NCBI GenBank assembly: GCA_947491945.1
Contig: CANLLN010000001.1
Span: 186,001-250,000, forward strand
Direction: 5' to 3'
Length of the DNA: 64,000 bases
DNA from: an uncultured Carboxylicivirga sp.
Lineage (GTDB): Bacteria > Bacteroidota > Bacteroidia > Bacteroidales > Marinilabiliaceae
The notes beneath the pieces are model-generated. The model did not search any database. It worked only from the letters and a program-made list of their open reading frames with translations, and had not been told where the DNA came from. The position numbers and the translations under genes were made by a program. This document shows positions 1-64,000 of the stretch, one piece after another (position 1 is the stretch's first letter; each line of letters begins with the position of its first letter).

Positions 1-1611
1 CGCTAAGTCGGCATTGTCATCGTGGGTGCCACTCATGGTATAATCAATATGGCGGTACTGCACATCGCCATAGAGCCAAATATTATCCATAACAGCGTAG
101 CTTGCTTTTACATAGCTGTTAAAATCCTTCTTGGTTCCGTTGTTAAAATACCACTGATGGTTATGGGGGATGCCGGCATTGTGCTCGCTCCAGATGATGT
201 TACCATAATGATCGCCGTCGTAGTGGTTATAGGCACCGCCAATAATTAATTCAAGGCGGTCGTTGCTGTAAATGCCTGAAGCCGTGGCACCGTAGAAATC
301 ATTATCCAGCCATTTGCGCTGTATCATATCCGATTTACGCACCGTATCGTTACCTTCGTAAACAATGTAATCGAAGTTCAGATTATAGTCTTCAAATTTA
401 CGGCCGTCTTTAAACGACTCGTAGTGTCCCTTGCCCCTTGTGTAGTGCAGGGCGGCTGTCACGTCCCAGTGCTCGCCGGCCTCGTGAGCGAAGTGCAGCT
501 GGTAATGATCCTGCTGATAATTATCGGTTTGATTCTCGTACAGGTATTTATTAAAAGTACGGGCATCTGAATTATACAGGTTCTCGGCTTCGGCATCGGT
601 CCAGCCATCCATCATTACCAGTTTTTCCATGCCGGCACGGTCGTTTTCCAGCTTTACCTTGGGCACGCCGTTCCAGGCCTGATAGGTCTTTTCCTTACCC
701 GAGAAGGTGATGAATTTAAGGGTGGTTTTCTCGCCATAGTAACCGCCCGAGAAATAATAGGATTTCAGGTCGGCTGTGGCACGATCGATAAAGCCATCGG
801 ACTTGATGCGCGAGAGGCGCAAATCGAAGGCAATGTTGTTTTTCAGCAGGCCGGTTGATACGGCCACCGAGTTCTTCATGCTGTTAAATGAACCATAGCT
901 GTTATCCACAAAAGCCATGGTCTCAGCCGCTGAGTTCAGAGTATTCAGGTTCACCGAGGCGCCAAAGGAAGCAGCACCGTTGGTAGATGTACCCACGCCG
1001 CGCTGCACTTGTAGCTTATCCACCGAAGCGGCAAAGTCGGGCATGTTCACCCAGAATAAGCCTTGCGACTCGGCGTCGTTCATGGGTATGCCGTTCACCG
1101 TAATATTGATGCGGGTGATGTCGGTACCACGGATGCGAAGTCCTGTGTAACCCACGCCGGCACCTGCATCAGAGGTGGTTACCACGCCCGGCATCTGATT
1201 GAGCAGGAAGGGAAGATCCTGGCCAAAATTTTGTTCCTGAATGGCTTCCGAGTCCATCTCGGAGGTAGCCACCGGCGCATTTTTATTGGCTCGGATGGCG
1301 GATACGATTACCTCGTCGGTCAGTACCGCAGCGGGTATGAGGGTGGCATTCAGGGTGCTACCCTCGGCCTTCAGTGTGCTTGTTTGATAGCCCACATAGG
1401 AGAAAACCAACTTGGGCGATGCTTCTTTTGTTACAATGTTGTAATTGCCGTTTTCATCGGTAACGGTACCTTTGTAAGAGTTGTGAATGATCACGTTAAC
1501 ACCCATCAGGGCTTCGCCGTTTTCATCGCTTACACGACCGTTGATTGTCGTTTGTGCCAATGCGCCCAATGTTAACATGGCGCTCAGCATAAATGCATAA
1601 AACCTCTTCAT
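1..1611 (-). CDS. TonB-dependent receptor, thiamine-type, 3' end cut by window edge
   Basis: This is an outer-membrane TonB-dependent transporter. The frame is open from the ATG at 1611 to base 1, so 537 codons are visible and the C-terminal part of the barrel lies outside. Residues 1-19 (MKRFYAFMLSAMLTLGALA) are a signal peptide. About residues 20-100 form a carboxypeptidase-regulatory-like domain (INGRVSDENGEALMGVNV). A plug domain follows (QMPGVVTT, GLRIRGTD, VNGIPMNDAESQG), and then aromatic-rich barrel strands. A TPP riboswitch lies directly upstream, and riboswitch-controlled receptors of this kind import thiamine or its precursors in Bacteroidota. The thiamine substrate is inferred from the riboswitch, not from the protein. 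Genes further downstream, such as an inner-membrane transporter, would lie left of the window. Confidence 0.93.
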   Translation of the reverse strand, partial: MKRFYAFMLSAMLTLGALAQTTINGRVSDENGEALMGVNVIIHNSYKGTVTDENGNYNIVTKEASPKLVFSYVGYQTSTLKAEGSTLNATLIPAAVLTDEVIVSAIRANKNAPVATSEMDSEAIQEQNFGQDLPFLLNQMPGVVTTSDAGAGVGYTGLRIRGTDITRINITVNGIPMNDAESQGLFWVNMPDFAASVDKLQVQRGVGTSTNGAASFGASVNLNTLNSAAETMAFVDNSYGSFNSMKNSVAVSTGLLKNNIAFDLRLSRIKSDGFIDRATADLKSYYFSGGYYGEKTTLKFITFSGKEKTYQAWNGVPKVKLENDRAGMEKLVMMDGWTDAEAENLYNSDARTFNKYLYENQTDNYQQDHYQLHFAHEAGEHWDVTAALHYTRGKGHYESFKDGRKFEDYNLNFDYIVYEGNDTVRKSDMIQRKWLDNDFYGATASGIYSNDRLELIIGGAYNHYDGDHYGNIIWSEHNAGIPHNHQWYFNNGTKKDFNSYVKASYAVMDNIWLYGDVQYRHIDYTMSGTHDDNADLA

Positions 1612-1669
1612 TTTTAAATCGCAGTTTAAGTAAATAACAAATACCGCAATGAGGATGTCATAGGAGATA

Positions 1670-1745
1670 ACACTGTTCCCTTGCCAGCATTACCTGGCCA
1701 GGTTCGAAGGGTATAATCTCAGCCCGTAAGGGGCACCCCATTGGA
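1670..1745 (-). promoter_or_regulatory. TPP riboswitch (THI element)
   Basis: On the minus strand the conserved THI-box blocks appear in order: GGGGTGCCCC, then GGCTGAGATTATACCC, then GAACCTGGCCAGGTAATGC, then CAGCAAGGGAA-like sequence (here GCTGGCAAGGGAACAG). These match the thiamine pyrophosphate aptamer, including the CUGAGA and GAACCUG cores. The aptamer ends about 60 nt before the receptor ATG at 1611. Binding of TPP would be expected to lower receptor expression. I see no clear intrinsic terminator in the 60-nt leader, so control of translation initiation is more likely, but this is inference. Confidence 0.96.
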
Positions 1746-1753
1746 ATAGGCCG

Positions 1754-1784
1754 CAAACATAGATACTTAACAGCAATTATCAAA
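1754..1784 (-). promoter_or_regulatory. Bacteroidota-type promoter for the TPP riboswitch/TonB receptor
   Basis: On the minus strand TTTG (1784-1781) is followed after exactly 19 nt by TATGTTTG (1761-1754). This matches the Bacteroidota -33/-7 consensus TTTG-N19-TAnnTTTG. Transcription would start near 1747, at the 5' edge of the aptamer, so almost no leader precedes the riboswitch. Confidence 0.7.
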
Positions 1785-1918
1785 GAGTATTGATATCTTA
1801 TTGTCTTTTTTTGATGGAAGTCATGTGTTTTATGGCTTGTCTGAATCAGAATAAGTTGTATTGTAAGTGTCTGGTTATTATTGTGATGAATTTATTGTAA
1901 TGCGTATTGCTGAATGGT

Positions 1919-2584
1919 TTAAAAAAGTTTACCCCAGTTGGCCGAGCTACATCTGCCTATTTTTTCAAGTAGTTCCAGCGTTAGTGCGCCCGGCTGTTCA
2001 CTTTGCGCCAGGTAGGAGTCGAAGGCCACGCCGTGAATACCGATATCAAAAAGGGGCTTTACATCATCAGGTACCAGGCCGCCAAATGCTATAATGGGAG
2101 TGGTAATGCCTGCTGCCTTGCATTGACTGAGGATGCTTTGATATTCCTCGACACTCAACGGAGCGTCCTGCGTGCTTTTTGTTGGGTCAATGCGATGTGG
2201 TCCCAGATGGATGTAATCAAGGCCTGCCTCGTGTAGCTGCTGAACTTCGGCAAAGGAGTTAGCGCTTGCGCCCAGGATGGCTTGCGGACCTAGTATTTCA
2301 CGGGCTTTGTTTGGCTGCATGTCTTTCATGTCTAAATGAACGCCGTCAGCTCCTAATTTGGCTGCCAGCTCCACGTTGTTGTCTATAATCAGTGTTGCAC
2401 CATTATCCATGCAAAAGCGGAGGGCTTCAATGGTCACCTGTTCTTTTTCCTTAAGCGAAGCCTCTGGCATGCGCAGCTGCACCCAATTGCCACCGCCCAG
2501 CACTATGGCTTTTATTTGTTCCATATAGCTGTAGTTGCAGGGGGTGGTAATGTAGTGGAGTCGTGATATGTTCTTTTTTTGCAT
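1919..2584 (-). CDS. thiE: Thiamine-phosphate synthase family protein (ThiE-like)
   Basis: This 221-residue TIM-barrel protein belongs to the ThiE/TenI superfamily. ThiE joins HMP-pyrophosphate to thiazole phosphate to make thiamine monophosphate. Visible family features are VQLRM in the first third, GADGVHL followed by KDM (metal-binding Asp), LGAS, GPHRIDPTKST (phosphate-binding Lys) and FGGLVPDDV. Two sites differ from textbook ThiE: the Lys of the R-x-K motif is replaced (LRMPEA), and the usual Asn-Asp pair reads DNN. It may therefore be a divergent synthase. It lies 73 bp downstream of a second superfamily member on the same strand, and the riboswitch promoter lies downstream of both, so neither is under that riboswitch. 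No other thiamine-biosynthesis gene is visible. Confidence 0.85.
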   Translation of the reverse strand: MQKKNISRLHYITTPCNYSYMEQIKAIVLGGGNWVQLRMPEASLKEKEQVTIEALRFCMDNGATLIIDNNVELAAKLGADGVHLDMKDMQPNKAREILGPQAILGASANSFAEVQQLHEAGLDYIHLGPHRIDPTKSTQDAPLSVEEYQSILSQCKAAGITTPIIAFGGLVPDDVKPLFDIGIHGVAFDSYLAQSEQPGALTLELLEKIGRCSSANWGKLF

Positions 2585-2657
2585 TGTGTGTTAATTAATG
2601 ATTTATAATGTGGCAGTAGTCTGCCAAGGGTGTCTTGCCACTATGGTGCTTATAGGA

Positions 2658-3266
2658 TTATTGCCATTTTTCAGCTACCATTGTGTATCGTTCAACAAGT
2701 GTTTTTATGTCGTGGTCTTTCTCAAACTGTGCCCATAAGTAACCGTGCAAGGCTACGCCATCAAAGCCCATTTTACGGGCTGTTTCCACATTCTTATGAT
2801 CGATGCCGCCAAGAGCCAATACAGGTACTTCATGTTCATGTGTCAGGTATTTTTTTAATACCTCATGGTCGATGGTTGGTCCATATCCTTCTTTTGATAT
2901 GCTTTCGAATACCGGACTTAACAGCGCATAGCTAAATGCTGCACTCAGATTGATAAGTTCACTCATGGAGTGTACGGTAATGCTTTTGGGCAGTGACTTA
3001 TGGCTATAGTCATCAATCAGATGTCGGTTATACGAAGTAAAATGAACCCCTTTTAAGCCTTTTCTTTCAACAATAGAAAGGTGGCTGTGCATAACAATGT
3101 TTTTGTGGTAGGCAGCATCTATGGCGTCAATAAAGGTCACCATATCGGTCTCCTTGAAGGTAGGTTTGCGCAAGTGCAAGACTTGTAGGCCTGCAGAAAA
3201 TAGTGCGTTAATGGCTTCTGTTTCGTGAGCCAGTTTTGATGGATAACAGATTACAATTGGTTTCAT
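2658..3266 (-). CDS. ThiE/TenI superfamily protein (TenI-like)
   Basis: This 202-residue TIM-barrel protein belongs to the thiamine-phosphate synthase/TenI superfamily. It starts directly with the first beta strand (MKPIVICYPSKL). Visible motifs are LHLRKP, GVHFTS, SPVFESISKEGYG and LALGGI. The ISKxGYG loop is typical of Bacteroidota TenI-like proteins. The canonical ThiE Asn-Asp metal pair is not apparent (here MHSHLS). TenI in Bacillus is a thiazole tautomerase rather than a synthase, so that role is plausible here. The gene probably heads a two-gene unit with the ThiE-like gene downstream. Automated pipelines usually call this family thiamine phosphate synthase; I cannot decide between the two activities from sequence. 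Confidence 0.8.
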   Translation of the reverse strand: MKPIVICYPSKLAHETEAINALFSAGLQVLHLRKPTFKETDMVTFIDAIDAAYHKNIVMHSHLSIVERKGLKGVHFTSYNRHLIDDYSHKSLPKSITVHSMSELINLSAAFSYALLSPVFESISKEGYGPTIDHEVLKKYLTHEHEVPVLALGGIDHKNVETARKMGFDGVALHGYLWAQFEKDHDIKTLVERYTMVAEKWQ

Positions 3267-3445
3267 GATATTGATTTTTAGTTCAATATAAATATTCCCC
3301 CTTAACTTGGCTGGGAGTATGGTTTTTAACGCATTTATCTGTTTAGTTATGTTTTAGTTTGGCTGTTTTCCGGTTTTCTGCCTGCATAAACTTGTCTAGG
3401 GTAGGCTGAATATTCCCAAAAGTACGAGAAATATAAGGCTGTAAA

Positions 3446-3473
3446 CAAAAAAAACCGAAGAAAATATCTTCGG
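3446..3473 (-). terminator. Rho-independent terminator after exported thioredoxin
   Basis: Inverted repeat CCGAAGA-AAATA-TCTTCGG is followed on the minus strand by an unbroken run of T residues. It lies about 28 bp beyond the stop of the exported thioredoxin gene. Confidence 0.85.
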
Positions 3474-3501
3474 CTTCTTTATGATGATAGGTTTCAGTAT
3501 T

Positions 3502-3966
3502 TTACTTTTCAACCTTAAGTATCTCACTAATCATCGTTTCCAAATCGCTTTGCGAACGAAAGCCCATAGCGGCCTGAGGCTCACCCTTAAGGGGTACAAA
3601 AACAATGGTTGGCAGGCTTCTGATGCCAAATGTGGCAGCCAATTCCTTTTGCCTGTCGGTGTCGATCTTATAAATCTGTACCTTGCCGTTGTATTCTTTT
3701 TGTATTTTGTCCAATACCGGCGATAGCATTTTACAGGGGCCACACCAGTCGGCATAAAAATCCAGAATGGCCGGCACATCACCCTTGTAATCCCACTCCG
3801 AACCGCTTTCGTAGTTGAATACTTTTTCTTTAAAGGTATCGGCATTCAAATAGATAACAGCGTTCTCCTCCTTCACCTTCTCATCACTCATGGATGATGC
3901 TTCAGTTTGAAAACCAACAGCTGTAAGTAATAATGTTCCGCCGATGAGTAATAATAACTTTTTCAT
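3502..3966 (-). CDS. Exported thioredoxin
   Basis: This is a 154-residue thioredoxin with an N-terminal signal peptide (MKKLLLLIGGTLLLTAVGFQ). After a short linker comes a complete thioredoxin fold with the CGPC active site in DFYADWCGPCKML and the cis-Pro region RSLPTIVF. It should act in the periplasm as a disulfide reductase or oxidase; the CGPC motif is typical of reducing thioredoxins. It is a close paralogue of the next gene upstream: both share a TFKEKVFNY opening and DFYADWCGPCKM. The pair looks like a tandem duplication in which one copy has an export signal. A strong terminator follows. Confidence 0.93.
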   Translation of the reverse strand: MKKLLLLIGGTLLLTAVGFQTEASSMSDEKVKEENAVIYLNADTFKEKVFNYESGSEWDYKGDVPAILDFYADWCGPCKMLSPVLDKIQKEYNGKVQIYKIDTDRQKELAATFGIRSLPTIVFVPLKGEPQAAMGFRSQSDLETMISEILKVEK

Positions 3967-4040
3967 GATCTAATACTTCAAATGATTTCTAAATGTAAAA
4001 CGCAATTACCATGCCTTGGGTTTGTTAAAAAGTAGGCATT

Positions 4041-4073
4041 AACAGGGTTTTAACAACTTGTTGCAACCCTGTT
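4041..4073. repeat. Inverted repeat between the two thioredoxin genes
   Basis: AACAGGGTT and AACCCTGTT form 9-bp arms around a loop that is itself partly self-complementary. It sits 10 bp past the cytoplasmic thioredoxin stop. There is no long T-run on either side, so it may act as a weak terminator, attenuator or mRNA-end stabiliser rather than a strong terminator. Confidence 0.5.
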
Positions 4074-4082
4074 GTCATCGCA

Positions 4083-4442
4083 TTACTTTTCTACCTTTAG
4101 TACATCTTTAAAGGCACGTATAAAGGTGTCCTTGGGAAGGGCTCCTTGTGCCATTTGTGGCTGACCATCCTGCGGAATAAATAAAATGGAAGGAATGCTT
4201 TGAATGCCAAAGGCACCGGCAAGTTCGCGCTCGGCCTCAGTATCTACTTTGTAAATATCTATTTTGCCGTCAAATTCGCTGGCCAGCTCATCCAGTATGG
4301 GTGCTACCATTTTACAGGGACCACACCAATCGGCATAAAAATCAATAACCGCCGGCTTGTTACCTTCGAATTTCCAGTCTTTACTATCAGCGTAATTGAA
4401 AACTTTTTCTTTAAATGTTTCGTTGGTTAAGTGTTGTACCAT
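4083..4442 (-). CDS. trxA: Thioredoxin
   Basis: This is a 119-residue cytoplasmic thioredoxin without a signal peptide. It has an N-terminal extension (about 20 residues) before the beta strand, the active site DFYADWCGPCKM, the buried cis-Pro loop QSIPSILF, and the C-terminal helix. It reduces protein disulfides using electrons from thioredoxin reductase, which is not encoded here. A consensus Bacteroidota promoter lies just upstream on the same strand. The exported paralogue follows 116 bp downstream and may be co-transcribed in part through the intervening inverted repeat. Confidence 0.94.
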   Translation of the reverse strand: MVQHLTNETFKEKVFNYADSKDWKFEGNKPAVIDFYADWCGPCKMVAPILDELASEFDGKIDIYKVDTEAERELAGAFGIQSIPSILFIPQDGQPQMAQGALPKDTFIRAFKDVLKVEK

Positions 4443-4470
4443 GATGTTTATTTTTTATTTATGAATACTG

Positions 4471-4501
4471 CAAAGATAATACATTTCTAAATATCTACAA
4501 A
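4471..4501 (-). promoter_or_regulatory. Bacteroidota-type promoter for trxA
   Basis: On the minus strand TTTG (4501-4498) is followed after 19 nt by TATCTTTG (4478-4471), a full match to TTTG-N19-TAnnTTTG. The expected start site is about 20 nt upstream of the trxA ATG. Confidence 0.7.
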
Positions 4502-4579
4502 TGTATATGTATTCATGAAACAAGTATTATGCCAAAAGCTATATCTGCCAAAAATGGTAAAAAAGCCGTATTAATATTG

Positions 4580-4587
4580 TAATTTTG
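4580..4587 (+). promoter_or_regulatory. Probable -7 element for cca
   Basis: TAATTTTG matches the TAnnTTTG -7 element and lies only 8 nt before the cca ATG at 4596. A clear TTTG -33 element is not visible. If used, the transcript would be leaderless or nearly so. Confidence 0.35.
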
Positions 4588-4595
4588 TCAGCAAT

Positions 4596-6026
4596 ATGAG
4601 AGAAGAAGTACAAAAAAGGGTTGATAAAAGTCTGAATCACCTTGTTTTTCATACAATAAGCGCTGTAAGTGAAGAATTAAACCGTCCGGCTTTCGTAATT
4701 GGCGGTTTTGTGCGCGATTTATATTTAAACCGTCCTTCGAAAGATATTGATGTGGTGGTGTTAGGTAGTGGCATTGAGGTGGCCGAGCAGGTGGCGAAAA
4801 AGCTGGGGGGTCTGCGCCTTACTGTTTTTAAGAATTTTGGAACGGCTATGTTGCGCTACCGCGACTTAGAGGTGGAGTTTGTGGGTGCACGTAAGGAGTC
4901 GTATCAGCGCAATTCGCGTAAACCCATTGTGGAGGATGGCAGCCTTGAAGATGATCAGAACCGGCGTGATTTTACTATTAATGCACTGGCGCTATCGCTC
5001 AATAAGAAGGATTATGGCGCTTTAGTGGATCCTTTCGATGGTATAACAGATTTGCAAAAGGGGATTATCCGCACACCGCTGGATCCCGACATTACCTTCT
5101 CTGACGATCCGTTGCGCATGATGCGTGCCATACGTTTTGCAACGCAACTGAATTTTCGTATCGATGATAAAACCATGCAGGGCATTAAGGCACAGAAGGA
5201 ACGTATTGAGATTGTTTCGGGCGAGCGCATTGCCGATGAGCTGAATAAGATGGTGATGGCCGATCGACCTTCGATTGGTTTTAAGCTGCTTGAGATGACC
5301 GGTTTGTTAAAGATTATCTTTCCGGAGTTACAGGCTATGAAGGGGGTCGATAAGGTAGATGGACGTGCCCATAAGGATAATTTTTATCATACACTGGAGG
5401 TGCTCGACCGTATTGTGCCCAATACCGATAATTTGTGGTTGCGATGGTCGGCTATCCTGCACGATATTGCCAAGCCGCGTACCAAGCGATACGATAAAAA
5501 AACGGGCTGGACCTTTCATAATCATAACTTTATTGGCACCAAAATGATACCCAAGATTTTTGGTCGTATGAAGCTGCCGCTCAATGAAAAAATGAAATAC
5601 GTACAGAAAATGGTAGGCTTGCATATGCGCCCTATTGTGCTGAGCGAGGATGTGGTAAGTGACTCTGCGGTGCGGCGTCTGCTCTTTGAGGCTGGCGATG
5701 ATATTGATGATCTGATGACCCTTTGCGAGGCCGATATTACCTCGAAAAATGAGGCCAAGGTGAAGCGATACATGCGAAACTTTAAGGTGGTGCGCCAAAA
5801 GCTAAAGGAGATAGAAGAGAAGGATCATATTCGTAATTTCCAACCGCCGGTAACCGGGGAAGTTATTATGGAAACCTTTGGACTGACGCCCTGCAAAGAG
5901 ATAGGAGACTTGAAAGCCGCTATCAAAGAGGCCATTCTGGAGGGTGAAATTGGGAATAATTACGAAGAAGCCTTTGCCTTGATGTTGCAGAAAGGTGAAG
6001 ACATGGGGCTGAAGCAGGTAAAGTAG
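4596..6026 (+). CDS. cca: CCA tRNA nucleotidyltransferase with HD domain
   Basis: This 476-residue class II nucleotidyltransferase of the CCA-adding/poly(A) polymerase family adds or repairs the 3' CCA of tRNAs. The N-terminal head carries GGFVRD and the catalytic DIDVVV (DxD). Next come the RRDFTINAL motif, then [15 protein letters not shown] in the neck, and a C-terminal HD domain with [14 protein letters not shown] near residues 285-305. Length and order fit the Bacteroidota form, which fuses an HD domain. Without biochemistry, a pure poly(A) polymerase role cannot be excluded. The next gene starts at the very next base after the TAG, so the two are probably translationally coupled. Confidence 0.93.
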
Positions 6027-6530
6027 ATGACAGAGACGCATTCGAAATATTTTTTTGATGGCCGCCATCAGTGCGAGCTTGGCGAAGGGAGTGATGTGAT
6101 TATTGTCACAGACGATTTTTCCACACCCGAGAATATTGGCAGCATTATACGGCTTGCTGCCAATGTCAATGCCTCGCAGGTAATGGTGGTAGGTAGTGAA
6201 GGATGTCGCCAAAGCAAAGTAAAAAAAACAGCCGGTGCTGCCCTGGGGCATGTGCAGGTCAGCTGGCTGGGGCAGGAGGACTTAAGGCTGCCGGAAGGTT
6301 ATGACTTGGTGGCGCTGGAAACCGTAGAAGGTGCTAATGATTTGTTTGCTACTGATTTACCAAGTCGAATGGCACTGGTGTTGGGCAATGAAAAATATGG
6401 AATCTCAAGCCGTTTGCTGGCACAGTGTAAAAGGGCTGTTTATGTGCCCATGCCCGGTGCCATCAAATCCATGAATGTATCGCATGCCGCCTCGGTATGT
6501 TTGTTCGAATGGCTGCGCCGGCAGTTGTAG
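6027..6530 (+). CDS. SPOUT family RNA 2'-O-methyltransferase (TrmH/SpoU)
   Basis: This is a short, 167-residue TrmH-type methyltransferase. It has the three SpoU motifs: DDFSTPENIGSIIRLAANVN near the start, LVLGNEKYGIS in the middle and VPMPGAIKSMNVSHAASV near the end, which together form the trefoil knot that binds S-adenosylmethionine. It lacks an N-terminal substrate-binding domain, as in TrmL-like enzymes that modify tRNA wobble bases. The exact RNA target cannot be read from sequence. Its start codon directly abuts the stop of cca, and the pairing of two tRNA-maturation genes suggests a tRNA target. Confidence 0.88.
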   Translation: MTETHSKYFFDGRHQCELGEGSDVIIVTDDFSTPENIGSIIRLAANVNASQVMVVGSEGCRQSKVKKTAGAALGHVQVSWLGQEDLRLPEGYDLVALETVEGANDLFATDLPSRMALVLGNEKYGISSRLLAQCKRAVYVPMPGAIKSMNVSHAASVCLFEWLRRQL

Positions 6531-6577
6531 TAAAACACAAATATTTCGCTAATTTCACCGCGTAATTTTATATATGT

Positions 6578-7387
6578 ATGCAAGATAAAGTAATAATAAT
6601 AACCGGTGCCTCATCGGGCATTGGACTGGCCTGCGCCCGTGAATTTGCGCAGCGGGGCGCTAAGTTGGCTTTGGCCGCGCGTAGTGCCGAAAAATTGATT
6701 ACCATTGAGCAGGAGCTTAAATCCAATGGCACCGAGGTGCTGTCTGTAAAGACTGATGTGAGTGCGGAGGAGGATTGTAAGCACCTGGTGAGTGAGACTT
6801 TGCGTGCTTATGGACGTATTGATGTATTGATTAATAATGCCGGTATCTCTATGCGGGCTGCTTTTGAAGATGTGGAGCTCAGCGTATTGAAGCAACTGAT
6901 GGATGTTAATTTTTGGGGAACGGTTTATTGTACCAAGTATGCTTTGCCTGCCCTGCTTGAAAGTAAAGGCTCTGTGGTAGGCGTGTCATCCATCGCTGGC
7001 TTCATTGGTCTGCCGGGGCGCACCGGCTATTCGGCTTCCAAATTTGCCATGCATGGATTTTTAGAAACTATTCGTGTGGAGAACCTGAAGAAAGGTCTGC
7101 ATGTGCTGATCGCAGCTCCAGGCTTCACCGCCTCTAATGTGCGCAAGGCTGCCCTTACGGCCACTGGTAGTAGCCAGGGTGAAACACCGCGCAAGGAAGA
7201 GAAAATGATGAGTGCCGAAGCGGTGGCGCGGCATATTGCCAATGCTGTTAAAAAGCGTAAGCGCACCCTGGTGCTCACTTTTGTTGAAGGCAAGCTTACA
7301 GTATTTTTGAGCAAATGGTGGCCGAAGCTAATTGATAAACTGAGCTACAATCACATGGCCAAAGAGCCCGATAGCCCTATAAAATAG
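6578..7387 (+). CDS. Short-chain dehydrogenase/reductase (SDR)
   Basis: This is a 269-residue classical SDR. The Rossmann nucleotide-binding motif TGASSGIG is at residues 9-16 and NNAG at 86-89. The catalytic triad is Ser-137/138 with Tyr-151 and Lys-155 (YSASK). AARS after the second strand suggests NADP(H) preference. The C-terminal tail resembles DHRS7-like SDRs, but the substrate is unknown. It follows the methyltransferase by 47 bp and ends at a shared bidirectional terminator. Confidence 0.9.
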   Translation: MQDKVIIITGASSGIGLACAREFAQRGAKLALAARSAEKLITIEQELKSNGTEVLSVKTDVSAEEDCKHLVSETLRAYGRIDVLINNAGISMRAAFEDVELSVLKQLMDVNFWGTVYCTKYALPALLESKGSVVGVSSIAGFIGLPGRTGYSASKFAMHGFLETIRVENLKKGLHVLIAAPGFTASNVRKAALTATGSSQGETPRKEEKMMSAEAVARHIANAVKKRKRTLVLTFVEGKLTVFLSKWWPKLIDKLSYNHMAKEPDSPIK

Positions 7388-7402
7388 GAAAATGAAGAGC
7401 AT

Positions 7403-7446
7403 AAAGGGCCGCTGCAAAATTGTTTAGTTTGTGTAGCGGCCCTTTT
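7403..7446. terminator. Bidirectional terminator between convergent SDR and FAH genes
   Basis: The arms AAAGGGCCGCTGC and GTAGCGGCCCTTTTT form a long GC-rich stem. An A-run at the left arm and a T-run at the right arm make it work in both directions, between two convergent genes. Confidence 0.88.
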
Positions 7447-7453
7447 TATATTT

Positions 7454-8065
7454 CTATTTCACCAGGAAATCAAACATCAATTCATCACCAATGTAGCCTT
7501 TCAGACGATCATTGATGGCCACAGGACCCACGCCAGCCGGTGTACCCGTATAGATTAGGTCACCAATCTTCATGGTAAAAAACTGTGATACATGGGCTAT
7601 GATTTCGTCAATGGAAAAAATCATCTGCCCAGAGTTACCTTTCTGCACGGTTTCATCATTCTTCGTCAGGCTAAAGTTAATGTCATTCATGGCAGCAAAC
7701 TGTGCCTTGTCTACAAAGCGTGACAAAACGGCCGATCCGTCAAAAGCTTTGGCCTTTTCCCAGGGCAGTCCTTTGCTTTTTAGTTTTGCCTGTAAATCGC
7801 GCGCGGTAAAATCAATTCCCAGCCCCACCTCGTCGTAATAGCGGTGAGCAAACTGCGGTGCTATGTTTTTACCAATGCGGTTAATGCGAATTACCAGCTC
7901 CACTTCGTGGTGAAATTCGGCCGCAAAATCGGGAATGAAAAAAGGCTTGTTCTTCAATAAAAGCGCTGAATCGGGTTTGGCAAATATCACCGGCTCTGAG
8001 GGCTTTGTGTTATTGAGTTCCTCAATATGCTCCACATAATTGCGCCCAACGCATAATATTTTCAT
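7454..8065 (-). CDS. Fumarylacetoacetate hydrolase family protein (FAHD1-like)
   Basis: This is a 203-residue enzyme of the FAH superfamily. It opens with MKILCVGRNYVEHIEEL, characteristic of the small single-domain FAHD1/YcgM group, which acts on acylpyruvates or decarboxylates oxaloacetate. Metal-binding acidic residues are visible in FHHEVELVI and GIDFTARD, followed by KAKAFDGSAV and the GTPAGVGP loop near the C-terminus. The substrate is inferred from the family only. It lies 10 bp downstream of the exonuclease gene on the same strand, so the two are probably co-transcribed. Confidence 0.88.
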   Translation of the reverse strand: MKILCVGRNYVEHIEELNNTKPSEPVIFAKPDSALLLKNKPFFIPDFAAEFHHEVELVIRINRIGKNIAPQFAHRYYDEVGLGIDFTARDLQAKLKSKGLPWEKAKAFDGSAVLSRFVDKAQFAAMNDINFSLTKNDETVQKGNSGQMIFSIDEIIAHVSQFFTMKIGDLIYTGTPAGVGPVAINDRLKGYIGDELMFDFLVK

Positions 8066-8075
8066 CGTTTCTGAT

Positions 8076-8843
8076 TTATTTATTAAAGTTTCGCAGCTTA
8101 ATATTGGTCAGCACCTTCTTAGTGAACAGCGGGAAATCACCCTTCATCATCCAACCGTAATAAGCCGGATCTTTTTCCAGTACCTGCTCTACGCTTTTTC
8201 CTTTGTACTTACCAAAGTTAAATACCTCTTCGCCCTTATCGTTAAAAATGATGCGGCCGATAAAGTCAGCATTGCGGTTGAAGGATGAGAAATCGTTGAG
8301 AAACTCAATGCTATTTTCAAGTTCTTCGTAGCGATCGAGCTGTGCTTTTAGTACCTCGTACGTGGCTCTTGTGTCAGCCTCGGCCGAGTGCGCATTTTCT
8401 AAATCCTTATCGCAGTAGAACTTATAGGCGGCTCCCAGTGTGCGTTTCTCCATCTTGTGAAAGATTGTTTGAACATCCACAAATTTGCGTTTCTTCATGT
8501 CAAAATCAATTTCGGCACGCAAAAACTCCTCGGCCAGTAGCGGCACATCAAACTTATTGGAGTTAAAACCGGCAATGTCGCAGCCTTCAATTATTTTGCA
8601 CAGCGTCTTGCCCAATTCTTTAAAGGTAGGCGCGTCTTTCACATCTTCATCGTAGATGCCATGAATTTCAGAGGTGACCTTGGGGATGGGCATCTCCGGA
8701 TTCACCTTATAGCAGTATGATTCTTCCGATCCATCCAGGTTGATTTTTAAAATAGCAATTTCCACAATGCGGTCCTTGGAGATATTGATACCGGTTGTTT
8801 CCAGGTCGAAAAATACAATGGGATTTTTAAGATGAAGATCCAT
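8076..8843 (-). CDS. 3'-5' exonuclease, DnaQ/DEDDh family
   Basis: This 255-residue protein carries the DEDDh exonuclease motifs: FFDLETTG (Asp-13, Glu-15) in Exo I, GFNSNKFDVPLL in Exo II and HSAEADTRAT in Exo III. A C-terminal segment of about 60 residues (FNFGKYKGKSVEQVL) resembles the extension found in ExoX-type or putative quorum-sensing-regulated 3820 family proteins and probably helps bind nucleic acid. The likely role is proofreading or DNA repair trimming independent of the replicative polymerase. It is the first gene of a two-gene unit with the FAH-family gene. Confidence 0.9.
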   Translation of the reverse strand: MDLHLKNPIVFFDLETTGINISKDRIVEIAILKINLDGSEESYCYKVNPEMPIPKVTSEIHGIYDEDVKDAPTFKELGKTLCKIIEGCDIAGFNSNKFDVPLLAEEFLRAEIDFDMKKRKFVDVQTIFHKMEKRTLGAAYKFYCDKDLENAHSAEADTRATYEVLKAQLDRYEELENSIEFLNDFSSFNRNADFIGRIIFNDKGEEVFNFGKYKGKSVEQVLEKDPAYYGWMMKGDFPLFTKKVLTNIKLRNFNK

Positions 8844-8917
8844 AGTTTGTTATCGTTTTTTTAAATTTGTGAGCCACAAAAATAGCCAAAACAACGGTTT
8901 GTCGCATTATTTATCAC

Positions 8918-10474
8918 TTATTTCAAGGTCATTTCTTTTTGCCGGGGAATGATCACCAGCCGTATGCGGTCGGCCACGGCTTCGTAGCGGTTGTCCGGAA
9001 TAATTAGTTCGTGGACCAGGGGCTCAATGTTATCGTGCTGTATGTGTATGCGGTAAGCGCCGGCCGTGAGGGCCAGCACAAACTTTGCCGAATCGCGGCT
9101 TACTTGGTAGCGTCCCACCATATTATCCAGTGTGTCGGTTACTATTACATCAGGGCAAAAGCCGGGAATCACTCTTCTGCGTTCTTGTTTAAGGCGAATA
9201 TCGCACTTAATTACCGCATTGTAAGGCTCCGTGTTGTTAAATACGACCTTATAAATGTCGTACTTGCCTTCGCCACCCGGCCGGATGGCCGAAACGTAGG
9301 CAAATCGCTTATCCTGAACCCAGGATATATTGTAGTTATCGTAAGTGTCGTTAATGGGGTAGCCCATATTTATTGGTTTTCCCCATTGCTTTTGTGTTGG
9401 ATCCCAGTCCGCATAAAAAAGGTCATATCCGCCCATTGACTGTTCGTTGTCCGATGAAAAATACAGGCGTTGTCCATTAAGTGCCAGAACAGGAAAATTC
9501 TCATTGTAATTGGCTGAGTTAACGGCGCCGGGCAGCAGTCGTGCCTCGCCCCATTCGCCGGAAGGCAGCCTGATGGCATAATAAAGGTCGGTTAAACCGC
9601 TCTCGCTCTCCGAGGCAAACAGTATGGTGTCCTTTCCGGTCGTCATCCACACGCCATATTCGGCTCCTCTCGCATCGAGCGGTGGGCCAAAGTCGGCCAT
9701 GGGTTCGAAGCGCAGGTTGCCTTTGTGGATGGCATAGCCCATGGTTTCGGCACCATCGCGATTATGAAAGGCAAAAAGCTGATTTCCATCGGGTGAGATA
9801 CCCGCCACCATTTCGTCGTAAATAGAGTTTAGCTGCGAACCGATGGTTTTTCCTTTTTCAAAGTCCAACTTGTATTTTTGGGCCGCGCAAATGTTGTAAT
9901 AATAGATGCCGGCATAGCTGTTATAGCGCTTGTCGGAAGAGTAGAAAAGCGTGTGCTCATCCTGTGTAATGAAGGGACTTACTTCATTGCGTCGGGTGTT
10001 GATGTGATTGCCGGGGTTAATGAATGTTACATCTATGGGCTGCTTTATTAAAGTTTGAGCATTGGCAATGTTAGCCTTCAGGGTAGTGGCCTGCTTCAGT
10101 GCCTCACTTTGTCCTGACAGGCACGGCAGTAAAGCGTTGAGTAGGGTTTCAGCCTTGCTGAACTCGTGGGCATGAAAAAGGGCTTGTGCTTTGTAAAGCA
10201 AGGCCTGCTCATCATTGGGTTTAAGTTTAAGTAAATGCTCAATGTAGGGCATGGCTTCCTCGCGCAGGGTGTTATCGCTAAGGTAGCAGTCAATAATTTT
10301 GTTTAACAGGTCTTTGTTGTCCTTATCTCTTCGCCACACACGGATATAGTCCTTGCGGGCTTTTTCGTAGTTAAAATATTTGTAGTACTTATCGGCACGT
10401 TGTTCGTACTTTTTTTGTGCCGGTGCCTGCAGACAGATAATTAGCAGGGCTAATAGTGTGAGTTTTGGCGTCAT
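8918..10474 (-). CDS. Secreted TPR/PD40 beta-propeller protein
   Basis: This 518-residue protein has a signal peptide (first ~19 residues, ending AQAPAQ-like at LQAPAQ). The N-terminal third is tetratricopeptide-like (YFNYEKARKDYIRVW, PNDEQALLYKAQALFHAHEF). A central region of WD40-like PD40 repeats follows (HTLFYSSDKRYNS, RLYFSSDNEQSMGGYDLFYA), and then a C-terminal beta domain (about 80 residues). The layout matches envelope proteins associated with type IX secretion and gliding in Bacteroidota, such as PorE-like proteins. The OmpA-like peptidoglycan-binding domain usual at their C-terminus is missing. Function is therefore only loosely inferred. Confidence 0.8.
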   Translation of the reverse strand: MTPKLTLLALLIICLQAPAQKKYEQRADKYYKYFNYEKARKDYIRVWRRDKDNKDLLNKIIDCYLSDNTLREEAMPYIEHLLKLKPNDEQALLYKAQALFHAHEFSKAETLLNALLPCLSGQSEALKQATTLKANIANAQTLIKQPIDVTFINPGNHINTRRNEVSPFITQDEHTLFYSSDKRYNSYAGIYYYNICAAQKYKLDFEKGKTIGSQLNSIYDEMVAGISPDGNQLFAFHNRDGAETMGYAIHKGNLRFEPMADFGPPLDARGAEYGVWMTTGKDTILFASESESGLTDLYYAIRLPSGEWGEARLLPGAVNSANYNENFPVLALNGQRLYFSSDNEQSMGGYDLFYADWDPTQKQWGKPINMGYPINDTYDNYNISWVQDKRFAYVSAIRPGGEGKYDIYKVVFNNTEPYNAVIKCDIRLKQERRRVIPGFCPDVIVTDTLDNMVGRYQVSRDSAKFVLALTAGAYRIHIQHDNIEPLVHELIIPDNRYEAVADRIRLVIIPRQKEMTLK

Positions 10475-10641
10475 GATGAGATTCAGTTAGTGCATTAAAG
10501 TAAGCAATTTTTAACTGAATGATGCACATGATTTTGATAAAAGAATGCATCGTGTAAATGTGTGAGGAACAATTTTAATTTGGATTTGCCCCTGAACAAA
10601 GCCGTTTACATATTGTTTACAAGAAAAACGTACTACGCACT

Positions 10642-11382
10642 ATGAAAAGACGACAATTTATTGGTTTAATTGGTGCCGGCACCATGGCTGCCTGCACAGG
10701 AGGGGCTAAAGGAGGAGCAAGCGCAAATAATAAAAAAGCCGTGAGTAAAGCACCTATTTCAGGTCACTTCTTTCCTGCTCTACCCTATAACTACGATGCA
10801 TTGGAGCCCTATGTAGATGCAGAAACCATGGCCTTACATTACGATAAGCATCACAGAGGTTATTATAAGAAGTTTATGGCAGCCATCGATGGTATGTCCT
10901 TGGAGACGCAAAGTATGCCCGCCATTTTTAGTGAGGTTTCCAAGCATGGCGTAGCAGTGCGTAACAATGGGGGAGGGTATTACAATCATAATCTGTTCTG
11001 GGAAAATATGAGTCCAGCGGGAGGACAACCTTCTGCTAAACTCTTGAGTAAGCTGGTGAAGGACTTTAAATCATTCGATGGATTTAAGGATGCCTTTTCC
11101 AAAGCTGCCAAAACGCAGTTTGGTAGTGGCTGGGCCTGGCTAATTCTGAATGAACAAAAGGAACTTCAGGTAATTGCTACCCCAAATCAGGATAATCCGC
11201 TGATGGATATTGTGCCGCTCAAAGGTATTCCATTGCTTTGTATTGATGTATGGGAACATGCTTATTATCTTAATTATCAAAACAGAAGGGCCGATTATGT
11301 TGATGCGTTTTGGAAGGTTGTGAATTGGAAGGTAGTGAGTAAACGACTGGAGAAAGCCTTGAAAGGTGAATGGATAGGATAA
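10642..11382 (+). CDS. Superoxide dismutase, Mn/Fe type, exported lipoprotein
   Basis: This is a 246-residue Fe/Mn superoxide dismutase. It converts superoxide to hydrogen peroxide and oxygen. The N-terminus has a twin-arginine start (MKRRQFIG) and a lipobox ending at Cys-18 (MAACT), so the enzyme is probably exported folded by Tat and anchored as a lipoprotein. Metal ligands can be placed at His-66, His-116 (YYNHNLFW), Asp-202 and His-206 (DVWEHAYYL). Gln-183 in PNQDNPLM occupies the Mn-type position and GGGYY the matching Gly site, so Mn or cambialistic use is more likely than strict Fe. Exported lipoprotein SODs are less common than cytoplasmic ones. Confidence 0.93.
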   Translation: MKRRQFIGLIGAGTMAACTGGAKGGASANNKKAVSKAPISGHFFPALPYNYDALEPYVDAETMALHYDKHHRGYYKKFMAAIDGMSLETQSMPAIFSEVSKHGVAVRNNGGGYYNHNLFWENMSPAGGQPSAKLLSKLVKDFKSFDGFKDAFSKAAKTQFGSGWAWLILNEQKELQVIATPNQDNPLMDIVPLKGIPLLCIDVWEHAYYLNYQNRRADYVDAFWKVVNWKVVSKRLEKALKGEWIG

Positions 11383-11407
11383 GATGATTTTACATGAAAA
11401 TTGCCGG

Positions 11408-11434
11408 AGCCCTTTTTGTCGAAAGGGCTTTTGT
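11408..11434 (+). terminator. Terminator after superoxide dismutase
   Basis: AGCCCTTT and AAAGGGCT form an 8-bp stem with a short loop, followed by a T-rich tail (TTGTGTATTTTT). It lies 26 bp past the superoxide dismutase stop. Confidence 0.75.
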
Positions 11435-11460
11435 GTATTTTTATATCACAAATAATTGGC

Positions 11461-12063
11461 ATGAAGAAGATTTTAATCATTTACGCACATCCCATTGAAA
11501 CCAAGTCGAGGGTTAATCGGCGCATGATTGCGGCTGTTGAGTCAATGTCCAATGTAAGGGTTAATAAGCTTTACGAGAATTACCCTGATTTTTTTATTGA
11601 TGTAAAGCATGAACAGAGCCTACTGGAGGAGCATGATGTTGTTGTGTGGCATCATCCTATGTATTGGTACAGTGGTCCGGCTTTGTTGAAGGAATGGTTT
11701 GATCTGGTGCTGGAGCATGGCTTTGCCTATGGCAAGGAAGGCAACTTTTTGAAAGGAAAATGGGCAATTAATTGTGTTACCACAGGGGGACGCGCCGCCT
11801 CTTATCAGGCAGGTGGTGTAAATCGCTTTCCGGTGCGTCAGTTTTTGTTACCCTTCGATCAGTCTGCTACTTTGTGCAAAATGCGCTATTTGTCACCTTA
11901 TATTGTGCATGGTGTTCATCTGCTGAATGAAAACAACATTAAGGAAGTGGTAGCAGATTATACCCGATTTATATCTTTTTTGCGTGATGAAGAGTGGCAG
12001 GAAGAGCAGATCAACAGGGAGGATAGTTTTAATATTTTTATGAGCCGCGGTAAGAAACAATAA
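11461..12063 (+). CDS. KefF/KefG-like NAD(P)H:quinone oxidoreductase
   Basis: This is a 200-residue flavodoxin-fold oxidoreductase of the KefF/KefG family. I chose ATG 11461 because the first beta strand (MKKILIIYAHP) begins there; a longer frame would run through the preceding terminator. Family features are HHPMYWYSGPALLKEWFD and the C-terminal AFAYG-like LEHGFAYGKEG. In enterobacteria these proteins bind and activate the glutathione-gated potassium efflux channel KefB/KefC. The antiporter gene starts 14 bp downstream, which strongly supports the same partnership here. Confidence 0.9.
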   Translation: MKKILIIYAHPIETKSRVNRRMIAAVESMSNVRVNKLYENYPDFFIDVKHEQSLLEEHDVVVWHHPMYWYSGPALLKEWFDLVLEHGFAYGKEGNFLKGKWAINCVTTGGRAASYQAGGVNRFPVRQFLLPFDQSATLCKMRYLSPYIVHGVHLLNENNIKEVVADYTRFISFLRDEEWQEEQINREDSFNIFMSRGKKQ

Positions 12064-12077
12064 TTAAACACAGTAGT

Positions 12078-13967
12078 ATGCATCTCGACGCCATATTTTT
12101 CCAAATAATGATTTACCTGCTGGCCGCCGTTGTGTCAGTACCATTGGCCAAAAAGGCGGGGCTGGGCTCGGTACTTGGTTACCTGATTGCCGGCATTCTG
12201 ATTGGCCCTTTTGTGTTGGGGCTGGTGGGTAGCGAGGGTGAGGATGTGATGCACATTGCCGAGTTCGGTGTTGTGATCATGTTATTTATCGTCGGCCTAG
12301 AGCTGCACCCCGGCATGCTGTGGCGTATGAAGCGTCTTATCTTTGGTTTGGGCGGCATGCAAATTGGTTTTACCGCCCTGGTATTTGCCACCCTCACGGC
12401 TTTGTTTTGGCTGAATACGGCACAAGCCATTACCACTGGTTTAATCCTGGCCTTGTCATCTACCGCCATCGTATTACAGACACTCACCGAGAAGGGTATG
12501 TTGCAAACACGAGGAGGACGCCATAGTTTCTCAGTACTGCTGATGCAGGATATTTCCGTGGTTCCAATTTTTGCGATACTGGCTCTGCTGGCCACTCAGG
12601 TGGTGAAGGACACCGGCGTGATTAGCGATGCTCCCGAGGCGACAGAAAGTGGATGGCAGCAGTTGCTCATTATCATTGCTGCCGTGGGTACTATTATCGT
12701 AGGGGGGCGTTATCTGGCTCATTATATTTTTAAGCTGATTGCCGAAACGGGACTGCGTGAGCTATTTACGGCTACAGCCTTGCTTTTGGTCATTGGCATC
12801 GCTGTGTTTATGGATGCTGTAGGACTATCACCGGCCCTGGGTACCTTCCTGGCCGGTGTGGTTTTGGCCAATAGTGAATACCGTTATGAACTGGAGGATA
12901 ACCTGGAGCCTTTTAAAGGCTTACTGTTAGGAGTCTTTTTTATTTCGGTAGGGGCAAGTATCAACTTCGACTTACTGATAGAGTATTGGGCGCTTATTTT
13001 ACTAATACTTACAATTGTAGTAAGTGTTAAGCTGGTAATCTTGTTTTTACTGGGTAAGCTCTTTAAACTGCCCCTGTCGCATAATATGCTGTTTTCATTT
13101 AGTTTGGCACAGGCCGGAGAGTTTGGATTTGTGTTGATTACTTTTGCCTTGCAAAGTGCTATTTACGATGAGTTTACGGCGGGTGTGCTGCTCATTGTGG
13201 TAGCCCTTTCGATGCTTATTACGCCGGTGCTCTTTATTATCAATGAGCACCTTATACAGCCCCGGATACTGAAGGAAGTGAGTTTGGAGGCCGATGAGGT
13301 GGAAGATAATAACCACCCGGTTATTATTGCCGGCTTTGGACGTTTCGGTCAGGTGATGGGGCGTTTCCTGAATGCCAACGGCATTAAGCTCACCATTATT
13401 GATAATAACCCGCATAATGTTCAGTATCTAAAAAAGTTTGGTTACAAGGTGTATTTTGGCGATATGACCCGTAAAGAGATGCTTGAGGCCGCAGGTGCTG
13501 CCAAGGCCAAAGTGCTTGTGGTGACGATGAGTGAGCGACATCAGATTGATAAACTCGTAGGACTGGCCCAAAAGCATTATCCCAATCTTAAGCTAATCGT
13601 GCGTGCCGTTGATGTGGCGCACGAGCTGGCGCTTCAGAATATCGGGGTGATGGGGCATCGTCAGGCTATTTTTGACTCGGCCATTGAGTTGGGAACAAGT
13701 GCGTTGTCGGCCATCGGCTTTAGCCGGCATGAGAGTTACCGTTCGGCTCTTACTTTCAAGCACCTTGATAAGCGTTTTATGGCTAACTTGCAGCAGCGTT
13801 ATTCCAAAGATGATCCTCATTTTCTGATGGAAACCCGCAAGTTCTCCGAGCATTTGGAGAATATACTTTTGATGCATCAGAAACACCCTTATCAGGAAAT
13901 GGATTGTGCCTGGGATACCCAGTCGCGCATTGAGGAGGAGAAGGAAAATCAAAACATAGGAAAGTAG
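12078..13967 (+). CDS. Monovalent cation:proton antiporter-2, KefB/KefC-like
   Basis: This 629-residue CPA2 family transporter has about 12 N-terminal membrane segments (GYLIAGILIGPFVLG, FIVGLELHPGMLW, ALSSTAIVLQTL) and a cytosolic RCK/TrkA-N nucleotide-binding domain from about residue 415 (PVIIAGFGRFGQVMGR). Length and architecture match KefC. It should release K+ or exchange it for H+, gated by electrophile or redox state through the neighbouring KefG-like protein. The pair forms an operon with a 14-bp gap. Alternative substrates (Na+) cannot be excluded from sequence. Confidence 0.93.
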   Translation: MHLDAIFFQIMIYLLAAVVSVPLAKKAGLGSVLGYLIAGILIGPFVLGLVGSEGEDVMHIAEFGVVIMLFIVGLELHPGMLWRMKRLIFGLGGMQIGFTALVFATLTALFWLNTAQAITTGLILALSSTAIVLQTLTEKGMLQTRGGRHSFSVLLMQDISVVPIFAILALLATQVVKDTGVISDAPEATESGWQQLLIIIAAVGTIIVGGRYLAHYIFKLIAETGLRELFTATALLLVIGIAVFMDAVGLSPALGTFLAGVVLANSEYRYELEDNLEPFKGLLLGVFFISVGASINFDLLIEYWALILLILTIVVSVKLVILFLLGKLFKLPLSHNMLFSFSLAQAGEFGFVLITFALQSAIYDEFTAGVLLIVVALSMLITPVLFIINEHLIQPRILKEVSLEADEVEDNNHPVIIAGFGRFGQVMGRFLNANGIKLTIIDNNPHNVQYLKKFGYKVYFGDMTRKEMLEAAGAAKAKVLVVTMSERHQIDKLVGLAQKHYPNLKLIVRAVDVAHELALQNIGVMGHRQAIFDSAIELGTSALSAIGFSRHESYRSALTFKHLDKRFMANLQQRYSKDDPHFLMETRKFSEHLENILLMHQKHPYQEMDCAWDTQSRIEEEKENQNIGK

Positions 13968-14113
13968 CAAAATGGTTTGCTGGAGGCAGATAAATGGGTT
14001 TATATGGGATAATTACTAAGTCTTACTGCGATTGTATTTTTGTGTTTTTGCTTATATTAGCCATTGGAAAACAATCATACGACTGTATTTACAGTCTTAA
14101 AAGACAATTACTT

Positions 14114-14905
14114 ATGAATAAATTATTTTTCATTGCCTTGGTGGCATTGGCAACCCTTGCAGGGGCTTGTTCCGACAGCAACGATGAGCAGGCACGATTT
14201 AGTATTCGTTTAACGGATGCACCAGGAGATTATCAGGAAGTGTTAATTGATGTGCAGGAAGTACAGATCAATGTCTCGTCAGAAGATAGTGAAGGAGGAT
14301 GGCAGACTTTGGAGAGTACACAAAGTGGTGTTTATAACCTTTTGGATTTTACAAACGGGATGGATACTTTACTGGTGGATGAATATTTACCAGCCGGTAA
14401 AATTTCGCAGATGCGTCTTGTTCTTGGCGACAATAATCAGGTAAAGATTGATGATGTTTATTATGATCTTGCTACGCCATCAGCGCAACAGTCCGGACTT
14501 AAGTTTAATATTCATGCTGATCTTAGCGCTGGTATTACCTATAAGCTATGGATCGATTTTGATGCCGGACGCTCGATTGTGAAAAAGGGTAATGGTGGTT
14601 ATTCACTTAAGCCGGTTATCAGAACTTATACCGAAGCCACAAGTGGTGCTATCAAGGGAGTTGTATTGCCCGTTGAGGCAAAGCCCTACGTGATGGCTAT
14701 TTCTGCCGAGAGCGATACTATCGGTACTTATGCCGATGTTGAGTCAGGGTTTTATCTGCTAAGCGGCCTGGAAGCCGGTACTTATAAAGTAAAATTTGAG
14801 CCTTCGGCAGAGTATGCTGAAAAAGAAATTGAAGGTGTTGCAGTACAAAATGGTTTGGTTACCGAAGTGGAAGCGGTAACACTTGAAACTGTTGTTGCGG
14901 AGTAG
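14114..14905 (+). CDS. DUF4382 lipoprotein
   Basis: This is a 263-residue lipoprotein. I chose ATG 14114 because it directly precedes a clean signal peptide (MNKLFFIALVALATLAGAC), with the lipobox Cys at residue 19; the longer frame starting at 13994 has no export signal. The domain beginning RFSIRLTDAPGDYQEV is DUF4382, found in Bacteroidota and some archaea. A C-terminal beta-sandwich-like segment (GAIKGVVLPVEAKPYV, AGTYKVKFEP) resembles carboxypeptidase-regulatory folds. The molecular role is unknown; it is likely a surface or periplasmic anchored protein. A terminator follows. Confidence 0.88.
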   Translation: MNKLFFIALVALATLAGACSDSNDEQARFSIRLTDAPGDYQEVLIDVQEVQINVSSEDSEGGWQTLESTQSGVYNLLDFTNGMDTLLVDEYLPAGKISQMRLVLGDNNQVKIDDVYYDLATPSAQQSGLKFNIHADLSAGITYKLWIDFDAGRSIVKKGNGGYSLKPVIRTYTEATSGAIKGVVLPVEAKPYVMAISAESDTIGTYADVESGFYLLSGLEAGTYKVKFEPSAEYAEKEIEGVAVQNGLVTEVEAVTLETVVAE

Positions 14906-14931
14906 GCATTGATTCGTACAATTTATAGAAT

Positions 14932-14965
14932 AACAAGCGGACCTTACAAGGCCCGCTTGTTTTAT
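14932..14965 (+). terminator. Terminator after DUF4382 gene
   Basis: ACAAGCGG and CCGCTTGT form an 8-bp stem followed by TTTTATT. It lies 27 bp past the stop. Confidence 0.82.
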
Positions 14966-15110
14966 TAGCTGCCTAGCCAGGTTAGTTTATGCCAGATACC
15001 TTCCAAAAGGCCATGCTTCCTATGTTAGCCCCAGCAATGGTAGAATGCACCGGTTAGAAGCCTGAGCGTAATCGCCATTAAAAAGCTATAGATTGTTCCG
15101 GTATATTAAT

Positions 15111-15141
15111 AAAAAAAGGCCGCATAGAATGCAGCCTCTTC
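15111..15141 (-). terminator. Terminator after tpiA
   Basis: On the minus strand GGCTGCAT-TCT-ATGCGGCC is followed by a run of seven T residues. It lies about 40 bp beyond the tpiA stop. Confidence 0.85.
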
Positions 15142-15178
15142 TTCTGAAAAACTATTTTGAGTATCGACGTTTTTTTAA

Positions 15179-15934
15179 TTAAAAGGCCGCGATAATGCCG
15201 TGGAAATCTTCTGCTTTTAATGAGGCACCACCAATTAATCCACCATCCACATCGGGGTTGGCAAATAATTCCTTAGCGTTTGATGGCTTACAGCTACCAC
15301 CGTACAAAATGCTGGTGTTGTCAGCTACTTCAGCGCCATACTTGTCGGCTAGTGTTTGACGGATGAAAGCGTGAATTTCCTGTGCCTGCTCAGGGCTGGC
15401 TGTTTTGCCGGTTCCAATCGCCCATACGGGTTCGTAGGCCAGTACAATTTTACCAAAGTCCTCAGCCGAAAGGTGGAATAAAGCCTCCTCAATCTGAGAT
15501 TTTACTACTTCAAAGTGTTTTTCAGCCTCACGCTCTTCCAAAACTTCGCCAATGCAGAAGATGGGCGTTAAGCCATTGGCCAAGGCCAGGTCTGTTTTTT
15601 CTTTCAAAATGGCGTTGGTCTCACCGTAGTATGCACGACGCTCTGAGTGACCTAGGATAACATATTGAGCACCTGTTGACTTAATCATGCTGGCTGAGAT
15701 TTCTCCGGTGTAGGCACCGCTTACTTTATCAGCGCAGTTTTGTGCAGCTACACCTACAAGGTCAGCGTCAACCGTTTTCACAACTTCCGTAAGGTGGATA
15801 AATGGCGCACCTAATACAACTTGACAATTAGGCTTGTTAGCCTTTAAAATTTCATTCACTTCTTTGGCTAATGCTACACCTTCTTCTAGGGTGTTATTCA
15901 TTTTCCAGTTCCCTGCAACAATGTTTTGTCTCAT
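15179..15934 (-). CDS. tpiA: Triosephosphate isomerase
   Basis: This is a 251-residue glycolytic TIM-barrel enzyme interconverting dihydroxyacetone phosphate and glyceraldehyde 3-phosphate. The active-site residues are visible in order: Asn-Lys in NWKMN, His in VILGHSERR and Glu in [11 protein letters not shown]. The C-terminal phosphate-binding loop is GLIGGASL. Length is normal for the family. It is the last gene of a three-gene unit with a BT_3928-like protein (19 bp upstream) and a DUF1599 protein, an order often seen in Bacteroidales, and is followed by a strong terminator. Confidence 0.98.
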
Positions 15935-15953
15935 TGATAAAAATTTTAGTTTA

Positions 15954-17159
15954 TTAGAATTTGTATAATATAAAAATCAATCCCGATAAAACAATCATAC
16001 ACAGCCATAGCCATTTGTGATTGTTGCCCGCATGCAGTACTTGAACCGAATGTGAAAGTGGGTTCTTTAATTCACTTGCCGCCGGCAGTTGGGTGTGATT
16101 ATACTTTGCAATTACGGTTCCTTCTTTAATGATTACCAGGCCAGGATTGCCTCGTATAATGGTTTTCAATGTCGTTTCGTCGCACAGGGCGTAGTCAAAG
16201 GCTGCCTGATGCTTCATGTCAAACTGATAGCAGGCATCGCTTAACGAAGCTGTGGCAACATAAAAAAGCGCTTTATTTTGCAGCGCCGTATTCTTAATAT
16301 CAATAAAATGCTGAATGTGTTCCGTGGAGATATTCTCCACCTTGGGCGCTACCATTAGGAACACAGGCTGTGTGTTATGAATGATGCGTTCCGTGATATC
16401 ATCATTTTCGGTTGACAGGAAGTTAAGGGCAGCAATAGGCGGCTGATAGCCCTCGCGTATCACGGTAGTTTTACTATCGATAAATACCCAGGTGCTGTCT
16501 TCATACGGATAGTTATCCACACTAAACTCCTTTTGTACTCCTTCTTTCTCAAGGATGAAGGTGGTTTCGTACTCACCCTCATCGGCACCTTCCGGTATGC
16601 GCATTTGTGCGGGTATGTCTGCGCCAATGTGGTAGGGGCGGAAATCGAGTACGGGCAGATAGTAAAGGCTGTATAAGGATAGCCCCATGATAAATGACAG
16701 GCCTATAAAGGTGAGTAGATGTTGCCTGCCCAATGTCAGGGATGCTTTGTATTCTTTTCTTCGGTAATAAATAACCAGCGCAAAAGGCAGTGTGATCAGG
16801 TTCTTAAATAGTGTCTCCCAATTACTTAGCTTTATAGCGTCACCAAAACATCCACAGTCCGAAACGGGTTCGAACAGGGCTATGAAAAAGGTGATGGCGG
16901 TAAAGCCAAGCATAAAGAGGAGTGTTGGCAGTGCTACGGTCTTTATCTTAAAGCCCAGCACCAGGTGAAAGCCCAGTATAAATTCAACACTACAAAGGGC
17001 AATGGACAGTATTAAGCCAATGGTATCGCTGTTGTGAATGCCCACTACTTCGAGATACTCACTGATTTTGATGGCGCTGCCCTTGGGATCGACCGCCTTT
17101 ACAAAACCGGAAAACAAAAAAACAAGGCCGGTCAGCAGGCGACTCACTAACTTTAACAT
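15954..17159 (-). CDS. BT_3928-like membrane protein with DoxX-like N-terminus
   Basis: This 401-residue inner-membrane protein has an N-terminal block of about four membrane segments resembling the DoxX/MauE fold ([20 protein letters not shown]). It contains CGCFGD, a Cys motif common in MauE-like methylamine-utilisation proteins. A soluble, presumably periplasmic domain of about 200 residues follows, and the protein ends with one further membrane segment ([18 protein letters not shown]). The family is conserved next to tpiA in Bacteroidales, but its function is not established. Redox or thioredoxin-related handling is possible from the Cys motif, as inference only. Confidence 0.82.
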
Positions 17160-17171
17160 TTTACAGATTTT

Positions 17172-17729
17172 TTAAGCGTTATCCTCATCTTCGGGAAACT
17201 CAATTTTTATGAGTGCAAAGATAGCATAATTGATCATGTCCATGTAATTAGCATCAATGCCTTCTGATATAATGGTTTGTCCCTGGTTATCTTCTATTTG
17301 CTTGGTGCGATGGAGCTTCATCAGAATAAGGTCGGTAAAAGAGCTTATGCGCATCTTGCGCCAGGCCTCGTCGTAGTCGTGGTTTTTATTGGTCATTAAG
17401 GCTTTGGATGCATATATATTGTCCAGGTACATCTTCAGTGCCTGTTTATGATCCATCTCCGGTTTATCGGCAGGTTTTAGCTTAAGCTGCACAAGGGCCA
17501 TGGCGCAGTAGTTTACAATGCCGATAAACTCATCGCGTATTCCTTCATCTACCTTTGAAATACCTTTGGTTTCGATGCTTCGTATGCGTTGTGCTTTAAT
17601 AAAAATTTGGTCTGTCATACTGGAGGGACGCAGGATGCGCCAGGCTGTTCCGTAATCCTTCATCTTTTTCTCAAAGATGTCTTTGCAAATATTTATGACG
17701 TGCTCGAATTGACTATCTGTTTGGGTCAC
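17172..17729 (-). CDS. DUF1599 domain protein
   Basis: This 185-residue soluble protein contains two internally similar halves. Each starts near a KxKDYGTAWR-like motif (MKDYGTAWRILRPSS and NHDYDEAWRKMRISSF) followed by a helix ending in a conserved RT/QR-I pattern (KAQRIRSIE and KLHRTKQIE). This is DUF1599, a domain of unknown function probably formed by duplication. It starts the tpiA unit, 12 bp before the BT_3928-like gene. The role is unknown; conserved linkage to tpiA suggests a housekeeping function. Confidence 0.87.
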   Translation of the reverse strand: MTQTDSQFEHVINICKDIFEKKMKDYGTAWRILRPSSMTDQIFIKAQRIRSIETKGISKVDEGIRDEFIGIVNYCAMALVQLKLKPADKPEMDHKQALKMYLDNIYASKALMTNKNHDYDEAWRKMRISSFTDLILMKLHRTKQIEDNQGQTIISEGIDANYMDMINYAIFALIKIEFPEDEDNA

Positions 17730-17943
17730 CTTTAACTGTTTTAGAATGGAGGCGTAAAATTATCAAAAAAAGACAAATATCAGGGTATAAATCACGAATA
17801 TCTAAAAGAGGGAGTCCTGTGTTCGCTTGAGAGAGTAGTTCATTGACTGCGGTAGCTTTCTCATGAGTAAAATAGGCTTTTGGCCGAAATGAACCCAAAG
17901 GCTGCTGTGATGGAATTGTCCTTGCCCGAAGGAAATTCCAGTC

Positions 17944-17991
17944 AAAAGCCTGTACGAATATACTTTATTGTTTTTGTATATTTATACAGGC
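17944..17991 (-). terminator. Terminator after small membrane protein gene
   Basis: On the minus strand GCCTGTA...AATATAC pairs with GTATATT...TACAGGC across a 12-nt loop, with one internal mismatch pair, and is followed by TTTT. It lies 15 bp beyond the stop of the small membrane protein. The surrounding 17730-17943 holds no gene I can support. Confidence 0.7.
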
Positions 17992-18005
17992 CTTGTGCTT
18001 ATGTA

Positions 18006-18248
18006 TTATTTTTTAATTACCCGGTAGGCAATGCCCGCAAGGGCGCCAACACCGCCGCAGATGGCAATATTATTTTTTATAGATTCTATTCCGCTGATTT
18101 TTTGCCCAAAGGCAATCAGGCTGTTTTCAGCCGGTTTTAACAATGTAGATAAGCTGATATATTCGCCACCTATTTTACCAAAAAATACATATCCTAACAC
18201 TAAGCCAACCATGGCAGTCAGGACAACTGTGATAATCGTGTTCTTCAT
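18006..18248 (-). CDS. Small two-segment membrane protein
   Basis: This is an 80-residue protein. I chose ATG 18248 because it starts directly before the first membrane segment (MKNTIITVVLTAMVGLVLGY); a frame extended to 18287 would add an unlikely N-terminus. A second hydrophobic helix lies at the C-terminus (ICGGVGALAGIAYRV), with a short charged stretch between. I do not recognise the family. The two Gly-rich helices suggest a small integral membrane protein, possibly YtxH-like in style but without its coiled coil. A terminator follows closely, so it is probably transcribed alone. Confidence 0.65.
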   Translation of the reverse strand: MKNTIITVVLTAMVGLVLGYVFFGKIGGEYISLSTLLKPAENSLIAFGQKISGIESIKNNIAICGGVGALAGIAYRVIKK

Positions 18249-18385
18249 GTGTATGTTGTTTGGTGGCAAATTTAAGTTAAAAAACACAGGGAAAAAATGT
18301 AATCTGTACTCTCAATTTTATGCTTGTCTATGTCTTTTCGATCCCGCCAATTAATGCTACCTTCAAGCAGCTTAAATAAAACTAC

Positions 18386-19027
18386 ATGTATATAAAAATA
18401 AAGGCCACGATGATGCTAATGTCTATTGTGTTTTTGCTTTTGGACATCAGCGCGTTGGGGCAGGGGAAAGTATTCGTAACGGAACGTAAGGGTTTCTTTA
18501 AAATAGTGTCGGCAGTGAATGTGCAGGACAGCACTGTGCGGATGGGGCCGAGTACAACCTATTACAAGGGCAAGATTATTGAGCAGGGGCCTTATCGGAA
18601 TAATGAGCGTGTAGGGCGTTGGCGCTTCTTTAATCTGGAGAGTATTCTTGACTATGAATATGATTTTGATACACGGAAATTGGTATATGTGAGTGGTATC
18701 GATCGGGCGATGCTGAAGCAACAAACGCCCTGTTTGTATAAGGGCAGCCCACTCATCCCATATCTGTTTTTGGTTAATCAGCTGGCTTATCCGCAACGTG
18801 CCATCAGCGAGGCTGTTGAAGGCCGGGTAGTTTTGGCCTTGAAAGTAAGTCGCCATGGCCGTGTTACAGGTTTTTATTTGGCCGAACGGCTTCATCCTTT
18901 GATTGATAAAGCCGTTGTTGAAGTGGCGAAAATCATGCCGCCCGACTGGCAGTTTATTGCCGCCACACAAAGGGGACAGGCCGTTGAAGGCGAATACCAT
19001 ATAACCATTGAGTTTGCACTCGATTAA
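18386..19027 (+). CDS. Exported protein with TonB C-terminal-like domain
   Basis: This 213-residue protein has a signal sequence (about 25 residues, ending SALGQ). The middle part (TTYYKGKIIEQGPYRNNERVGRW) resembles MORN-like toxin/antitoxin repeats or a short WG-type beta motif. The C-terminal third is similar to TonB C-terminal domains (YPQRAISEAVEGRVVLALKV). It lacks the N-terminal membrane anchor and proline-rich linker of a working TonB, so it probably does not transduce energy. Its 3' end overlaps the histidine kinase gene on the opposite strand by 4 bp. Confidence 0.75.
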   Translation: MYIKIKATMMLMSIVFLLLDISALGQGKVFVTERKGFFKIVSAVNVQDSTVRMGPSTTYYKGKIIEQGPYRNNERVGRWRFFNLESILDYEYDFDTRKLVYVSGIDRAMLKQQTPCLYKGSPLIPYLFLVNQLAYPQRAISEAVEGRVVLALKVSRHGRVTGFYLAERLHPLIDKAVVEVAKIMPPDWQFIAATQRGQAVEGEYHITIEFALD

Positions 19028-21051
19028 TTGGTATTTTTTTGCTTTTGTCGCCGTTCAAAGCACTCATTAATATAGCGTTTTAGCTGATGATGTCCTTTTA
19101 GTTTTTGGTTAATTTCCCGGGTAATGGGCGAAAAGATAATTTCTGATGCCTCTTTTTCATAGAGAATGATGGACAGGCTGCGAATTTGCCGAATAGCTAA
19201 TAAACGGTTTAGAACACCCTGGGGTAGTGGACTGTCCAGAATGATTGCTGAAACATTGTGAGCCATGGGTACATTCATCAGTGCCTCATGCTGAAAGAGG
19301 GACAATACTTTAGTTTCCGGCAGATTAAGGGGGAGTGTTTTAGGTGTTTTCGAGAAATATACAAGCGTGTTATCAAGGCCGAATTTTGGATGGTCGCGGT
19401 GGTTAGGAGGTAAAATAAAGTGAAAGTCAGAGCCTTTGTTTTCGCGTGAAGACACCCATAAAAAGCCACCCAACACAGTGGACAGGTGCTTGCAGATACT
19501 AAGTCCCAGGCCGGCACCACCAAAGTCACGTGAGTTATCATTGTTGGCTTGCCTGAATTTATGGAAGATATTGGGTATCTTATCCTCGGGAATGCCAATG
19601 CCTGTATCCGAAACAATAAACTCAAGCGACCCGTCAAGACGATAGTGGTAGGATAAGGTAATGGTGCCGGAATAGGTAAATTTTATAGCATTGTCCAGTA
19701 GGTGGCGCAATACCTGTTTAGTGCGCTCTTTATCCGATTGTATTAGCGGAGGATGATTAATACCAATGGGCTCTTCAATGCGTAGCTCTAGGTTGGGGTG
19801 TTTACTCAGCTGTTTTTGCAGCTGTTCGCGCAACTCGTTGATAATATCATGGGGTTTTATGTTGTCAACCCTTAATTGAATAAGTCCCGATTCTATTTTA
19901 GAAAACTCCATAATATCATTCAGGAGGCTGAGTAGTTCATTGGAACTGTTTTTAACGATGGAATGAAACTCACGGCGTTCCTGTGTTGTAATCTGCTCGT
20001 CGCACATGAGTTCGGTAAATCCCATGATGCTGTTTAGGGGCGTTCTTACTTCGTGCGACATATTGGCCAAAAAGGATGACTTAAGACGATCTGATTCTTC
20101 GGCACGTTGCCGTGCCTTTTTTACTTCCCGCTCCATTTGTTTTCGCTCCGATACATCCTTAATAATGCATAAAATGGCCTGTACACCAAAAAGCTTAAAG
20201 GGGATGTGGCTCAACTCTACCGCCAGCAGGTTTTTATTGGGCAGAATAACCGAGAAGGTATTCTGTGGTGCTGCCGGTGTGTTTTCATTACTCAGCAATT
20301 GTTGCAGTCCTTCATGCTCATCTTCAGTAAATAACTCAAGGAAGTTACAACCCATTAAGTTTTGGGGTTTCCTTTGCAGAAGGTGTAACATGCGGTCATT
20401 AAATTCAAAAACCTGATAATCATTACTAATGAGCATCACCGGCAGATGTGCGTTGCTTATGTTTCGCTTGAAATTAGGATCTATCTCCTCAATCGATTGC
20501 AGCTGCTCCTGTAGTTCAGTGGTCTCTTCAAAGAGTACAGCATAGAGTTGGAAACTTAAGTTTTCAAGCTTCAGAGGGCGGATGCTGATACGATAGTTGG
20601 TGTTGTTTTTGCCAAGGGCCATAAATGGTTGCCCATTATGGTTCAAAGTGTTTTTACGATCAATTTTTAGTTGCTTGTCCCAGTAGGCGCCGGCCTCTAA
20701 TTGCTTGTCTTTGGGCAGTTGGTCATATAGAGCATTGGAACAAACAATTTTATATTCTTTGTTAGCGATGCAGGCGGCGTAAGGTAGCAGGTCGGCCACT
20801 TCCTGTAGATTACTGCTCAGTTTGTTGTTGGTTAATGGTTGGGTGGATAGGGTTCTGTGTGTTTTGCTTCGGCGGTTGTTTTTTAGGTTGATATATAAAA
20901 AAACCAGCATGGCCACGCCCAGTAAGGCAATGACCTGATAGAACAGGCTTTGTATCGAGTTCAGGTCGGGAACATTACTGTTTGTAGAGTTCAATAGCAG
21001 TGCCGACGTACTGACTTGTAGTATTTGATATGAAAAACTAATTAGGCTCAA
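19024..21051 (-). CDS. PAS-domain sensor histidine kinase
   Basis: This 675-residue membrane histidine kinase has one predicted N-terminal membrane segment (QVIALLGVAMLVFLYINL) followed by two PAS-like regions (about residues 90-200 and 205-305). The HisKA H-box is SFLANMSHEVRTPLNSIMGF, with the phospho-accepting His in SHE. The HATPase has the N-box HLLDNAIKFT, DTGIGIPEDK and GAGLGLSICK. About 100 residues after the ATPase lack the Asp and Lys of a normal receiver domain and may be a degenerate one. No response regulator is adjacent, so the partner is unknown. The signal sensed cannot be inferred. Confidence 0.92.
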   Translation of the reverse strand: MSLISFSYQILQVSTSALLLNSTNSNVPDLNSIQSLFYQVIALLGVAMLVFLYINLKNNRRSKTHRTLSTQPLTNNKLSSNLQEVADLLPYAACIANKEYKIVCSNALYDQLPKDKQLEAGAYWDKQLKIDRKNTLNHNGQPFMALGKNNTNYRISIRPLKLENLSFQLYAVLFEETTELQEQLQSIEEIDPNFKRNISNAHLPVMLISNDYQVFEFNDRMLHLLQRKPQNLMGCNFLELFTEDEHEGLQQLLSNENTPAAPQNTFSVILPNKNLLAVELSHIPFKLFGVQAILCIIKDVSERKQMEREVKKARQRAEESDRLKSSFLANMSHEVRTPLNSIMGFTELMCDEQITTQERREFHSIVKNSSNELLSLLNDIMEFSKIESGLIQLRVDNIKPHDIINELREQLQKQLSKHPNLELRIEEPIGINHPPLIQSDKERTKQVLRHLLDNAIKFTYSGTITLSYHYRLDGSLEFIVSDTGIGIPEDKIPNIFHKFRQANNDNSRDFGGAGLGLSICKHLSTVLGGFLWVSSRENKGSDFHFILPPNHRDHPKFGLDNTLVYFSKTPKTLPLNLPETKVLSLFQHEALMNVPMAHNVSAIILDSPLPQGVLNRLLAIRQIRSLSIILYEKEASEIIFSPITREINQKLKGHHQLKRYINECFERRQKQKNTN

Positions 21052-21227
21052 GGATAATCAACTAAATCTCGGGTTACAAAAAAAATCAAGTCGCAAAACT
21101 ATTTTTTTAACAGGGAATAACAAAAAACTAAAGCTTAAATAATGTATATTAAGAAGGTTCTTAATCATTTACTTATAATTATGCACACATTTCGAATATT
21201 CTTACCCGCTAAAAGCATTAACTTTTT

Positions 21228-21235
21228 TAACTTTG
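21228..21235 (+). promoter_or_regulatory. Probable -7 element for argS
   Basis: TAACTTTG matches TAnnTTTG, 41 bp upstream of the argS ATG. No clear TTTG lies at the right distance upstream. The rest of 21052-21227 shows no gene. Confidence 0.4.
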
Positions 21236-21276
21236 CAGTCTGAATAAAAAATATCAAGCATTTTAAAGGTACAAAA

Positions 21277-23070
21277 ATGATAATTGAAAGTCAGATAAAA
21301 GCTTCTGTTGTTAAGGCTGTAGAGAGGCTCTACGGAGCAAGTGTGAATGCAGATGCGGTGCAGTTGCAGCTTACACGCAAAGATATGAAAGGCGATTACA
21401 CGGTGGTTGTTTTTCCTTTGTTAAAACTATCGAAGAAAAATCCGGTAGAGACGGGCAACGATTTAGGTGCTTTTATCAAGGATGATTGCGATGCGGTGGC
21501 CGGCTTTGAAGTGATTAAAGGCTTTTTGAATTTACAGTTATCAACGGCCTATTGGCTGGGGGTGCTTAACGAGCATGTGCATAATGCCGGTTATGGTATT
21601 TCAAGTGCTACCGAAGAGTCACCGCTGGTGATGATTGAATACTCATCGCCGAACACCAATAAACCTTTGCACCTTGGGCATATCCGCAACAATCTTTTAG
21701 GGTATTCTTTATCGCGCATTGTGGCTGCCAATGGTAATCGTGTTATCAAAACGAATATTGTTAACGATAGGGGTATTCATATTTGCAAGTCTATGCTGGC
21801 CTGGAAGAAGTGGGGCGAAGGGCAAACCCCTGAATCTACCGGCAAAAAGGGCGATCATCTGGTGGGTGATTTCTATGTGAAGTTTGATCAGGAGTATAAG
21901 CAGGAGCAAGCTGCCCTGATAGCTGATGGTATGACCAAGGAAGAGGCAGAGGCAAACTCACCCCTGATGAAAGAGGCCCGTGAAATGCTGCTTAAATGGG
22001 AGGCTCACGATCCTGAAGTATATGCTCTGTGGCAGCAAATGAATCAGTGGGTGTATGCTGGTTTTGATGTGACCTACAAGCAGATGGGGGTTGACTTCGA
22101 TAAAATATATTACGAATCAGATACGTACAAGGTAGGTCGCAACATGGTACTTGAAGGCCTGGATAAAGGGGTTTTCTATCGTCGTGATGACAACAGTGTT
22201 TGGGCTAACCTGGAAGGAGATGGTCTGGATGAGAAGCTGCTGCTGCGTTCTGACGGAACAAGTGTGTATATGACGCAGGATATAGGTACCGCCAAGTTGC
22301 GTTATGATGATTACAGTATCGACAAGATGGTGTATGTGGTGGGCAATGAGCAGAATTACCACTTTAAGGTGCTGGCCATTCTGCTGGATCGCCTAGGGCT
22401 TGAATGGGGTAAGGATTTGGTGCATTTCAGCTATGGTATGGTTGAGCTGCCCGAAGGTAAAATGAAGTCGCGCGAGGGAACGGTAGTGGATGCCGATGAC
22501 CTGATGCAGGATATGATTGATACGGCTCGTGAGATGTCCAAAGAGCTGGGTAAGCTGGAGGGTTACAGCGAGGAAGAGGCTGAGGAAGTGTATCGCACTA
22601 TTGCCTTGGGTGCACTTAAGTATTTTATCCTCAAGGTGGATCCCCGTAAAAATATGACCTTCGATCCTCGTGAGTCGATCGATTTCAATGGTAACACCGG
22701 ACCTTTTATTCAGTATACTTATGCGCGTATTCAGTCCATTTACCGTAAGGCAGCAGCCAAGGGTATTGAAATGCCAGGCACAGTGTCTGAAGACACAGAG
22801 ATGAGCGATAAAGAGGCACAGTTGATGCGCATGGTGGCTAACTTCCCGGCAGTAGTAGCCGAAGCCGGTAAGGTATACAGTCCGGCCATCATTGCTAATT
22901 TTGTTTATGATATGGCTAAGGAGTTTAACCAGTTTTATCATGAATCACCCATTGCAGTGGAAGAGGATGAAGCCAAGCGAGCCATGCGTCTGCTACTATG
23001 TAAAGTGGTGGGAACTACCCTCAAGAACGGTATGTGGATGATGGGTATTGATGTGCCGGAACGCATGTAA
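21277..23070 (+). CDS. argS: Arginyl-tRNA synthetase
   Basis: This is a 597-residue class I aminoacyl-tRNA synthetase charging tRNA-Arg. An N-terminal Add1-like domain is followed by the HIGH-type motif in SSPNTNKPLHLGHIRNN. The KMSKS region has the form GKMKSREGTVV, and the C-terminal anticodon-binding helical domain includes the typical GMWMMGIDVPERM end. Length and motifs are those of bacterial ArgRS. It is the only gene of its unit, ending at a terminator. Confidence 0.98.
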   Translation: MIIESQIKASVVKAVERLYGASVNADAVQLQLTRKDMKGDYTVVVFPLLKLSKKNPVETGNDLGAFIKDDCDAVAGFEVIKGFLNLQLSTAYWLGVLNEHVHNAGYGISSATEESPLVMIEYSSPNTNKPLHLGHIRNNLLGYSLSRIVAANGNRVIKTNIVNDRGIHICKSMLAWKKWGEGQTPESTGKKGDHLVGDFYVKFDQEYKQEQAALIADGMTKEEAEANSPLMKEAREMLLKWEAHDPEVYALWQQMNQWVYAGFDVTYKQMGVDFDKIYYESDTYKVGRNMVLEGLDKGVFYRRDDNSVWANLEGDGLDEKLLLRSDGTSVYMTQDIGTAKLRYDDYSIDKMVYVVGNEQNYHFKVLAILLDRLGLEWGKDLVHFSYGMVELPEGKMKSREGTVVDADDLMQDMIDTAREMSKELGKLEGYSEEEAEEVYRTIALGALKYFILKVDPRKNMTFDPRESIDFNGNTGPFIQYTYARIQSIYRKAAAKGIEMPGTVSEDTEMSDKEAQLMRMVANFPAVVAEAGKVYSPAIIANFVYDMAKEFNQFYHESPIAVEEDEAKRAMRLLLCKVVGTTLKNGMWMMGIDVPERM

Positions 23071-23098
23071 AATATTAAGAAAACAAATCATAATGAAA

Positions 23099-23122
23099 GG
23101 CCTGCTGATAGCGGGCTTTTCA
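23099..23122 (+). terminator. Terminator after argS
   Basis: GCCTGC-TGATA-GCGGGC forms a short stem with one G-U pair, followed by TTTTC, about 30 bp past the argS stop. Confidence 0.6.
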
Positions 23123-23269
23123 CTTTAAACACAGGGTCTTTTAGAACCATACCTCCCTTTTTTGCTGAATATTCTATATCTTTGATTATTACACGATAAC
23201 GGTCTGATATAATATTTTTGATGTTGTACCGTTGTCTCAACAGACACTCAAACAAAAATTACAATACAC

Positions 23270-23863
23270 ATGAAAATTTCATCATTGGTTTTATCGGTAC
23301 TCTTAATGGGCTCATCCTTAGGTGTCTTTGCACAAAGCGATTTAGGTTCAAGGTTTGATTCAATGAGCTTAAAGGCTCAGTACGATTATGTTTTTGATAA
23401 GTCGGAGACTTACGAGCATTACAAAGTGGTAAAGCGTAGTACGTTTAACTTATTAAAGAAAAATTCTTTAGACAGTGTAGAAGTGTATAAGAATGAGCTG
23501 GAAACACGCACGAATGAATTGCTAGATCTGAACAAGACACTTGCTGCGAAAGATGATAAAATTAAGCAGTTGACCGAGGATTTAAATGCGGCAACCAACT
23601 CAAAGAATAGCCTTGTATTTTTGGGTATGGAGCTTGGAAAGAGCCTTTATAATACTATTATGTGGGGTCTGGTGTTTGGTTTAATCACCATTGCGGTGGT
23701 ATTTTTCCTCATGTTTAAACGCAGTAACTTTGTTACTCACGAAACCAAAAGCCGTCTCAATGAAGTAGAGGAGGAGTTTGAGACCCATCGTAAGTCAGCA
23801 CTTAAACGCGAGCAGAAGTTGGCACGTGAGCTGATGGATGAAAAGCTGAAGCATAAGTTTTAA
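23270..23863 (+). CDS. Signal-peptide, coiled-coil and single-membrane-segment protein
   Basis: This 197-residue protein has a signal peptide (MKISSLVLSVLLMGSSLGVFA), a helical region with heptad-like pattern (residues ~70-110, LETRTNELLDLNKTLAAKDD), one membrane segment (TIMWGLVFGLITIAVVFFLMF), and a charged cytoplasmic tail of about 50 residues. Homologues are common in Bacteroidota and are sometimes mislabelled as tRNA methyltransferases; nothing here supports an enzyme. Topology suggests a periplasmic coiled coil anchored in the inner membrane. Function is unknown. It ends at a bidirectional terminator. Confidence 0.8.
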   Translation: MKISSLVLSVLLMGSSLGVFAQSDLGSRFDSMSLKAQYDYVFDKSETYEHYKVVKRSTFNLLKKNSLDSVEVYKNELETRTNELLDLNKTLAAKDDKIKQLTEDLNAATNSKNSLVFLGMELGKSLYNTIMWGLVFGLITIAVVFFLMFKRSNFVTHETKSRLNEVEEEFETHRKSALKREQKLARELMDEKLKHKF

Positions 23864-23900
23864 TCAACCCCTTATGTGCAGATGTACCTGCCGGGTTATA

Positions 23901-23929
23901 AAAGGCCACCTCATGTGAGGTGGCCTTTT
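23901..23929. terminator. Bidirectional terminator between convergent genes
   Basis: AAAGGCCACCTCA-TG-TGAGGTGGCCTTTT is an almost perfect palindrome with A- and T-runs at its two ends, between the coiled-coil protein gene and the sulfatase gene. Confidence 0.9.
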
Positions 23930-23941
23930 GTGGTTTTATTT

Positions 23942-25900
23942 TTACTCTTTATCTCCTGATTCAACGGTCAGTCGATCTTCAATCATGCGGTTATTGTATT
24001 GTTGTATAATGCCTTTCATTAGGGGAAGGTGATTCAGGTATTGCTGATCAGTGTCCTTGATGTTATTTTTCAAAAATGGATCTTTGCTAAGGTTGTAGGC
24101 ACTAATAATATTTTCCCCATCGAAGTGGATGACGTAATCGCCATGGTACAGCTGATAACTGCCATTGGTGTAGCTGATGGAAAATTTATCAGCTTTCTCA
24201 TCCAATAAATCGTTCCCAAAGGCCACATATTCACTTTCGCTATAGCCGATGTAGTTCAGTATCGTGGGCATGATATCGATTTGCTGCGCCACTGCGTTGT
24301 TTACGCCTTTTAGGGTGCTGTCGCCCGGGCTGAAAAATAAGAGTGGTATTTGAAACTTATTGAGGCTGGTACGAGATATATCGTAATGGGCTACCGTGCT
24401 ATGATCAGCTGTTATAACAAACAGTGTATTGTCGTAACAGGGCATTTTTTTGGCGGCTTCAAAAAACTTGCGCAAGGCATTGTCGGTGTAGCCAATGCAT
24501 TGATGAATGGGCAGTGTGCCCTTGGGGAAGAATCCCTCATACTGCTCAGGTACTTTGAAGGGATGGTGTGACGATAAGGAAAACAAAGCGGTCATAAAAG
24601 GACCTTGCATTTTGTTCATTTCCCGGGCAAAAAACTGGAAGAAGGGTTCGTCCCAGATGCCCCACATACCATCAAACTCATCGTCGTTATCAAATTCTGT
24701 CATGCCCTGGTAGCGATCAAATTTTGCTACGTTAGCAAAGGCATCAAAACCCATAGAGCCATTGGGTGCCCCATGGAAAAATGCTGTTTGATAACCCGCC
24801 TTTTTAAGAAGGTGGGGCATTCCATTGATTTGGTTAGCCGAATATTCCGATACAACATAGGGAAGTACCAATGCCGGTATGCTGGCCAGCACCGAGGGCA
24901 TGGCATCAATAGATTTGCGGCCATTGGCGTAGGTGTTGGGGAAGATGAGTGAATGCTGTGCCAGTGAGTCTAAAAAGGGTGTGTAGCCTTTGTATCTGCC
25001 ATTATCCAGATGGGGATTAAAGGAACCTAAAAACTCTCGGTTAAAGCTTTCGAGAATGAAGATAACAATGTTTTTTCTATTTTGATGCGCCGTACTATCC
25101 GGATAATAAATAGGGTTATAAGCTTGCTCAAGGATTGCTTCATCTTCGAAGTAATTATACGTTGTAAAATTCTTTTTGCCCCAGGTGCGAATCAGGCAGA
25201 AGGGGGTATTTAAAACCAATGCCATCTCGTCGGGTGTGTTTACATATTTACCGGCATTGGCCATGTTGATAGGGCGGGTGGAATGGCGGTATCCTCCGCG
25301 CATGCCAATTACCGAAAAGCCTGAAAAGAGCGTGATGGCGACCAGCGATGCCAGTGCATAAAGCCATTTATTGGGTAGTTTGGCAGGTCGTGGTTTTATC
25401 CATGAGTAGGCTTTGGTTAAGCAGTAAATGGCAGCAATAAAAAGAACGGCAACGTACCAGTAGTCAATTAAGAACTGCCCCCATAAGCGAAGCATGTTGG
25501 TTTCATTTTCCAGAATATTAATCACATTATAGGTGGTTCGCTTAAGAATGAAGCGATAGTAGATCAGGTCTATACTGTTTAAAGCTAGTCCAATTCCATT
25601 AAAACTTACAAAAATAGTCTTAAGAAAATTCTGGTAGCCCTTACTAAATTTGAAGGGCAGGGGTAACAGGTATAGCAGAGCATAAAAGGCATTAAGGTAT
25701 AGCATTGCACTTAAGTCAAACTTAAGTCCACCCCTCATAACTGTCAGGAAGCTGCCAAAGGTAACATTGGGAAATAATTCCGTGTTGAACAGATAAAAGA
25801 TGATGCGGAAAGCGCTGTAAAAAAGCATTACCACCACCAGTTGATATAGTAAAACGAGGTATTCGTTTTTTTCTTTATCCGAATGACTTAAAAACTTCAT
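23942..25900 (-). CDS. LTA-synthase-like sulfatase family phosphotransferase
   Basis: This 652-residue membrane enzyme of the LTA synthase/phosphoglycerol-phosphoethanolamine transferase family has about five N-terminal membrane segments followed by a periplasmic sulfatase-like domain. Catalytic-region motifs are FILESFNREFLG, ANGRKSIDAMPSVLASIPAL (nucleophile Ser), HHPFKVP and VITADHSTV. I chose ATG 25900 because the longer GTG start at 25924 lies inside a TAACTTTG promoter-like box. In Bacteroidota, which lack lipoteichoic acid, such enzymes probably modify lipid A or surface glycans. The substrate is unknown. Confidence 0.88.
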   Translation of the reverse strand: MKFLSHSDKEKNEYLVLLYQLVVVMLFYSAFRIIFYLFNTELFPNVTFGSFLTVMRGGLKFDLSAMLYLNAFYALLYLLPLPFKFSKGYQNFLKTIFVSFNGIGLALNSIDLIYYRFILKRTTYNVINILENETNMLRLWGQFLIDYWYVAVLFIAAIYCLTKAYSWIKPRPAKLPNKWLYALASLVAITLFSGFSVIGMRGGYRHSTRPINMANAGKYVNTPDEMALVLNTPFCLIRTWGKKNFTTYNYFEDEAILEQAYNPIYYPDSTAHQNRKNIVIFILESFNREFLGSFNPHLDNGRYKGYTPFLDSLAQHSLIFPNTYANGRKSIDAMPSVLASIPALVLPYVVSEYSANQINGMPHLLKKAGYQTAFFHGAPNGSMGFDAFANVAKFDRYQGMTEFDNDDEFDGMWGIWDEPFFQFFAREMNKMQGPFMTALFSLSSHHPFKVPEQYEGFFPKGTLPIHQCIGYTDNALRKFFEAAKKMPCYDNTLFVITADHSTVAHYDISRTSLNKFQIPLLFFSPGDSTLKGVNNAVAQQIDIMPTILNYIGYSESEYVAFGNDLLDEKADKFSISYTNGSYQLYHGDYVIHFDGENIISAYNLSKDPFLKNNIKDTDQQYLNHLPLMKGIIQQYNNRMIEDRLTVESGDKE

Positions 25901-25984
25901 ATTAACTTTAAAAAAAATTTGCACAAAGTTAATAATGTCATGGGCTTTTCGGGTGCTTTTCGTATTAAGATTTCTTAATGCCTG

Positions 25985-26386
25985 CTAATCGTCATTGAGC
26001 CATTGCATGGCCGCTTCTTTTGTGGAGAACTGATGTCGTTTGGTTACTGAATTTTCGGGCAGCCACGAGAAGAGCATGGCATAGGCTGTAATTTTAGGAT
26101 CTTGCACGCAAAACGCGGTCTTCACCGATTTGCAGTGCATGGTTTTTTCCTCTGCTTTCTTCGACAGTAAATGGATTTCATCCAGTCGCAGATCGATGGA
26201 TGCATGCCGTAAATCGTAAAATACTTTTAGTTCATCAGGCAGGCTTTGCATGCTTCCCAGTTCGTCTAAAAAGTCGTACAAGTCATAAAGGGTTGCCGGC
26301 CCTTCGATGGAAACATGTAGTATATTGTCGATAAAGGCATAGGATATCATTTGTTGTATGTTAAGGGTTTCTATTGGTTTAGCCAT
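25985..26386 (-). CDS. STAS/SpoIIAA-like small protein
   Basis: This 133-residue soluble protein alternates strands and helices in a pattern like the SpoIIAA-like STAS fold (DNILHVSIEGPATLYDLYDF, ELKVFYDLRHASIDLRLDE). Its end (STKEAAMQWLND) matches Bacteroidota SpoIIAA-like proteins. Its start overlaps the 3' end of the upstream gene by 16 bp, so the two are translationally coupled. I see no phosphorylatable Ser typical of anti-sigma antagonists and cannot assign a pathway. Confidence 0.65.
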   Translation of the reverse strand: MAKPIETLNIQQMISYAFIDNILHVSIEGPATLYDLYDFLDELGSMQSLPDELKVFYDLRHASIDLRLDEIHLLSKKAEEKTMHCKSVKTAFCVQDPKITAYAMLFSWLPENSVTKRHQFSTKEAAMQWLNDD

Positions 26387-26883
26387 TGTTTGAATTCTTT
26401 TGCCAGCAGGGCACGTTGTAAAATGTTAACAAGTGTTTGGTTGGGGAAATCCTTAAGAAAAGCCTCCACCTCTTCCGGCTGAACATTGGCCTTGGTAATC
26501 AGTAGCTTTAGTTTCTTTAATGCGGCGCCCGTTAACTCATCCTCAAAGGGTAACCACATAAATTCCAAACCATTACTAGTGTTTGTTGCATCATCAGAAG
26601 GCTTAGCAGAAAGCCTTATTTTATATTCACTGATAATGGTTGAAAGGATGGTTTTACATTCAGTTTTTACCGGATCGCCTGTTCCCGATTCGTCACGAAG
26701 AGCCCAGCTGCTGTATGCATAGTCTATCTTATCGATGGCCGCTACCTGTGGCGAATTTACTCCGAAGCAGGAGCTGGTAATTAGTATGGTGGCTTTTTTC
26801 CATGATGCCAGGTCGAAATCCCTTTGGTCAATCAGGGTCATTTGCTTCTCCAGTAATTCTAAATATGATGCATCGATGGTCAT
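26371..26883 (-). CDS. Uncharacterised soluble protein paired with a STAS-like protein
   Basis: This is a 170-residue acidic, predominantly helical protein without membrane segment or signal peptide. I do not recognise a domain. The phrase SYLELLEKQMTLIDQRDFDLASWKKAT opens a helical region, and a second conserved-looking helix lies at the C-terminus (FLKDFPNQTLVNILQRALLA). It overlaps the STAS/SpoIIAA-like gene by 16 bp, which suggests that the two products act together or bind each other. No nearby kinase gene is in the same unit. Confidence 0.65.
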   Translation of the reverse strand: MTIDASYLELLEKQMTLIDQRDFDLASWKKATILITSSCFGVNSPQVAAIDKIDYAYSSWALRDESGTGDPVKTECKTILSTIISEYKIRLSAKPSDDATNTSNGLEFMWLPFEDELTGAALKKLKLLITKANVQPEEVEAFLKDFPNQTLVNILQRALLAKEFKQWLNQ

Positions 26884-27083
26884 ACAGCCTTCATTAATGT
26901 TGTGATGAACTATTGGGTACTAAATGTAAAAAATAATGTTTGTGATGGCTTCATTCCTTGTTTGCTTTTTGATAACGGGCTGCTTATTGGGGGTAATGGC
27001 TGAAAAAAAAGCGATAAGGATAAAACTCTTCGATGTAACTGCTTGGCCCGTTATGTGCTTATTGCCAACTGTAGCTCAAAAAA

Positions 27084-27105
27084 AAGCCGACCTTCTGGCC
27101 GGCTT
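27084..27105 (-). terminator. Terminator after ornithine aminotransferase
   Basis: On the minus strand AAGCCGGCC-AGAA-GGTCGGCTT is followed by eight T residues, 17 bp past the stop. The rest of 26884-27083 contains nothing I can support. Confidence 0.88.
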
Positions 27106-27121
27106 GTAAATGGTTGTTTTA

Positions 27122-28348
27122 TCAGGCAAACTGTTCCAGGGTTTTCTTTATGATATCAATGGCTTCACGCAGTTGTTCTTCGCTGATAACAAGGGGTGGC
27201 GCAAAGCGGATGATGTGCTGATGCGTAGGTTTGGCAATCACACCATTTTCTTTCATGGCCATACAAACGTCCCAGGCGGTTTTTCCGTTCTTTGGTTTGA
27301 TGGCTACGGCATTGAGCAGTCCTTTGCCGCGTACCAGCTCTATCATATCCGATTTGATACTGCACATCTCGTCGCGGAAAATCTTACCCAGGCGCTCTGC
27401 ATTCTCCGCCAGCTTTTCATCTTTTATCACATCAAGGGCAGCCATGGCCACCTTGCAGCCGAGGGGATTACCTCCATATGTAGAGCCATGTTCGCCGGGT
27501 TTAATCACCAGCATTACATCATCGTTAGCCAGCACGGCCGACACGGGGAATACACCCCCTGATATGGCTTTGCCAAGGATCAGTACGTCCGGTTTCACGC
27601 CCTCGTGATCACAGGCCAGCAGCTTTCCTGTGCGGGCTATGCCGGTTTGTACTTCGTCAGCCATAAATAGTACATTTTTAGCTTTACACATATCGTAAGC
27701 TTTACGCAGATAGCCTTCATCAGGTACATAAACACCCGCTTCGCCCTGTATAGGCTCCACTAAAAAACCGGCTACATGAGGATCTTCCAGTGCTTTTGTC
27801 AGGGCATCAATGTCATTATAGGGAACGGTAACAAACCCCGGTGTGTAAGGGCCAAATCCTTTGTAGGAGTCCGGGTCGGTTGACATGGATATGATTGTGA
27901 TGGTTCGTCCGTGAAAGTTATCGGCACAAACTATGATTTTAGCTTCGTTCTCGGGAATGCCCTTTTTGTCGTATCCCCATCTGCGGCATAGCTTAAGGGC
28001 GGTTTCATCGGCCTCGGCACCCGTGTTCATGGGCAAAACTTTATCGTAACCAAAATAGCGGGTCATGTATTCTTCAAACTCACCCAGCACATTATTGTAA
28101 AAGGCACGTGAGGTAAGGGTTAACTGTTGAGCCTGGTCGTTCAGTGCTTGTATGATTCTGGGGTGGCAGTGCCCTTGGTTAACCGCCGAGTAGGCCGACA
28201 GGAAATCGAAGTAGCGCTTGCCTTCAACATCCCATACATAGATGCCTTCTCCTTTTTCGAGAACAACGGGGAGAGGATGGTAGTTATGTGCGCCATATTT
28301 CTCTTCGCGGGCAATATAATCTGCGGGGCTCATTTTTTTGTGGGTCAT
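27122..28348 (-). CDS. rocD: Ornithine--oxo-acid aminotransferase
   Basis: This is a 408-residue PLP-dependent class III aminotransferase. It transfers the delta-amino group of ornithine to 2-oxoglutarate, giving glutamate semialdehyde on the route to proline or arginine breakdown. The OAT-typical opening [14 protein letters not shown] (substrate-binding Tyr) is present. The PLP Lys lies in [16 protein letters not shown], and [13 protein letters not shown] precedes it. Length fits the family. It appears monocistronic, with its own terminator. Confidence 0.93.
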
Positions 28349-28555
28349 AGTACTGATTTAATAGGTTATTATTATCTTTTTTTGGTCAGTAACAAAAATA
28401 GAAGATTAATCGAGAAAATAAGTGAGTCAATCACTGAGTTTTATCATTGTTATAGAAACTGTTGGGAGGAAGCTTGATATTTTATATGAGGAATGATTTC
28501 GTGAATCGTTGATATTAGATTAATTTTATCGGCTTGTTAATGAAAAATATAATAG

Positions 28556-29254
28556 ATGTTGTTAGCCGGAACCATTGTAAATGCACTTACTGTTATTGTG
28601 GGCAGCCTTATTGGCCTTGCCGTAGGTAACCGTATTCCCGCCCGAATAACCAAGGGGGTGTTTCAGGCAATTGGTCTGTTTACCCTGGCTTTGGGTGCAA
28701 GCATGGCTATACAAGGGCAGTTATTGTTACAAATTGTTTTCAGCCTTATTATTGGCACCATAGCGGGGGAACTGCTGATGCTGGATAAGCGCATTGACAA
28801 GCTGAGCGATGGACTAAAGGAGCGGCTGAAGCTAAAAAATCCCAAATTTGCAGAGGGTTTGCTAACTGCTTTTCTGCTCTACTGTGTGGGCTCAATGACC
28901 ATATTGGGTGCCATCGAAGAGGGGATGGGAAAGGGATCGGAGATATTGATGACCAAGGCGATGATGGATGGTTTCTCATCCATCGCATTGGCTGCCATTT
29001 TTGGTGCAGGTGTTGCAATGTCAGCAGTGCCATTATTCCTTTTTCAGGGTAGTATTACCCTGTTGGCCTATTGGATGGGTGATTTTATGTCGCCGGTTGC
29101 CATTAACGAACTAACAGCCGTGGGTGGTGTTTTACTGCTGGGGTTGGGTGTTAATATTCTAGAAATTAAGAAAATACGAATTATGAATATGTTGCCATCG
29201 CTGGGCGTTATATTACTGTTGGTGTGGCTTACGGCTGTTTATAATTCTATATGA
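28556..29254 (+). CDS. DUF554 membrane protein
   Basis: This 232-residue protein has about six to seven hydrophobic segments and begins with the DUF554 signature (MLLAGTIVNALTVIVGSLIG). It also shows GSMTILGAIEEGM and a Gly-rich C-terminal helix set. The family (YdfK/YqgA) is probably a membrane transporter-like protein with unknown substrate. The kinase-RapZ fusion starts 16 bp downstream; co-transcription is plausible. The upstream region 28349-28555 holds no recognised gene. Confidence 0.9.
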   Translation: MLLAGTIVNALTVIVGSLIGLAVGNRIPARITKGVFQAIGLFTLALGASMAIQGQLLLQIVFSLIIGTIAGELLMLDKRIDKLSDGLKERLKLKNPKFAEGLLTAFLLYCVGSMTILGAIEEGMGKGSEILMTKAMMDGFSSIALAAIFGAGVAMSAVPLFLFQGSITLLAYWMGDFMSPVAINELTAVGGVLLLGLGVNILEIKKIRIMNMLPSLGVILLLVWLTAVYNSI

Positions 29255-29270
29255 TCAAAATTAATATACC

Positions 29271-30704
29271 TTGGAAGCAAATACAAAAGCACTATTGATT
29301 AAGATGTTTGAGGCATGGGCCGGAGAAGATGCGCGTTCATTCAGAATGTTGCCCCCCTCAGGATCTTACCGCGAGTATTACCGCATTAGCGGGCGCAGTA
29401 AATCGGCTTTGGGTGCCTATAATGCCGACGAAAAGGAGAATATTGCTTTTCTGTCGTTCTCCGATCATTTCAAATCCAAAGGTCTACCGGTGCCCGAGAT
29501 ATATAGTGTTGACCTCGAGAATAATATCTATTTGCACCAGGATTTGGGTGATGTAACACTTTACAGCTTTTTGCAGGGTTTACGAAAGGGAAAGGACTTT
29601 CCTGATGAACTGCTTTGCTTCTATAAAAAGACTATTAAGAAGCTGCTTTGTTTCCAGATTAATGGTGGTGACGGCCTGGATTTTGATAAGTGTTATCCGC
29701 GTCATGCCTTCGATCGTCAGTCCATGTTGTGGGATCTGCACTATTTTAAGTATTACTTTTTAAAGTTGGCGCGTGTACCCTTCGATGAGCAGGCACTTGA
29801 GGATGACTACCATCAGCTTATTGATTTTCTGCTGGAAGCCGAGCATCATTATTTTCTGTATCGCGACTTTCAATCGCGCAATGTTATGGTGGTTGATGAT
29901 GAGCCTTGGTTTATTGATTATCAGGGGGGTCGTAAGGGAGCCTTGCAATACGATCTGGCTTCGCTGCTGTATGATGCCAAAGCGGATATTCCGCCTCAGG
30001 TGCGTGAATCACTTCTGGAGTATTACATGGATGAGCTGGAGGCATATAAAACGGTGGATCGAATTGCCTTTAAGCGACATTATCAGGCTTATGTGTTAAT
30101 CCGTATCATGCAGGCTATGGGTGCTTATGGTTTTAGGGGTTTTTATGAGAAAAAGGAACACTTCTTAAAAAGCATTCCCTATGCCATTAATAACCTCAAA
30201 TATTTATTGAAAACAGTGGATTTGGGCATTGAACTGCCAACACTTTTTTCGGCCTTGCGCAATGTAACAGAGTCGGAGGAGTTAATGACTATTGGGCAAC
30301 GTAGCAACCAACTGACGGTTCGCATCACCAGTTTCTCCTATAAGCGGGGTATTCCTGTTGATGTATCGGGCAATGGAGGTGGTTTTGTATTTGATTGCCG
30401 TGCCATTCATAATCCCGGTCGTTATCCCGAGTATGCGGATAAAACGGGGAAAGATGAAGAGGTTATCGCCTTTTTTGGTAAGGAACCCGAGATGGCCAAC
30501 TTCCTTAGCGATGTATTTGCCCTGGTTGATAAGTCGGTAGAGAAGTACATTACAAGGGGATTCAGGCATCTGATGGTAAACTTCGGTTGCACAGGTGGCC
30601 AGCACCGTTCAGTTTATAGTGCAGAGCAGTTGGCGGCGCACCTTCAGCATAAATACAAATTAAATGTTGAGCTTAAACATGTGGAGCAGGATATGAAGAA
30701 GTGA
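29271..30704 (+). CDS. AmgK-like sugar kinase fused to a RapZ C-terminal domain
   Basis: This 477-residue two-domain protein starts at TTG 29271, the only start that keeps the full first helix; an in-frame stop lies just upstream. Residues 1 to about 310 form an aminoglycoside-phosphotransferase-like kinase with YRDFQSRNVM (catalytic Asp and Asn) and IDYQGG (metal-binding Asp). They resemble AmgK, the anomeric MurNAc/GlcNAc kinase of cell-wall recycling. From about residue 340 to the end is a RapZ C-terminal domain (NPGRY, FFGKEPEM, GCTGGQHRSVY), which in E. coli senses glucosamine-6-phosphate. A MurU-like nucleotidyltransferase gene follows, so kinase plus uridylyltransferase is the likely salvage pathway. 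What the fused domain does is inferred. Confidence 0.85.
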   Translation: MEANTKALLIKMFEAWAGEDARSFRMLPPSGSYREYYRISGRSKSALGAYNADEKENIAFLSFSDHFKSKGLPVPEIYSVDLENNIYLHQDLGDVTLYSFLQGLRKGKDFPDELLCFYKKTIKKLLCFQINGGDGLDFDKCYPRHAFDRQSMLWDLHYFKYYFLKLARVPFDEQALEDDYHQLIDFLLEAEHHYFLYRDFQSRNVMVVDDEPWFIDYQGGRKGALQYDLASLLYDAKADIPPQVRESLLEYYMDELEAYKTVDRIAFKRHYQAYVLIRIMQAMGAYGFRGFYEKKEHFLKSIPYAINNLKYLLKTVDLGIELPTLFSALRNVTESEELMTIGQRSNQLTVRITSFSYKRGIPVDVSGNGGGFVFDCRAIHNPGRYPEYADKTGKDEEVIAFFGKEPEMANFLSDVFALVDKSVEKYITRGFRHLMVNFGCTGGQHRSVYSAEQLAAHLQHKYKLNVELKHVEQDMKK

Positions 30705-30718
30705 TAGTTTATACGGTT

Positions 30719-30859
30719 ATGGGAAAGAAGAAGTGTAAGGATCCGGATAATCTCAAGCATCCGGTGGTTAAAGAGAGTCATAAGTATGTATGCAAGAAAT
30801 GTGGCTGTGGCTCAAAGAAGGAAGAAAAGCTGTGCAAACCTCAAAAAATTAAGAAATAG
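30719..30859 (+). CDS. 46-residue Cys-rich basic protein in the salvage operon
   Basis: This small gene lies exactly between the kinase-RapZ fusion and the MurU-like gene. It encodes 46 residues rich in Lys, with CKKCGCG (Cys-25, Cys-28, Cys-30) and further Cys at 6 and 39, a pattern able to bind zinc. The start ATG lies 15 bp after the upstream stop, and the TAG shares its last base with the next gene's GTG start, so it is placed tightly inside the operon. I know no function for it. Coding potential is supported by frame continuity and position; it could be a zinc ribbon involved in RNA or protein binding. Confidence 0.6.
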   Translation: MGKKKCKDPDNLKHPVVKESHKYVCKKCGCGSKKEEKLCKPQKIKK

Positions 30860-31584
30860 TGAATGCCATGATTTTTGCTGCCGGCCTGGGCACTCGATTA
30901 CAACCCTTGACTCATAACTTGCCCAAGGCCTTGGCTCCTTTTAATGGGCGTCCTTTGCTGTGGCATGCTATAAAAAGTGTTGAGCAGGCGGGTGCGGAGC
31001 GCGTTATTGTTAATGTGCATCATTTTGCCCACCAAATAATTGACTATTTACAATCCAACGATTGGGGGCTTGATGTGTGCATCTCTGATGAGACGGATCA
31101 ATTGCTGGATACTGGAGGAGGCCTGGTGAAAGCCAAGTCTTTGTTTATTGCCCAAAAACCCATATTAATTCGTAATGTGGACATCATAAGCAGCGCTGAT
31201 ATGGACGCTTTTCTCAAGGCGCACCAACAAGGTGGTAATGCCGCAACGCTGATGGTGAAGCAACGCAACTCATCGCGTTACCTGTCTTTCGATGAGCAGA
31301 TGCGCCTGTGTGGCTGGAAAAATATAAATACAGGCGAGCATATTGACGTATGTCAGGTGCATTCGTCTGTTGATTTGGCGTTTAGCGGTGTTCATATAGT
31401 GGAGCCTCCCTTGGTAGAGGCCATGGGCGATGTGCGTCCTTTCTCCATTATACAAGCCTATCTGTCGCTGGCGGCGCAGCATCGTATTGTTGGTTATCGG
31501 GTAAGCAATGAGGTGCCTTGGTTTGATGTGGGTACAATTGAGAAATTAAAAGAAGCAGAATTATATTATAAATCAGGGAAATAA
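30859..31584 (+). CDS. MurU-like sugar-1-phosphate nucleotidyltransferase
   Basis: This 241-residue NTP transferase begins with the family signature AMIFAAGLGTRLQPLTHNLP. It has KAL as the nucleotide-binding Lys and ends with a GxxW-like WFDVGTIEKLKEAE. The size fits MurU, which converts MurNAc-1-phosphate and UTP to UDP-MurNAc. The start is GTG 30859, overlapping the preceding TAG by one base; ATG 30868 is an alternative. The upstream AmgK-like kinase would supply the sugar 1-phosphate. Specificity for MurNAc rather than another sugar is inferred from this context. Confidence 0.86.
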   Translation: MNAMIFAAGLGTRLQPLTHNLPKALAPFNGRPLLWHAIKSVEQAGAERVIVNVHHFAHQIIDYLQSNDWGLDVCISDETDQLLDTGGGLVKAKSLFIAQKPILIRNVDIISSADMDAFLKAHQQGGNAATLMVKQRNSSRYLSFDEQMRLCGWKNINTGEHIDVCQVHSSVDLAFSGVHIVEPPLVEAMGDVRPFSIIQAYLSLAAQHRIVGYRVSNEVPWFDVGTIEKLKEAELYYKSGK

Positions 31585-31592
31585 TTGAACTA

Positions 31593-32978
31593 ATGAATGA
31601 ACATCAGAGTGGAACGGGGCGCCGTCGTTTGGGTGACCCATTGCAACGTTTTATTAAACTCTTTTCAAGTGGTAGTGCCCTTTTAATGATGGCAACCGCT
31701 ATTGCTGTTGTGTGGGCTAACCTCGATCACGAAAGCTATCACCATTTCTGGCACAGTCCCTTTGGCCTGTCAAGCGAAATGTTTAATGTGAATATGGGGC
31801 TGATGCACTGGGTGAATGACGGTTTAATGGCGGTCTTTTTCTTTGTGGTGGGGCTGGAGATAAAACGTGAGTTTCTGGCCGGTGAGCTGAGCTCCTTCAA
31901 GCAGGCCTCGCTGCCTATCTTTGCTGCCATCGGAGGTATGTTAGTGCCCATTTTGCTGTATTTCTTATTTGGCTTTGAGGGTGATGCACAAAAGGGATGG
32001 GGGATACCCATGGCCACCGATATCGCTTTTTCGTTGGGTGTGCTGGCCATCTTAGGCAAAAGAGTGCCACTGGCACTTAAGGTGTTTTTGACTGCCTTGG
32101 CAATTGTTGACGACTTGGGTGCCGTGTTAGTAATTGCCTTATTTTACGGAGGCGACCTAAACTGGACCTACCTTTTGATAGCGGCCGGCCTTATGTTGGT
32201 GCTTACAGTGGCTAACCTGCGTGATGTTCAGAATTTAAAGGTTTATACCTTGCTGGGCTGCGTTATCTGGTACTTGTTTTTGCAGTCGGGTGTAGATGGC
32301 CCTGGAACAGGATTACATGCCACCATTGCCGGTGTGCTCATTGCCTTTACTATTCCCATGCGCCCCAAGGTTCATATTAATGAGTTTTTGGCACGTATTA
32401 AGTCGGCTCTTACTCGTTTCAATTCGGTACCGAAGAGTGAAAATAAAAGGGTGTTGACCGATGATCAGTTATATGCCATTAATGAAGTTTCGTACTGTGT
32501 GAAAAAGGTGCAGAGTCCTTTACAGTTCATCGAGCATCAGTTTCATGGGTTTATCAGCATGTTTGTATTGCCTGTTTTTGCCCTGGCCAATGCCGGTGTT
32601 ACCTTAGTGCATCAAGGAGAGGGGAGTGGCGAAGTTTTTACTACTTTATCCCTGGCCATAGCCTTTAGTCTGGTGGTTGGTAAGGGTATTGGTATCACTT
32701 TCTTTTCATGGTTGGCAGTTCGTACCGGCATTGCGGTGAAACCCCGCAAATCGTCATGGACCTCCTTTTTTGGTTTGGCTTTACTTGGCGGTATTGGTTT
32801 TACCATGTCGATATTTATTGCCAGTCTCGGGTTTAAAGGACAGCCTGATCTATTGAATCAAGCTAAACTGGGTATTTTTATCGGCTCTATTATATCTGGA
32901 TTGCTAGGATTTTACTTGCTTAAATATTCGCTTAAAAAAGATGAGCAGCAACAGCCCGTAACCACCCGAAACGATTGA
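31593..32978 (+). CDS. nhaA: Na+/H+ antiporter NhaA
   Basis: This 461-residue NhaA family antiporter has about twelve membrane segments. It has the paired catalytic Asp residues in LAIVDDLGAVLVIALFYG and the conserved FFVVGLEIKREF and PMATDIAFSLGVLA regions. It exports Na+ in exchange for H+, helping salt and pH tolerance. The C-terminal extension after the last helix is hydrophilic. It follows the MurU-like gene by 8 bp on the same strand, but its function does not suggest a shared pathway. Confidence 0.95.
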   Translation: MNEHQSGTGRRRLGDPLQRFIKLFSSGSALLMMATAIAVVWANLDHESYHHFWHSPFGLSSEMFNVNMGLMHWVNDGLMAVFFFVVGLEIKREFLAGELSSFKQASLPIFAAIGGMLVPILLYFLFGFEGDAQKGWGIPMATDIAFSLGVLAILGKRVPLALKVFLTALAIVDDLGAVLVIALFYGGDLNWTYLLIAAGLMLVLTVANLRDVQNLKVYTLLGCVIWYLFLQSGVDGPGTGLHATIAGVLIAFTIPMRPKVHINEFLARIKSALTRFNSVPKSENKRVLTDDQLYAINEVSYCVKKVQSPLQFIEHQFHGFISMFVLPVFALANAGVTLVHQGEGSGEVFTTLSLAIAFSLVVGKGIGITFFSWLAVRTGIAVKPRKSSWTSFFGLALLGGIGFTMSIFIASLGFKGQPDLLNQAKLGIFIGSIISGLLGFYLLKYSLKKDEQQQPVTTRND

Positions 32979-33048
32979 TCGTAAATCCGCTTGTTCTGAG
33001 TTGTGTATTAAAGTATTAAAACATTGAATAATAGTTAATTACTGTAAG

Positions 33049-33954
33049 ATGTCAATTTTTTCTACGCACCAGGGCGAGCTGGCTGCTTTGGTTACGGCCA
33101 TCTGTTGGATGTTTACCTCGTTATCCTTTGAGTCTGCCGGTAAGAAAGTAGGCTCTATGGCCGTTAATCTTATTCGCCTGGTGATGGCTATTGGTTTGCT
33201 TGGGACTTTGCAATACCTACGTTTTGGATATTTTTTTCCGGAGGGAGCCAGCGTTGATCAGTGGGTGTGGTTGTCGGTAAGTGGTTTAGTGGGTTTTGTT
33301 GTGGGCGATATGTTATTGTTCCAGGCCTTTGTTGTGGTGGGTGCACGCATATCCATGCTGGTTATGTCTTTATCACCACCTTTGGCCGCCTTGTTTGGCT
33401 GGCTGGTGCTTGGCGAACAGCTCACCTTGGCTCATCTTATTGGGATGATGGTTACCATAAGTGGTATTGCATTGGTGATACTGGGTAAGCCGGTGAAAGG
33501 TAAGCGGATTGATGTTAAGTACCCCCTGAAGGGTGTATTACTGGCTTTTGGGGGTGCTACAGGACAGGCCTTGGGTTTGGTATTAAGTAAGTTGGGCATG
33601 GGTACTTACGATGCGGCATCGGCCACCATGATACGCGTTATTGCGGGTACCATAGGTTTTGCCATTCTCTTTCTCTTTACGGGTCACTGGCCTCGGGTGT
33701 TGCAGGCTTTAAAACATGGAGCAGCCATGGTGCGCATCTCTATTGGTGCTTTTTTTGGTCCTTTCTTGGGTGTTTCCTTCTCGCTGTTGGCCATAAAATA
33801 CACTACCACAGGTGTGGCCTCTACTATTATGGCCATTGTGCCGGTGCTAATTATTCCTCCTGCCATCATTCTTTTTAAGGAAAAAGTGACTTTAAAAGAA
33901 GTGGTAGGTGCTTTGCTGGCTGTAGCAGGCGTGGCGGTATTGTTTTGGTTTTAA
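33049..33954 (+). CDS. EamA/DMT family transporter
   Basis: This 301-residue protein has ten predicted membrane segments made of two EamA repeats (LAALVTAICWMFTSLSFESA and LKGVLLAFGGATGQALGLVL). The family exports metabolites or amino acids; the substrate is not predictable. The 3' end overlaps the oppositely oriented PAP2 gene by 4 bp. Confidence 0.9.
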   Translation: MSIFSTHQGELAALVTAICWMFTSLSFESAGKKVGSMAVNLIRLVMAIGLLGTLQYLRFGYFFPEGASVDQWVWLSVSGLVGFVVGDMLLFQAFVVVGARISMLVMSLSPPLAALFGWLVLGEQLTLAHLIGMMVTISGIALVILGKPVKGKRIDVKYPLKGVLLAFGGATGQALGLVLSKLGMGTYDAASATMIRVIAGTIGFAILFLFTGHWPRVLQALKHGAAMVRISIGAFFGPFLGVSFSLLAIKYTTTGVASTIMAIVPVLIIPPAIILFKEKVTLKEVVGALLAVAGVAVLFWF

Positions 33955-34661
33955 GCTGTTATTTTAAGCATCACCTTAGCGGCCGCCAGCAATGTGCCTG
34001 TCATCAGTATAATACTGAAATAGATAAGGCGGGCATCGCGGTCGAAGGTGCGGGCAATGCCCGACTTGAGTAGGCGTTTGTTATGGTGCGATATAACCAT
34101 GAAACGTGGCAATACCCGCAGGTAGATACGGTAAACCACCCAGCCCAGCAATAAGCCCAGTAAAAAGCCGCCCAGTATATCTCCCGGGAAATGTACACCC
34201 ATATAGATGCGGGAGTAGGCATTAATGGTGGCCCAGGCAAATATGAAAAAGCTGTAAGCAGGTTTTCTGAACAATAAAGATGTGAACATGGCTAGACCAA
34301 ATGAGTTGGTGGAATGCGATGATACAAAACCGTAAAGGCCACCGCGTTTACCATTAATAAGATGCACCAGATACTTTAGCTCTTCATCGTGAGAGGGACG
34401 AAAACGCTCGATGCCGTGCTTAAATACGTTGGTAGAAATCTGATCGCACAGCACGATCAGTAGGCCAATAGAAAGCAGGGTGACGAAACCACGAAGGCCG
34501 TGTTTTTTAAAGATAACATAGGCCATGGTTAAATAAAGTGGAATCCATACCTCTTTACTGGTAAACATCCAGAAGAAATTGTCCCAATAGCCATTGTGAA
34601 AGCTATTTAAAAATAATAAAAGTTGCTTATCCAGTTCAATCAGTGATTCTAATAGACCCAT
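33951..34661 (-). CDS. PAP2 family phosphatase
   Basis: This 236-residue membrane protein has the three-part PAP2 phosphatase signature: KHGIERFRPS, SSHSTNSFG and SRIYMGVHFPGD. The catalytic His residues lie in the second and third motifs. It probably dephosphorylates undecaprenyl pyrophosphate or phosphatidic acid lipids in the membrane. The N-terminal part has two membrane segments before the motifs. A conserved C-terminal segment includes a final hydrophobic stretch (LIYFSIILMTGTLLAAAKV). Confidence 0.9.
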   Translation of the reverse strand: MGLLESLIELDKQLLLFLNSFHNGYWDNFFWMFTSKEVWIPLYLTMAYVIFKKHGLRGFVTLLSIGLLIVLCDQISTNVFKHGIERFRPSHDEELKYLVHLINGKRGGLYGFVSSHSTNSFGLAMFTSLLFRKPAYSFFIFAWATINAYSRIYMGVHFPGDILGGFLLGLLLGWVVYRIYLRVLPRFMVISHHNKRLLKSGIARTFDRDARLIYFSIILMTGTLLAAAKVMLKITA

Positions 34662-34833
34662 GTATTCTAAGTTTGTGCCGAAAATAATGTTTTCTTCTTA
34701 TTTTTTATTACGTATCTTAAGTTTTCTCGCGATACAGTTCAGATTACTAAGGCATATGCCATAATTGAGTTATTCGTTAAATAACATTATCTTTCTGAAC
34801 GATGTAGTAGAAAAAAATAGGGAAATTTTGGCT

Positions 34834-35184
34834 TTAACCTCCTGCTTTTTTGGCTTTGTAGCCAGCCTTATGCAATAAGTCAACTACTTTGTCTCTGAAA
34901 TCGCCTTGGATAATAATCTCTCCGTTCTTGGCCGATCCACCCACACCGCACTTGCTTTTCAGTGTTTTTCCCAAATCCTTTAAGTCATCTTCGTGTCCGA
35001 TAAATCCGCACACCAGGGTTACTTTTTTGCCAGCCCGTTGCTTTTTATCCAGCATCACACGTAAGTCCTGTTGTTGGGGTGGTAGGGTATCCTCCTGATT
35101 CTCTCCGCTATATTGGTAGTCAAAATCCTGATTAGTTGAAAAGACGATTCCATCCAGGTTTCTCCATTTTTTCTTTTTCGCCAT
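34834..35184 (-). CDS. SUI1/eIF1 family protein (YciH-like)
   Basis: This 116-residue protein has the SUI1 fold, recognised by GKKVTLVCGFIG, LKSKCGVGGSAKNG and IIIQGDFRDKV. Bacterial YciH-type proteins bind the ribosome and can restrict initiation on unusual mRNAs. The N-terminal about 45 residues are charged and unstructured-looking. A promoter-like TACATTTG lies upstream on the same strand at 35203-35210. The region 34662-34833 downstream holds no gene I recognise. Confidence 0.93.
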   Translation of the reverse strand: MAKKKKWRNLDGIVFSTNQDFDYQYSGENQEDTLPPQQQDLRVMLDKKQRAGKKVTLVCGFIGHEDDLKDLGKTLKSKCGVGGSAKNGEIIIQGDFRDKVVDLLHKAGYKAKKAGG

Positions 35185-35263
35185 TGTTGCTAATTTTTAT
35201 GGCAAATGTAAGTACTTTGCATAAAATTATCAGTAATTATCTATAAGCAATTAAATAGTAGAA

Positions 35264-35959
35264 GTGAGAAGAATTAAAGGTATAAAGGTTATCGCTTTTG
35301 ATGCAGATGATACTTTATGGGAGAATGAGACTTATTTTAGAGAAGCTGAGCGTCATTTTGCTGATCTAATGGTGAACTATGCCGATCGCGAAGAGACTAT
35401 GCGTATTTTGTATGAAGTTGAATTGCGCAATATACCCGTTTACGGCTATGGTATCAAAGGGTTTATCTTATCCATGATTGAGACGGCTAATTTGCTGTCC
35501 GGTTTTCGCATTAGTGCACATGAGATTAATGAATTGATGGAGCTTGGGAAGGCCATGTTGGATAAGCCTGTTTACCTCTTGGATGGAGTAGAAGACACTC
35601 TTGCCCTTTTGTCACAGCGCTATAAGCTGGTGGTAGCCACCAAGGGAGATTTACTGGATCAGGAGCGCAAGCTGCGTAAGTCGGGTCTGTTAAGGTATTT
35701 TCATCATATTGAGGTGATGAGTGACAAGCATAAGGCAGCCTACGAAAGTCTGATGGCACATCTCGATGTGTCGGCGCATGAGTTGCTGATGGTGGGTAAC
35801 TCTCTGAAATCAGATATTCAACCTGTCATAGAAGCGGGAGCTTGGGCCGTGCATATTCCTTTTCATACTACCTGGCAACATGAACTGGTAGATGAAGCTA
35901 TTGAGTCGCCTTGCTTTTTTGAGCTTAGCAATATCAATCAGTTGGAAGCATTGCTATAA
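35264..35959 (+). CDS. HAD family hydrolase
   Basis: This is a 231-residue haloacid-dehalogenase-like phosphatase. The first motif is FDADDTLWENETY with the nucleophile Asp and acid/base Asp. Later motifs are VVATKGDLL, then MSDKHKAAYESL (Lys), and MVGNSLKSDIQP. It begins with GTG (35264). The cap region is of the alpha-helical type. Substrate is not predictable, though it resembles YjjG-like nucleotidases in layout. The DUF2721 gene follows on the same strand. Confidence 0.88.
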   Translation: MRRIKGIKVIAFDADDTLWENETYFREAERHFADLMVNYADREETMRILYEVELRNIPVYGYGIKGFILSMIETANLLSGFRISAHEINELMELGKAMLDKPVYLLDGVEDTLALLSQRYKLVVATKGDLLDQERKLRKSGLLRYFHHIEVMSDKHKAAYESLMAHLDVSAHELLMVGNSLKSDIQPVIEAGAWAVHIPFHTTWQHELVDEAIESPCFFELSNINQLEALL

Positions 35960-36035
35960 TTAATCTTTGTTAAAAAGCTCCTGCCTGGCAAACAAACAGA
36001 CATGTGCATGGTTTGAGTTTAAAATTAATATTATA

Positions 36036-36449
36036 ATGGAGACCTTAACATTAACAACGCCGGCCTTATTATTCTCGGCAGTATCACTAATACTACTTGC
36101 TTATACGAACCGTTTTATGGGCTACGCCGCCCTGGTACGTCAGCTCTACGATCAATTCCGTAGTAATCCGGATATGGTATTACAATATCAGATCATAAAT
36201 TTACGCAAGCGTTTGTATCTTATTAAAAACATGCAGTTGCTGGGTGTTGCCAGTCTTATGTTTTGTGTACTGTCGATGTTTCTGATTTATATAGAGGTAT
36301 TTGCACCCGCTGCCTATGCTTTTGGCCTTGGGCTTTTATTGCTTATCATATCACTTTTACTGTCGGGGTGGGAGATTAGGATATCGGTGCGCGCGCTCGA
36401 TCTGCATCTTAACGATATGGAGCATTTTGGGGAGACTAATAATTTTTAG
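36036..36449 (+). CDS. DUF2721 membrane protein
   Basis: This 137-residue protein starts at ATG 36036, chosen because the hydrophobic segment LLFSAVSLILLAYTNRF begins shortly after it; the longer frame from 35967 has no supporting signal. It has three predicted membrane segments and a charged middle loop (QYQIINLRKRLYLIKNMQ). DUF2721 proteins are of unknown function. It lies 76 bp after the HAD gene and ends at a strong shared terminator. Confidence 0.85.
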   Translation: METLTLTTPALLFSAVSLILLAYTNRFMGYAALVRQLYDQFRSNPDMVLQYQIINLRKRLYLIKNMQLLGVASLMFCVLSMFLIYIEVFAPAAYAFGLGLLLLIISLLLSGWEIRISVRALDLHLNDMEHFGETNNF

Positions 36450-36454
36450 GGTAT

Positions 36455-36497
36455 TAAAAATCAATAGCCCTGTACGAAGTGCAGGGCTATTGATTTT
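36455..36497. terminator. Bidirectional terminator between DUF2721 and agmatinase genes
   Basis: AAAATCAATAGCCCTG and CAGGGCTATTGATTTT form a 16-bp perfect stem around an 11-nt loop, with T-runs on both strands. It sits between convergent genes. Confidence 0.92.
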
Positions 36498-36563
36498 ACA
36501 TAATATTAATAACCACAATGGGGTTGAATTTTAAATGCGTCTGCCGTGTATTCTCTAATTGTT

Positions 36564-37412
36564 CTAGGCAAAAAACTTATAGCTGAGTAACTTATAATAT
36601 AGCTTAGCCACCATAAAGTCTGGCGCTCGCAACCCATCGATGGGTGCAAACTCCACGATGTCGAAGCCCACTACGTTTTTACGCTGAAATACTTTTTTGA
36701 GGTAACGTATTGTGGTATCCCAGCTCAGGCCACCCGGCTCGGGCGTGCCGGTTGATGGCATGATGGAGGGGTCAAAAACATCCAGGTCGATGGTCAGGTA
36801 AACATCATCGCCCATCAGCTCAATGCTTCTATCCATCCATTCCTCGTTTCCGTATATAGACTCTGCAAAAAAGCATTTGTCCTTGTTCAAAAAAGGCTTT
36901 TCCACCACATCCATGCTACGTATGCCCACCTGCACCAGGTTGGTGCTTTGAGCCGCTTTGTGCAGGGCACAGGCATGGTTGTACTCACTTCCGTGGTAGT
37001 GGGGTCGCAAATCGGAGTGTGCATCCAGCTGCAATACCGTCAAGTCTTTGTATTTCTTACGGTAGGCTTCAATAATGCCGATGCTGATCGAGTGCTCACC
37101 CCCAAAGAAAGTCAGAAATTTATTGTGTTTCAGCAGTTCTGTGGTGCTATTGAGAACAGCCTCATAAACCTGCTCGGGCGATCTGTTTTCTTCGATTTGA
37201 GGCAGTATATGAATACCTTTCTTATACACCTCTGAGTCGGTTTCTATATCGTAAAACTCCAGATTGGGGGTAGTCTCCATAAAAACGTCAAAACCTTTAT
37301 CGGCTCCTTTGCCCCAGGTGCTGGTACCATCGTAGGGGATAGATTGCAGCAATATTTGTGCCTCGCTCAGCTCAATGGGCTGGTCGTCAATGTCTCCAAA
37401 AATCTTATTCAT
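36564..37412 (-). CDS. speB: Agmatinase family ureohydrolase
   Basis: This is a 282-residue arginase/agmatinase family enzyme. Metal ligands are visible in GGEHSIS, QLDAHSDLRPHY and DLDVFDPSIMP, with PEPGGLSWDT close behind. It hydrolyses agmatine to putrescine and urea. Its start overlaps the 3' end of the arginine decarboxylase gene by 8 bp, giving a two-step putrescine pathway in one unit. Formiminoglutamase or guanidinobutyrase activity is less likely because of this partner. Confidence 0.93.
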   Translation of the reverse strand: MNKIFGDIDDQPIELSEAQILLQSIPYDGTSTWGKGADKGFDVFMETTPNLEFYDIETDSEVYKKGIHILPQIEENRSPEQVYEAVLNSTTELLKHNKFLTFFGGEHSISIGIIEAYRKKYKDLTVLQLDAHSDLRPHYHGSEYNHACALHKAAQSTNLVQVGIRSMDVVEKPFLNKDKCFFAESIYGNEEWMDRSIELMGDDVYLTIDLDVFDPSIMPSTGTPEPGGLSWDTTIRYLKKVFQRKNVVGFDIVEFAPIDGLRAPDFMVAKLYYKLLSYKFFA

Positions 37413-38817
37413 CTTCCAGGTAGCCTAAAATATCCAACATTTCCCGCACCGATTGTTCATCGCGGTAAACTGTATCCACAATATTTCCCGTATCATCACG
37501 GTCGATGATCACATGCTTAGGGGCCGGTATCAGGCAGTGTTTAATACCGCCATATCCACTCACCGAATCCTGGTAGGCACCTGTATGGAAAAATCCCAGG
37601 TACAACGGTTCTTTGTCGCTAGCTTTGTAGCTGGGCAGTAGTACCTCCTGGTTAAAGTCTTCGGAGTTATAATAGTCCGAATGGTCGCAGCTGATGCCCC
37701 CAATATTCACCCGGCCATATTCGTTATTCCATTTATTTACCGGCAGTAAAATAAATTTTTCCTGTATCGACCAGGCATCGGGTATGGTGTTCATCAGGCT
37801 GTTGTTGATGATGTACCAGTTCTCGGTGTCGTTTTGTTGCTTTTGTTCCAGTACCTCAAAAATAATGGCACCGGCCTCACCCACGGTATATTTACCAAAT
37901 TCGGTGTATATATCGGGCTCCATCACATTTTCTTTGGTACAAGCAGTTTTGATATTTGATATAATTTCGTGAATCATATACTCATAGTTGTACTCAAAGC
38001 CCAGGTGGTTGCGTATGGGAAATCCACCGCCCAGGTTAAATGATTCCAGCTCTTTACTCTCTTTTTTAAGCTCAACATACAGCTTTACTGCCTTCTGAAA
38101 CTCACCCCAGTAGTAGGGGGTATCTTTAATACCTGAGTCCACAAAGAAATGGAGCATTTTAAGCTCTACCTTATCATTGTTCTTTATCTTCTGATTAAAG
38201 AAATCGATGATTTTATTGTGCTGAATACCCAGGCGCGAGGTGTAGTAAGCCGACTGCGCCTCTTCGTTAATGGCCATGCGGATGCCAATCTTTAGCTTTT
38301 GCTTGGCTTTAAGTTTCATCAGCCGATCGTACTCATTGATGCTGTCGAGCACAATGATGGAATTGGTAAAACCGGCCTCTTGTAACTTAATGATTTTCTT
38401 AAGATATTCATCGGTTTTATAACCATTATGAATGGTGATGATATCCTTGTCTATCTTACCCTTTTTGTGTAGGTAACGCACCAGGTCGATGTCGAACGAC
38501 GAGGAGGTCTCAATGTTTACATTGTGCTTAAGTGCCTCGTTAATAACGTGGTTAAAGTGGTTGCATTTGGTACAGTAACAAAAATGGTACTTACCTTTAT
38601 AAGCGTTGTTTTTAATGGCACGGTTAAATAAATTACGTGCTTTTTTGATTTGGTCACCAATTTTTGGCAAATAGATAAATCGAAACGGTGTTCCGTATTT
38701 ATCAATTAGGTATTTTAGCGATACCCCATGAAAGGTGAGGTAGTCATTCTTTAAGTCAAAACCTTCCTGTGGAAAGTAAAAACTTTGCTCAATCAAATCA
38801 AAATACGTGTTCTTCAT
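37405..38817 (-). CDS. speA: Arginine decarboxylase, PLP fold III
   Basis: This 470-residue enzyme is a member of the fold III (alanine-racemase-like) decarboxylases. The PLP Lys is in FCYCTKCNHF, the pocket glycine loop FNLGGGFPIRN is present, and the C-terminal region carries YLGFFHTGAYQDS-type residues that form the active site across a dimer. It converts arginine to agmatine. It is shorter than the E. coli biosynthetic SpeA, but the length is normal for Bacteroidota. It is followed by speB with an 8-bp overlap, so the pair makes putrescine from arginine. Confidence 0.92.
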   Translation of the reverse strand: MKNTYFDLIEQSFYFPQEGFDLKNDYLTFHGVSLKYLIDKYGTPFRFIYLPKIGDQIKKARNLFNRAIKNNAYKGKYHFCYCTKCNHFNHVINEALKHNVNIETSSSFDIDLVRYLHKKGKIDKDIITIHNGYKTDEYLKKIIKLQEAGFTNSIIVLDSINEYDRLMKLKAKQKLKIGIRMAINEEAQSAYYTSRLGIQHNKIIDFFNQKIKNNDKVELKMLHFFVDSGIKDTPYYWGEFQKAVKLYVELKKESKELESFNLGGGFPIRNHLGFEYNYEYMIHEIISNIKTACTKENVMEPDIYTEFGKYTVGEAGAIIFEVLEQKQQNDTENWYIINNSLMNTIPDAWSIQEKFILLPVNKWNNEYGRVNIGGISCDHSDYYNSEDFNQEVLLPSYKASDKEPLYLGFFHTGAYQDSVSGYGGIKHCLIPAPKHVIIDRDDTGNIVDTVYRDEQSVREMLDILGYLEDE

Positions 38818-39012
38818 CTATGATAATCCCATGACGTGTTATAAAATTAATCCTCAGCAAATTTATCTAAATTACCATTAAAAGCGCGGTAAGGCAAAGA
38901 AAATAATTATACGCTGTGGTGCTAAGTTAAGTTTGACTTCTTACAGGGCTTGTCTAAATCAATTATATTCTGCAAATTCGCTTTCCTCATTAACCGATCA
39001 ATACACAATAAT

Positions 39013-40908
39013 TTGCTTTTAAAACCGCGGACACTACAAAAACGGCTAATGCGTATTATGGGCTTGTTTGTTACGTTTAGCATTATGAGCTTTGGACTGG
39101 TGCACTACTATGCAGTACGTAAAGCTGTAATGAAAGATGTGTATGATAATCAACTCATAATGACTTTAAAAGCGCACCAGGGGCAGTTTTTGACAACGAT
39201 TGAAAAGGCCATTGAAGCGGTTGACATACTGGCCAACGATCCAGCCTTTGTTGCTTGGTTTGGCAGTAGCAAAGAAGATAGTGTGATGAAGGCCCTTGCC
39301 CTGGAGAGACTCGATTTCTTTAATGATGAGTTGGACTATCCGGCCATTTTTGCCGTTAACAAAAGCACCTTGGAATATTGGTATAAAGACTATTCATTGC
39401 TTGATATCGTGTCGGAAGATGACCCCGATGATGCCTGGTTTTTTAATTCCCTTAAAGGAGGTCTTAAGAGTCAGCTTAACTTCGATCACGACAATAATTT
39501 AAATCGGTCGATGCTGTTTGTCAATGCATTGATAGGCGATACGCAAGATCCATTGGGAGTGGCCGGTATCGGCATTGATCCATCGTTTCTTATTCATCAG
39601 TTTGAGTACAATAAGCCCTCTAAGAATACGCGTTTGTGGCTTCTTGATCAGCAGGGTAAAATTCTCTTGTCGGAGAAGTTAGGGGAGGTAAATACCTCGC
39701 TGAATAGCCTCCTGGATAGCGCTGTTGTGGATGAACTGTTAAGCGGTGGTGCCGAACAAATTATCCGCGAAGTATCCTTTAAGGGACGTACCTGTGAAAT
39801 GGCAAGCATGCGAGTGGGGAGCACCCAATATCTGGTAGTGATGGTCATTCCACAGCGCGATTTATTGGCGATTCTCAATGTTATTAGCTATAACACTATC
39901 TGGCTAACGGTGGTGGTGCTTCTACTAACACTTATTGTGACTTCACTTTTGGCCAGAAACATTTCCAGACCCATTCTGCACTTAACGCAGCTAAGTAGTG
40001 ATATGGCGCATGCCCGTTTGAATATTCAGGTGAAGGATAAGCTTTTGAGACGATCGGATGAGATAGGTAAACTGGCCACCGCCTTTGATGCCATGCAAAA
40101 ACAACTTGCGCGAACGATCGACCGCTTGAATCAGGCGAATATTGATCTTAAAAATGAAAGAAAGCAGTTGAGAAATATAAATTCTGATTTGAGTGTGGCG
40201 ATTCGAAAAGCCGCTGAGAATGAGAAGCTCACCAAAGCTTTTATGGCCAATATCAGCCATGAGATCAGAACACCCATGAACAGCATTATGGGCTTTGCTC
40301 AGTTGCTCGAAGAAGACTTGGCGGATCAATCTGATCTTCAGTCCTATGCTGCCATTATTGTAAAAAATGGTACCCATTTGTTGGCGATCCTCAACAATAT
40401 TATTGAAGTGGCCAAAATGGATTCGGGTCTCACTAAACCTTCCTACACTACCTTCTCGGTACAGGAAGTAATTAAGGACAGCCTGAGTCTTTTTACTTAT
40501 AAGGCAGGCAGTACACTAACCCTCATTGATAGAGCTCAGGAGTGCGAGTCTGACTGTATTTTGTACAGCGATATAATATTGGTTAAGCGACTGTTAAGCA
40601 ATCTTTTATCCAATGCAATAAAATACACTCCACACGGTAGTATTGAGGTGGGTTTTCATATCGACGGAGACCATGTTATTCTTTATGTGGCCGATACCGG
40701 TATTGGTATCGATACTACCGATCAGGACTCCATCTTCAAACCCTTCTGGCAAGTTAAGCATGCCCGGAGTGTTAACGAAGGAGCCGGTCTCGGATTGGCT
40801 ATCACACAGAAAATGGTTGAGTTATTATCAGGTCGTATATGGGTGGACAGTGCCCCGGATAAAGGGTCTATATTTTATGTATCACTCCCGATCAATAATC
40901 ATAAGTAA
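39013..40908 (+). CDS. Cache/HAMP sensor histidine kinase
   Basis: This membrane histidine kinase of about 631 residues has a first membrane segment (RIMGLFVTFSIMSFGLVHYY), an extracytoplasmic Cache-like domain of about 240 residues, a second membrane segment (TIWLTVVVLLLTLIVTSLLA), a HAMP linker, the HisKA box FMANISHEIRTPMNSIMGF, and an HATPase with NLLSNAIKYT, DTGIGIDTT and GAGLGLAIT. I used TTG 39013, since KPRTLQKR before the first helix fits the positive-inside rule; ATG 39049 or the open frame back to 38950 are alternatives. No response regulator is adjacent. The ligand sensed is unknown. Confidence 0.88.
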   Translation: MLLKPRTLQKRLMRIMGLFVTFSIMSFGLVHYYAVRKAVMKDVYDNQLIMTLKAHQGQFLTTIEKAIEAVDILANDPAFVAWFGSSKEDSVMKALALERLDFFNDELDYPAIFAVNKSTLEYWYKDYSLLDIVSEDDPDDAWFFNSLKGGLKSQLNFDHDNNLNRSMLFVNALIGDTQDPLGVAGIGIDPSFLIHQFEYNKPSKNTRLWLLDQQGKILLSEKLGEVNTSLNSLLDSAVVDELLSGGAEQIIREVSFKGRTCEMASMRVGSTQYLVVMVIPQRDLLAILNVISYNTIWLTVVVLLLTLIVTSLLARNISRPILHLTQLSSDMAHARLNIQVKDKLLRRSDEIGKLATAFDAMQKQLARTIDRLNQANIDLKNERKQLRNINSDLSVAIRKAAENEKLTKAFMANISHEIRTPMNSIMGFAQLLEEDLADQSDLQSYAAIIVKNGTHLLAILNNIIEVAKMDSGLTKPSYTTFSVQEVIKDSLSLFTYKAGSTLTLIDRAQECESDCILYSDIILVKRLLSNLLSNAIKYTPHGSIEVGFHIDGDHVILYVADTGIGIDTTDQDSIFKPFWQVKHARSVNEGAGLGLAITQKMVELLSGRIWVDSAPDKGSIFYVSLPINNHK

Positions 40909-41207
40909 ACTCCTTCCACATCCACCTTATGGTAGATGGGTGTATTCTTAAATTGCTGGTGCCAGTTTTCTTTTGAGTAGATGTAAAGTGAGATGGACTG
41001 CGCAGACTGAAGTTCGATTTGATAGCGGGCATCCAGATACTGTTGCTCCAGCTGAAAGTCCACCTTTTCGTTGGTTAAAACATAAATTTGAATGTCCTCG
41101 TGCATGCTCGTTCCCTGCGGAAATAACAATACCACCTCGGCATACGGATCGAGGGATTGAATATGCGCCTTCACCAAATCAGAAATGTCACCCGTTAATT
41201 GCTTCAT
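40899..41207 (-). CDS. Degenerate nucleotidyltransferase-like protein
   Basis: This 102-residue protein is chosen to start at ATG 41207, where homology-like sequence begins (MKQLTGDISDLVKAHI). It resembles minimal (MNT-type) nucleotidyltransferase proteins: AEVVLLF matches the strand before the usual GS motif, and the end (WHQQFKNTPIYHKVDVEGVYL) matches the conserved EGV-L finish. The catalytic GSxxxG and DxD are absent (LFPQGTSMHEDIQIYV), so it is probably inactive. Its 3' end overlaps the histidine kinase by 10 bp. No HEPN partner is adjacent. Confidence 0.6.
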   Translation of the reverse strand: MKQLTGDISDLVKAHIQSLDPYAEVVLLFPQGTSMHEDIQIYVLTNEKVDFQLEQQYLDARYQIELQSAQSISLYIYSKENWHQQFKNTPIYHKVDVEGVYL

Positions 41208-41353
41208 GCTGCAAAAATAAGATTTATCTACGGTGATATGACAGCCCCAATGCTGAAAACACGTAGGCTGCATCAGCTTTTCAGTGACCAATATTTGACA
41301 AACCTTTGTACTTGGTTTATATTCAGACCTTGGTGGCAAAAAGTAAAGAGCGT

Positions 41354-43804
41354 TTATTCCATCACATAAACACGCTTTACGCGGCGACTAATGCCGGTGA
41401 GTATTTCGTAGGGAATGGTGTCGAGTGTATCCGCCAGTTCTTCCACCCGAATGCCACAGCCAAATATTTCTACCACATCGCCCTCTTTGGCATCAATATG
41501 GCTAACATCGGCCATGCACATGTCCATACATACATTACCTACAATGCGCGCCTGCCGGCCGTTGATTAGTACATAACCTTTGCCATTGCTCAAACGACGA
41601 TTAAAGCCGTCGGCATAACCAATGGGGATTACAGCTATGCGCGTTGTTTCTTTGGCTTTTCCTTTGCGCCCATAGCCAATGGTATAACCTTGCTCAACAG
41701 TTTTTAGCTGTGAGATATAAGTTTTGAGTGTATTAACCGGTGTTAAGGGGGCTTGGATGGATGATATGCCGTACATGCCAATGCCCAAGCGCACCATATC
41801 AAACTGAGCATCCGGAAAGCGCTCGATGCCGGCCGAGTTAAGAATATGTCGGAGAAATGGGTAGCCCAGTTGTTTTTGCAAGTGGCTGCACAGGCTTTTG
41901 AAGGCGTCTATTTGCGAGCGGGTAAAGTCATCGTGTTGAGCCTCGTCGCTGCCGGCAAGGTGAGAGAAGGCACTGCAAACACGCAGTTGAGGTGCCTCCT
42001 TGAGGCATTGTATCAGGCGATCCACTTCATGGGTTAGGAAGCCCAGGCGGTGCATGCCGGTATCTAGTTTAATGTGTACGGGTACTCTGGTTAGGCCTTC
42101 CCTTTGTACAGCATTGATAAAAGCCTTCAGTACTTCAAAGCTGTATATCTCAGGCTCCAGCTCGTAATTGAGCATCATCGGAAAGCTGCTTAGCTCGGGG
42201 TTCATCACAATAATAGGCAGCGTGATGCCGGCCTTTCGTAGTTCTATGCCTTCATCGGCAAAGGCAACGCCCAGATAATCTACTTTTTGGTGCTGTAAGA
42301 GGTTGGCAATCTCAAAGGCTCCGGTGCCGTAGGAGTAGGCTTTTACCATGGCCAGTGTTTTCGTGCTTTTGTGTAGCTTACTTCTGTAGTATTGCAGGTT
42401 GTTGGTCAGGGCATTGAGGTTGATTTCCAGCACTGTTTTATGGCGGCGCTGCTCCAGTAAGGCCGAAATGCGTTCGAAGGCGAAGTTACGGGCACCCTTC
42501 AGTAGGATGGCCTCATTCTTAAAGCCATTAATGTCAATTTGTTCAAGAAAGCTTTCGGTAGTGGGATAGGCATTAGTACCACCCATTGCGCGGTATAGCA
42601 CCTTGCCAATGCCGATAAATTTACTAATTCCCTTTTCTTTACTTAACTGTTGAATACGTTCATACAGCTGTTTGTCGTTTACGCCACTCTGTTGTATATC
42701 GGATAAAATGAGTGTTTTGGATAAGCCGCTTTTGGTGCCCATCTGATTTAAAAAGTCCAGTGCCAGCTCCAGCGAAGTTAAATCGGCGTTATAGCCATCG
42801 TCGATAAGCAGGCAGTTATTAATGCCCTCTTTCTGCTCCAGACGCATGGCAATGGGTTGCAGGTGGGGACATTCTTTTTTGATGGCTTCCGGCGGCACGC
42901 CCAGCTCCAGGGCTGCCAGGATCGATAGTATCAGGTTATCAATGGATATGGCATCCTGATAGGGACTGCTGATGTGCAGCAAGTCGCCCTGCCAGTTAAG
43001 TGTCAGATGGGTTATGTTGTTGCTTGTAATTTGTTCAATAACACGCAGGCTGTTGCCGGGCTGATGGCCACAACTCAGGCGTTTGGCGTTTGGATAATGT
43101 GTGGTTATGGCCGAAGCAACTCTTCTATCATCGCCGTTAAACAGGATTACACGTGCGCTTCTGAAAAGTTTGAGTTTCTCTTTGATTTTGTGATCAGTAT
43201 CTTTAAAATTCTCCTGATGCGCCTGCCCGATATTGGTAAAGATACCTACTTCAGGCTCAATGCAGCTCGCCAGTTTCTCCATTTCGCCGGGCTTTGAGAG
43301 GCCTGCTTCAATAAGTGCCACATCAATGTTGCCGGGCAGCATGCAGATGGATAGGGGTACGCCCAGCTGACTGTTGAAGCTACGCGGCGATCGTCCTACT
43401 TTATGGGTGTGGAGAAGCAGTCGTGTCAGCCACTCTTTTACTATGGTTTTACCATTGCTGCCTGTGATGCCCACGAAAGGCACGGTAAATGAATGGCGAT
43501 GCTGCATGGCAATGGCTTGAAGGCAGGTTATGGTGTCGTCGCAAATAATAAAACCGGCCTCAGGGTAGTCAACATAGCTGACCCCGGCATCTTCCTCCAC
43601 CAGAAAGGCTCTGATGCCCCGTTCGTAAAGGGTATTTATATAAGCGTGTCCATCGTTACTCTCTGTTCTGATAGCCGCAAACAGCGTGTTGTTGGGCACA
43701 AAGGTTTTTCGGCTGTCATAAACAATCTTCTCTACCCTTGCAAGTGCGTTGCCATGGGTGCGCGCCGAAGCGAAAGTAGCCAGTTGAGCGAGTGAATAAT
43801 TCAT
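41354..43804 (-). CDS. Bifunctional MurF/alanine racemase fusion
   Basis: This 816-residue fusion has an N-terminal half that is MurF (UDP-MurNAc-tripeptide:D-Ala-D-Ala ligase) with the ATP loop [14 protein letters not shown]. The C-terminal half, from about residue 450, is a PLP alanine racemase with the Lys in [26 protein letters not shown] and [10 protein letters not shown]. Both activities supply D-Ala for peptidoglycan. Such fusions are typical of Bacteroidota. I chose ATG 43804 because it gives a 4-bp ATGA overlap with the stop of tdk; the longer frame from 43840 would run back into that gene. Confidence 0.94.
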
Positions 43805-44382
43805 GCCTTTGTTTTTGCCTTGATAAAACAACGACGACAAAGGGGCTCGTACTCATTCTTCTCGCCAAGGACAACGAGCTTGTCATCGTCACTCAGGCGA
43901 TGCGAGAACTGTGCTAAATCGCCACAGCGCATGCAAATGGCGTGTACCTTGGTTACGTATTCGGCGGTGGCCAATAAAGAGGGAATGGGGCCAAAGGGTT
44001 TGCCCTTAAAATCCATGTCGAGGCCGGCCACAATCACTCGTATGCCCTGATTGGCCAGCTGCTGACACACATCGGCGAGGCCCTGGTCGAAGAACTGAGC
44101 TTCGTCAATACCCACCACATTAACGTTACCACTCAAAAGCAGGATGTTGCCCGATGACTCCACCGGTGTTGAGCGTATGGCATTGGCATCGTGCGATACC
44201 ACTTCGTCGTTACTGTAACGAACATCAACCATGGGTTTAAATATCTCTACCTTTTGCCGTGCAATATTGGCCCGTTTAAGTCGTCGTAAAAGTTCTTCTG
44301 TTTTGCCCGAAAACATGGAGCCTACAATTACTTCGATCCAGCCTTTTTGGGAATCTCTATTTGCCTTATTCTCAAGAAACAT
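43801..44382 (-). CDS. tdk: Thymidine kinase
   Basis: This is a 193-residue type II thymidine kinase. The P-loop is [16 protein letters not shown], the Walker B region is [13 protein letters not shown], and two Cys pairs bind structural zinc (CMRCGD and CRRCF). It phosphorylates thymidine to TMP in the salvage pathway. Its stop overlaps the murF-alr start in an ATGA junction, so translation is coupled. Confidence 0.96.
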
Positions 44383-44414
44383 TTAGTGTATCCTTATTAT
44401 TTAATAGCAATCAT

Positions 44415-44422
44415 TAACTTTG
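44415..44422 (+). promoter_or_regulatory. Probable -7 element for the 44450 gene
   Basis: TAACTTTG matches TAnnTTTG, 27 bp upstream of the ATG at 44450. Because it lies here, an upstream start inside it is unlikely. Confidence 0.45.
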
Positions 44423-44449
44423 TGGAATAAGTTAGAAGCCACAAACACC

Positions 44450-45337
44450 ATGGAAAAAGAAGCACTCATTGATATTATCCTTCACGACCTTAAGGAGGTT
44501 CACACATTGGTTAGCACCTTTAAGAGCAAACAGGAGCTGAATGCAGCTTTTATCAACTTAACCCGCACTAAAGTAGCAAACATTAACGAAGAGTTAATGC
44601 TGTTGGAGCAACTTAATACAGAAAAAGTATCCGTTGCCAGTAATGAGTCAGGTTTAACTTCGGCAGCACCAGCTACTTCCATTGTTTCGGATGGCGTGGC
44701 TATCGCTGAGTCATCACATCGTTTTGCCAGCGGCGAGTCCAACGAGGAAACGGAGGTTTTACCATCGGCACCGGAGCCGGCGCAGCCTGTTGTGTCAGAA
44801 AATGACGAAGCACCACAGGCAATGGCTACAAAGCCTGCGGCAGTAAAGGAAGAAGTGCCTGTCGATGAAGTGCCACAGGAAAGTGAGATGCCGAAGGAGG
44901 AGGTGAGGCCGGCTGCCGAGCCCGGTGAGGCGATTGTTCGTAATGAAGCGATCAGTACTGCAGGAGTCGGACCGGACGAAGAATCGCCTGTTGTAGCCAC
45001 GGCCCCTAAAGCTATGGTGTTGGGCGAGATGATCAAGAAAGAGCGGTCGTCGGTGAATGAGGCCATGGCCAACCGTCAGGAGCAGGTGGCTGATATTAAG
45101 CACCTGGGTAAGCCGGTGGATGATGTGCGTAAGGCGCTGGGACTCAATGATCGTTTTTATTATCAGCGCGAGTTGTTTGGTAATAATGCCGATCTGTTTA
45201 ACCAAACGCTCGATCAGATTAATCAGATGGATTCCTATCAGGCGGCCCTCAGCTTTCTCAAGTCGAATTATAGCTGGGAAGCCGATAATGATGCCAGCGA
45301 ATCGTTTTATAAAAGTATTCAACGCCGATTTATTTAA
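44450..45337 (+). CDS. Uncharacterised protein with low-complexity linker and conserved C-terminus
   Basis: This 295-residue protein starts at ATG 44450 (the preceding bases are a promoter element). An N-terminal helix pair (about 70 residues) leads to a long Glu/Pro/Ala-rich, probably disordered region (residues ~75-205). A compact C-terminal domain of about 90 residues follows (DVRKALGLNDRFYYQRELFG, YQAALSFLKSNYSWE). This C-terminal domain recurs in Bacteroidota, where it sits near tdk and rsmI. No enzymatic motif is visible. The linker layout suggests a scaffold or adaptor. Confidence 0.8.
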   Translation: MEKEALIDIILHDLKEVHTLVSTFKSKQELNAAFINLTRTKVANINEELMLLEQLNTEKVSVASNESGLTSAAPATSIVSDGVAIAESSHRFASGESNEETEVLPSAPEPAQPVVSENDEAPQAMATKPAAVKEEVPVDEVPQESEMPKEEVRPAAEPGEAIVRNEAISTAGVGPDEESPVVATAPKAMVLGEMIKKERSSVNEAMANRQEQVADIKHLGKPVDDVRKALGLNDRFYYQRELFGNNADLFNQTLDQINQMDSYQAALSFLKSNYSWEADNDASESFYKSIQRRFI

Positions 45338-45428
45338 TCGCAATAAGTATTCAGTGTTTTAGTCAGTAGGCAGAAGTTTCCGGATGTAGTAGGAGAAGTG
45401 TGTTCTTAAGACAATAAAAAGACCGTAA

Positions 45429-46154
45429 ATGAGTAAATTGTATGTAGTACCAACGCCCATTGGTAACCTGGAAGATATTACGATGCGTGCCATCCGCATA
45501 CTTAAAGAAGTGGATTTTGTGCTGGCCGAGGATACCCGTACCACGGGTTTTCTCTTGAAGCATTTTGACATATCCACCCGTATGATGTCGCATCATAAAT
45601 TTAATGAGCACTCCTCGGTGGATAAGGTGTGTCAGCGTATTAAAGGAGGCGATACGGCCGCCCTGGTGTCAGATGCAGGTACACCGGCCATCTCCGATCC
45701 GGGCTACCTGCTGGTGAAGAAATGCATTGAAGAGGGTATTGAGGTGGAGTGCCTGCCCGGACCCACTGCTTTTGTGCCGGCCTTGGTAAATTCAGGTCTG
45801 CCCAACGATCGCTTTTGCTTCGAAGGATTTTTACCCCAGAAAAAAGGTCGCAAGACACGCCTGGAATACCTGGCTGAAGAGACGCGTACCATGGTGTTTT
45901 ACGAATCGCCCTTCCGGCTGGTGAAAACATTGGGGCAGTTCATCGAGTACTTCGGGAGTGAGCGTCAGGCTTCTGTGTCGCGCGAGATCAGTAAGCTGCA
46001 TGAGGAAAACAAGCAGGGTAGCCTCACAGAGTTAAAGGAACATTTTTCGGCTAAGAATGTTAAAGGAGAAATTGTGGTGGTAGTGGCCGGAAAGGTGGAG
46101 GAGAAGCGCAAGAAAGAGCGTGGAAACAAAGCTGCCCATAATGAGGATAATTAG
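45429..46154 (+). CDS. rsmI: 16S rRNA (cytidine-1402 2'-O)-methyltransferase
   Basis: This is a 241-residue methyltransferase of the tetrapyrrole-methylase fold. It begins with the RsmI signature KLYVVPTPIGNLEDITMRA. It has AEDTRTTGFLLKHF, the SAM-binding VSDAGTPAISDPGY and a GLPNDRFCFEGFLP loop. It methylates the 2'-OH of C1402 in the 30S decoding centre. It is followed 15 bp later by a lipoprotein gene on the same strand. Confidence 0.96.
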   Translation: MSKLYVVPTPIGNLEDITMRAIRILKEVDFVLAEDTRTTGFLLKHFDISTRMMSHHKFNEHSSVDKVCQRIKGGDTAALVSDAGTPAISDPGYLLVKKCIEEGIEVECLPGPTAFVPALVNSGLPNDRFCFEGFLPQKKGRKTRLEYLAEETRTMVFYESPFRLVKTLGQFIEYFGSERQASVSREISKLHEENKQGSLTELKEHFSAKNVKGEIVVVVAGKVEEKRKKERGNKAAHNEDN

Positions 46155-46169
46155 TTACAAAACAAATAT

Positions 46170-47048
46170 ATGCAGATGAAGTATTTTGTTTCCTTAATGT
46201 TATTGCCGCTGCTGTTTGCCTGTAAGTCAGGCCGGGGCGATCAGGCCTTAAGCAATCGTGAGCGCGACTCGCTGATGATGGTATCCGTGGAGAAAGACCG
46301 ACAGATGAACAAGCTCGTAGGTGCCTTACTCGATATTGATGATAACCTTCAGCAGATTAAAGAAAAAGAACAGCTGATAACCCTCAATGTGAGCCGCGAT
46401 GAGGCCGGATCAGAAGCCGTTGAAGATAAAATAAATCGCGATATACAGGCTATTTACGAACTGATGGTGCAAAATAAGGAAACCATAAGCCAGCTGGAGC
46501 GTCAGCTAAAGCAGGCGAGCACTAACAGTAGTAATCTTAATAAGCTGGTGAAGCGCTTGAATACTCAACTGAAAGATAAAACCCTTGAGATTATTGAATT
46601 GCAGGCTCGCTTGAAGGAGCAGCGCCTCACTATAGATGATCTTAACTTTAGCTTGGAAGGACTTCAGTTGGTGGTTGATTCTCTGGAGGGCGCCCGCCAT
46701 GCTACGCAGCAGGCTTTGGATGAAACCACGGAGAAACTCTACAGGGCTTATTATGCCTTTGGCTCCAAAAAGGAGCTGAAAGAGGAGAATATCATCAGCA
46801 GTGATGGTTTCCTGAGTAAGAATAAGCTGCTTTCTGATGGCTTCTCACAAGACTATTTCACCGCCATTGATTATCGCGAGTTGGATTCCTTGAATCTGTT
46901 TATGCCCAAGGCCAAAATACTGTCGAATCATCCGGAATCATCTTATACGCTTGAAGAGAGTGAGGGAGGAGCTATGGTTTTGACAATTAGGGATAAGGAG
47001 CAGTTCTGGCGATTAACAAGGCACTTGGTTATTCAAGTAAATAAGTAA
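46170..47048 (+). CDS. Coiled-coil lipoprotein
   Basis: This 292-residue protein has a lipoprotein signal peptide (MQMKYFVSLMLLPLLFAC), with the lipid Cys at residue 18. About residues 40-190 are heptad-patterned and likely a long coiled coil (MVSVEKDRQMNKLVGALLD, LVKRLNTQLKDKTLEIIE). A C-terminal globular part includes YRAYYAFGSKKELKEENI and ends with a beta-rich tail. It is probably anchored to a membrane and held in a multimer. I do not recognise a named family. Confidence 0.78.
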   Translation: MQMKYFVSLMLLPLLFACKSGRGDQALSNRERDSLMMVSVEKDRQMNKLVGALLDIDDNLQQIKEKEQLITLNVSRDEAGSEAVEDKINRDIQAIYELMVQNKETISQLERQLKQASTNSSNLNKLVKRLNTQLKDKTLEIIELQARLKEQRLTIDDLNFSLEGLQLVVDSLEGARHATQQALDETTEKLYRAYYAFGSKKELKEENIISSDGFLSKNKLLSDGFSQDYFTAIDYRELDSLNLFMPKAKILSNHPESSYTLEESEGGAMVLTIRDKEQFWRLTRHLVIQVNK

Positions 47049-47057
47049 GAGCAATAC

Positions 47058-47762
47058 ATGCAGAAGACGACACATAAGTACAAACATCTGTTTTTTGATT
47101 TGGATCATACGCTGTGGGACTTTGAGGCGAATTCGGAGGCCACACTGCGTATTTTATTTAGTAGCTATCAGCTGTCGCGTTACTTTACGGATTACGAACA
47201 GTTCCATGCCAAATATGAAGTTCACAACCGTTTTCTGTGGGCGCAGTACCGTCGTAGCAACGTGGATAAGAAAACGCTTAACGTGCAGCGTTTTTACCTG
47301 CCTTTTGCCGAGGTGGGTTTTGATGATCATGCCGTGGCGCAGCAGTTTGCCAATGATTACCTGCGCATCAGTGCCACGCAAACGCTTCTTTTCCCAAATA
47401 CGATGGAGGTGCTCGATGAACTGAAAGAGCGTTACACGCTTCATATTATCACCAACGGATTTAAAGAGGTGCAGAACAAGAAGTTGGTTAATAGTGGTTT
47501 GCGGTCTTATTTTACCAATATTTTTATTTCGGAGTTGATAGGCGTACAAAAGCCCGATACCTATTTTTTTGATTATGCCGTAAAAAGTTGTCATGCCAGT
47601 AAAAAAGAATGCCTGGTGATCGGCGATAGTCTGGAAGCGGATATTCGGGGTGCGCAAAAGGCCGGCATCGATCAGGTGTTTTTTAATACGCGACAGCTTG
47701 ATTTTGAAGGAGAGGTGACCCATGAAATATCCGCCCTAAAGGAGCTGCTCACCTTTCTTTAA
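47058..47762 (+). CDS. YjjG-like noncanonical pyrimidine nucleotidase (HAD)
   Basis: This is a 234-residue HAD phosphatase. Motif I is FFDLDHTLWDFEANSEAT, which with its long helical cap is typical of YjjG. Motif II is IITNGFKEVQ, the Lys is in GVQKPDTYFF, and motif IV is VIGDSLEADIRGAQ. YjjG removes phosphate from noncanonical pyrimidine nucleotides such as 5-halo-dUMP, protecting the nucleotide pool. It follows the lipoprotein gene by 9 bp. The exact substrate is inferred from the family. Confidence 0.9.
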   Translation: MQKTTHKYKHLFFDLDHTLWDFEANSEATLRILFSSYQLSRYFTDYEQFHAKYEVHNRFLWAQYRRSNVDKKTLNVQRFYLPFAEVGFDDHAVAQQFANDYLRISATQTLLFPNTMEVLDELKERYTLHIITNGFKEVQNKKLVNSGLRSYFTNIFISELIGVQKPDTYFFDYAVKSCHASKKECLVIGDSLEADIRGAQKAGIDQVFFNTRQLDFEGEVTHEISALKELLTFL

Positions 47763-47872
47763 TGCCTGACAATTGAAATTCGTGTATTTTTTGGCAGACT
47801 ATATTTGCAAGCTGTCAATAGTCTCTCAAATTTTGATACTTTGTACTTTTCTGGCTTGTCCAGATTAGGTGA

Positions 47873-47904
47873 TTGAGTCGTTCAATGGCATTTCCTTATA
47901 TTTG
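47873..47904 (+). promoter_or_regulatory. Candidate promoter for mnmE
   Basis: TATATTTG at 47897-47904 matches TAnnTTTG, and TTG at 47873-47875 lies 21 nt upstream. A second TATATTTG at 47800-47807 could be an alternative upstream start. The mnmE ATG is 64 bp downstream. Confidence 0.45.
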
Positions 47905-47967
47905 CAGAAATAATCGCTTGTGTAGTCTCAGTTAAGAGAGGTTCAGGCAAGTTGTAAGAATTTAGTT

Positions 47968-49377
47968 ATGCTAGATAGTAAAGATACCATTTGTGCCATA
48001 TCAACCGCTCAGGGAGCCGGTGCCATCGCTGTAATCCGTTTGTCAGGGCCTGAGGCGCTTTCTGTTTGTGAACAAGTGTTTGTGCCGGCCACCAAAGGAA
48101 AGAAACTGACTAGGCAAAAAGCCAATACCGTTCATTTTGGCAGTATCAGCGATGGTGAAAAGGATTTGGATGAGGTGTTGGTGAGTATCTTTAAAGCCCC
48201 TCATTCGTTTACCGGTGAGGATATTGTTGAGATTGCCTGCCACGGCGCACCTTACATACAGCAACAGCTATTACAATTGTTAACCCAACGTGGTGCGCGC
48301 CTGGCAAGGGCGGGGGAGTTTACGCAACGGGCTTTTTTAAATGGTAAAATGGATTTGTCGCAGGCCGAAGCCGTTGCCGATTTGATTGCCTCGCGCAGCG
48401 AAGCCGCCCGTCGTGTTGCCTTACAGCAGATGAGGGGTGGTTTTTCCAATGAATTGATTCATCTGCGCGAGCGCTTGCTTAATTTTATCTCCTTGATTGA
48501 GCTGGAACTGGATTTTAGTGAGGAGGACGTTGAGTTTGCCAATCGTTCGGAACTCTATCAGTTGGTGGATGAGATAGCGCATTTACTAACTAAGCTGGTG
48601 CAGTCTTTTTCTTTGGGTAATGCCATAAAAAACGGAATCCCTGTGGCCATAGTGGGACATACCAATGCCGGCAAGTCAACGCTTTTAAATACTTTGTTAA
48701 AAGAGGATCGGGCCATTGTATCGGATATACACGGTACTACGCGCGATGTCATTGAGGATATTATCAATATCGAAGGAATGAGCTTCCGTTTTATCGATAC
48801 GGCTGGGATACGTGATACGCACGATGCCATCGAGAGTTTGGGCATTGAGCGTACTTACCAGAAAATTGACAAGGCCACCATTGTGTTGCTAATGCTGGAT
48901 GTGAATGATCCGGATGAAAAGATACACGAGGCCATTACCAATGTTAAACAACGACTTAATGAGTCGCAGCAGTTGATTGTGGTGATCAATAAGATTGATT
49001 TGGCTGGTGAGGAAGGTGCTGCCCGTTTTAATAAGAATAGCTTTCGTGAGCTGTCGGGTACCGATGCCATAGTGCCCATTTCGGCCAAGCAACAGGAAAA
49101 TATTGAAGCCCTGCACGATGCACTTCTAAAGACAGTTAATCTTTCGGCGCTGGATAACGATGAGGTGATAGTGACCAATGCCCGCCATTATGAGGCCCTG
49201 CAGCAGTCGCTGGAGGCCATTATGCGAGTGGGAGAGGGGATGAAAAGTGGTTTGTCCGGCGACTTCCTGGCGCAAGACATCCGCGAAGTACTGCATTACC
49301 TAGGCGAGATAACCGGACAGATCAATACAGATGAAGTATTGGGTAATATTTTTAAGAATTTCTGTATCGGAAAGTAA
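47968..49377 (+). CDS. mnmE: tRNA modification GTPase MnmE
   Basis: This is a 469-residue MnmE/TrmE. It has an N-terminal formyl-THF-binding domain (DTICAISTAQGAGAIAVIRLS), then the helical domain with the inserted G domain. The G motifs are GHTNAGKST (P-loop), DTAG and NKID, and the C-terminal catalytic motif is FCIGK. With MnmG it installs carboxymethylaminomethyl groups on U34 of tRNAs. The last 18 coding bases, which encode that motif, are a known island-insertion target in other bacteria, and a mobile element begins directly after the stop codon. Confidence 0.97.
   Translation: MLDSKDTICAISTAQGAGAIAVIRLSGPEALSVCEQVFVPATKGKKLTRQKANTVHFGSISDGEKDLDEVLVSIFKAPHSFTGEDIVEIACHGAPYIQQQLLQLLTQRGARLARAGEFTQRAFLNGKMDLSQAEAVADLIASRSEAARRVALQQMRGGFSNELIHLRERLLNFISLIELELDFSEEDVEFANRSELYQLVDEIAHLLTKLVQSFSLGNAIKNGIPVAIVGHTNAGKSTLLNTLLKEDRAIVSDIHGTTRDVIEDIINIEGMSFRFIDTAGIRDTHDAIESLGIERTYQKIDKATIVLLMLDVNDPDEKIHEAITNVKQRLNESQQLIVVINKIDLAGEEGAARFNKNSFRELSGTDAIVPISAKQQENIEALHDALLKTVNLSALDNDEVIVTNARHYEALQQSLEAIMRVGEGMKSGLSGDFLAQDIREVLHYLGEITGQINTDEVLGNIFKNFCIGK
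49360..49377 (+). other. Candidate attachment site (attL) in the mnmE 3' end
   Basis: The last 18 bases of mnmE, TTCTGTATCGGAAAGTAA, encode the catalytic FCIGK end. They resemble the trmE attachment core used by SGI1-type islands. Here an integrase gene follows 209 bp later, with no other gene between. The site also contains an imperfect AATTTC/GAAAGT inverted pair around 7 bp. I found no second copy up to base 64,000, so attR is unverified. Confidence 0.45.
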
Positions 49378-49553
49378 AGTGTGTTTTTCGAATTTAACTA
49401 CAAGGTCAAAAGAAGTAAAATAGAATGCAATTAAAGTCAATCAAAAAGCTTACCAGTAATGCATTAAGGATAATTGATATCAATCTGCCTTGAATTATAT
49501 AATGAGTTTCCTTTTACTTCACTTGACTTTTATTTTACAATTCTTTACCCTAC

Positions 49554-49585
49554 TTTTACAACTACACATCGTAAACGTTGTAAAA
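49554..49585 (+). promoter_or_regulatory. Inverted repeat upstream of integrase
   Basis: TTTTACAAC and GTTGTAAAA are perfect 9-bp arms separated by 14 bp and end one base before the integrase ATG. It could be an operator, an integrase arm-type site or part of the excision site. Confidence 0.5.
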
Positions 49586-49586
49586 A

Positions 49587-50714
49587 ATGAAAATAAGCCT
49601 ACGAAAAAGAAAGCTTAAGAATGGTAAGACCAGTTTATTCCTTGAATACTATAAGGGATACACAAAAGATGAAAACGGTAAAATCAAGCACAACAGAGAA
49701 TTTGAAAATCTTAACCTGACCATTTTTGACAAACCAAAGACTCCGACTGAAAAGCTGGATAACAAAGACACACTAACTTTAGCTGAGAAAATTAGGACTA
49801 AAAAGCAGGCTGAATTTGATTCGGGAAAATATGGCTTTCAAAGCAATACTAAGTTCAACGCTAACTTTATTGAGTACTTTAAAAAACTCACTGATGAACG
49901 TTTTGAAAGTAAAGGTAATCATGGCAATTGGGATAGCTGCTACAAACACTTAACAAAGTACTTCGGTCTTAAGCTTCTATTTAAAGACTTTACAGTTGAA
50001 AAAATCAAGGACTTCAAGGAGTATCTGGATAAAGAAGCAACTACCCCACAAGGCAAAAGACTTTCTACGAATACGAAGTTATCCTATTTTTCAAAAGTTA
50101 AAGCAGCTTTAAACCAGGCATTTGAAGAGCATATCATCTATGACAATCCCGGTAAACGAGTAAAGGGCTTCCCTAAAGCGGAAGTTGAACGACCATATTT
50201 AACACATAGTGAAGTTCAAAAGTTAGCAAAGGCTGAATGTCGAATACCAAGTATTAAGAAAGCTTTTTTATTTGCATGTCTTACTGGCCTAAGGTATTCT
50301 GATATAGAAAAGCTAATCTGGAAAGAAGTCCGTGAAAATGAAGATGAGTTGCGAATTGTTTTTACCCAGAAAAAAACTGATGGTCTTGAGTATTTATATA
50401 TCAGTCAAAATGCGAGAGAATTACTTGGTGAAAGAGGAGCTCCTGAAGAAAAGGTAATTCCAGACCTAAAATATACTGCCCAGACTACAAATATCTTAAT
50501 GAAGTGGGCCTATAAAGCCGGGATTTTCAAGGAGTTCACATTTCACTCTAGCCGTCATACCAACGCAGTGCTTATGCTTGAAAATGGAGCAGACATTTAT
50601 ACAGTTTCTAAAAGACTTGGCCATAAAGAAATTAGGACAACTGAAATCTACGCAAAGATCGTTGACGCTAAACAACGAGAAGCCGCTAATATCATTCCAA
50701 CAATCACCTTATAA
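49587..50714 (+). CDS. Tyrosine site-specific integrase
   Basis: This 375-residue phage/conjugative-transposon integrase has an N-terminal arm-binding and SAM-like domain (to about residue 190), then the catalytic domain. The catalytic residues are placed as Arg in TGLRYSDI, Lys in FTQKKTDG, His-Arg in FHSSRHTN, His in RLGHKEIR and Tyr in EIYAKI. It is the first gene after mnmE and should insert and excise the element at the mnmE 3' end. Codon use here shifts to A/T-rich codons relative to the neighbouring host genes. Confidence 0.95.
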   Translation: MKISLRKRKLKNGKTSLFLEYYKGYTKDENGKIKHNREFENLNLTIFDKPKTPTEKLDNKDTLTLAEKIRTKKQAEFDSGKYGFQSNTKFNANFIEYFKKLTDERFESKGNHGNWDSCYKHLTKYFGLKLLFKDFTVEKIKDFKEYLDKEATTPQGKRLSTNTKLSYFSKVKAALNQAFEEHIIYDNPGKRVKGFPKAEVERPYLTHSEVQKLAKAECRIPSIKKAFLFACLTGLRYSDIEKLIWKEVRENEDELRIVFTQKKTDGLEYLYISQNARELLGERGAPEEKVIPDLKYTAQTTNILMKWAYKAGIFKEFTFHSSRHTNAVLMLENGADIYTVSKRLGHKEIRTTEIYAKIVDAKQREAANIIPTITL

Positions 50715-50719
50715 TAAAT

Positions 50720-51898
50720 ATGAGAGTATTATATAATAAGTTTATTAAACAAACTAATGCTATACAAGATTCTAAGACTGAACATCATGTCAGAACTTTC
50801 AAAGAGTTTTTCTATTATCACAACACTAACAATGATTGCCAAAGTCAATACGAAATAGCTTCTCTTTTAACTCAAATTAGAACAGATATAGAAAACATAA
50901 ATCTATCATGTAAAGAAATTGAAGGTCAAATAAATTCACCTGTATATTTAAACGACGATCAAATTTCAACCCTTTTTTGTGAGTTTAAGAGTAAACTTCT
51001 TAAAAATATTGAATCTGTGAGCCTTCATAGGTGGCTATCGCTTAATATTCAGGAAAGCAGAAAGCTGACAATTCACATATTGGAAAGTCACATCATTGAT
51101 GAATTTGAAAAAATTCTTATTGCAACGCACATATGGATTACATTCTTTTTTAATGATAAAATCTTTAAGTATTCAATAGTAAAAGATAACCTATATGAAC
51201 TATGCCCTATAAAAACAGCAGAATATGGATATTCATTTGGTAATAGCTTATTAAGAACAGGATATTTTGATGGTCTATCTTTGTATATATTGGATAATCA
51301 GCAAACGATTAGCTACCAAACGATTTTCAGACTACACCCAACTGATTTATCACATCTTCCATATCCAGCAAGAGTGATATATCGTGAAGAGTTAATAAAG
51401 CGAATTGACACGCAAACAAAAGTAAACTTGTCGTCAGATATTCATGGGATGACAATTAATAACTTAGTAGATTACTACGAGTATGCGCAAAAGAGCATAG
51501 GTAAACTCCCATTGCCCCTTAAATTCAAACTCAAGGATAAAGAAGCTAAAAAGAAGTTTAATAGCATTAGTAAATACTTTATCAAAAATTGGAAAATAGT
51601 TGATTGTACGATTCTGGAGTTTGTAAAATTAACAGAGGTAGATTCTGATGAAAATCAAGTATTTAATGTTACTAAATTTAAAAAACCCTACTTTTTCTAC
51701 TTTATTGATATTCTAAGCCAAGAATGCATTTCAAAACATGGGATGATATCTGTAATAAAAGATCGATTTACTTTCGATGGTGAACCATATGAATATGAAA
51801 ATAATTCTCTATCAAAAATGAAAGAAAGAAGTATCAATGACAATTTACCTCTCAAAGACAAAAACATTATCGATGAACAACTGAAATACATGTCATAG
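50720..51898 (+). CDS. Uncharacterised element protein after integrase
   Basis: This 392-residue protein begins 5 bp after the integrase stop. It is Ile/Lys/Asn-rich and largely helical, without a membrane segment or a motif I can name. The first about 130 residues look like a helical bundle, the middle (YSFGNSLLRTGYFDG) resembles a beta-rich segment, and the end is charged. The tight spacing implies co-expression with the integrase. It could be a regulator of excision or element cargo; I do not invent a function. Confidence 0.75.
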   Translation: MRVLYNKFIKQTNAIQDSKTEHHVRTFKEFFYYHNTNNDCQSQYEIASLLTQIRTDIENINLSCKEIEGQINSPVYLNDDQISTLFCEFKSKLLKNIESVSLHRWLSLNIQESRKLTIHILESHIIDEFEKILIATHIWITFFFNDKIFKYSIVKDNLYELCPIKTAEYGYSFGNSLLRTGYFDGLSLYILDNQQTISYQTIFRLHPTDLSHLPYPARVIYREELIKRIDTQTKVNLSSDIHGMTINNLVDYYEYAQKSIGKLPLPLKFKLKDKEAKKKFNSISKYFIKNWKIVDCTILEFVKLTEVDSDENQVFNVTKFKKPYFFYFIDILSQECISKHGMISVIKDRFTFDGEPYEYENNSLSKMKERSINDNLPLKDKNIIDEQLKYMS

Positions 51899-52030
51899 AT
51901 GATAATAAAATGCAACCTCCTTCAAACGCTACAAATCACGAATACAACACTTTAAACTGCCACATATTGTCATCATTAATGCATGACCTTCTTTTCTTGA
52001 CCTCATTTTCCTTTGTTTGCCATGTAAACT

Positions 52031-52046
52031 GATACTGGCCAGTATC
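52031..52046. promoter_or_regulatory. Perfect 16-nt palindrome, candidate operator
   Basis: GATACTGGCCAGTATC is a perfect palindrome, centred about 35 bp before the ATG of the HTH gene. The rest of 51899-52073 contains no gene I can support. It could be the binding site of the HTH protein itself. Confidence 0.5.
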
Positions 52047-52073
52047 CATGTATAACCTTTAAAATGAAGTATC

Positions 52074-52367
52074 ATGGATCATTACGAAAACATAAATGAT
52101 CGATTAACTAAAATCGAAAAGCTCTTATTGTGCCAAAAAAAGTCAATGACATTTAATGATGTGGTTGAGTACACTGGTTTTAAGCCATCATACCTCTATA
52201 AGTTAACTAGTTCATTTTCAATACCTTACAGCAAACCCGGCGGCGGAAAACTTTTCTTTGATAAGGATGAAATTGATCGTTGGCTACTAGAAACCAATCG
52301 AGTACGAACAGAAAGCGACTTGGACCAAGCTGCATCTGATTTCTTATTGCGTAGGAGAAAACAATAA
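52074..52367 (+). CDS. Helix-turn-helix DNA-binding protein (excisionase-like)
   Basis: This 97-residue protein contains an HTH_17/excisionase-type winged helix (MTFNDVVEYTGFKPSYLYKL), a Gly-rich wing (PYSKPGGGKLFFDKDEIDRW), and a charged C-terminal tail. Such proteins in Bacteroidota elements direct excision or regulate mobilization genes. A perfect palindrome lies just upstream. Confidence 0.85.
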   Translation: MDHYENINDRLTKIEKLLLCQKKSMTFNDVVEYTGFKPSYLYKLTSSFSIPYSKPGGGKLFFDKDEIDRWLLETNRVRTESDLDQAASDFLLRRRKQ

Positions 52368-52447
52368 TACGTAAATATAAAAGGCGTTGCCCAATCAACG
52401 CCCATCAATTCTTCTAATTCCTTTAAACCACTTACAAAAATAGTATA

Positions 52448-53245
52448 ATGGCTAAATATAGGCAAATCCAAACCCATTTTTGGACTGATGCTTGGGTAAT
52501 GGATCTTACTCCAGAAAAGAAGTACTTCTACTTGTATATCCTCACAAATGATAAAGTAAAACAATGTGGTATCTATGAGATACCGCTACGAAAAATGGAA
52601 GTTGAAACAGGATATAACCGAGACACATTGCTGCTACTGCTGGATGAGTTCGTAAAAATGAACAAGATTCGTTACAACCTAGAAACCAAGGAGATATGCA
52701 TCATTAATTTCAGCAAGTACAACTTTACCCAGAGTCCTAAAGTAAAAGCATGCATTAGGAAGGAATTTAACCAAGTAAAAGACAAGAAGTTAATAGGGTA
52801 TATATATGGTATGCATAGTCTATACAAAGACTATGATAAGTCTATCAATACCGATGCGCAAGAAAAACAAAAAGAAGAAGAAAAAGAAGAAAAAAAACAA
52901 AAAGAAAAGATACTTGAGGTTTACTCTAAGGAAATTGAAGACATTCTTTCTTTTTGGGGGTTTACAGGCAAAGACGACAAACGAGAGCTTCTATTAAAAC
53001 AATTACAACAACTATCAAAGAATCAAATACCTCTCGTCGTGTTTTTTAAGCAAGCCAATAACTATATTACTTACAAACAATCTGTTTCTGAGCGAAAACA
53101 TGCTTTCAATCGCTTTTTGGGATTAGACAATCCTAATGACATTAATACAGCTGGTTGGAACACTGAAAATTGGGAGCACAAGTTAAAATCCTTAAAAAGA
53201 ATCAACATAACAAATCAAACTAAAAATTATGAATCAGGACTATAA
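52448..53245 (+). CDS. Replisome-organiser-like replication protein
   Basis: This 265-residue protein starts with MAKYRQIQTHFWTDAWVMD, as in phage replisome organisers and DnaD-like initiators that begin with a winged-helix domain. A stretch of about 25 Lys/Glu residues (residues ~139-158) forms a charged linker. The C-terminal half is helical and may contact the helicase loader. The next gene, a DnaC-like ATPase, overlaps by 17 bp, which supports a role in element replication. The DnaD assignment is by pattern, not full alignment. Confidence 0.75.
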   Translation: MAKYRQIQTHFWTDAWVMDLTPEKKYFYLYILTNDKVKQCGIYEIPLRKMEVETGYNRDTLLLLLDEFVKMNKIRYNLETKEICIINFSKYNFTQSPKVKACIRKEFNQVKDKKLIGYIYGMHSLYKDYDKSINTDAQEKQKEEEKEEKKQKEKILEVYSKEIEDILSFWGFTGKDDKRELLLKQLQQLSKNQIPLVVFFKQANNYITYKQSVSERKHAFNRFLGLDNPNDINTAGWNTENWEHKLKSLKRINITNQTKNYESGL

Positions 53246-53864
53246 TAGACACTTAGAAGCAATCTATAAAATCGGCCGAAAATGCACAAGCAACTTTGAA
53301 TTGACAGATTCCGATCTGTGGATCTACAAACTTCTACTAAAGTATTTTAATAATGACCCAAGTTTCGAGAAAGAAAACCCTAAATACTCCCTTCGCAAGG
53401 GACTATTAATTCGTGGCAATATAGGCACCGGTAAAACCTCATTAATGAAAGTCTTTTCACATTTCAATAGAGCTTGTAATAATTCAAGAGAATACCTAAT
53501 AAAAAGGTGTACTACTTTAAATATAGAGTTCATTAAAAACGGACCAATTACAATAGAGCATAATTCAATAAATAGTTTTTTTAAAACAAATGGCTTACTC
53601 GACAAAACTAAACCTGTTACTCTTTGCTTAGATGATTTAGGAACAGAAGTTCAAGAAGCTTCGTATTACTCAAACCATATAAACTTTATGCAATTTATTC
53701 TTCTTGGCAGATATGATGGTTTTTGTGATTATGGCATGCGAACATACATTACATCAAATCTTCATCCAGAAGATATCCAGTTAAAATACGGCTACCACGT
53801 AAGATCTAGGCTTAAAGAAATGTGCAATGATATCATCTATCCAGGAACTGATAGAAGAAAGTAA
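53229..53864 (+). CDS. DnaC/IstB-like ATPase, probable helicase loader
   Basis: This is a 211-residue AAA+ ATPase. It has the Walker A motif IRGNIGTGKTSLM, Walker B LCLDDLGTE, and a sensor-like ITSNLHPED. It ends with RSRLKEMCN, which contains a possible arginine finger. It resembles DnaC and phage helicase loaders. It overlaps the initiator-like gene by 17 bp. Together they suggest that the element can replicate autonomously after excision. Confidence 0.82.
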   Translation: MNQDYNRHLEAIYKIGRKCTSNFELTDSDLWIYKLLLKYFNNDPSFEKENPKYSLRKGLLIRGNIGTGKTSLMKVFSHFNRACNNSREYLIKRCTTLNIEFIKNGPITIEHNSINSFFKTNGLLDKTKPVTLCLDDLGTEVQEASYYSNHINFMQFILLGRYDGFCDYGMRTYITSNLHPEDIQLKYGYHVRSRLKEMCNDIIYPGTDRRK

Positions 53865-53902
53865 AATTCACACTATCTACTAATAACCATAAGGGATGAA
53901 GC

Positions 53903-53990
53903 AATAGATGTTACATTTGAAATAATAATGTAACATCTATTATGCCCTGAAAACTTTGTTTTCAGTGACCGAATGTAACATTGTTACGTT
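53903..53990. other. Cluster of three inverted repeats, candidate oriT
   Basis: Three inverted repeats lie in the 159-bp gap before the mobilization genes: perfect 15-bp arms 53903-53917/53927-53941 (AATAGATGTTACATT), an 8-bp perfect hairpin at 53947-53965 (CTGAAAAC/GTTTTCAG), and a shorter one at 53972-53990 (AATGTAAC/GTTACGTT). The TGTTACA/TGTAACA sequence recurs. Such structures typically precede relaxase operons. An origin of transfer is inferred from position. Confidence 0.5.
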
Positions 53991-54023
53991 CCCTCTTGCT
54001 ACCCTTATTTTAAAATTAATTCA

Positions 54024-54632
54024 ATGAAAATCATACGCATATCTCCAGAATTGCATAACGATTTTAAAAAACTATGCATAAGGGAAAAAAAAGGACTAAC
54101 CGAAGGCGCAGAATTATTAATCAATTCTGCCCTCAAAAAGGGGACTTTAAAAGAAGTTACTAAAAATGTATTCAATCAAATCCAAGGTCTTGAATCAACC
54201 TTTAAAAGCTGGATGCGCCAACATGAGAAATCTTATTTTAAAAATGTATCCGATGACCTTATAGTTTTGTCCAGAACATTGAAAGATGTAAGTACACGAA
54301 CTCAAAATGAAGAACTATTCAAAAATGGAATCGCTTCAATTCAAGAAGTAGCTGATGAATCCCATAGAAAGTACGAAGCACTACTCCATCAAAAAGCCAT
54401 TGAAAGAGCGAGTTTATTATCAACGCTAAAAAAATCTGCAATCACATTATGCATCATAGCAGCCGTTTTCGTTTTAAGCAACTTCATTATTGATTTCAAC
54501 ATTCGACTTGACAACATTCAAGCGGAAAATTACGATAAGCTTCGAACGCACTGTAAAATGGTACAAGAAAGACATAAGGGAATAAACATACTGGAATCAT
54601 TTGATCAAATGCTATCACAACAAAACGAGTAG
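54024..54632 (+). CDS. RHH-type mobilization protein with membrane segment (BfmA/BtgA-like)
   Basis: This 202-residue protein has an N-terminal ribbon-helix-helix-like region (MKIIRISPELHNDFKKLC) and a coiled-coil-like centre. A single membrane segment follows near residues 142-160 (TLCIIAAVFVLSNFIIDF), then a short C-terminal tail. It resembles BfmA/BtgA-type accessory mobilization proteins. A membrane anchor is less usual for an oriT-binding accessory protein and might link the relaxosome to the membrane or a host conjugation apparatus. The relaxase gene starts 2 bp downstream. Confidence 0.72.
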   Translation: MKIIRISPELHNDFKKLCIREKKGLTEGAELLINSALKKGTLKEVTKNVFNQIQGLESTFKSWMRQHEKSYFKNVSDDLIVLSRTLKDVSTRTQNEELFKNGIASIQEVADESHRKYEALLHQKAIERASLLSTLKKSAITLCIIAAVFVLSNFIIDFNIRLDNIQAENYDKLRTHCKMVQERHKGINILESFDQMLSQQNE

Positions 54633-54634
54633 AT

Positions 54635-55435
54635 ATGTACATAAAGGTTATAAATCCAACCAAGCATGGAACTGCAACCTACTCTAATACCGGCTCCTGC
54701 AGTAATCTTGTCGAATATTTGGGTAAAGAGAATGAATCTTTAGCCATAGATAAGCGCGAAATGTTTTTTAACCAGACTGATGATGAGATAAGTTCAAATG
54801 CTGTCATTAAAATGATTGACAATAATGTGAAAGGAATCGCTAAAGGCAGAACTCGCTTCAATAGCTTAGTGATTGCACCAGATAAGGAAGAGCAAGAACA
54901 TATCAAAAACGACCCAGTTGCATTAAAAAAGTATACCTGCGAAGTGATGAAAGCCTATGCTGAAAACTTTCACCTCAAATCCGGAAAGAAATTGGGCATA
55001 AATGACCTGGTTTGGGCTGCAAAACTAGAGTACGAACGTAACGGAAATAATGAAGCTAATATGCATGTTCATGTAATCGTTTCTGCGAGAGATAAGGAGC
55101 AACAGATTACTCTATCGCCTAACACCAATGACAAAAAACGATTTAATCGAGTCAACTTCTACCTTGAAAGTGAAAAGGCATTTGATAAGTTGTTCCATTA
55201 TGAACGTCTCGAAAGCAAATTAAAAACCGATCAAATGATCAAATACGGAAACCTCTACGAGAGAGATAAATACTTTACCGCACTGGATGAGAAGAGAGCA
55301 CAATTTCAATCTAATGAAATTGGCAAATCTATTACTCAAGGCATTCAGTCGGTCAATTCCCAACGGGGGCAATACCAGGAAGAATTTAAAAAGAAGAAAG
55401 TTAAAAAGCGTAATTCCCAAAATCTAAAACTATGA
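54635..55435 (+). CDS. DUF5712 relaxase/mobilization protein
   Basis: This is a 266-residue protein of the DUF5712 family of Bacteroidota mobilization proteins. It begins MYIKVINPTKHGTATYSN and has GSCSNLVEYLGKEN near the start. The motif MHVHVIVSARD (His-x-His) is the probable metal-binding site of a relaxase. The C-terminus is a basic, likely disordered tail. It should nick the element's oriT during transfer. It overlaps parA by 4 bp (ATGA) and follows the RHH accessory gene by 2 bp. Confidence 0.85.
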   Translation: MYIKVINPTKHGTATYSNTGSCSNLVEYLGKENESLAIDKREMFFNQTDDEISSNAVIKMIDNNVKGIAKGRTRFNSLVIAPDKEEQEHIKNDPVALKKYTCEVMKAYAENFHLKSGKKLGINDLVWAAKLEYERNGNNEANMHVHVIVSARDKEQQITLSPNTNDKKRFNRVNFYLESEKAFDKLFHYERLESKLKTDQMIKYGNLYERDKYFTALDEKRAQFQSNEIGKSITQGIQSVNSQRGQYQEEFKKKKVKKRNSQNLKL

Positions 55436-56076
55436 TTATATCAATAAGCTCCTTGAAAGGAGGCACCGGAAAATCGACAATCTGCACAAATTTAGCAGTT
55501 TGTTTTTCGACAATGGGATATAAAACCCTTATTATCGATACAGACACTAACGGTTCTTCAGTAAAATGGTCAGGATTAAGGCCGGAAGATAAACCATGCG
55601 TAACAGCTATTTCGATGACAGATCCCAAAGCTTTACGAAGCAATATCAATCGGATTCATCAGGATTATGACCTAGTGTTAATAGATGGCACTCCTGCTCT
55701 TTCAGAATTGGCTACGACTATTATTCTGCTATCTGATTTATTGATCATTCCTATCAAACCTGGTGTGTTAGATTTATGGGCTACTGAGATATTTATCGAA
55801 AAATACAATCAGGCATTGGTACTTAAAGACGATATTCATGCAAGGTTTATTCTCAATCAAGTTGACCCACGAACAAAACTGAGTAATGAAATTTCTGAGG
55901 TTCTGAGTGAGTTTTCTATTCCGGCAATGAAGTCAAAACTTAATAATAGGGTGGCCTATTCAGAGTCGATTATATCAGGATTAAGTGTTTTGGAATATAA
56001 AGACGTTAAGGCTCAGGAAGAAATTACTTCTTTCGCAAATGAAACCCTTGAATTATTAAGACAAAATAATCAGTAA
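55432..56076 (+). CDS. ParA family partition ATPase
   Basis: This 214-residue ParA/MinD-type ATPase has the deviant Walker A SLKGGTGKSTICTNLA, and LIIDTDTNGSS for the second Asp. It also has LVLIDGTPALSE and LIIPIKPGVLDLW further on. It lacks a long N-terminal DNA-binding extension, as in small ParA proteins. It should help partition the element in its circular form or position the transfer complex. Overlap with the relaxase gene suggests the second. The RHH gene beyond the repeat block may be its centromere-binding partner. Confidence 0.9.
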   Translation: MIISISSLKGGTGKSTICTNLAVCFSTMGYKTLIIDTDTNGSSVKWSGLRPEDKPCVTAISMTDPKALRSNINRIHQDYDLVLIDGTPALSELATTIILLSDLLIIPIKPGVLDLWATEIFIEKYNQALVLKDDIHARFILNQVDPRTKLSNEISEVLSEFSIPAMKSKLNNRVAYSESIISGLSVLEYKDVKAQEEITSFANETLELLRQNNQ

Positions 56077-56160
56077 CATAAAAACATATTAACATTCAAG
56101 CATAATTATGTCCAGGCATTTTTATGCTTGGACATAAAAGCATTTTGCCATAAAAACATA
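56077..56160. other. Palindrome with flanking direct repeats, candidate centromere (parS)
   Basis: A 12-mer direct repeat (CATAAAAACATA) occurs at 56077-56088 and 56149-56160. Between them lies a 30-nt imperfect palindrome at 56107-56136 (TATGTCCAGGCAT/ATGCTTGGACATA). It sits directly after parA and before the RHH gene, as centromere-like sites often do. It could also act as a terminator, though no clean T-run follows it. Confidence 0.5.
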
Positions 56161-56247
56161 AATATGAAACGAGCCTAAATAATATATCCATTAAGAATGG
56201 ATTAGTTGGCGAGTTCCATGTGGCAATTAAATTCAAATAAATTACAC

Positions 56248-56523
56248 ATGAAAAAGCAGACGTTGAATATAAAAAGCACCCTCAGCAACAAAGTTTCTTT
56301 GTCTAAAAAACCGAAGGCCATTGATGTTATAAAAACTGAAATTGAAGATATTCATAAAACTCCCAAAGTGGCGAAGAATGAATTTTTTCGCACAACAGTT
56401 TACTTGCCAAAATCACTTCACAAAGATCTTAAAATACTTGTGGCTCAAAGCGATACTTTAACAATGAAAGATTTTGTTATCGAAGCCGTTCAGGAGAAAC
56501 TACAGCGAATTTCAAATGGATAG
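56248..56523 (+). CDS. RHH-type DNA-binding protein, possible ParB-like partner
   Basis: This 91-residue basic protein starts at ATG 56248. The C-terminal half is a ribbon-helix-helix fold (FRTTVYLPKSLHKDLKILVA). The N-terminal half is Lys/Ser-rich and unstructured. Position after ParA and the repeat block suggests the centromere-binding partner in a type Ib partition system. This role is inferred. The element's recognizable mobility module ends here. Confidence 0.72.
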   Translation: MKKQTLNIKSTLSNKVSLSKKPKAIDVIKTEIEDIHKTPKVAKNEFFRTTVYLPKSLHKDLKILVAQSDTLTMKDFVIEAVQEKLQRISNG

Positions 56524-56553
56524 AAGGCCTTTATTAACTTAACTAACAATCTA

Positions 56554-56892
56554 TTATAAATTATCCTCTAAATGTTTTATATAATTCGTTAATAGTCCCT
56601 CAATCTGCTTTGAGGCAACAGGATTAGCAGAATGTACATTAAAACTCAGGTTTCTCAAATCAAGTCCAGATTCGAAGACCAACCATTTTGCAGCCGCATA
56701 ACCATCTGGTACAACCTCTCCATTTTTATCGAGACCTAAATCATTATCAAAACTGATAAATTCAGGTAATCCGTTTCTCTTGATATGGGTAACAAAATCA
56801 TCGAACGTTCTCACTATATCAAATTCAGATTGCATTGCCCTATCATAAACCATATCAATTGTTCTTATATCATCAAGAAAAAGTTTTTTCAT
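56554..56892 (-). CDS. Cyclic-phosphate receiver-like domain protein
   Basis: This 112-residue protein starts with KKLFLDDIRTIDM, followed by FISFDNDLGL and DGYAAAKWL, the signature of the cyclic-phosphate processing receiver domain (cREC). Such domains resemble phosphoesterase or receiver folds and are often found near other accessory genes. The acidic residues in LDDIR and FDNDLG could bind metal. It is the last gene of a long minus-strand cargo series. Its partner is unknown. Confidence 0.75.
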   Translation of the reverse strand: MKKLFLDDIRTIDMVYDRAMQSEFDIVRTFDDFVTHIKRNGLPEFISFDNDLGLDKNGEVVPDGYAAAKWLVFESGLDLRNLSFNVHSANPVASKQIEGLLTNYIKHLEDNL

Positions 56893-56978
56893 ATTGTTCT
56901 CAATTGGATTATAGTCTGGTTAATTTTGCGCCCAATCAGTCCATCTTATTTTAATTGCAAAATACTTTAAAATCAAAA

Positions 56979-57230
56979 CTAAACCTTCTTAACTTCTGTA
57001 TTCACCTCATAAATTCGTAAGTCATTCACATTAGAAAGGGCTTCTCTGGCATCAATACGATTGCGTTTATTTCTAAACCATTTATGGTATCGTTCTATTG
57101 CACACCATTTACAGCCGCATCTCAGTGAGTGGTTTTTACTAAGGGCATTTGTCGAAGCATATTTCCAATCAAACGCGTCCCAAAGTTTCTTGCGCTTCCT
57201 GGCATAGTCTCTGTCTTTTTGTGTTCTCAT
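56979..57230 (-). CDS. Small Cys-rich basic protein, intact copy
   Basis: This 83-residue protein is rich in Arg and Lys, with CGCKWC (residues 38-43) as its central motif. It has no membrane segment. A second copy of exactly the same length lies at 57937-58188 and is broken by a stop codon. Its function is unknown; the Cys pattern could bind zinc or iron. The start ATG 57230 is identical in context in both copies. Confidence 0.7.
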   Translation of the reverse strand: MRTQKDRDYARKRKKLWDAFDWKYASTNALSKNHSLRCGCKWCAIERYHKWFRNKRNRIDAREALSNVNDLRIYEVNTEVKKV

Positions 57231-57250
57231 ATTGCTTAGGTATTGTAGTA

Positions 57251-57457
57251 TTATAATCTTGGGTTCTGCAATTCAAACGAATTTGGATCATTGGGCAATG
57301 GTTTTCTTAAACTACAGAATAAATTAGATAGTTTTAAGAAGAAAGCAAATCGTTCAGCTGGTGTTCTAGATAACCATTCATGTATTTCCTCTTGAGAATG
57401 ATCCAGGTTACTTAAGCCATTATCTTTTCCTATATTTATCTTTCTCTTGCGCTTCAT
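57251..57457 (-). CDS. Small uncharacterised protein
   Basis: This 68-residue basic protein starts at ATG 57457 in an ATGA overlap with the end of the upstream reading frame. The motif SRTPAERFAFFLKLSNLF recalls partner proteins of some mobile nucleotidyltransferase or HEPN modules, but this is weak. No catalytic motif is visible. It lies 20 bp upstream of the intact Cys-rich gene. Confidence 0.5.
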   Translation of the reverse strand: MKRKRKINIGKDNGLSNLDHSQEEIHEWLSRTPAERFAFFLKLSNLFCSLRKPLPNDPNSFELQNPRL

Positions 57458-57627
57458 AAGGTGGAAGAATAAGTAGTTCCCAGGTGCATTTTAACATCAC
57501 CCAAATGAATCGTAACCAAAATGGCTTTTTCTTTTAATTTGAGTTCATATGCTCCCGAAGAGACTCGAATATTGAAGATTTTAAAATCAGCAAAATGTAA
57601 TGACTGTTCTGAACCCAGATTCTTTTC
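57454..57627 (-). pseudogene. C-terminal remnant of an unknown gene
   Basis: This 58-codon frame reads as plausible protein (FKIFNIRVSSGAYELKLKEK) and ends in an ATGA overlap with the next gene. It has no ATG, GTG or TTG start before its middle, and a TAG lies just upstream of codon 1. It looks like the tail of a decayed gene whose stop remained coupled to its neighbour. Confidence 0.45.
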
Positions 57628-57679
57628 CTAAATTTGGATAAGGATAGTAATCAGCTGATACTAACAAAAGATTTTGGTC

Positions 57680-57790
57680 ATGGCGGTAGGAACATATATT
57701 TTGATTGGAATTGCTGTTATAGCAACAATAGTAGCATTTTTAGTAAACACGAAAAAAGGTGCTAAATGGTTGAAAAATTTGCACCTTTAG
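57680..57790 (+). CDS. Possible 36-residue single-membrane-segment peptide
   Basis: A + strand frame from ATG 57680 to TAG 57790 encodes a hydrophobic helix (YILIGIAVIATIVAFLV) followed by a Lys-rich tail (NTKKGAKWLKNLHL). The shape recalls small toxins and holin-like peptides. The 3' part of the frame overlaps a strong hairpin. It stands against the strand of neighbouring cargo genes. The call rests only on frame and composition. Confidence 0.4.
   Translation: MAVGTYILIGIAVIATIVAFLVNTKKGAKWLKNLHL
57755..57788 (+). terminator. Hairpin in the 3' end of the small peptide frame
   Basis: AAAGGTGC and GCACCTTT form an 8-bp stem, extended by AAAT/ATTT with one bulge, followed by a T-rich stretch (TTTTATGGCTTTTT). 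The right arm contains the end of the coding frame. Confidence 0.5.
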
Positions 57791-57936
57791 TTTTATGGCT
57801 TTTTCTTTCATTTCATTAAAAATACTAATTCATGTGATTAATTATAGGCATAGGAACAATGGTTGCACTAGTGTAGTAATTATATTTTTAAGCACTAAAA
57901 GAGGTAAGTCCTGGATTATATCTTTGGATGATTAAA

Positions 57937-58188
57937 CTAAACCTTCTTAACTTCTATATTTACCTCATAAATACGCAAGTCGTTTACATTTGAAAGTGCT
58001 TCTCTGGCATCAATACGATTGCGTTTATTTCTAAACCATTTATTATACCTTTCTATTATACACCATTAGCAGCCGCACCTTAGTGAGTGGTTTTTACTCA
58101 GGGCATTCGTTGAAGCATATTTCCAATCAAATGCGTCCCAAAGTTTCTTCCGCTTTTTGGCGTATTCTCTGTCTTTTTGTGTTCTCAT
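57937..58188 (-). pseudogene. Second copy of the small Cys-rich gene, broken by a stop codon
   Basis: This copy aligns without gaps to 56979-57230 (both 252 bp) and shares the same start context. Codon 41, AAA (Lys) in the intact copy, is TAA here (58068-58066). The Cys motif is therefore cut after CGC. Several other substitutions are scattered through the copy, and the 3' stop is retained. It is either a decaying paralogue or a shortened version; a 40-residue product is possible but lacks the second half. Confidence 0.8.
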
Positions 58189-58209
58189 ATTGCTTATGTT
58201 TTGATTGGT

Positions 58210-59157
58210 TTATAATTCTCGAAGATGATTTTTGGCTTTATCTTTTCCCTCCAGGTACAGTTCCAATGCCTCTTTGAAGTCTTTCTCCAAATCTTCCAAT
58301 GTTTTACCTTCATAAGACACTAAATCCGGCTCGATTCCTTTAACCTGACCATAGAATAGTCCATCCGAGTCATTCCAATCAACAGTTCCGGTGAAACCTC
58401 TTTGTCTTAGAGTAAGTTCCGGGATTGGGTAATGCACTTCCTCATATTTTATAATGATACCCGAAACTCGGTCCAGCTCCTGAAAGTTTGGATCAGACTC
58501 TGGAGTATCATTATTGACTAGGTGAATAAGTTCCTCCATGCGGTGACAGGCTTTTTCGTATTCTTCTTTTGAAGGAACTTCCTCTATATTACTTATACCT
58601 ATGAATTTTTCGAAAGCCTCCTTTTCCTTACCGGTTACAATTTGTTTCCCATCCGGACAACTTTTAACAAGCCTCGAATACAGGCTTGATTCGGATTTAT
58701 CCTCTTCCGTCATTTCTTCATATTCAAGCTTCTGCTGCATTAGCTCTTCTTCAAATTCAGTTACACTTTCTTCCTTATAACCGACAAAGGTCATTTCCCA
58801 TAAAATATGAACCAGCGTGTCAAGTTTTCCGTAATAAGCGAAAGCTTCCTCTGAAACTTCCATTCCCAGCCATTTAGTCCAGGGCGTAAGCATCAATGAA
58901 TAAGTCATTACTTTTTGTTCCTCATCTTTAGGAATAGTATAACGTGCATTTACATGAGCATACTCCGTTTCTTCCCAATCCTCCTTTGTTGGTGTGAGAA
59001 TGATTGTCATATCAGAATCCACAGGATGTAATGACATCAACTGAGAGTATGCATCCTTGAATCCATCCAAGTCCTTTCCTTGCTCTGGATATAAATAAGG
59101 GAGCCTTACTTCAAGTTCTGACCATTGAAATTGGCTAATGAGTTCCTTTAAAGTCAT
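58210..59157 (-). CDS. DUF6557 / antitoxin-like / HicB-like composite protein
   Basis: This is a 315-residue protein. The N-terminal about 140 residues match the DUF6557 type (MTLKELISQFQWSELEVRLP, MTIILTPTKEDWEE). Residues ~205-250 carry a KYEEVHYPIPEL pattern, as found in HigA-type antitoxins. The last about 70 residues (GFTGTVDWNDSDGLFYGQVK) resemble a HicB antitoxin domain that binds a HicA toxin. A toxin gene is not visible next to it. I infer that two antitoxin-like domains were joined to DUF6557; the role is unknown. Confidence 0.68.
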   Translation of the reverse strand: MTLKELISQFQWSELEVRLPYLYPEQGKDLDGFKDAYSQLMSLHPVDSDMTIILTPTKEDWEETEYAHVNARYTIPKDEEQKVMTYSLMLTPWTKWLGMEVSEEAFAYYGKLDTLVHILWEMTFVGYKEESVTEFEEELMQQKLEYEEMTEEDKSESSLYSRLVKSCPDGKQIVTGKEKEAFEKFIGISNIEEVPSKEEYEKACHRMEELIHLVNNDTPESDPNFQELDRVSGIIIKYEEVHYPIPELTLRQRGFTGTVDWNDSDGLFYGQVKGIEPDLVSYEGKTLEDLEKDFKEALELYLEGKDKAKNHLREL

Positions 59158-59169
59158 TTTTTAGTTTTG

Positions 59170-59268
59170 TTACCATTCTTCATTTTCGACCGAATCTTCA
59201 AAATCAATTTCCTCATCCAGTGTATCAAAAAATGGGGAATTACCCCCATTTCCCAATTTGAAAGTCAA
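59170..59268 (-). CDS. Possible 32-residue acidic peptide or gene remnant
   Basis: A TTG-initiated frame (59268) of 32 residues ends 12 bp before the DUF6557 composite start. It has a very acidic tail (DTLDEEIDFEDSVENEEW). An upstream in-frame TAG closes it. It is either a short leader or the decayed 3' end of a lost gene. Coding status is unproven. Confidence 0.25.
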   Translation of the reverse strand: MTFKLGNGGNSPFFDTLDEEIDFEDSVENEEW

Positions 59269-59286
59269 ACAATACTAAACTGCTTG

Positions 59287-59709
59287 TCAGATTTTAGTTA
59301 TTTCATGAACTATGAAATTAACATTCTTGTAGCCGTAATAGTTGTTTATATAAACTTCTCCGGTTATCGTTACTTTGTCTCCTTTTTTTAAGTTTTTTAC
59401 TTCGTCTGCGTAATCATTTTTCTTTTTTATAAAAAAGAAATTGCCGACTTCACCTCCGAATGAATTCTTTTCTGGTTCTCCTCCAATTTCGAAGCATCTA
59501 AATGGAATGTAACCAACCTTAAATTTGTTTGGTTTGGCCATACCTGCCATTCCAAATCCAAAAAATTCAGCATCAATTGTTACAGTCTGTCCTTTTAAGT
59601 CCTTCCCTAATTCAACGTTAATAACATTTGAATATTCTGCTTTCTCCGTTTGTGCAATAGCAGAGCCACAAACGAATACAATCGAAAGGAGTAACAGTGT
59701 TTTTTTCAT
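59287..59709 (-). CDS. Secreted OB-fold-like protein
   Basis: This 140-residue protein has a signal peptide (MKKTLLLLSIVFVCGSAIA). The rest alternates strands, with NLKKGDKVTITGEVYINNYY near the end resembling an OB-fold. No Cys pairs or lipobox are visible, so it is probably periplasmic or secreted. Function is unknown. It sits in the accessory region between a zinc-finger-like gene and the DUF6557 composite. Confidence 0.72.
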   Translation of the reverse strand: MKKTLLLLSIVFVCGSAIAQTEKAEYSNVINVELGKDLKGQTVTIDAEFFGFGMAGMAKPNKFKVGYIPFRCFEIGGEPEKNSFGGEVGNFFFIKKKNDYADEVKNLKKGDKVTITGEVYINNYYGYKNVNFIVHEITKI

Positions 59710-59749
59710 AATCTTAAAGTTATAGAAATTAAATGTGTGTAAGTATTAA

Positions 59750-60838
59750 TTATATTAGCAAACATAAAAAATAATCTGAAGAAGAATGCATTTCGAAACC
59801 AGTCTTTCCTATTTTCAAAACTGAATCAAAATAATATTGAGATATCCTTGATTGGCGACTATGATAAGGCCGGTTGTAGTTTTCTATCTTCTCCCCATTA
59901 GCCTTCTTTATCGCTGCAAATTTTTGACAATGATTTATAACTGCACTTGAAGCAAAAGAGCGATTATCCGTTTTTGCATAATCAGTGGTACCTTTCCTTA
60001 CGGAGCGCCAGATGATATTATAAATTTGTCCAACTGAATAATCCTCTAGCAACGAATATAAAACCAGCTCGTCCGTCTCATTTGGATGAGAAAAGAAACC
60101 ACAACTATTCATTTCATTAGTAAATATTTCTCTAGCTTCGGCTAAAGCAATTTTTTTCCATAGTTCATATCGTTCCTGCACGGTACTACCAAATGCATCT
60201 GTTGGATTTTGCAGTTCTTTAATCAGGTCTTCTTCGATTTCAATAATTACATTCTCTATTTTATTATTAAATACGTTCAGACTATTCAGCATATCATTCT
60301 GCAGCTCCGGCAGCGGATAAAACTTCATCATTTTGATTCGCCAACACTGAACCGAATTAATCTCCTCTGACATGCAACCTGCAGAAATGGCACCAATAAA
60401 GACTTTCGACTCAAAATCTAATTCCCAAAATAGTTCCCTGTTTATGTGATAAGTTAGACCTGTGCCCTTCTTTAATCCCTGAATCTTTTTGTTTTGCACA
60501 CTTTGTCCTTTATATTCAGAATACATAGCTGTATGACATTGGGGACAAAATGGTATAGACTGGATACCCCTAGTTATTGGTTTCGTCCAGGAATAGACCA
60601 GGCAAACAGGGCAAACATAATCCTTACAAATACTTGGAGGCAGATGATTTTTGAAAGCACCAATATTTATTTTTTCCAGGCTATAACGATGTATGATATC
60701 TACAATCTTAACCTCTTTCTGGTTGTATAAGGTTAAAACTTCATCCAACTGGTCAACACTAAGACCCGCGAGATACTCAGAAATGGTGGGCTTGATGATT
60801 TTGTGCTCTTCCATAGGCTTGCTCTTTTCAACACCCAT
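59750..60838 (-). CDS. Uncharacterised zinc-finger-like protein
   Basis: This 362-residue protein has two Cys pairs (VCPVCLVYSW and FCPQCHTAM) forming a probable zinc ribbon around residues 75-115. The rest is mostly helical, with HPNETDELVLYSLLED and YNIIWRSVRKGTTDYAKT. I used ATG 60838; the longer frame to GTG 60907 adds a hydrophobic stretch that lacks a clear signal peptide. I recognise no named family. It lies in the cargo region; a role in defence or DNA handling is possible but unsupported. Confidence 0.6.
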   Translation of the reverse strand: MGVEKSKPMEEHKIIKPTISEYLAGLSVDQLDEVLTLYNQKEVKIVDIIHRYSLEKINIGAFKNHLPPSICKDYVCPVCLVYSWTKPITRGIQSIPFCPQCHTAMYSEYKGQSVQNKKIQGLKKGTGLTYHINRELFWELDFESKVFIGAISAGCMSEEINSVQCWRIKMMKFYPLPELQNDMLNSLNVFNNKIENVIIEIEEDLIKELQNPTDAFGSTVQERYELWKKIALAEAREIFTNEMNSCGFFSHPNETDELVLYSLLEDYSVGQIYNIIWRSVRKGTTDYAKTDNRSFASSAVINHCQKFAAIKKANGEKIENYNRPYHSRQSRISQYYFDSVLKIGKTGFEMHSSSDYFLCLLI

Positions 60839-61116
60839 GAAAACAAGGTGGGTGTGAACCTCCACTATATATAGCCTCAGAAGGTACGACCAAGCACCAG
60901 AGTACACTATACTAGCGAAAGGAACACACCCATATAGAGTGCGTTCACTTCCTGACTTCTCGTACTCTTTAAATTGGTCGTTTTTCTGAGGAGAAGCGTC
61001 AGTAACGCAATAAATTATTCTAATATGTCAGGTCAAAAATAATAAAATCGATTCAACTATTAATGTTGTTTGACTATTTTAGCTGATACGAATGTACTCA
61101 ATTTATTTATTCCCTT

Positions 61117-61878
61117 ATGACCATTCAATTTTGCTCTGACATACACCTTGAGTTTGCTCAAAATAGTCTGTTCCTTCATAAGAATTCTATAAAACCAATT
61201 GGTGATATATTGATTCTAGCTGGAGATATTACCTATTGGGGTAAAAAGCACTTTAAGCATTCGTTCTTTGATTATGTGTCGGAGCATTTTAAAACGGTGT
61301 ATTACGTTCCAGGTAATCATGAATTTTATTCTGGAAAGGATCTTCGCATATTAGACAAGCCTATATATGAGTGCATAAGGGAGAATGTATTCCTAGTTAA
61401 TAATCAGGTTGTGTCTATCGAAGATGTTGATTTCTTTTTTACTGTTTTATGGTCAAATATTCCAGAATCTAAGTCACTTAGGGTGGAGCATGGCGTTGGA
61501 GATTTTCACCAGATTAAGTATCGAGGCAATAGGCTGAATTATAAAGTTTTTAATCAGCTGCATAAAGACAGTTTGTCGTTTCTTAAAGAAGCTATACCTG
61601 CTTCCAATGCACAAAAGAAAGTAGTTGTAACGCATCATATTCCCACGCAAATATGTAACCCAGAGTGTTATCGCAATTCAGATATTAACACAGCCTTTAT
61701 TTCTGAGCAATATTCATTAATCCATGATTGGGATGTTGACTATTGGATTTATGGACATCATCATGCCAATATGCCGGAAATTAATATTAATGGCACCAAG
61801 TTAGTAACAAACCAGCTAGGTTATGTCGATTGGGGTGAACATCATAGTTATCGAAATGGAGCATACTTTACATTTTAG
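61117..61878 (+). CDS. Metallophosphoesterase
   Basis: This 253-residue calcineurin-like phosphoesterase has the metal-binding motifs in order: FCSDIHLEF, ILAGDITYWG, VPGNHEFYSG, VTHHIPT and YGHHHANM. This matches a binuclear-metal phosphoesterase, probably acting on a nucleotide or phosphodiester. It lies opposite in strand to its neighbours in the cargo region. The substrate cannot be inferred. The intergenic region 60908-61116 holds no gene I support. Confidence 0.9.
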   Translation: MTIQFCSDIHLEFAQNSLFLHKNSIKPIGDILILAGDITYWGKKHFKHSFFDYVSEHFKTVYYVPGNHEFYSGKDLRILDKPIYECIRENVFLVNNQVVSIEDVDFFFTVLWSNIPESKSLRVEHGVGDFHQIKYRGNRLNYKVFNQLHKDSLSFLKEAIPASNAQKKVVVTHHIPTQICNPECYRNSDINTAFISEQYSLIHDWDVDYWIYGHHHANMPEININGTKLVTNQLGYVDWGEHHSYRNGAYFTF

Positions 61879-61891
61879 AAAAAGTAACAAC

Positions 61892-61921
61892 ACTGCATCC
61901 TACCTGGTGGTAGGATGCAGT
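61892..61921. terminator. Perfect hairpin between convergent cargo genes
   Basis: ACTGCATCCTACC and GGTAGGATGCAGT form a 13-bp perfect stem with a 4-nt loop. There is no long T-run, so it may terminate weakly or only stabilise the mRNA ends. It separates the metallophosphoesterase from the minus-strand gene. Confidence 0.6.
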
Positions 61922-61927
61922 AGGTGT

Positions 61928-62191
61928 CTATTTCCACTGTCTCATACGATAGAGCTTCCAGTTGCGATTTCGTCTTTTTGAGGCTGTAGAATTGATACAT
62001 TCAATGCCATGTGGAAAACAGTATGAACAACCACCCATTTTCATGAAATTGTGGATTCGTGAAATTCTTCGATTGCCAATTTTCATTGAAATATCAGCAA
62101 TCCCATACTCATTATAGTCAAAGGTATTTTTAATACGGTGAAGGTGCTTCGTTTTTACAGAAACACTTACCTCGAAAGCAAAGTCTTTCAT
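61928..62191 (-). CDS. Small Cys/His-containing protein
   Basis: This 87-residue basic protein has GGCSYCFPHGIEC, a possible zinc-binding site, and an Arg/Lys-rich C-terminal tail (ASKRRNRNWKLYRMRQWK). It loosely resembles in composition the 83-residue Cys-rich protein elsewhere in the cargo, but I see no firm homology. It lies directly downstream of the DNA methyltransferase on the same strand with a 38-bp gap, so co-expression is plausible. Function is unknown. Confidence 0.55.
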   Translation of the reverse strand: MKDFAFEVSVSVKTKHLHRIKNTFDYNEYGIADISMKIGNRRISRIHNFMKMGGCSYCFPHGIECINSTASKRRNRNWKLYRMRQWK

Positions 62192-62229
62192 TTAAAATCT
62201 AGTTAAGTAAACACTTAACTATCGAGACA

Positions 62230-64000
62230 TTATCCTTCGATTACAACTCCATACCTATTTTCAATAAACTTATCTAACTCGGACTTATTTGTTTCACTAA
62301 GCATATATTCAATATCTGCATCTGAAAAATCATATATGCCAAAGTTTTTAATATAATTTCTGCTCAATGAGAAATACCCTGAAGAATATGGCTTGCTTGT
62401 ATTAGCAATGTAAAACCAGAACAAACGCGAACTAAATAAAATCTTAATAACCTGAAGCTTGATCGGGTTATTATCAACAACAGCTAATCCATTATAAAAA
62501 AGAAGATCTTCTTTAGAAATTATAAAGTTTGGAGTCGATGGTGCTATATGTGGGAAAAATAACTTACTACCCATTTTCTCAAGAGATTGGTTTCTACCAT
62601 AAGCATACCATGCTTCGTATTTCCCATTACCTTTATCTCTTCTTGCGAGTATTTCTTTCTTTGTAAATAAATAATTATAGGCTTTAGGGAAACTTTTATA
62701 GAAGGATTTCTCCTCAATCACCTTGGGCTGAGATAATTCCTTAACATATCGATATGGAAATATTATTTTCCGTTTTATTAAATCGATATCCGAAATTGTA
62801 GTTAACTTATTTGGATTGATAATATCCCTACATATTGCTTTTTCTATTTGAAAAATTTTTTCATCATCTTTCAAATAATAATAGTTTTTATCCTCTTTAA
62901 TTGGATCAAATACATATACATTATTTTTTAATGTTGCAATTCCATTTCTTGTTTTATATTGACTACCAAAAGATTTCCCAATATTCTCAATCCTTTTAAT
63001 TAAATCTATCTTACTAAAACTCCAGCCATCTTCAACACCCAAATCCACATATTTCCTTTTTGTATATGTATTTAACCCAAATCTTAATTCAGAACTATTT
63101 ATTTTCTTATACCTAATAAATTGTGAAGCACAATTCTTAATTAAACAAATACAAGTATATGTAGATCTTGAGTGGAATATTTGCTCTCCCCCAAAATCTA
63201 TCAAATCAAATTCATTCCTACGTTTAGTTATGTATTCTCTTAATGCCCTACCATTTACACTTTTTAAGAATGAATTTACAGTTATATAACCAAGTACTCC
63301 ATTTTCCTTTAATTGCTCTAGAGCAATTTGAAAAAATGGGATATACAAATCAGGATGTCCTGTTGCACACACACTCCAGTTTTGCAAATATTTTTTTGTA
63401 TCATCATCTACATTTCTAGAGCAGACGTAAGGTGGATTACCCAGAATGATATCAAAATATAAAGCCCATTCATGGTTTAGCGCATTCCCAACGAATAAAT
63501 TAAAATTAAAGTCTTCGTCTTCACCGCTTAAAAGGGCTACCAACGACAGTAAAAGCTTTGTTCTTTCTATACTATACTCTTGAATATCTAATCCATAAAT
63601 GTGATTCTCGAATATATCATAAAAACTTTTACCAGTTTTATTTCTCAAGTAAATAGCTGAATCGGCTAAAAAGCCTCCGCATCCACATGATATATCTGCA
63701 AGTTTTAAATCAGGCTTGATGACAGTCCTTGAGAAAGCACTTTTTATTATAAAAGACCTAATGTTTGTAGGAGTATATACAGCGCCATTTACAATTTTAT
63801 CCTTGGGTGAAATAACAAACTCAAATAGCTCAATTAAATTTTCAAGCTCAAATTTATCCTCAAATAGATTCAAAAAGTCAGCTAAATAATCCCAATCTTC
63901 ATCCTGCGAATTGATAAGAAGATTTCCAATAAGATTATTGTTAACCACCTTAATGTCATTAATGCTAATAAAAGTCGATATTAATAGGCGATTTATTTTA
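62230..64000 (-). CDS. N6-adenine DNA methyltransferase, 5' end cut by window edge
   Basis: This is an N-6 DNA methylase with the FxGxG-like SAM site LADISCGCGGFLADSA and the catalytic DIILGNPPYVC. The gene has YTPTNIRSF early, as in type I/IIG and TaqI-like enzymes, and a C-terminal half likely to be the target-recognition domain. A GTG at 63948 could start it, but the frame stays open upstream to base 64,000, so the N-terminus probably lies outside. The lack of a visible restriction nuclease means it could be an orphan methylase, a type IIG enzyme, or part of a larger defence system beyond the edge. Confidence 0.88.
   Translation of the reverse strand, partial: KINRLLISTFISINDIKVVNNNLIGNLLINSQDEDWDYLADFLNLFEDKFELENLIELFEFVISPKDKIVNGAVYTPTNIRSFIIKSAFSRTVIKPDLKLADISCGCGGFLADSAIYLRNKTGKSFYDIFENHIYGLDIQEYSIERTKLLLSLVALLSGEDEDFNFNLFVGNALNHEWALYFDIILGNPPYVCSRNVDDDTKKYLQNWSVCATGHPDLYIPFFQIALEQLKENGVLGYITVNSFLKSVNGRALREYITKRRNEFDLIDFGGEQIFHSRSTYTCICLIKNCASQFIRYKKINSSELRFGLNTYTKRKYVDLGVEDGWSFSKIDLIKRIENIGKSFGSQYKTRNGIATLKNNVYVFDPIKEDKNYYYLKDDEKIFQIEKAICRDIINPNKLTTISDIDLIKRKIIFPYRYVKELSQPKVIEEKSFYKSFPKAYNYLFTKKEILARRDKGNGKYEAWYAYGRNQSLEKMGSKLFFPHIAPSTPNFIISKEDLLFYNGLAVVDNNPIKLQVIKILFSSRLFWFYIANTSKPYSSGYFSLSRNYIKNFGIYDFSDADIEYMLSETNKSELDKFIENRYGVVIEG

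Follow-up and report, generated by a model that had tools for sequence, protein, structure and literature searches.

A kinase fused to a RapZ C-terminal domain in a probable muramic-acid salvage module of Bacteroidota

What does a domain known mainly from the sRNA-regulating RapZ do on the end of a sugar kinase? This question is raised by a locus in an uncultured Carboxylicivirga sp., where such a fusion would tie that domain to a salvage step for cell-wall sugars. The locus lies in a window of 64,000 nucleotides, by which we mean the whole stretch of DNA analysed here, and all features described below are on its forward strand.

The locus and the families of its proteins

A first-pass annotation of the window had placed a kinase-RapZ fusion gene, a 46-residue Cys-rich peptide gene and a MurU-like gene next to each other in this order, and both the fusion and the gene order are borne out. 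Three tightly packed open reading frames are present: the fusion gene (29271..30704; 477 residues from a TTG start), the Cys-rich peptide gene (30719..30859; 46 residues counted from its ATG) and the gene of a MurU-like sugar-1-phosphate uridylyltransferase (30859..31584; 241 residues, GTG start). The first two are 14 bases apart, and the last base of the peptide stop codon is also the first of the MurU-like start codon. Both parts of the fusion protein exceed their Pfam cut-offs, the APH domain at residues 59-256 with 38.2 bits against 23.2, and the RapZ C-terminal domain (PF22740; hereafter RapZ_C) at residues 349-472 (30315..30686) with 119.2 bits against 27. Directly upstream, a DUF554 gene identified with Pfam (28556..29254) stops 16 bases short of the fusion gene; it is possibly co-transcribed with the fusion gene and is not clearly part of the salvage system.

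The kinase part (residues 1-320; 29271..30230) is an APH-fold kinase with intact catalytic motifs, as judged from Pfam, alignment and structural comparison. The model of the whole fusion protein was confident (mean pLDDT 92.6, pTM 0.76). The closest solved fold for the kinase model was the putative phosphotransferase 3csv (Z 29.4, 18% identity in the structural alignment); the N-acetylhexosamine 1-kinase 4ocj, which by its name phosphorylates a sugar at the anomeric position, shares the kinase fold as well (Z 20.6, 11% identity), both alignments spanning the kinase part only, and a glucosamine kinase was also among the structural matches. The segment YRDFQSRN (residues 197-204; 29859..29882), which we take to be the catalytic loop, has R198, D199, F200, Q201 and N204 invariant, and IDYQ (residues 215-218; 29913..29924), presumably the metal-binding site, has D216 and Q218 invariant, in 69/69 rows of an alignment (A4) that holds the Carboxylicivirga protein and 68 of 76 intact relatives, eight intact rows being left out. 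The motif counts and models exclude four of the 80 loci from named species introduced below (L064, L071, L074 and L082), which have a stop inside the match; a further alignment (A5) holds 43 relatives and the Carboxylicivirga protein.

Among NCBIfam models, those of AmgK scored highest for the kinase part (NF045759, 53.0 of 550 bits; NF045698, 52.5 of 500), and those of MurU came top of 45 matches for the MurU-like protein, an NTP transferase (NF045697, 126.5 of 370 bits; NF045761, 116.1 of 250), all of them below the equivalog cut-offs. The full-length RapZ model reached 108.3 of 244 bits, with a match confined to residues 338-470. The names AmgK, MurU and RapZ are used for the Carboxylicivirga proteins as best sequence matches only. 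The locus is like the Pseudomonas AmgK/MurU system (with MupP) in having a kinase and a uridylyltransferase side by side with AmgK and MurU as best models, but differs in that the Carboxylicivirga kinase carries RapZ_C and scores far below the equivalog cut-offs. The fusion is a variant of the known AmgK/MurU pathway, and RapZ_C on the kinase is its new element. No description of a kinase-RapZ_C fusion was found in the titles and abstract openings of the literature searched, which left subscription papers mostly outside.

Distribution of the fusion and its neighbours

RapZ_C was found in 24/198 Bacteroidota genomes, the Carboxylicivirga genome included, with one copy in each; this count is a lower bound, because the genome search did not list the control Bacillus subtilis, which has YvcJ. 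The other 23 genomes comprise 19 with fusions, three with adjacent separate genes (G012, G031, G095) and one with the two parts on different contigs (G180). Genomes of named species yielded at least 587 encoded relatives, and the best 80 of these, ranked by their match to the full fusion, were used. Together with the Carboxylicivirga locus and the 23 this gave 104 loci, or 103 distinct ones after removal of a duplicate (L028/L049). Of these, 98 are fused, four are split or stop-interrupted and one has RapZ_C alone; the fused share is biased upward among the 80 loci by their ranking, while the 23 were found by RapZ_C alone. Homologues with the identical two-domain architecture, for which the first-pass annotation had proposed a search, are thus at hand, and with 98/103 loci fused, 19/23 other carriers of the sample fused and a copy 81% identical in Carboxylicivirga sp. 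A043, an assembly error or a rare fusion is rejected. The observation is broader than a single locus, and the fusion is widespread in Bacteroidota. Named Bacteroides, Phocaeicola and Parabacteroides species are among the carriers. In the family of Parabacteroides chinchillae, which is also that of genome G201, the fusion profile finds a match at E 1e-50 in 86/123 genomes, split into two pieces in five of these, and the genus of G201 has seven carriers in 21 genomes.

The MurU-like gene stands next to the fusion in 70/103 loci and within 5 kb in two; in three the flank is too short, and in 28/103 the gene was not found in the flank examined, only flanks being covered. A stricter rule places it next to the fusion in 65/104 loci rather than 71, and among the 71 is L109, supported by a 27-bit match close to the end of a contig. 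No second neighbour was common: the family ranking next lay near the fusion in 7/104 loci. The expectation of a conserved linkage therefore held for the MurU-like gene, and for the 46-residue peptide it held only in the loci of four relatives.

How tightly the two domains are coupled was examined with a kinase profile (A3) whose 14 rows all come from carriers, so that these 14 are bound to match it. A kinase of at least 250 bits occurs in 25/198 genomes, namely 24/24 RapZ_C-positive and 1/174 RapZ_C-negative ones (Fisher p 5e-30, kinship ignored), and at this level the two domains are almost always found together. The genome G009 has the kinase and the MurU-like gene side by side with no RapZ_C match. 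Family f17 has a more distant kinase, at 87-149 bits, in 42 genomes, all of them without a RapZ_C match, and the MurU-like gene adjoins it in the three of these genomes that were inspected. The kinase-MurU pair extends beyond the genomes with RapZ_C, and RapZ_C is dispensable for such a related pair, because G009 and the three f17 genomes have the pair without it. In a tree of 32 kinases, in which 11/29 inner branches are open and L147 and L044 are long, the split G031 pairs with a fused row (100/97), and G012 and G095 branch elsewhere among fused rows. Split genes at two places in this tree suggest two fissions.

Salvage of muramic acid in genomes without MurA and MurB

The fusion and the MurU-like gene together probably constitute a muramic-acid salvage module that takes MurNAc (possibly GlcNAc) to UDP-MurNAc and bypasses MurA/MurB. 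The kinase would add a phosphate at C1 of salvaged MurNAc, and possibly of GlcNAc as well, and the MurU-like enzyme would then make UDP-MurNAc without the help of MurA and MurB. RapZ_C would act in this route through its CX5R loop, where a phosphorylated amino sugar would bind.

The strongest evidence comes from genomes in which the usual first enzymes are missing. MurA was over the cut-off in 194/198 genomes. Among the four below it, G104 retains a strong match (E 6.7e-95) and is without RapZ_C, whereas G115 and G132, with nothing above 78 bits, and G180, with no match, all carry RapZ_C. MurA is therefore absent in 3/24 RapZ_C carriers versus 0/174 others (p 0.0016), or 3/24 versus 1/174 if G104 is included (p 0.006). 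MurB, tested in 29 genomes, was not found in G115 and G132 and is present in the remaining 22 carriers, G180 included. Both G115 (10 contigs, 100% complete) and G132 (one contig, 99% complete) have the fusion, the MurU-like gene and MurC over the cut-off, MurC having been tested in nine genomes. Since MurC is kept and MurA and MurB are missing, the cluster is the only visible route to UDP-MurNAc in these two genomes. They come from separate families and sit in separate regions of the kinase tree, and their losses of MurA/MurB look independent. Two named metagenome-assembled genomes, G205 (Ignavibacteriales) and G208 (Calditrichia), for which completeness is not given, likewise have the fusion, the MurU-like gene and MurC, with no MurA/MurB. 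In cells without MurA/MurB the module is expected to be essential, with MurNAc having to come from outside.

MurQ is over the cut-off in each of the four carriers that lack MurA and MurB (G115, G132, G205 and G208), so they may also degrade MurNAc. This combination matches a published pattern: Tannerella forsythia is without MurA/MurB, has MurQ and was assigned AmgK and MurU (PMC7670621), which permit labelling with a MurNAc probe when expressed in E. coli (PMC13041923). T. forsythia also belongs to the Bacteroidota, and its AmgK and MurU are reported to replace MurA/MurB. A salvage role of the AmgK/MurU type, as proposed when the window was first annotated, is well supported by comparative genomics, with carriers that have the cluster and MurC and are without MurA/MurB.

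It is improbable that the pair instead activates another sugar, such as GlcNAc or a sugar of the outer membrane or capsule. APH-type kinases and NTP transferases do use many sugars, the kinase model matches an N-acetylhexosamine 1-kinase and a glucosamine kinase, and one cluster (L042) adjoins genes that bear a resemblance to LPS/Kdo genes. Against this, the best models are MurU for the uridylyltransferase and AmgK for the kinase part, MurA is missing only in RapZ_C carriers within the 198-genome sample, and G115 and G132 have kept MurC without MurA/MurB. However, the non-carrier G221, outside this sample, has no MurA and no MurB match and a MurC just under the cut-off; this genome may be incomplete or use another route.

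The RapZ C-terminal domain: hydrolysis or sensing

Modelled alone, the RapZ_C part superimposed on the C-terminal domain of E. coli RapZ (5o5s) with Z 20.4 and rmsd 1.3 Å over 122 residues. The next structural match after RapZ, among the matches listed by Foldseek and VIA-align, was phosphofructokinase (Z 7.0), and a tyrosine-phosphatase fold was not among the matches listed. The phosphate-pocket loop CTGGQHRS (residues 440-447; 30588..30611) follows the pattern CX5RS in 76/76 relatives. In the fusion model a strand (433-440) leads into the loop (440-446), with its invariant Cys, Gly and Arg, and on into a helix (446-461); this strand, CX5R[ST] loop and helix are like those of cysteine-dependent CX5R phosphatases. 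The fusion thus resembles E. coli RapZ and B. subtilis YvcJ in its CX5R loop and its C-terminal fold, with Z about 20 and 36-38% identity to the E. coli protein, but their P-loop N-terminal domain is replaced by the APH-fold kinase. The pocket comparison that the first-pass annotation had called for gave a mixed result. The fold is kept, as are the E. coli loop residues C247, T248, G249, H252 and R253, but E. coli H190 is replaced by a Gly that never varies and stands before Arg or Lys (NPG[RK] in 76/76 rows), and a five-residue Gly-rich insertion, SGNGG, precedes the FVFD strand. In E. coli RapZ, this domain binds glucosamine-6-phosphate (GlcN6P; PMC7073468), the pocket loop holds sulfate or malonate (PMC5737377), and H190 is required for activity (PMC9841335).

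Hydrolysis and sensing have about equal odds as the mode of action of RapZ_C in the module. Hydrolysis of MurNAc-6-phosphate to MurNAc is a real possibility that falls somewhat short of an even chance, and the same can be said of pure sensing or allostery; something else is unlikely.

In the hydrolytic case, RapZ_C would perhaps dephosphorylate MurNAc-6-phosphate before the kinase acts. In Pseudomonas this step is carried out by the phosphatase MupP, a HAD-type enzyme, and the route there runs from AnmK through MupP and AmgK to MurU. In its full form we propose only tentatively that RapZ_C is an active cysteine-dependent sugar-6-phosphatase, so that the fusion would be a bifunctional MurNAc-6-phosphate phosphatase and MurNAc 1-kinase, that is, MupP and AmgK in one chain, followed by MurU. 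HpaP, a homologue, reportedly has phosphatase activity, going by the title of a paper. The idea of a phosphatase loop in the RapZ pocket is already in print: Khan and Gorke describe the pocket as homologous to the loop of cysteine-dependent tyrosine phosphatases and suggest hydrolysis of GlcN6P (PMC7199280). The exchanges C247A and C247S each inactivate E. coli RapZ, and a catalytic role of the SH group was considered by the authors (PMC9841335). YvcJ, a RapZ homologue, is reported to show phosphatase activity (PMC7525490). These reports stand with the CX5RS loop in all 76 relatives, and with the carriers that have AnmK and no MurQ, on the side of a catalytic RapZ_C.

The 24 carriers include 17 with AnmK and 11 with MurQ (G091 counted, at 300.2 of 302 bits). 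Seven have AnmK without MurQ and, in the absence of that etherase, would need another outlet for MurNAc-6-phosphate. Six have neither, which weakens MurNAc-6-phosphate as a general ligand of RapZ_C, and G156 has MurQ without AnmK. AnmK and MurQ were both missing from the four genomes tested that have the kinase and no RapZ_C (G009, G044, G075 and G106, three of them from one family), and six further genomes without kinase and RapZ_C have MurQ in 6/6 and AnmK in 3/6. If RapZ_C is a phosphatase, the regulatory domain of E. coli RapZ would derive from an amino-sugar phosphatase or would still be one.

The control idea, in which amino-sugar supply gates the kinase, is one of the two live readings of RapZ_C. 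As a pure sensor, the domain would bind GlcN6P or MurNAc-6-phosphate and switch the kinase on or off; this competes with hydrolysis only and leaves the salvage module as it is, and we consider it possible, if not quite an even bet. The close fit to the E. coli domain and the five retained loop residues favour it, the E. coli site is called highly conserved across diverse bacteria in published work, and RapZ of E. coli responds to GlcN6P by stimulating the QseE/QseF system as well (PMC7073468). The invariant Gly in place of H190 in 76/76 rows and the Gly-rich insertion, however, argue against a simple transfer of GlcN6P sensing, which in the form first proposed is not supported. Ligand binding alone also leaves the invariant cysteine unexplained. 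Direct gating through a single sensor-kinase polypeptide had been part of the same proposal; because kinase and RapZ_C are neighbouring but distinct genes in G012, G031 and G095, and are even on different contigs in G180, control need not involve covalent linkage, and strict intramolecular control as a general rule is rejected. The fusion offers a direct way to test the function of the RapZ ligand pocket, beside which an important cysteine lies in E. coli RapZ.

That RapZ_C makes the fusion an RNA-binding adaptor which couples salvage with RNA decay in the manner of E. coli RapZ is very improbable: although it shares fold and loop with E. coli RapZ, whose C-terminal domain contacts GlmZ partly via the ligand pocket (PMC9841335), a pattern check found the RNA-binding tail consensus RxRxKNxQxRHRTxxKRK absent from the Carboxylicivirga fusion protein, so that an E. 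coli-type tail is rejected there, and a lack of conservation of this tail is reported for YvcJ as well (PMC7525490).

The peptide encoded between the fusion and the MurU-like gene contains five Cys, four of them in the pattern C...CxxCG...CKP. Own copies aside, this pattern was found in no other locus among L001-L150 than the four relatives, where peptides of 40-46 residues follow the fusion gene in L048 (Carboxylicivirga), L054 and L055 (Prolixibacteraceae) and L076 (Bacteroidales); a pattern match in L067, of 70 residues, is unrelated and was set aside. From its sequence, the 46-residue peptide is perhaps a small zinc-binding mini-protein.

Kinase and RapZ_C as separate genes

Both domains of the fusion were also found as products of separate genes. 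One genome (G180) encodes a divergent kinase (L147) and a standalone RapZ C-terminal domain (L043) on different contigs; MurB is present in this genome and MurA was without a match. In the Bacteroidota family f17, a distant, standalone AmgK-like kinase is followed directly 3' by a MurU-like gene at three loci (L148, L149 and L150), and no match to RapZ_C was found in this family.

Genomes without MurA or MurB

Searches of the 1.8 Mb record G221 returned no match for the fusion, MurA or MurB, and its MurC scored slightly below the cut-off. Either this record is incomplete or the organism uses a different route to UDP-MurNAc. In G132, which is also without MurA and MurB, the cluster adjoins genes (L042, 7872-12337) that appear to resemble those for LPS transport and Kdo synthesis.

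Other fusions and the downstream gene

Six fusions with 51-56% identity (L058, L065, L066, L069, L070 and L073) come from metagenome-assembled genomes labelled as Elusimicrobia or Acidobacteria, which could reflect contamination or gene transfer. Fusion matches in several genomes of the Parabacteroides family (for example G232, G244 and G318) contain one or two in-frame stops; these genes may be pseudogenes, the sequences may be misassembled, or the stops may simply lie where the match ends.

In the window, a membrane-protein gene (31593-32978), its product presumably resembling the antiporter NhaA, starts 8 bases past the MurU-like gene, and a comparable start lies downstream in the Carboxylicivirga relative (L048).
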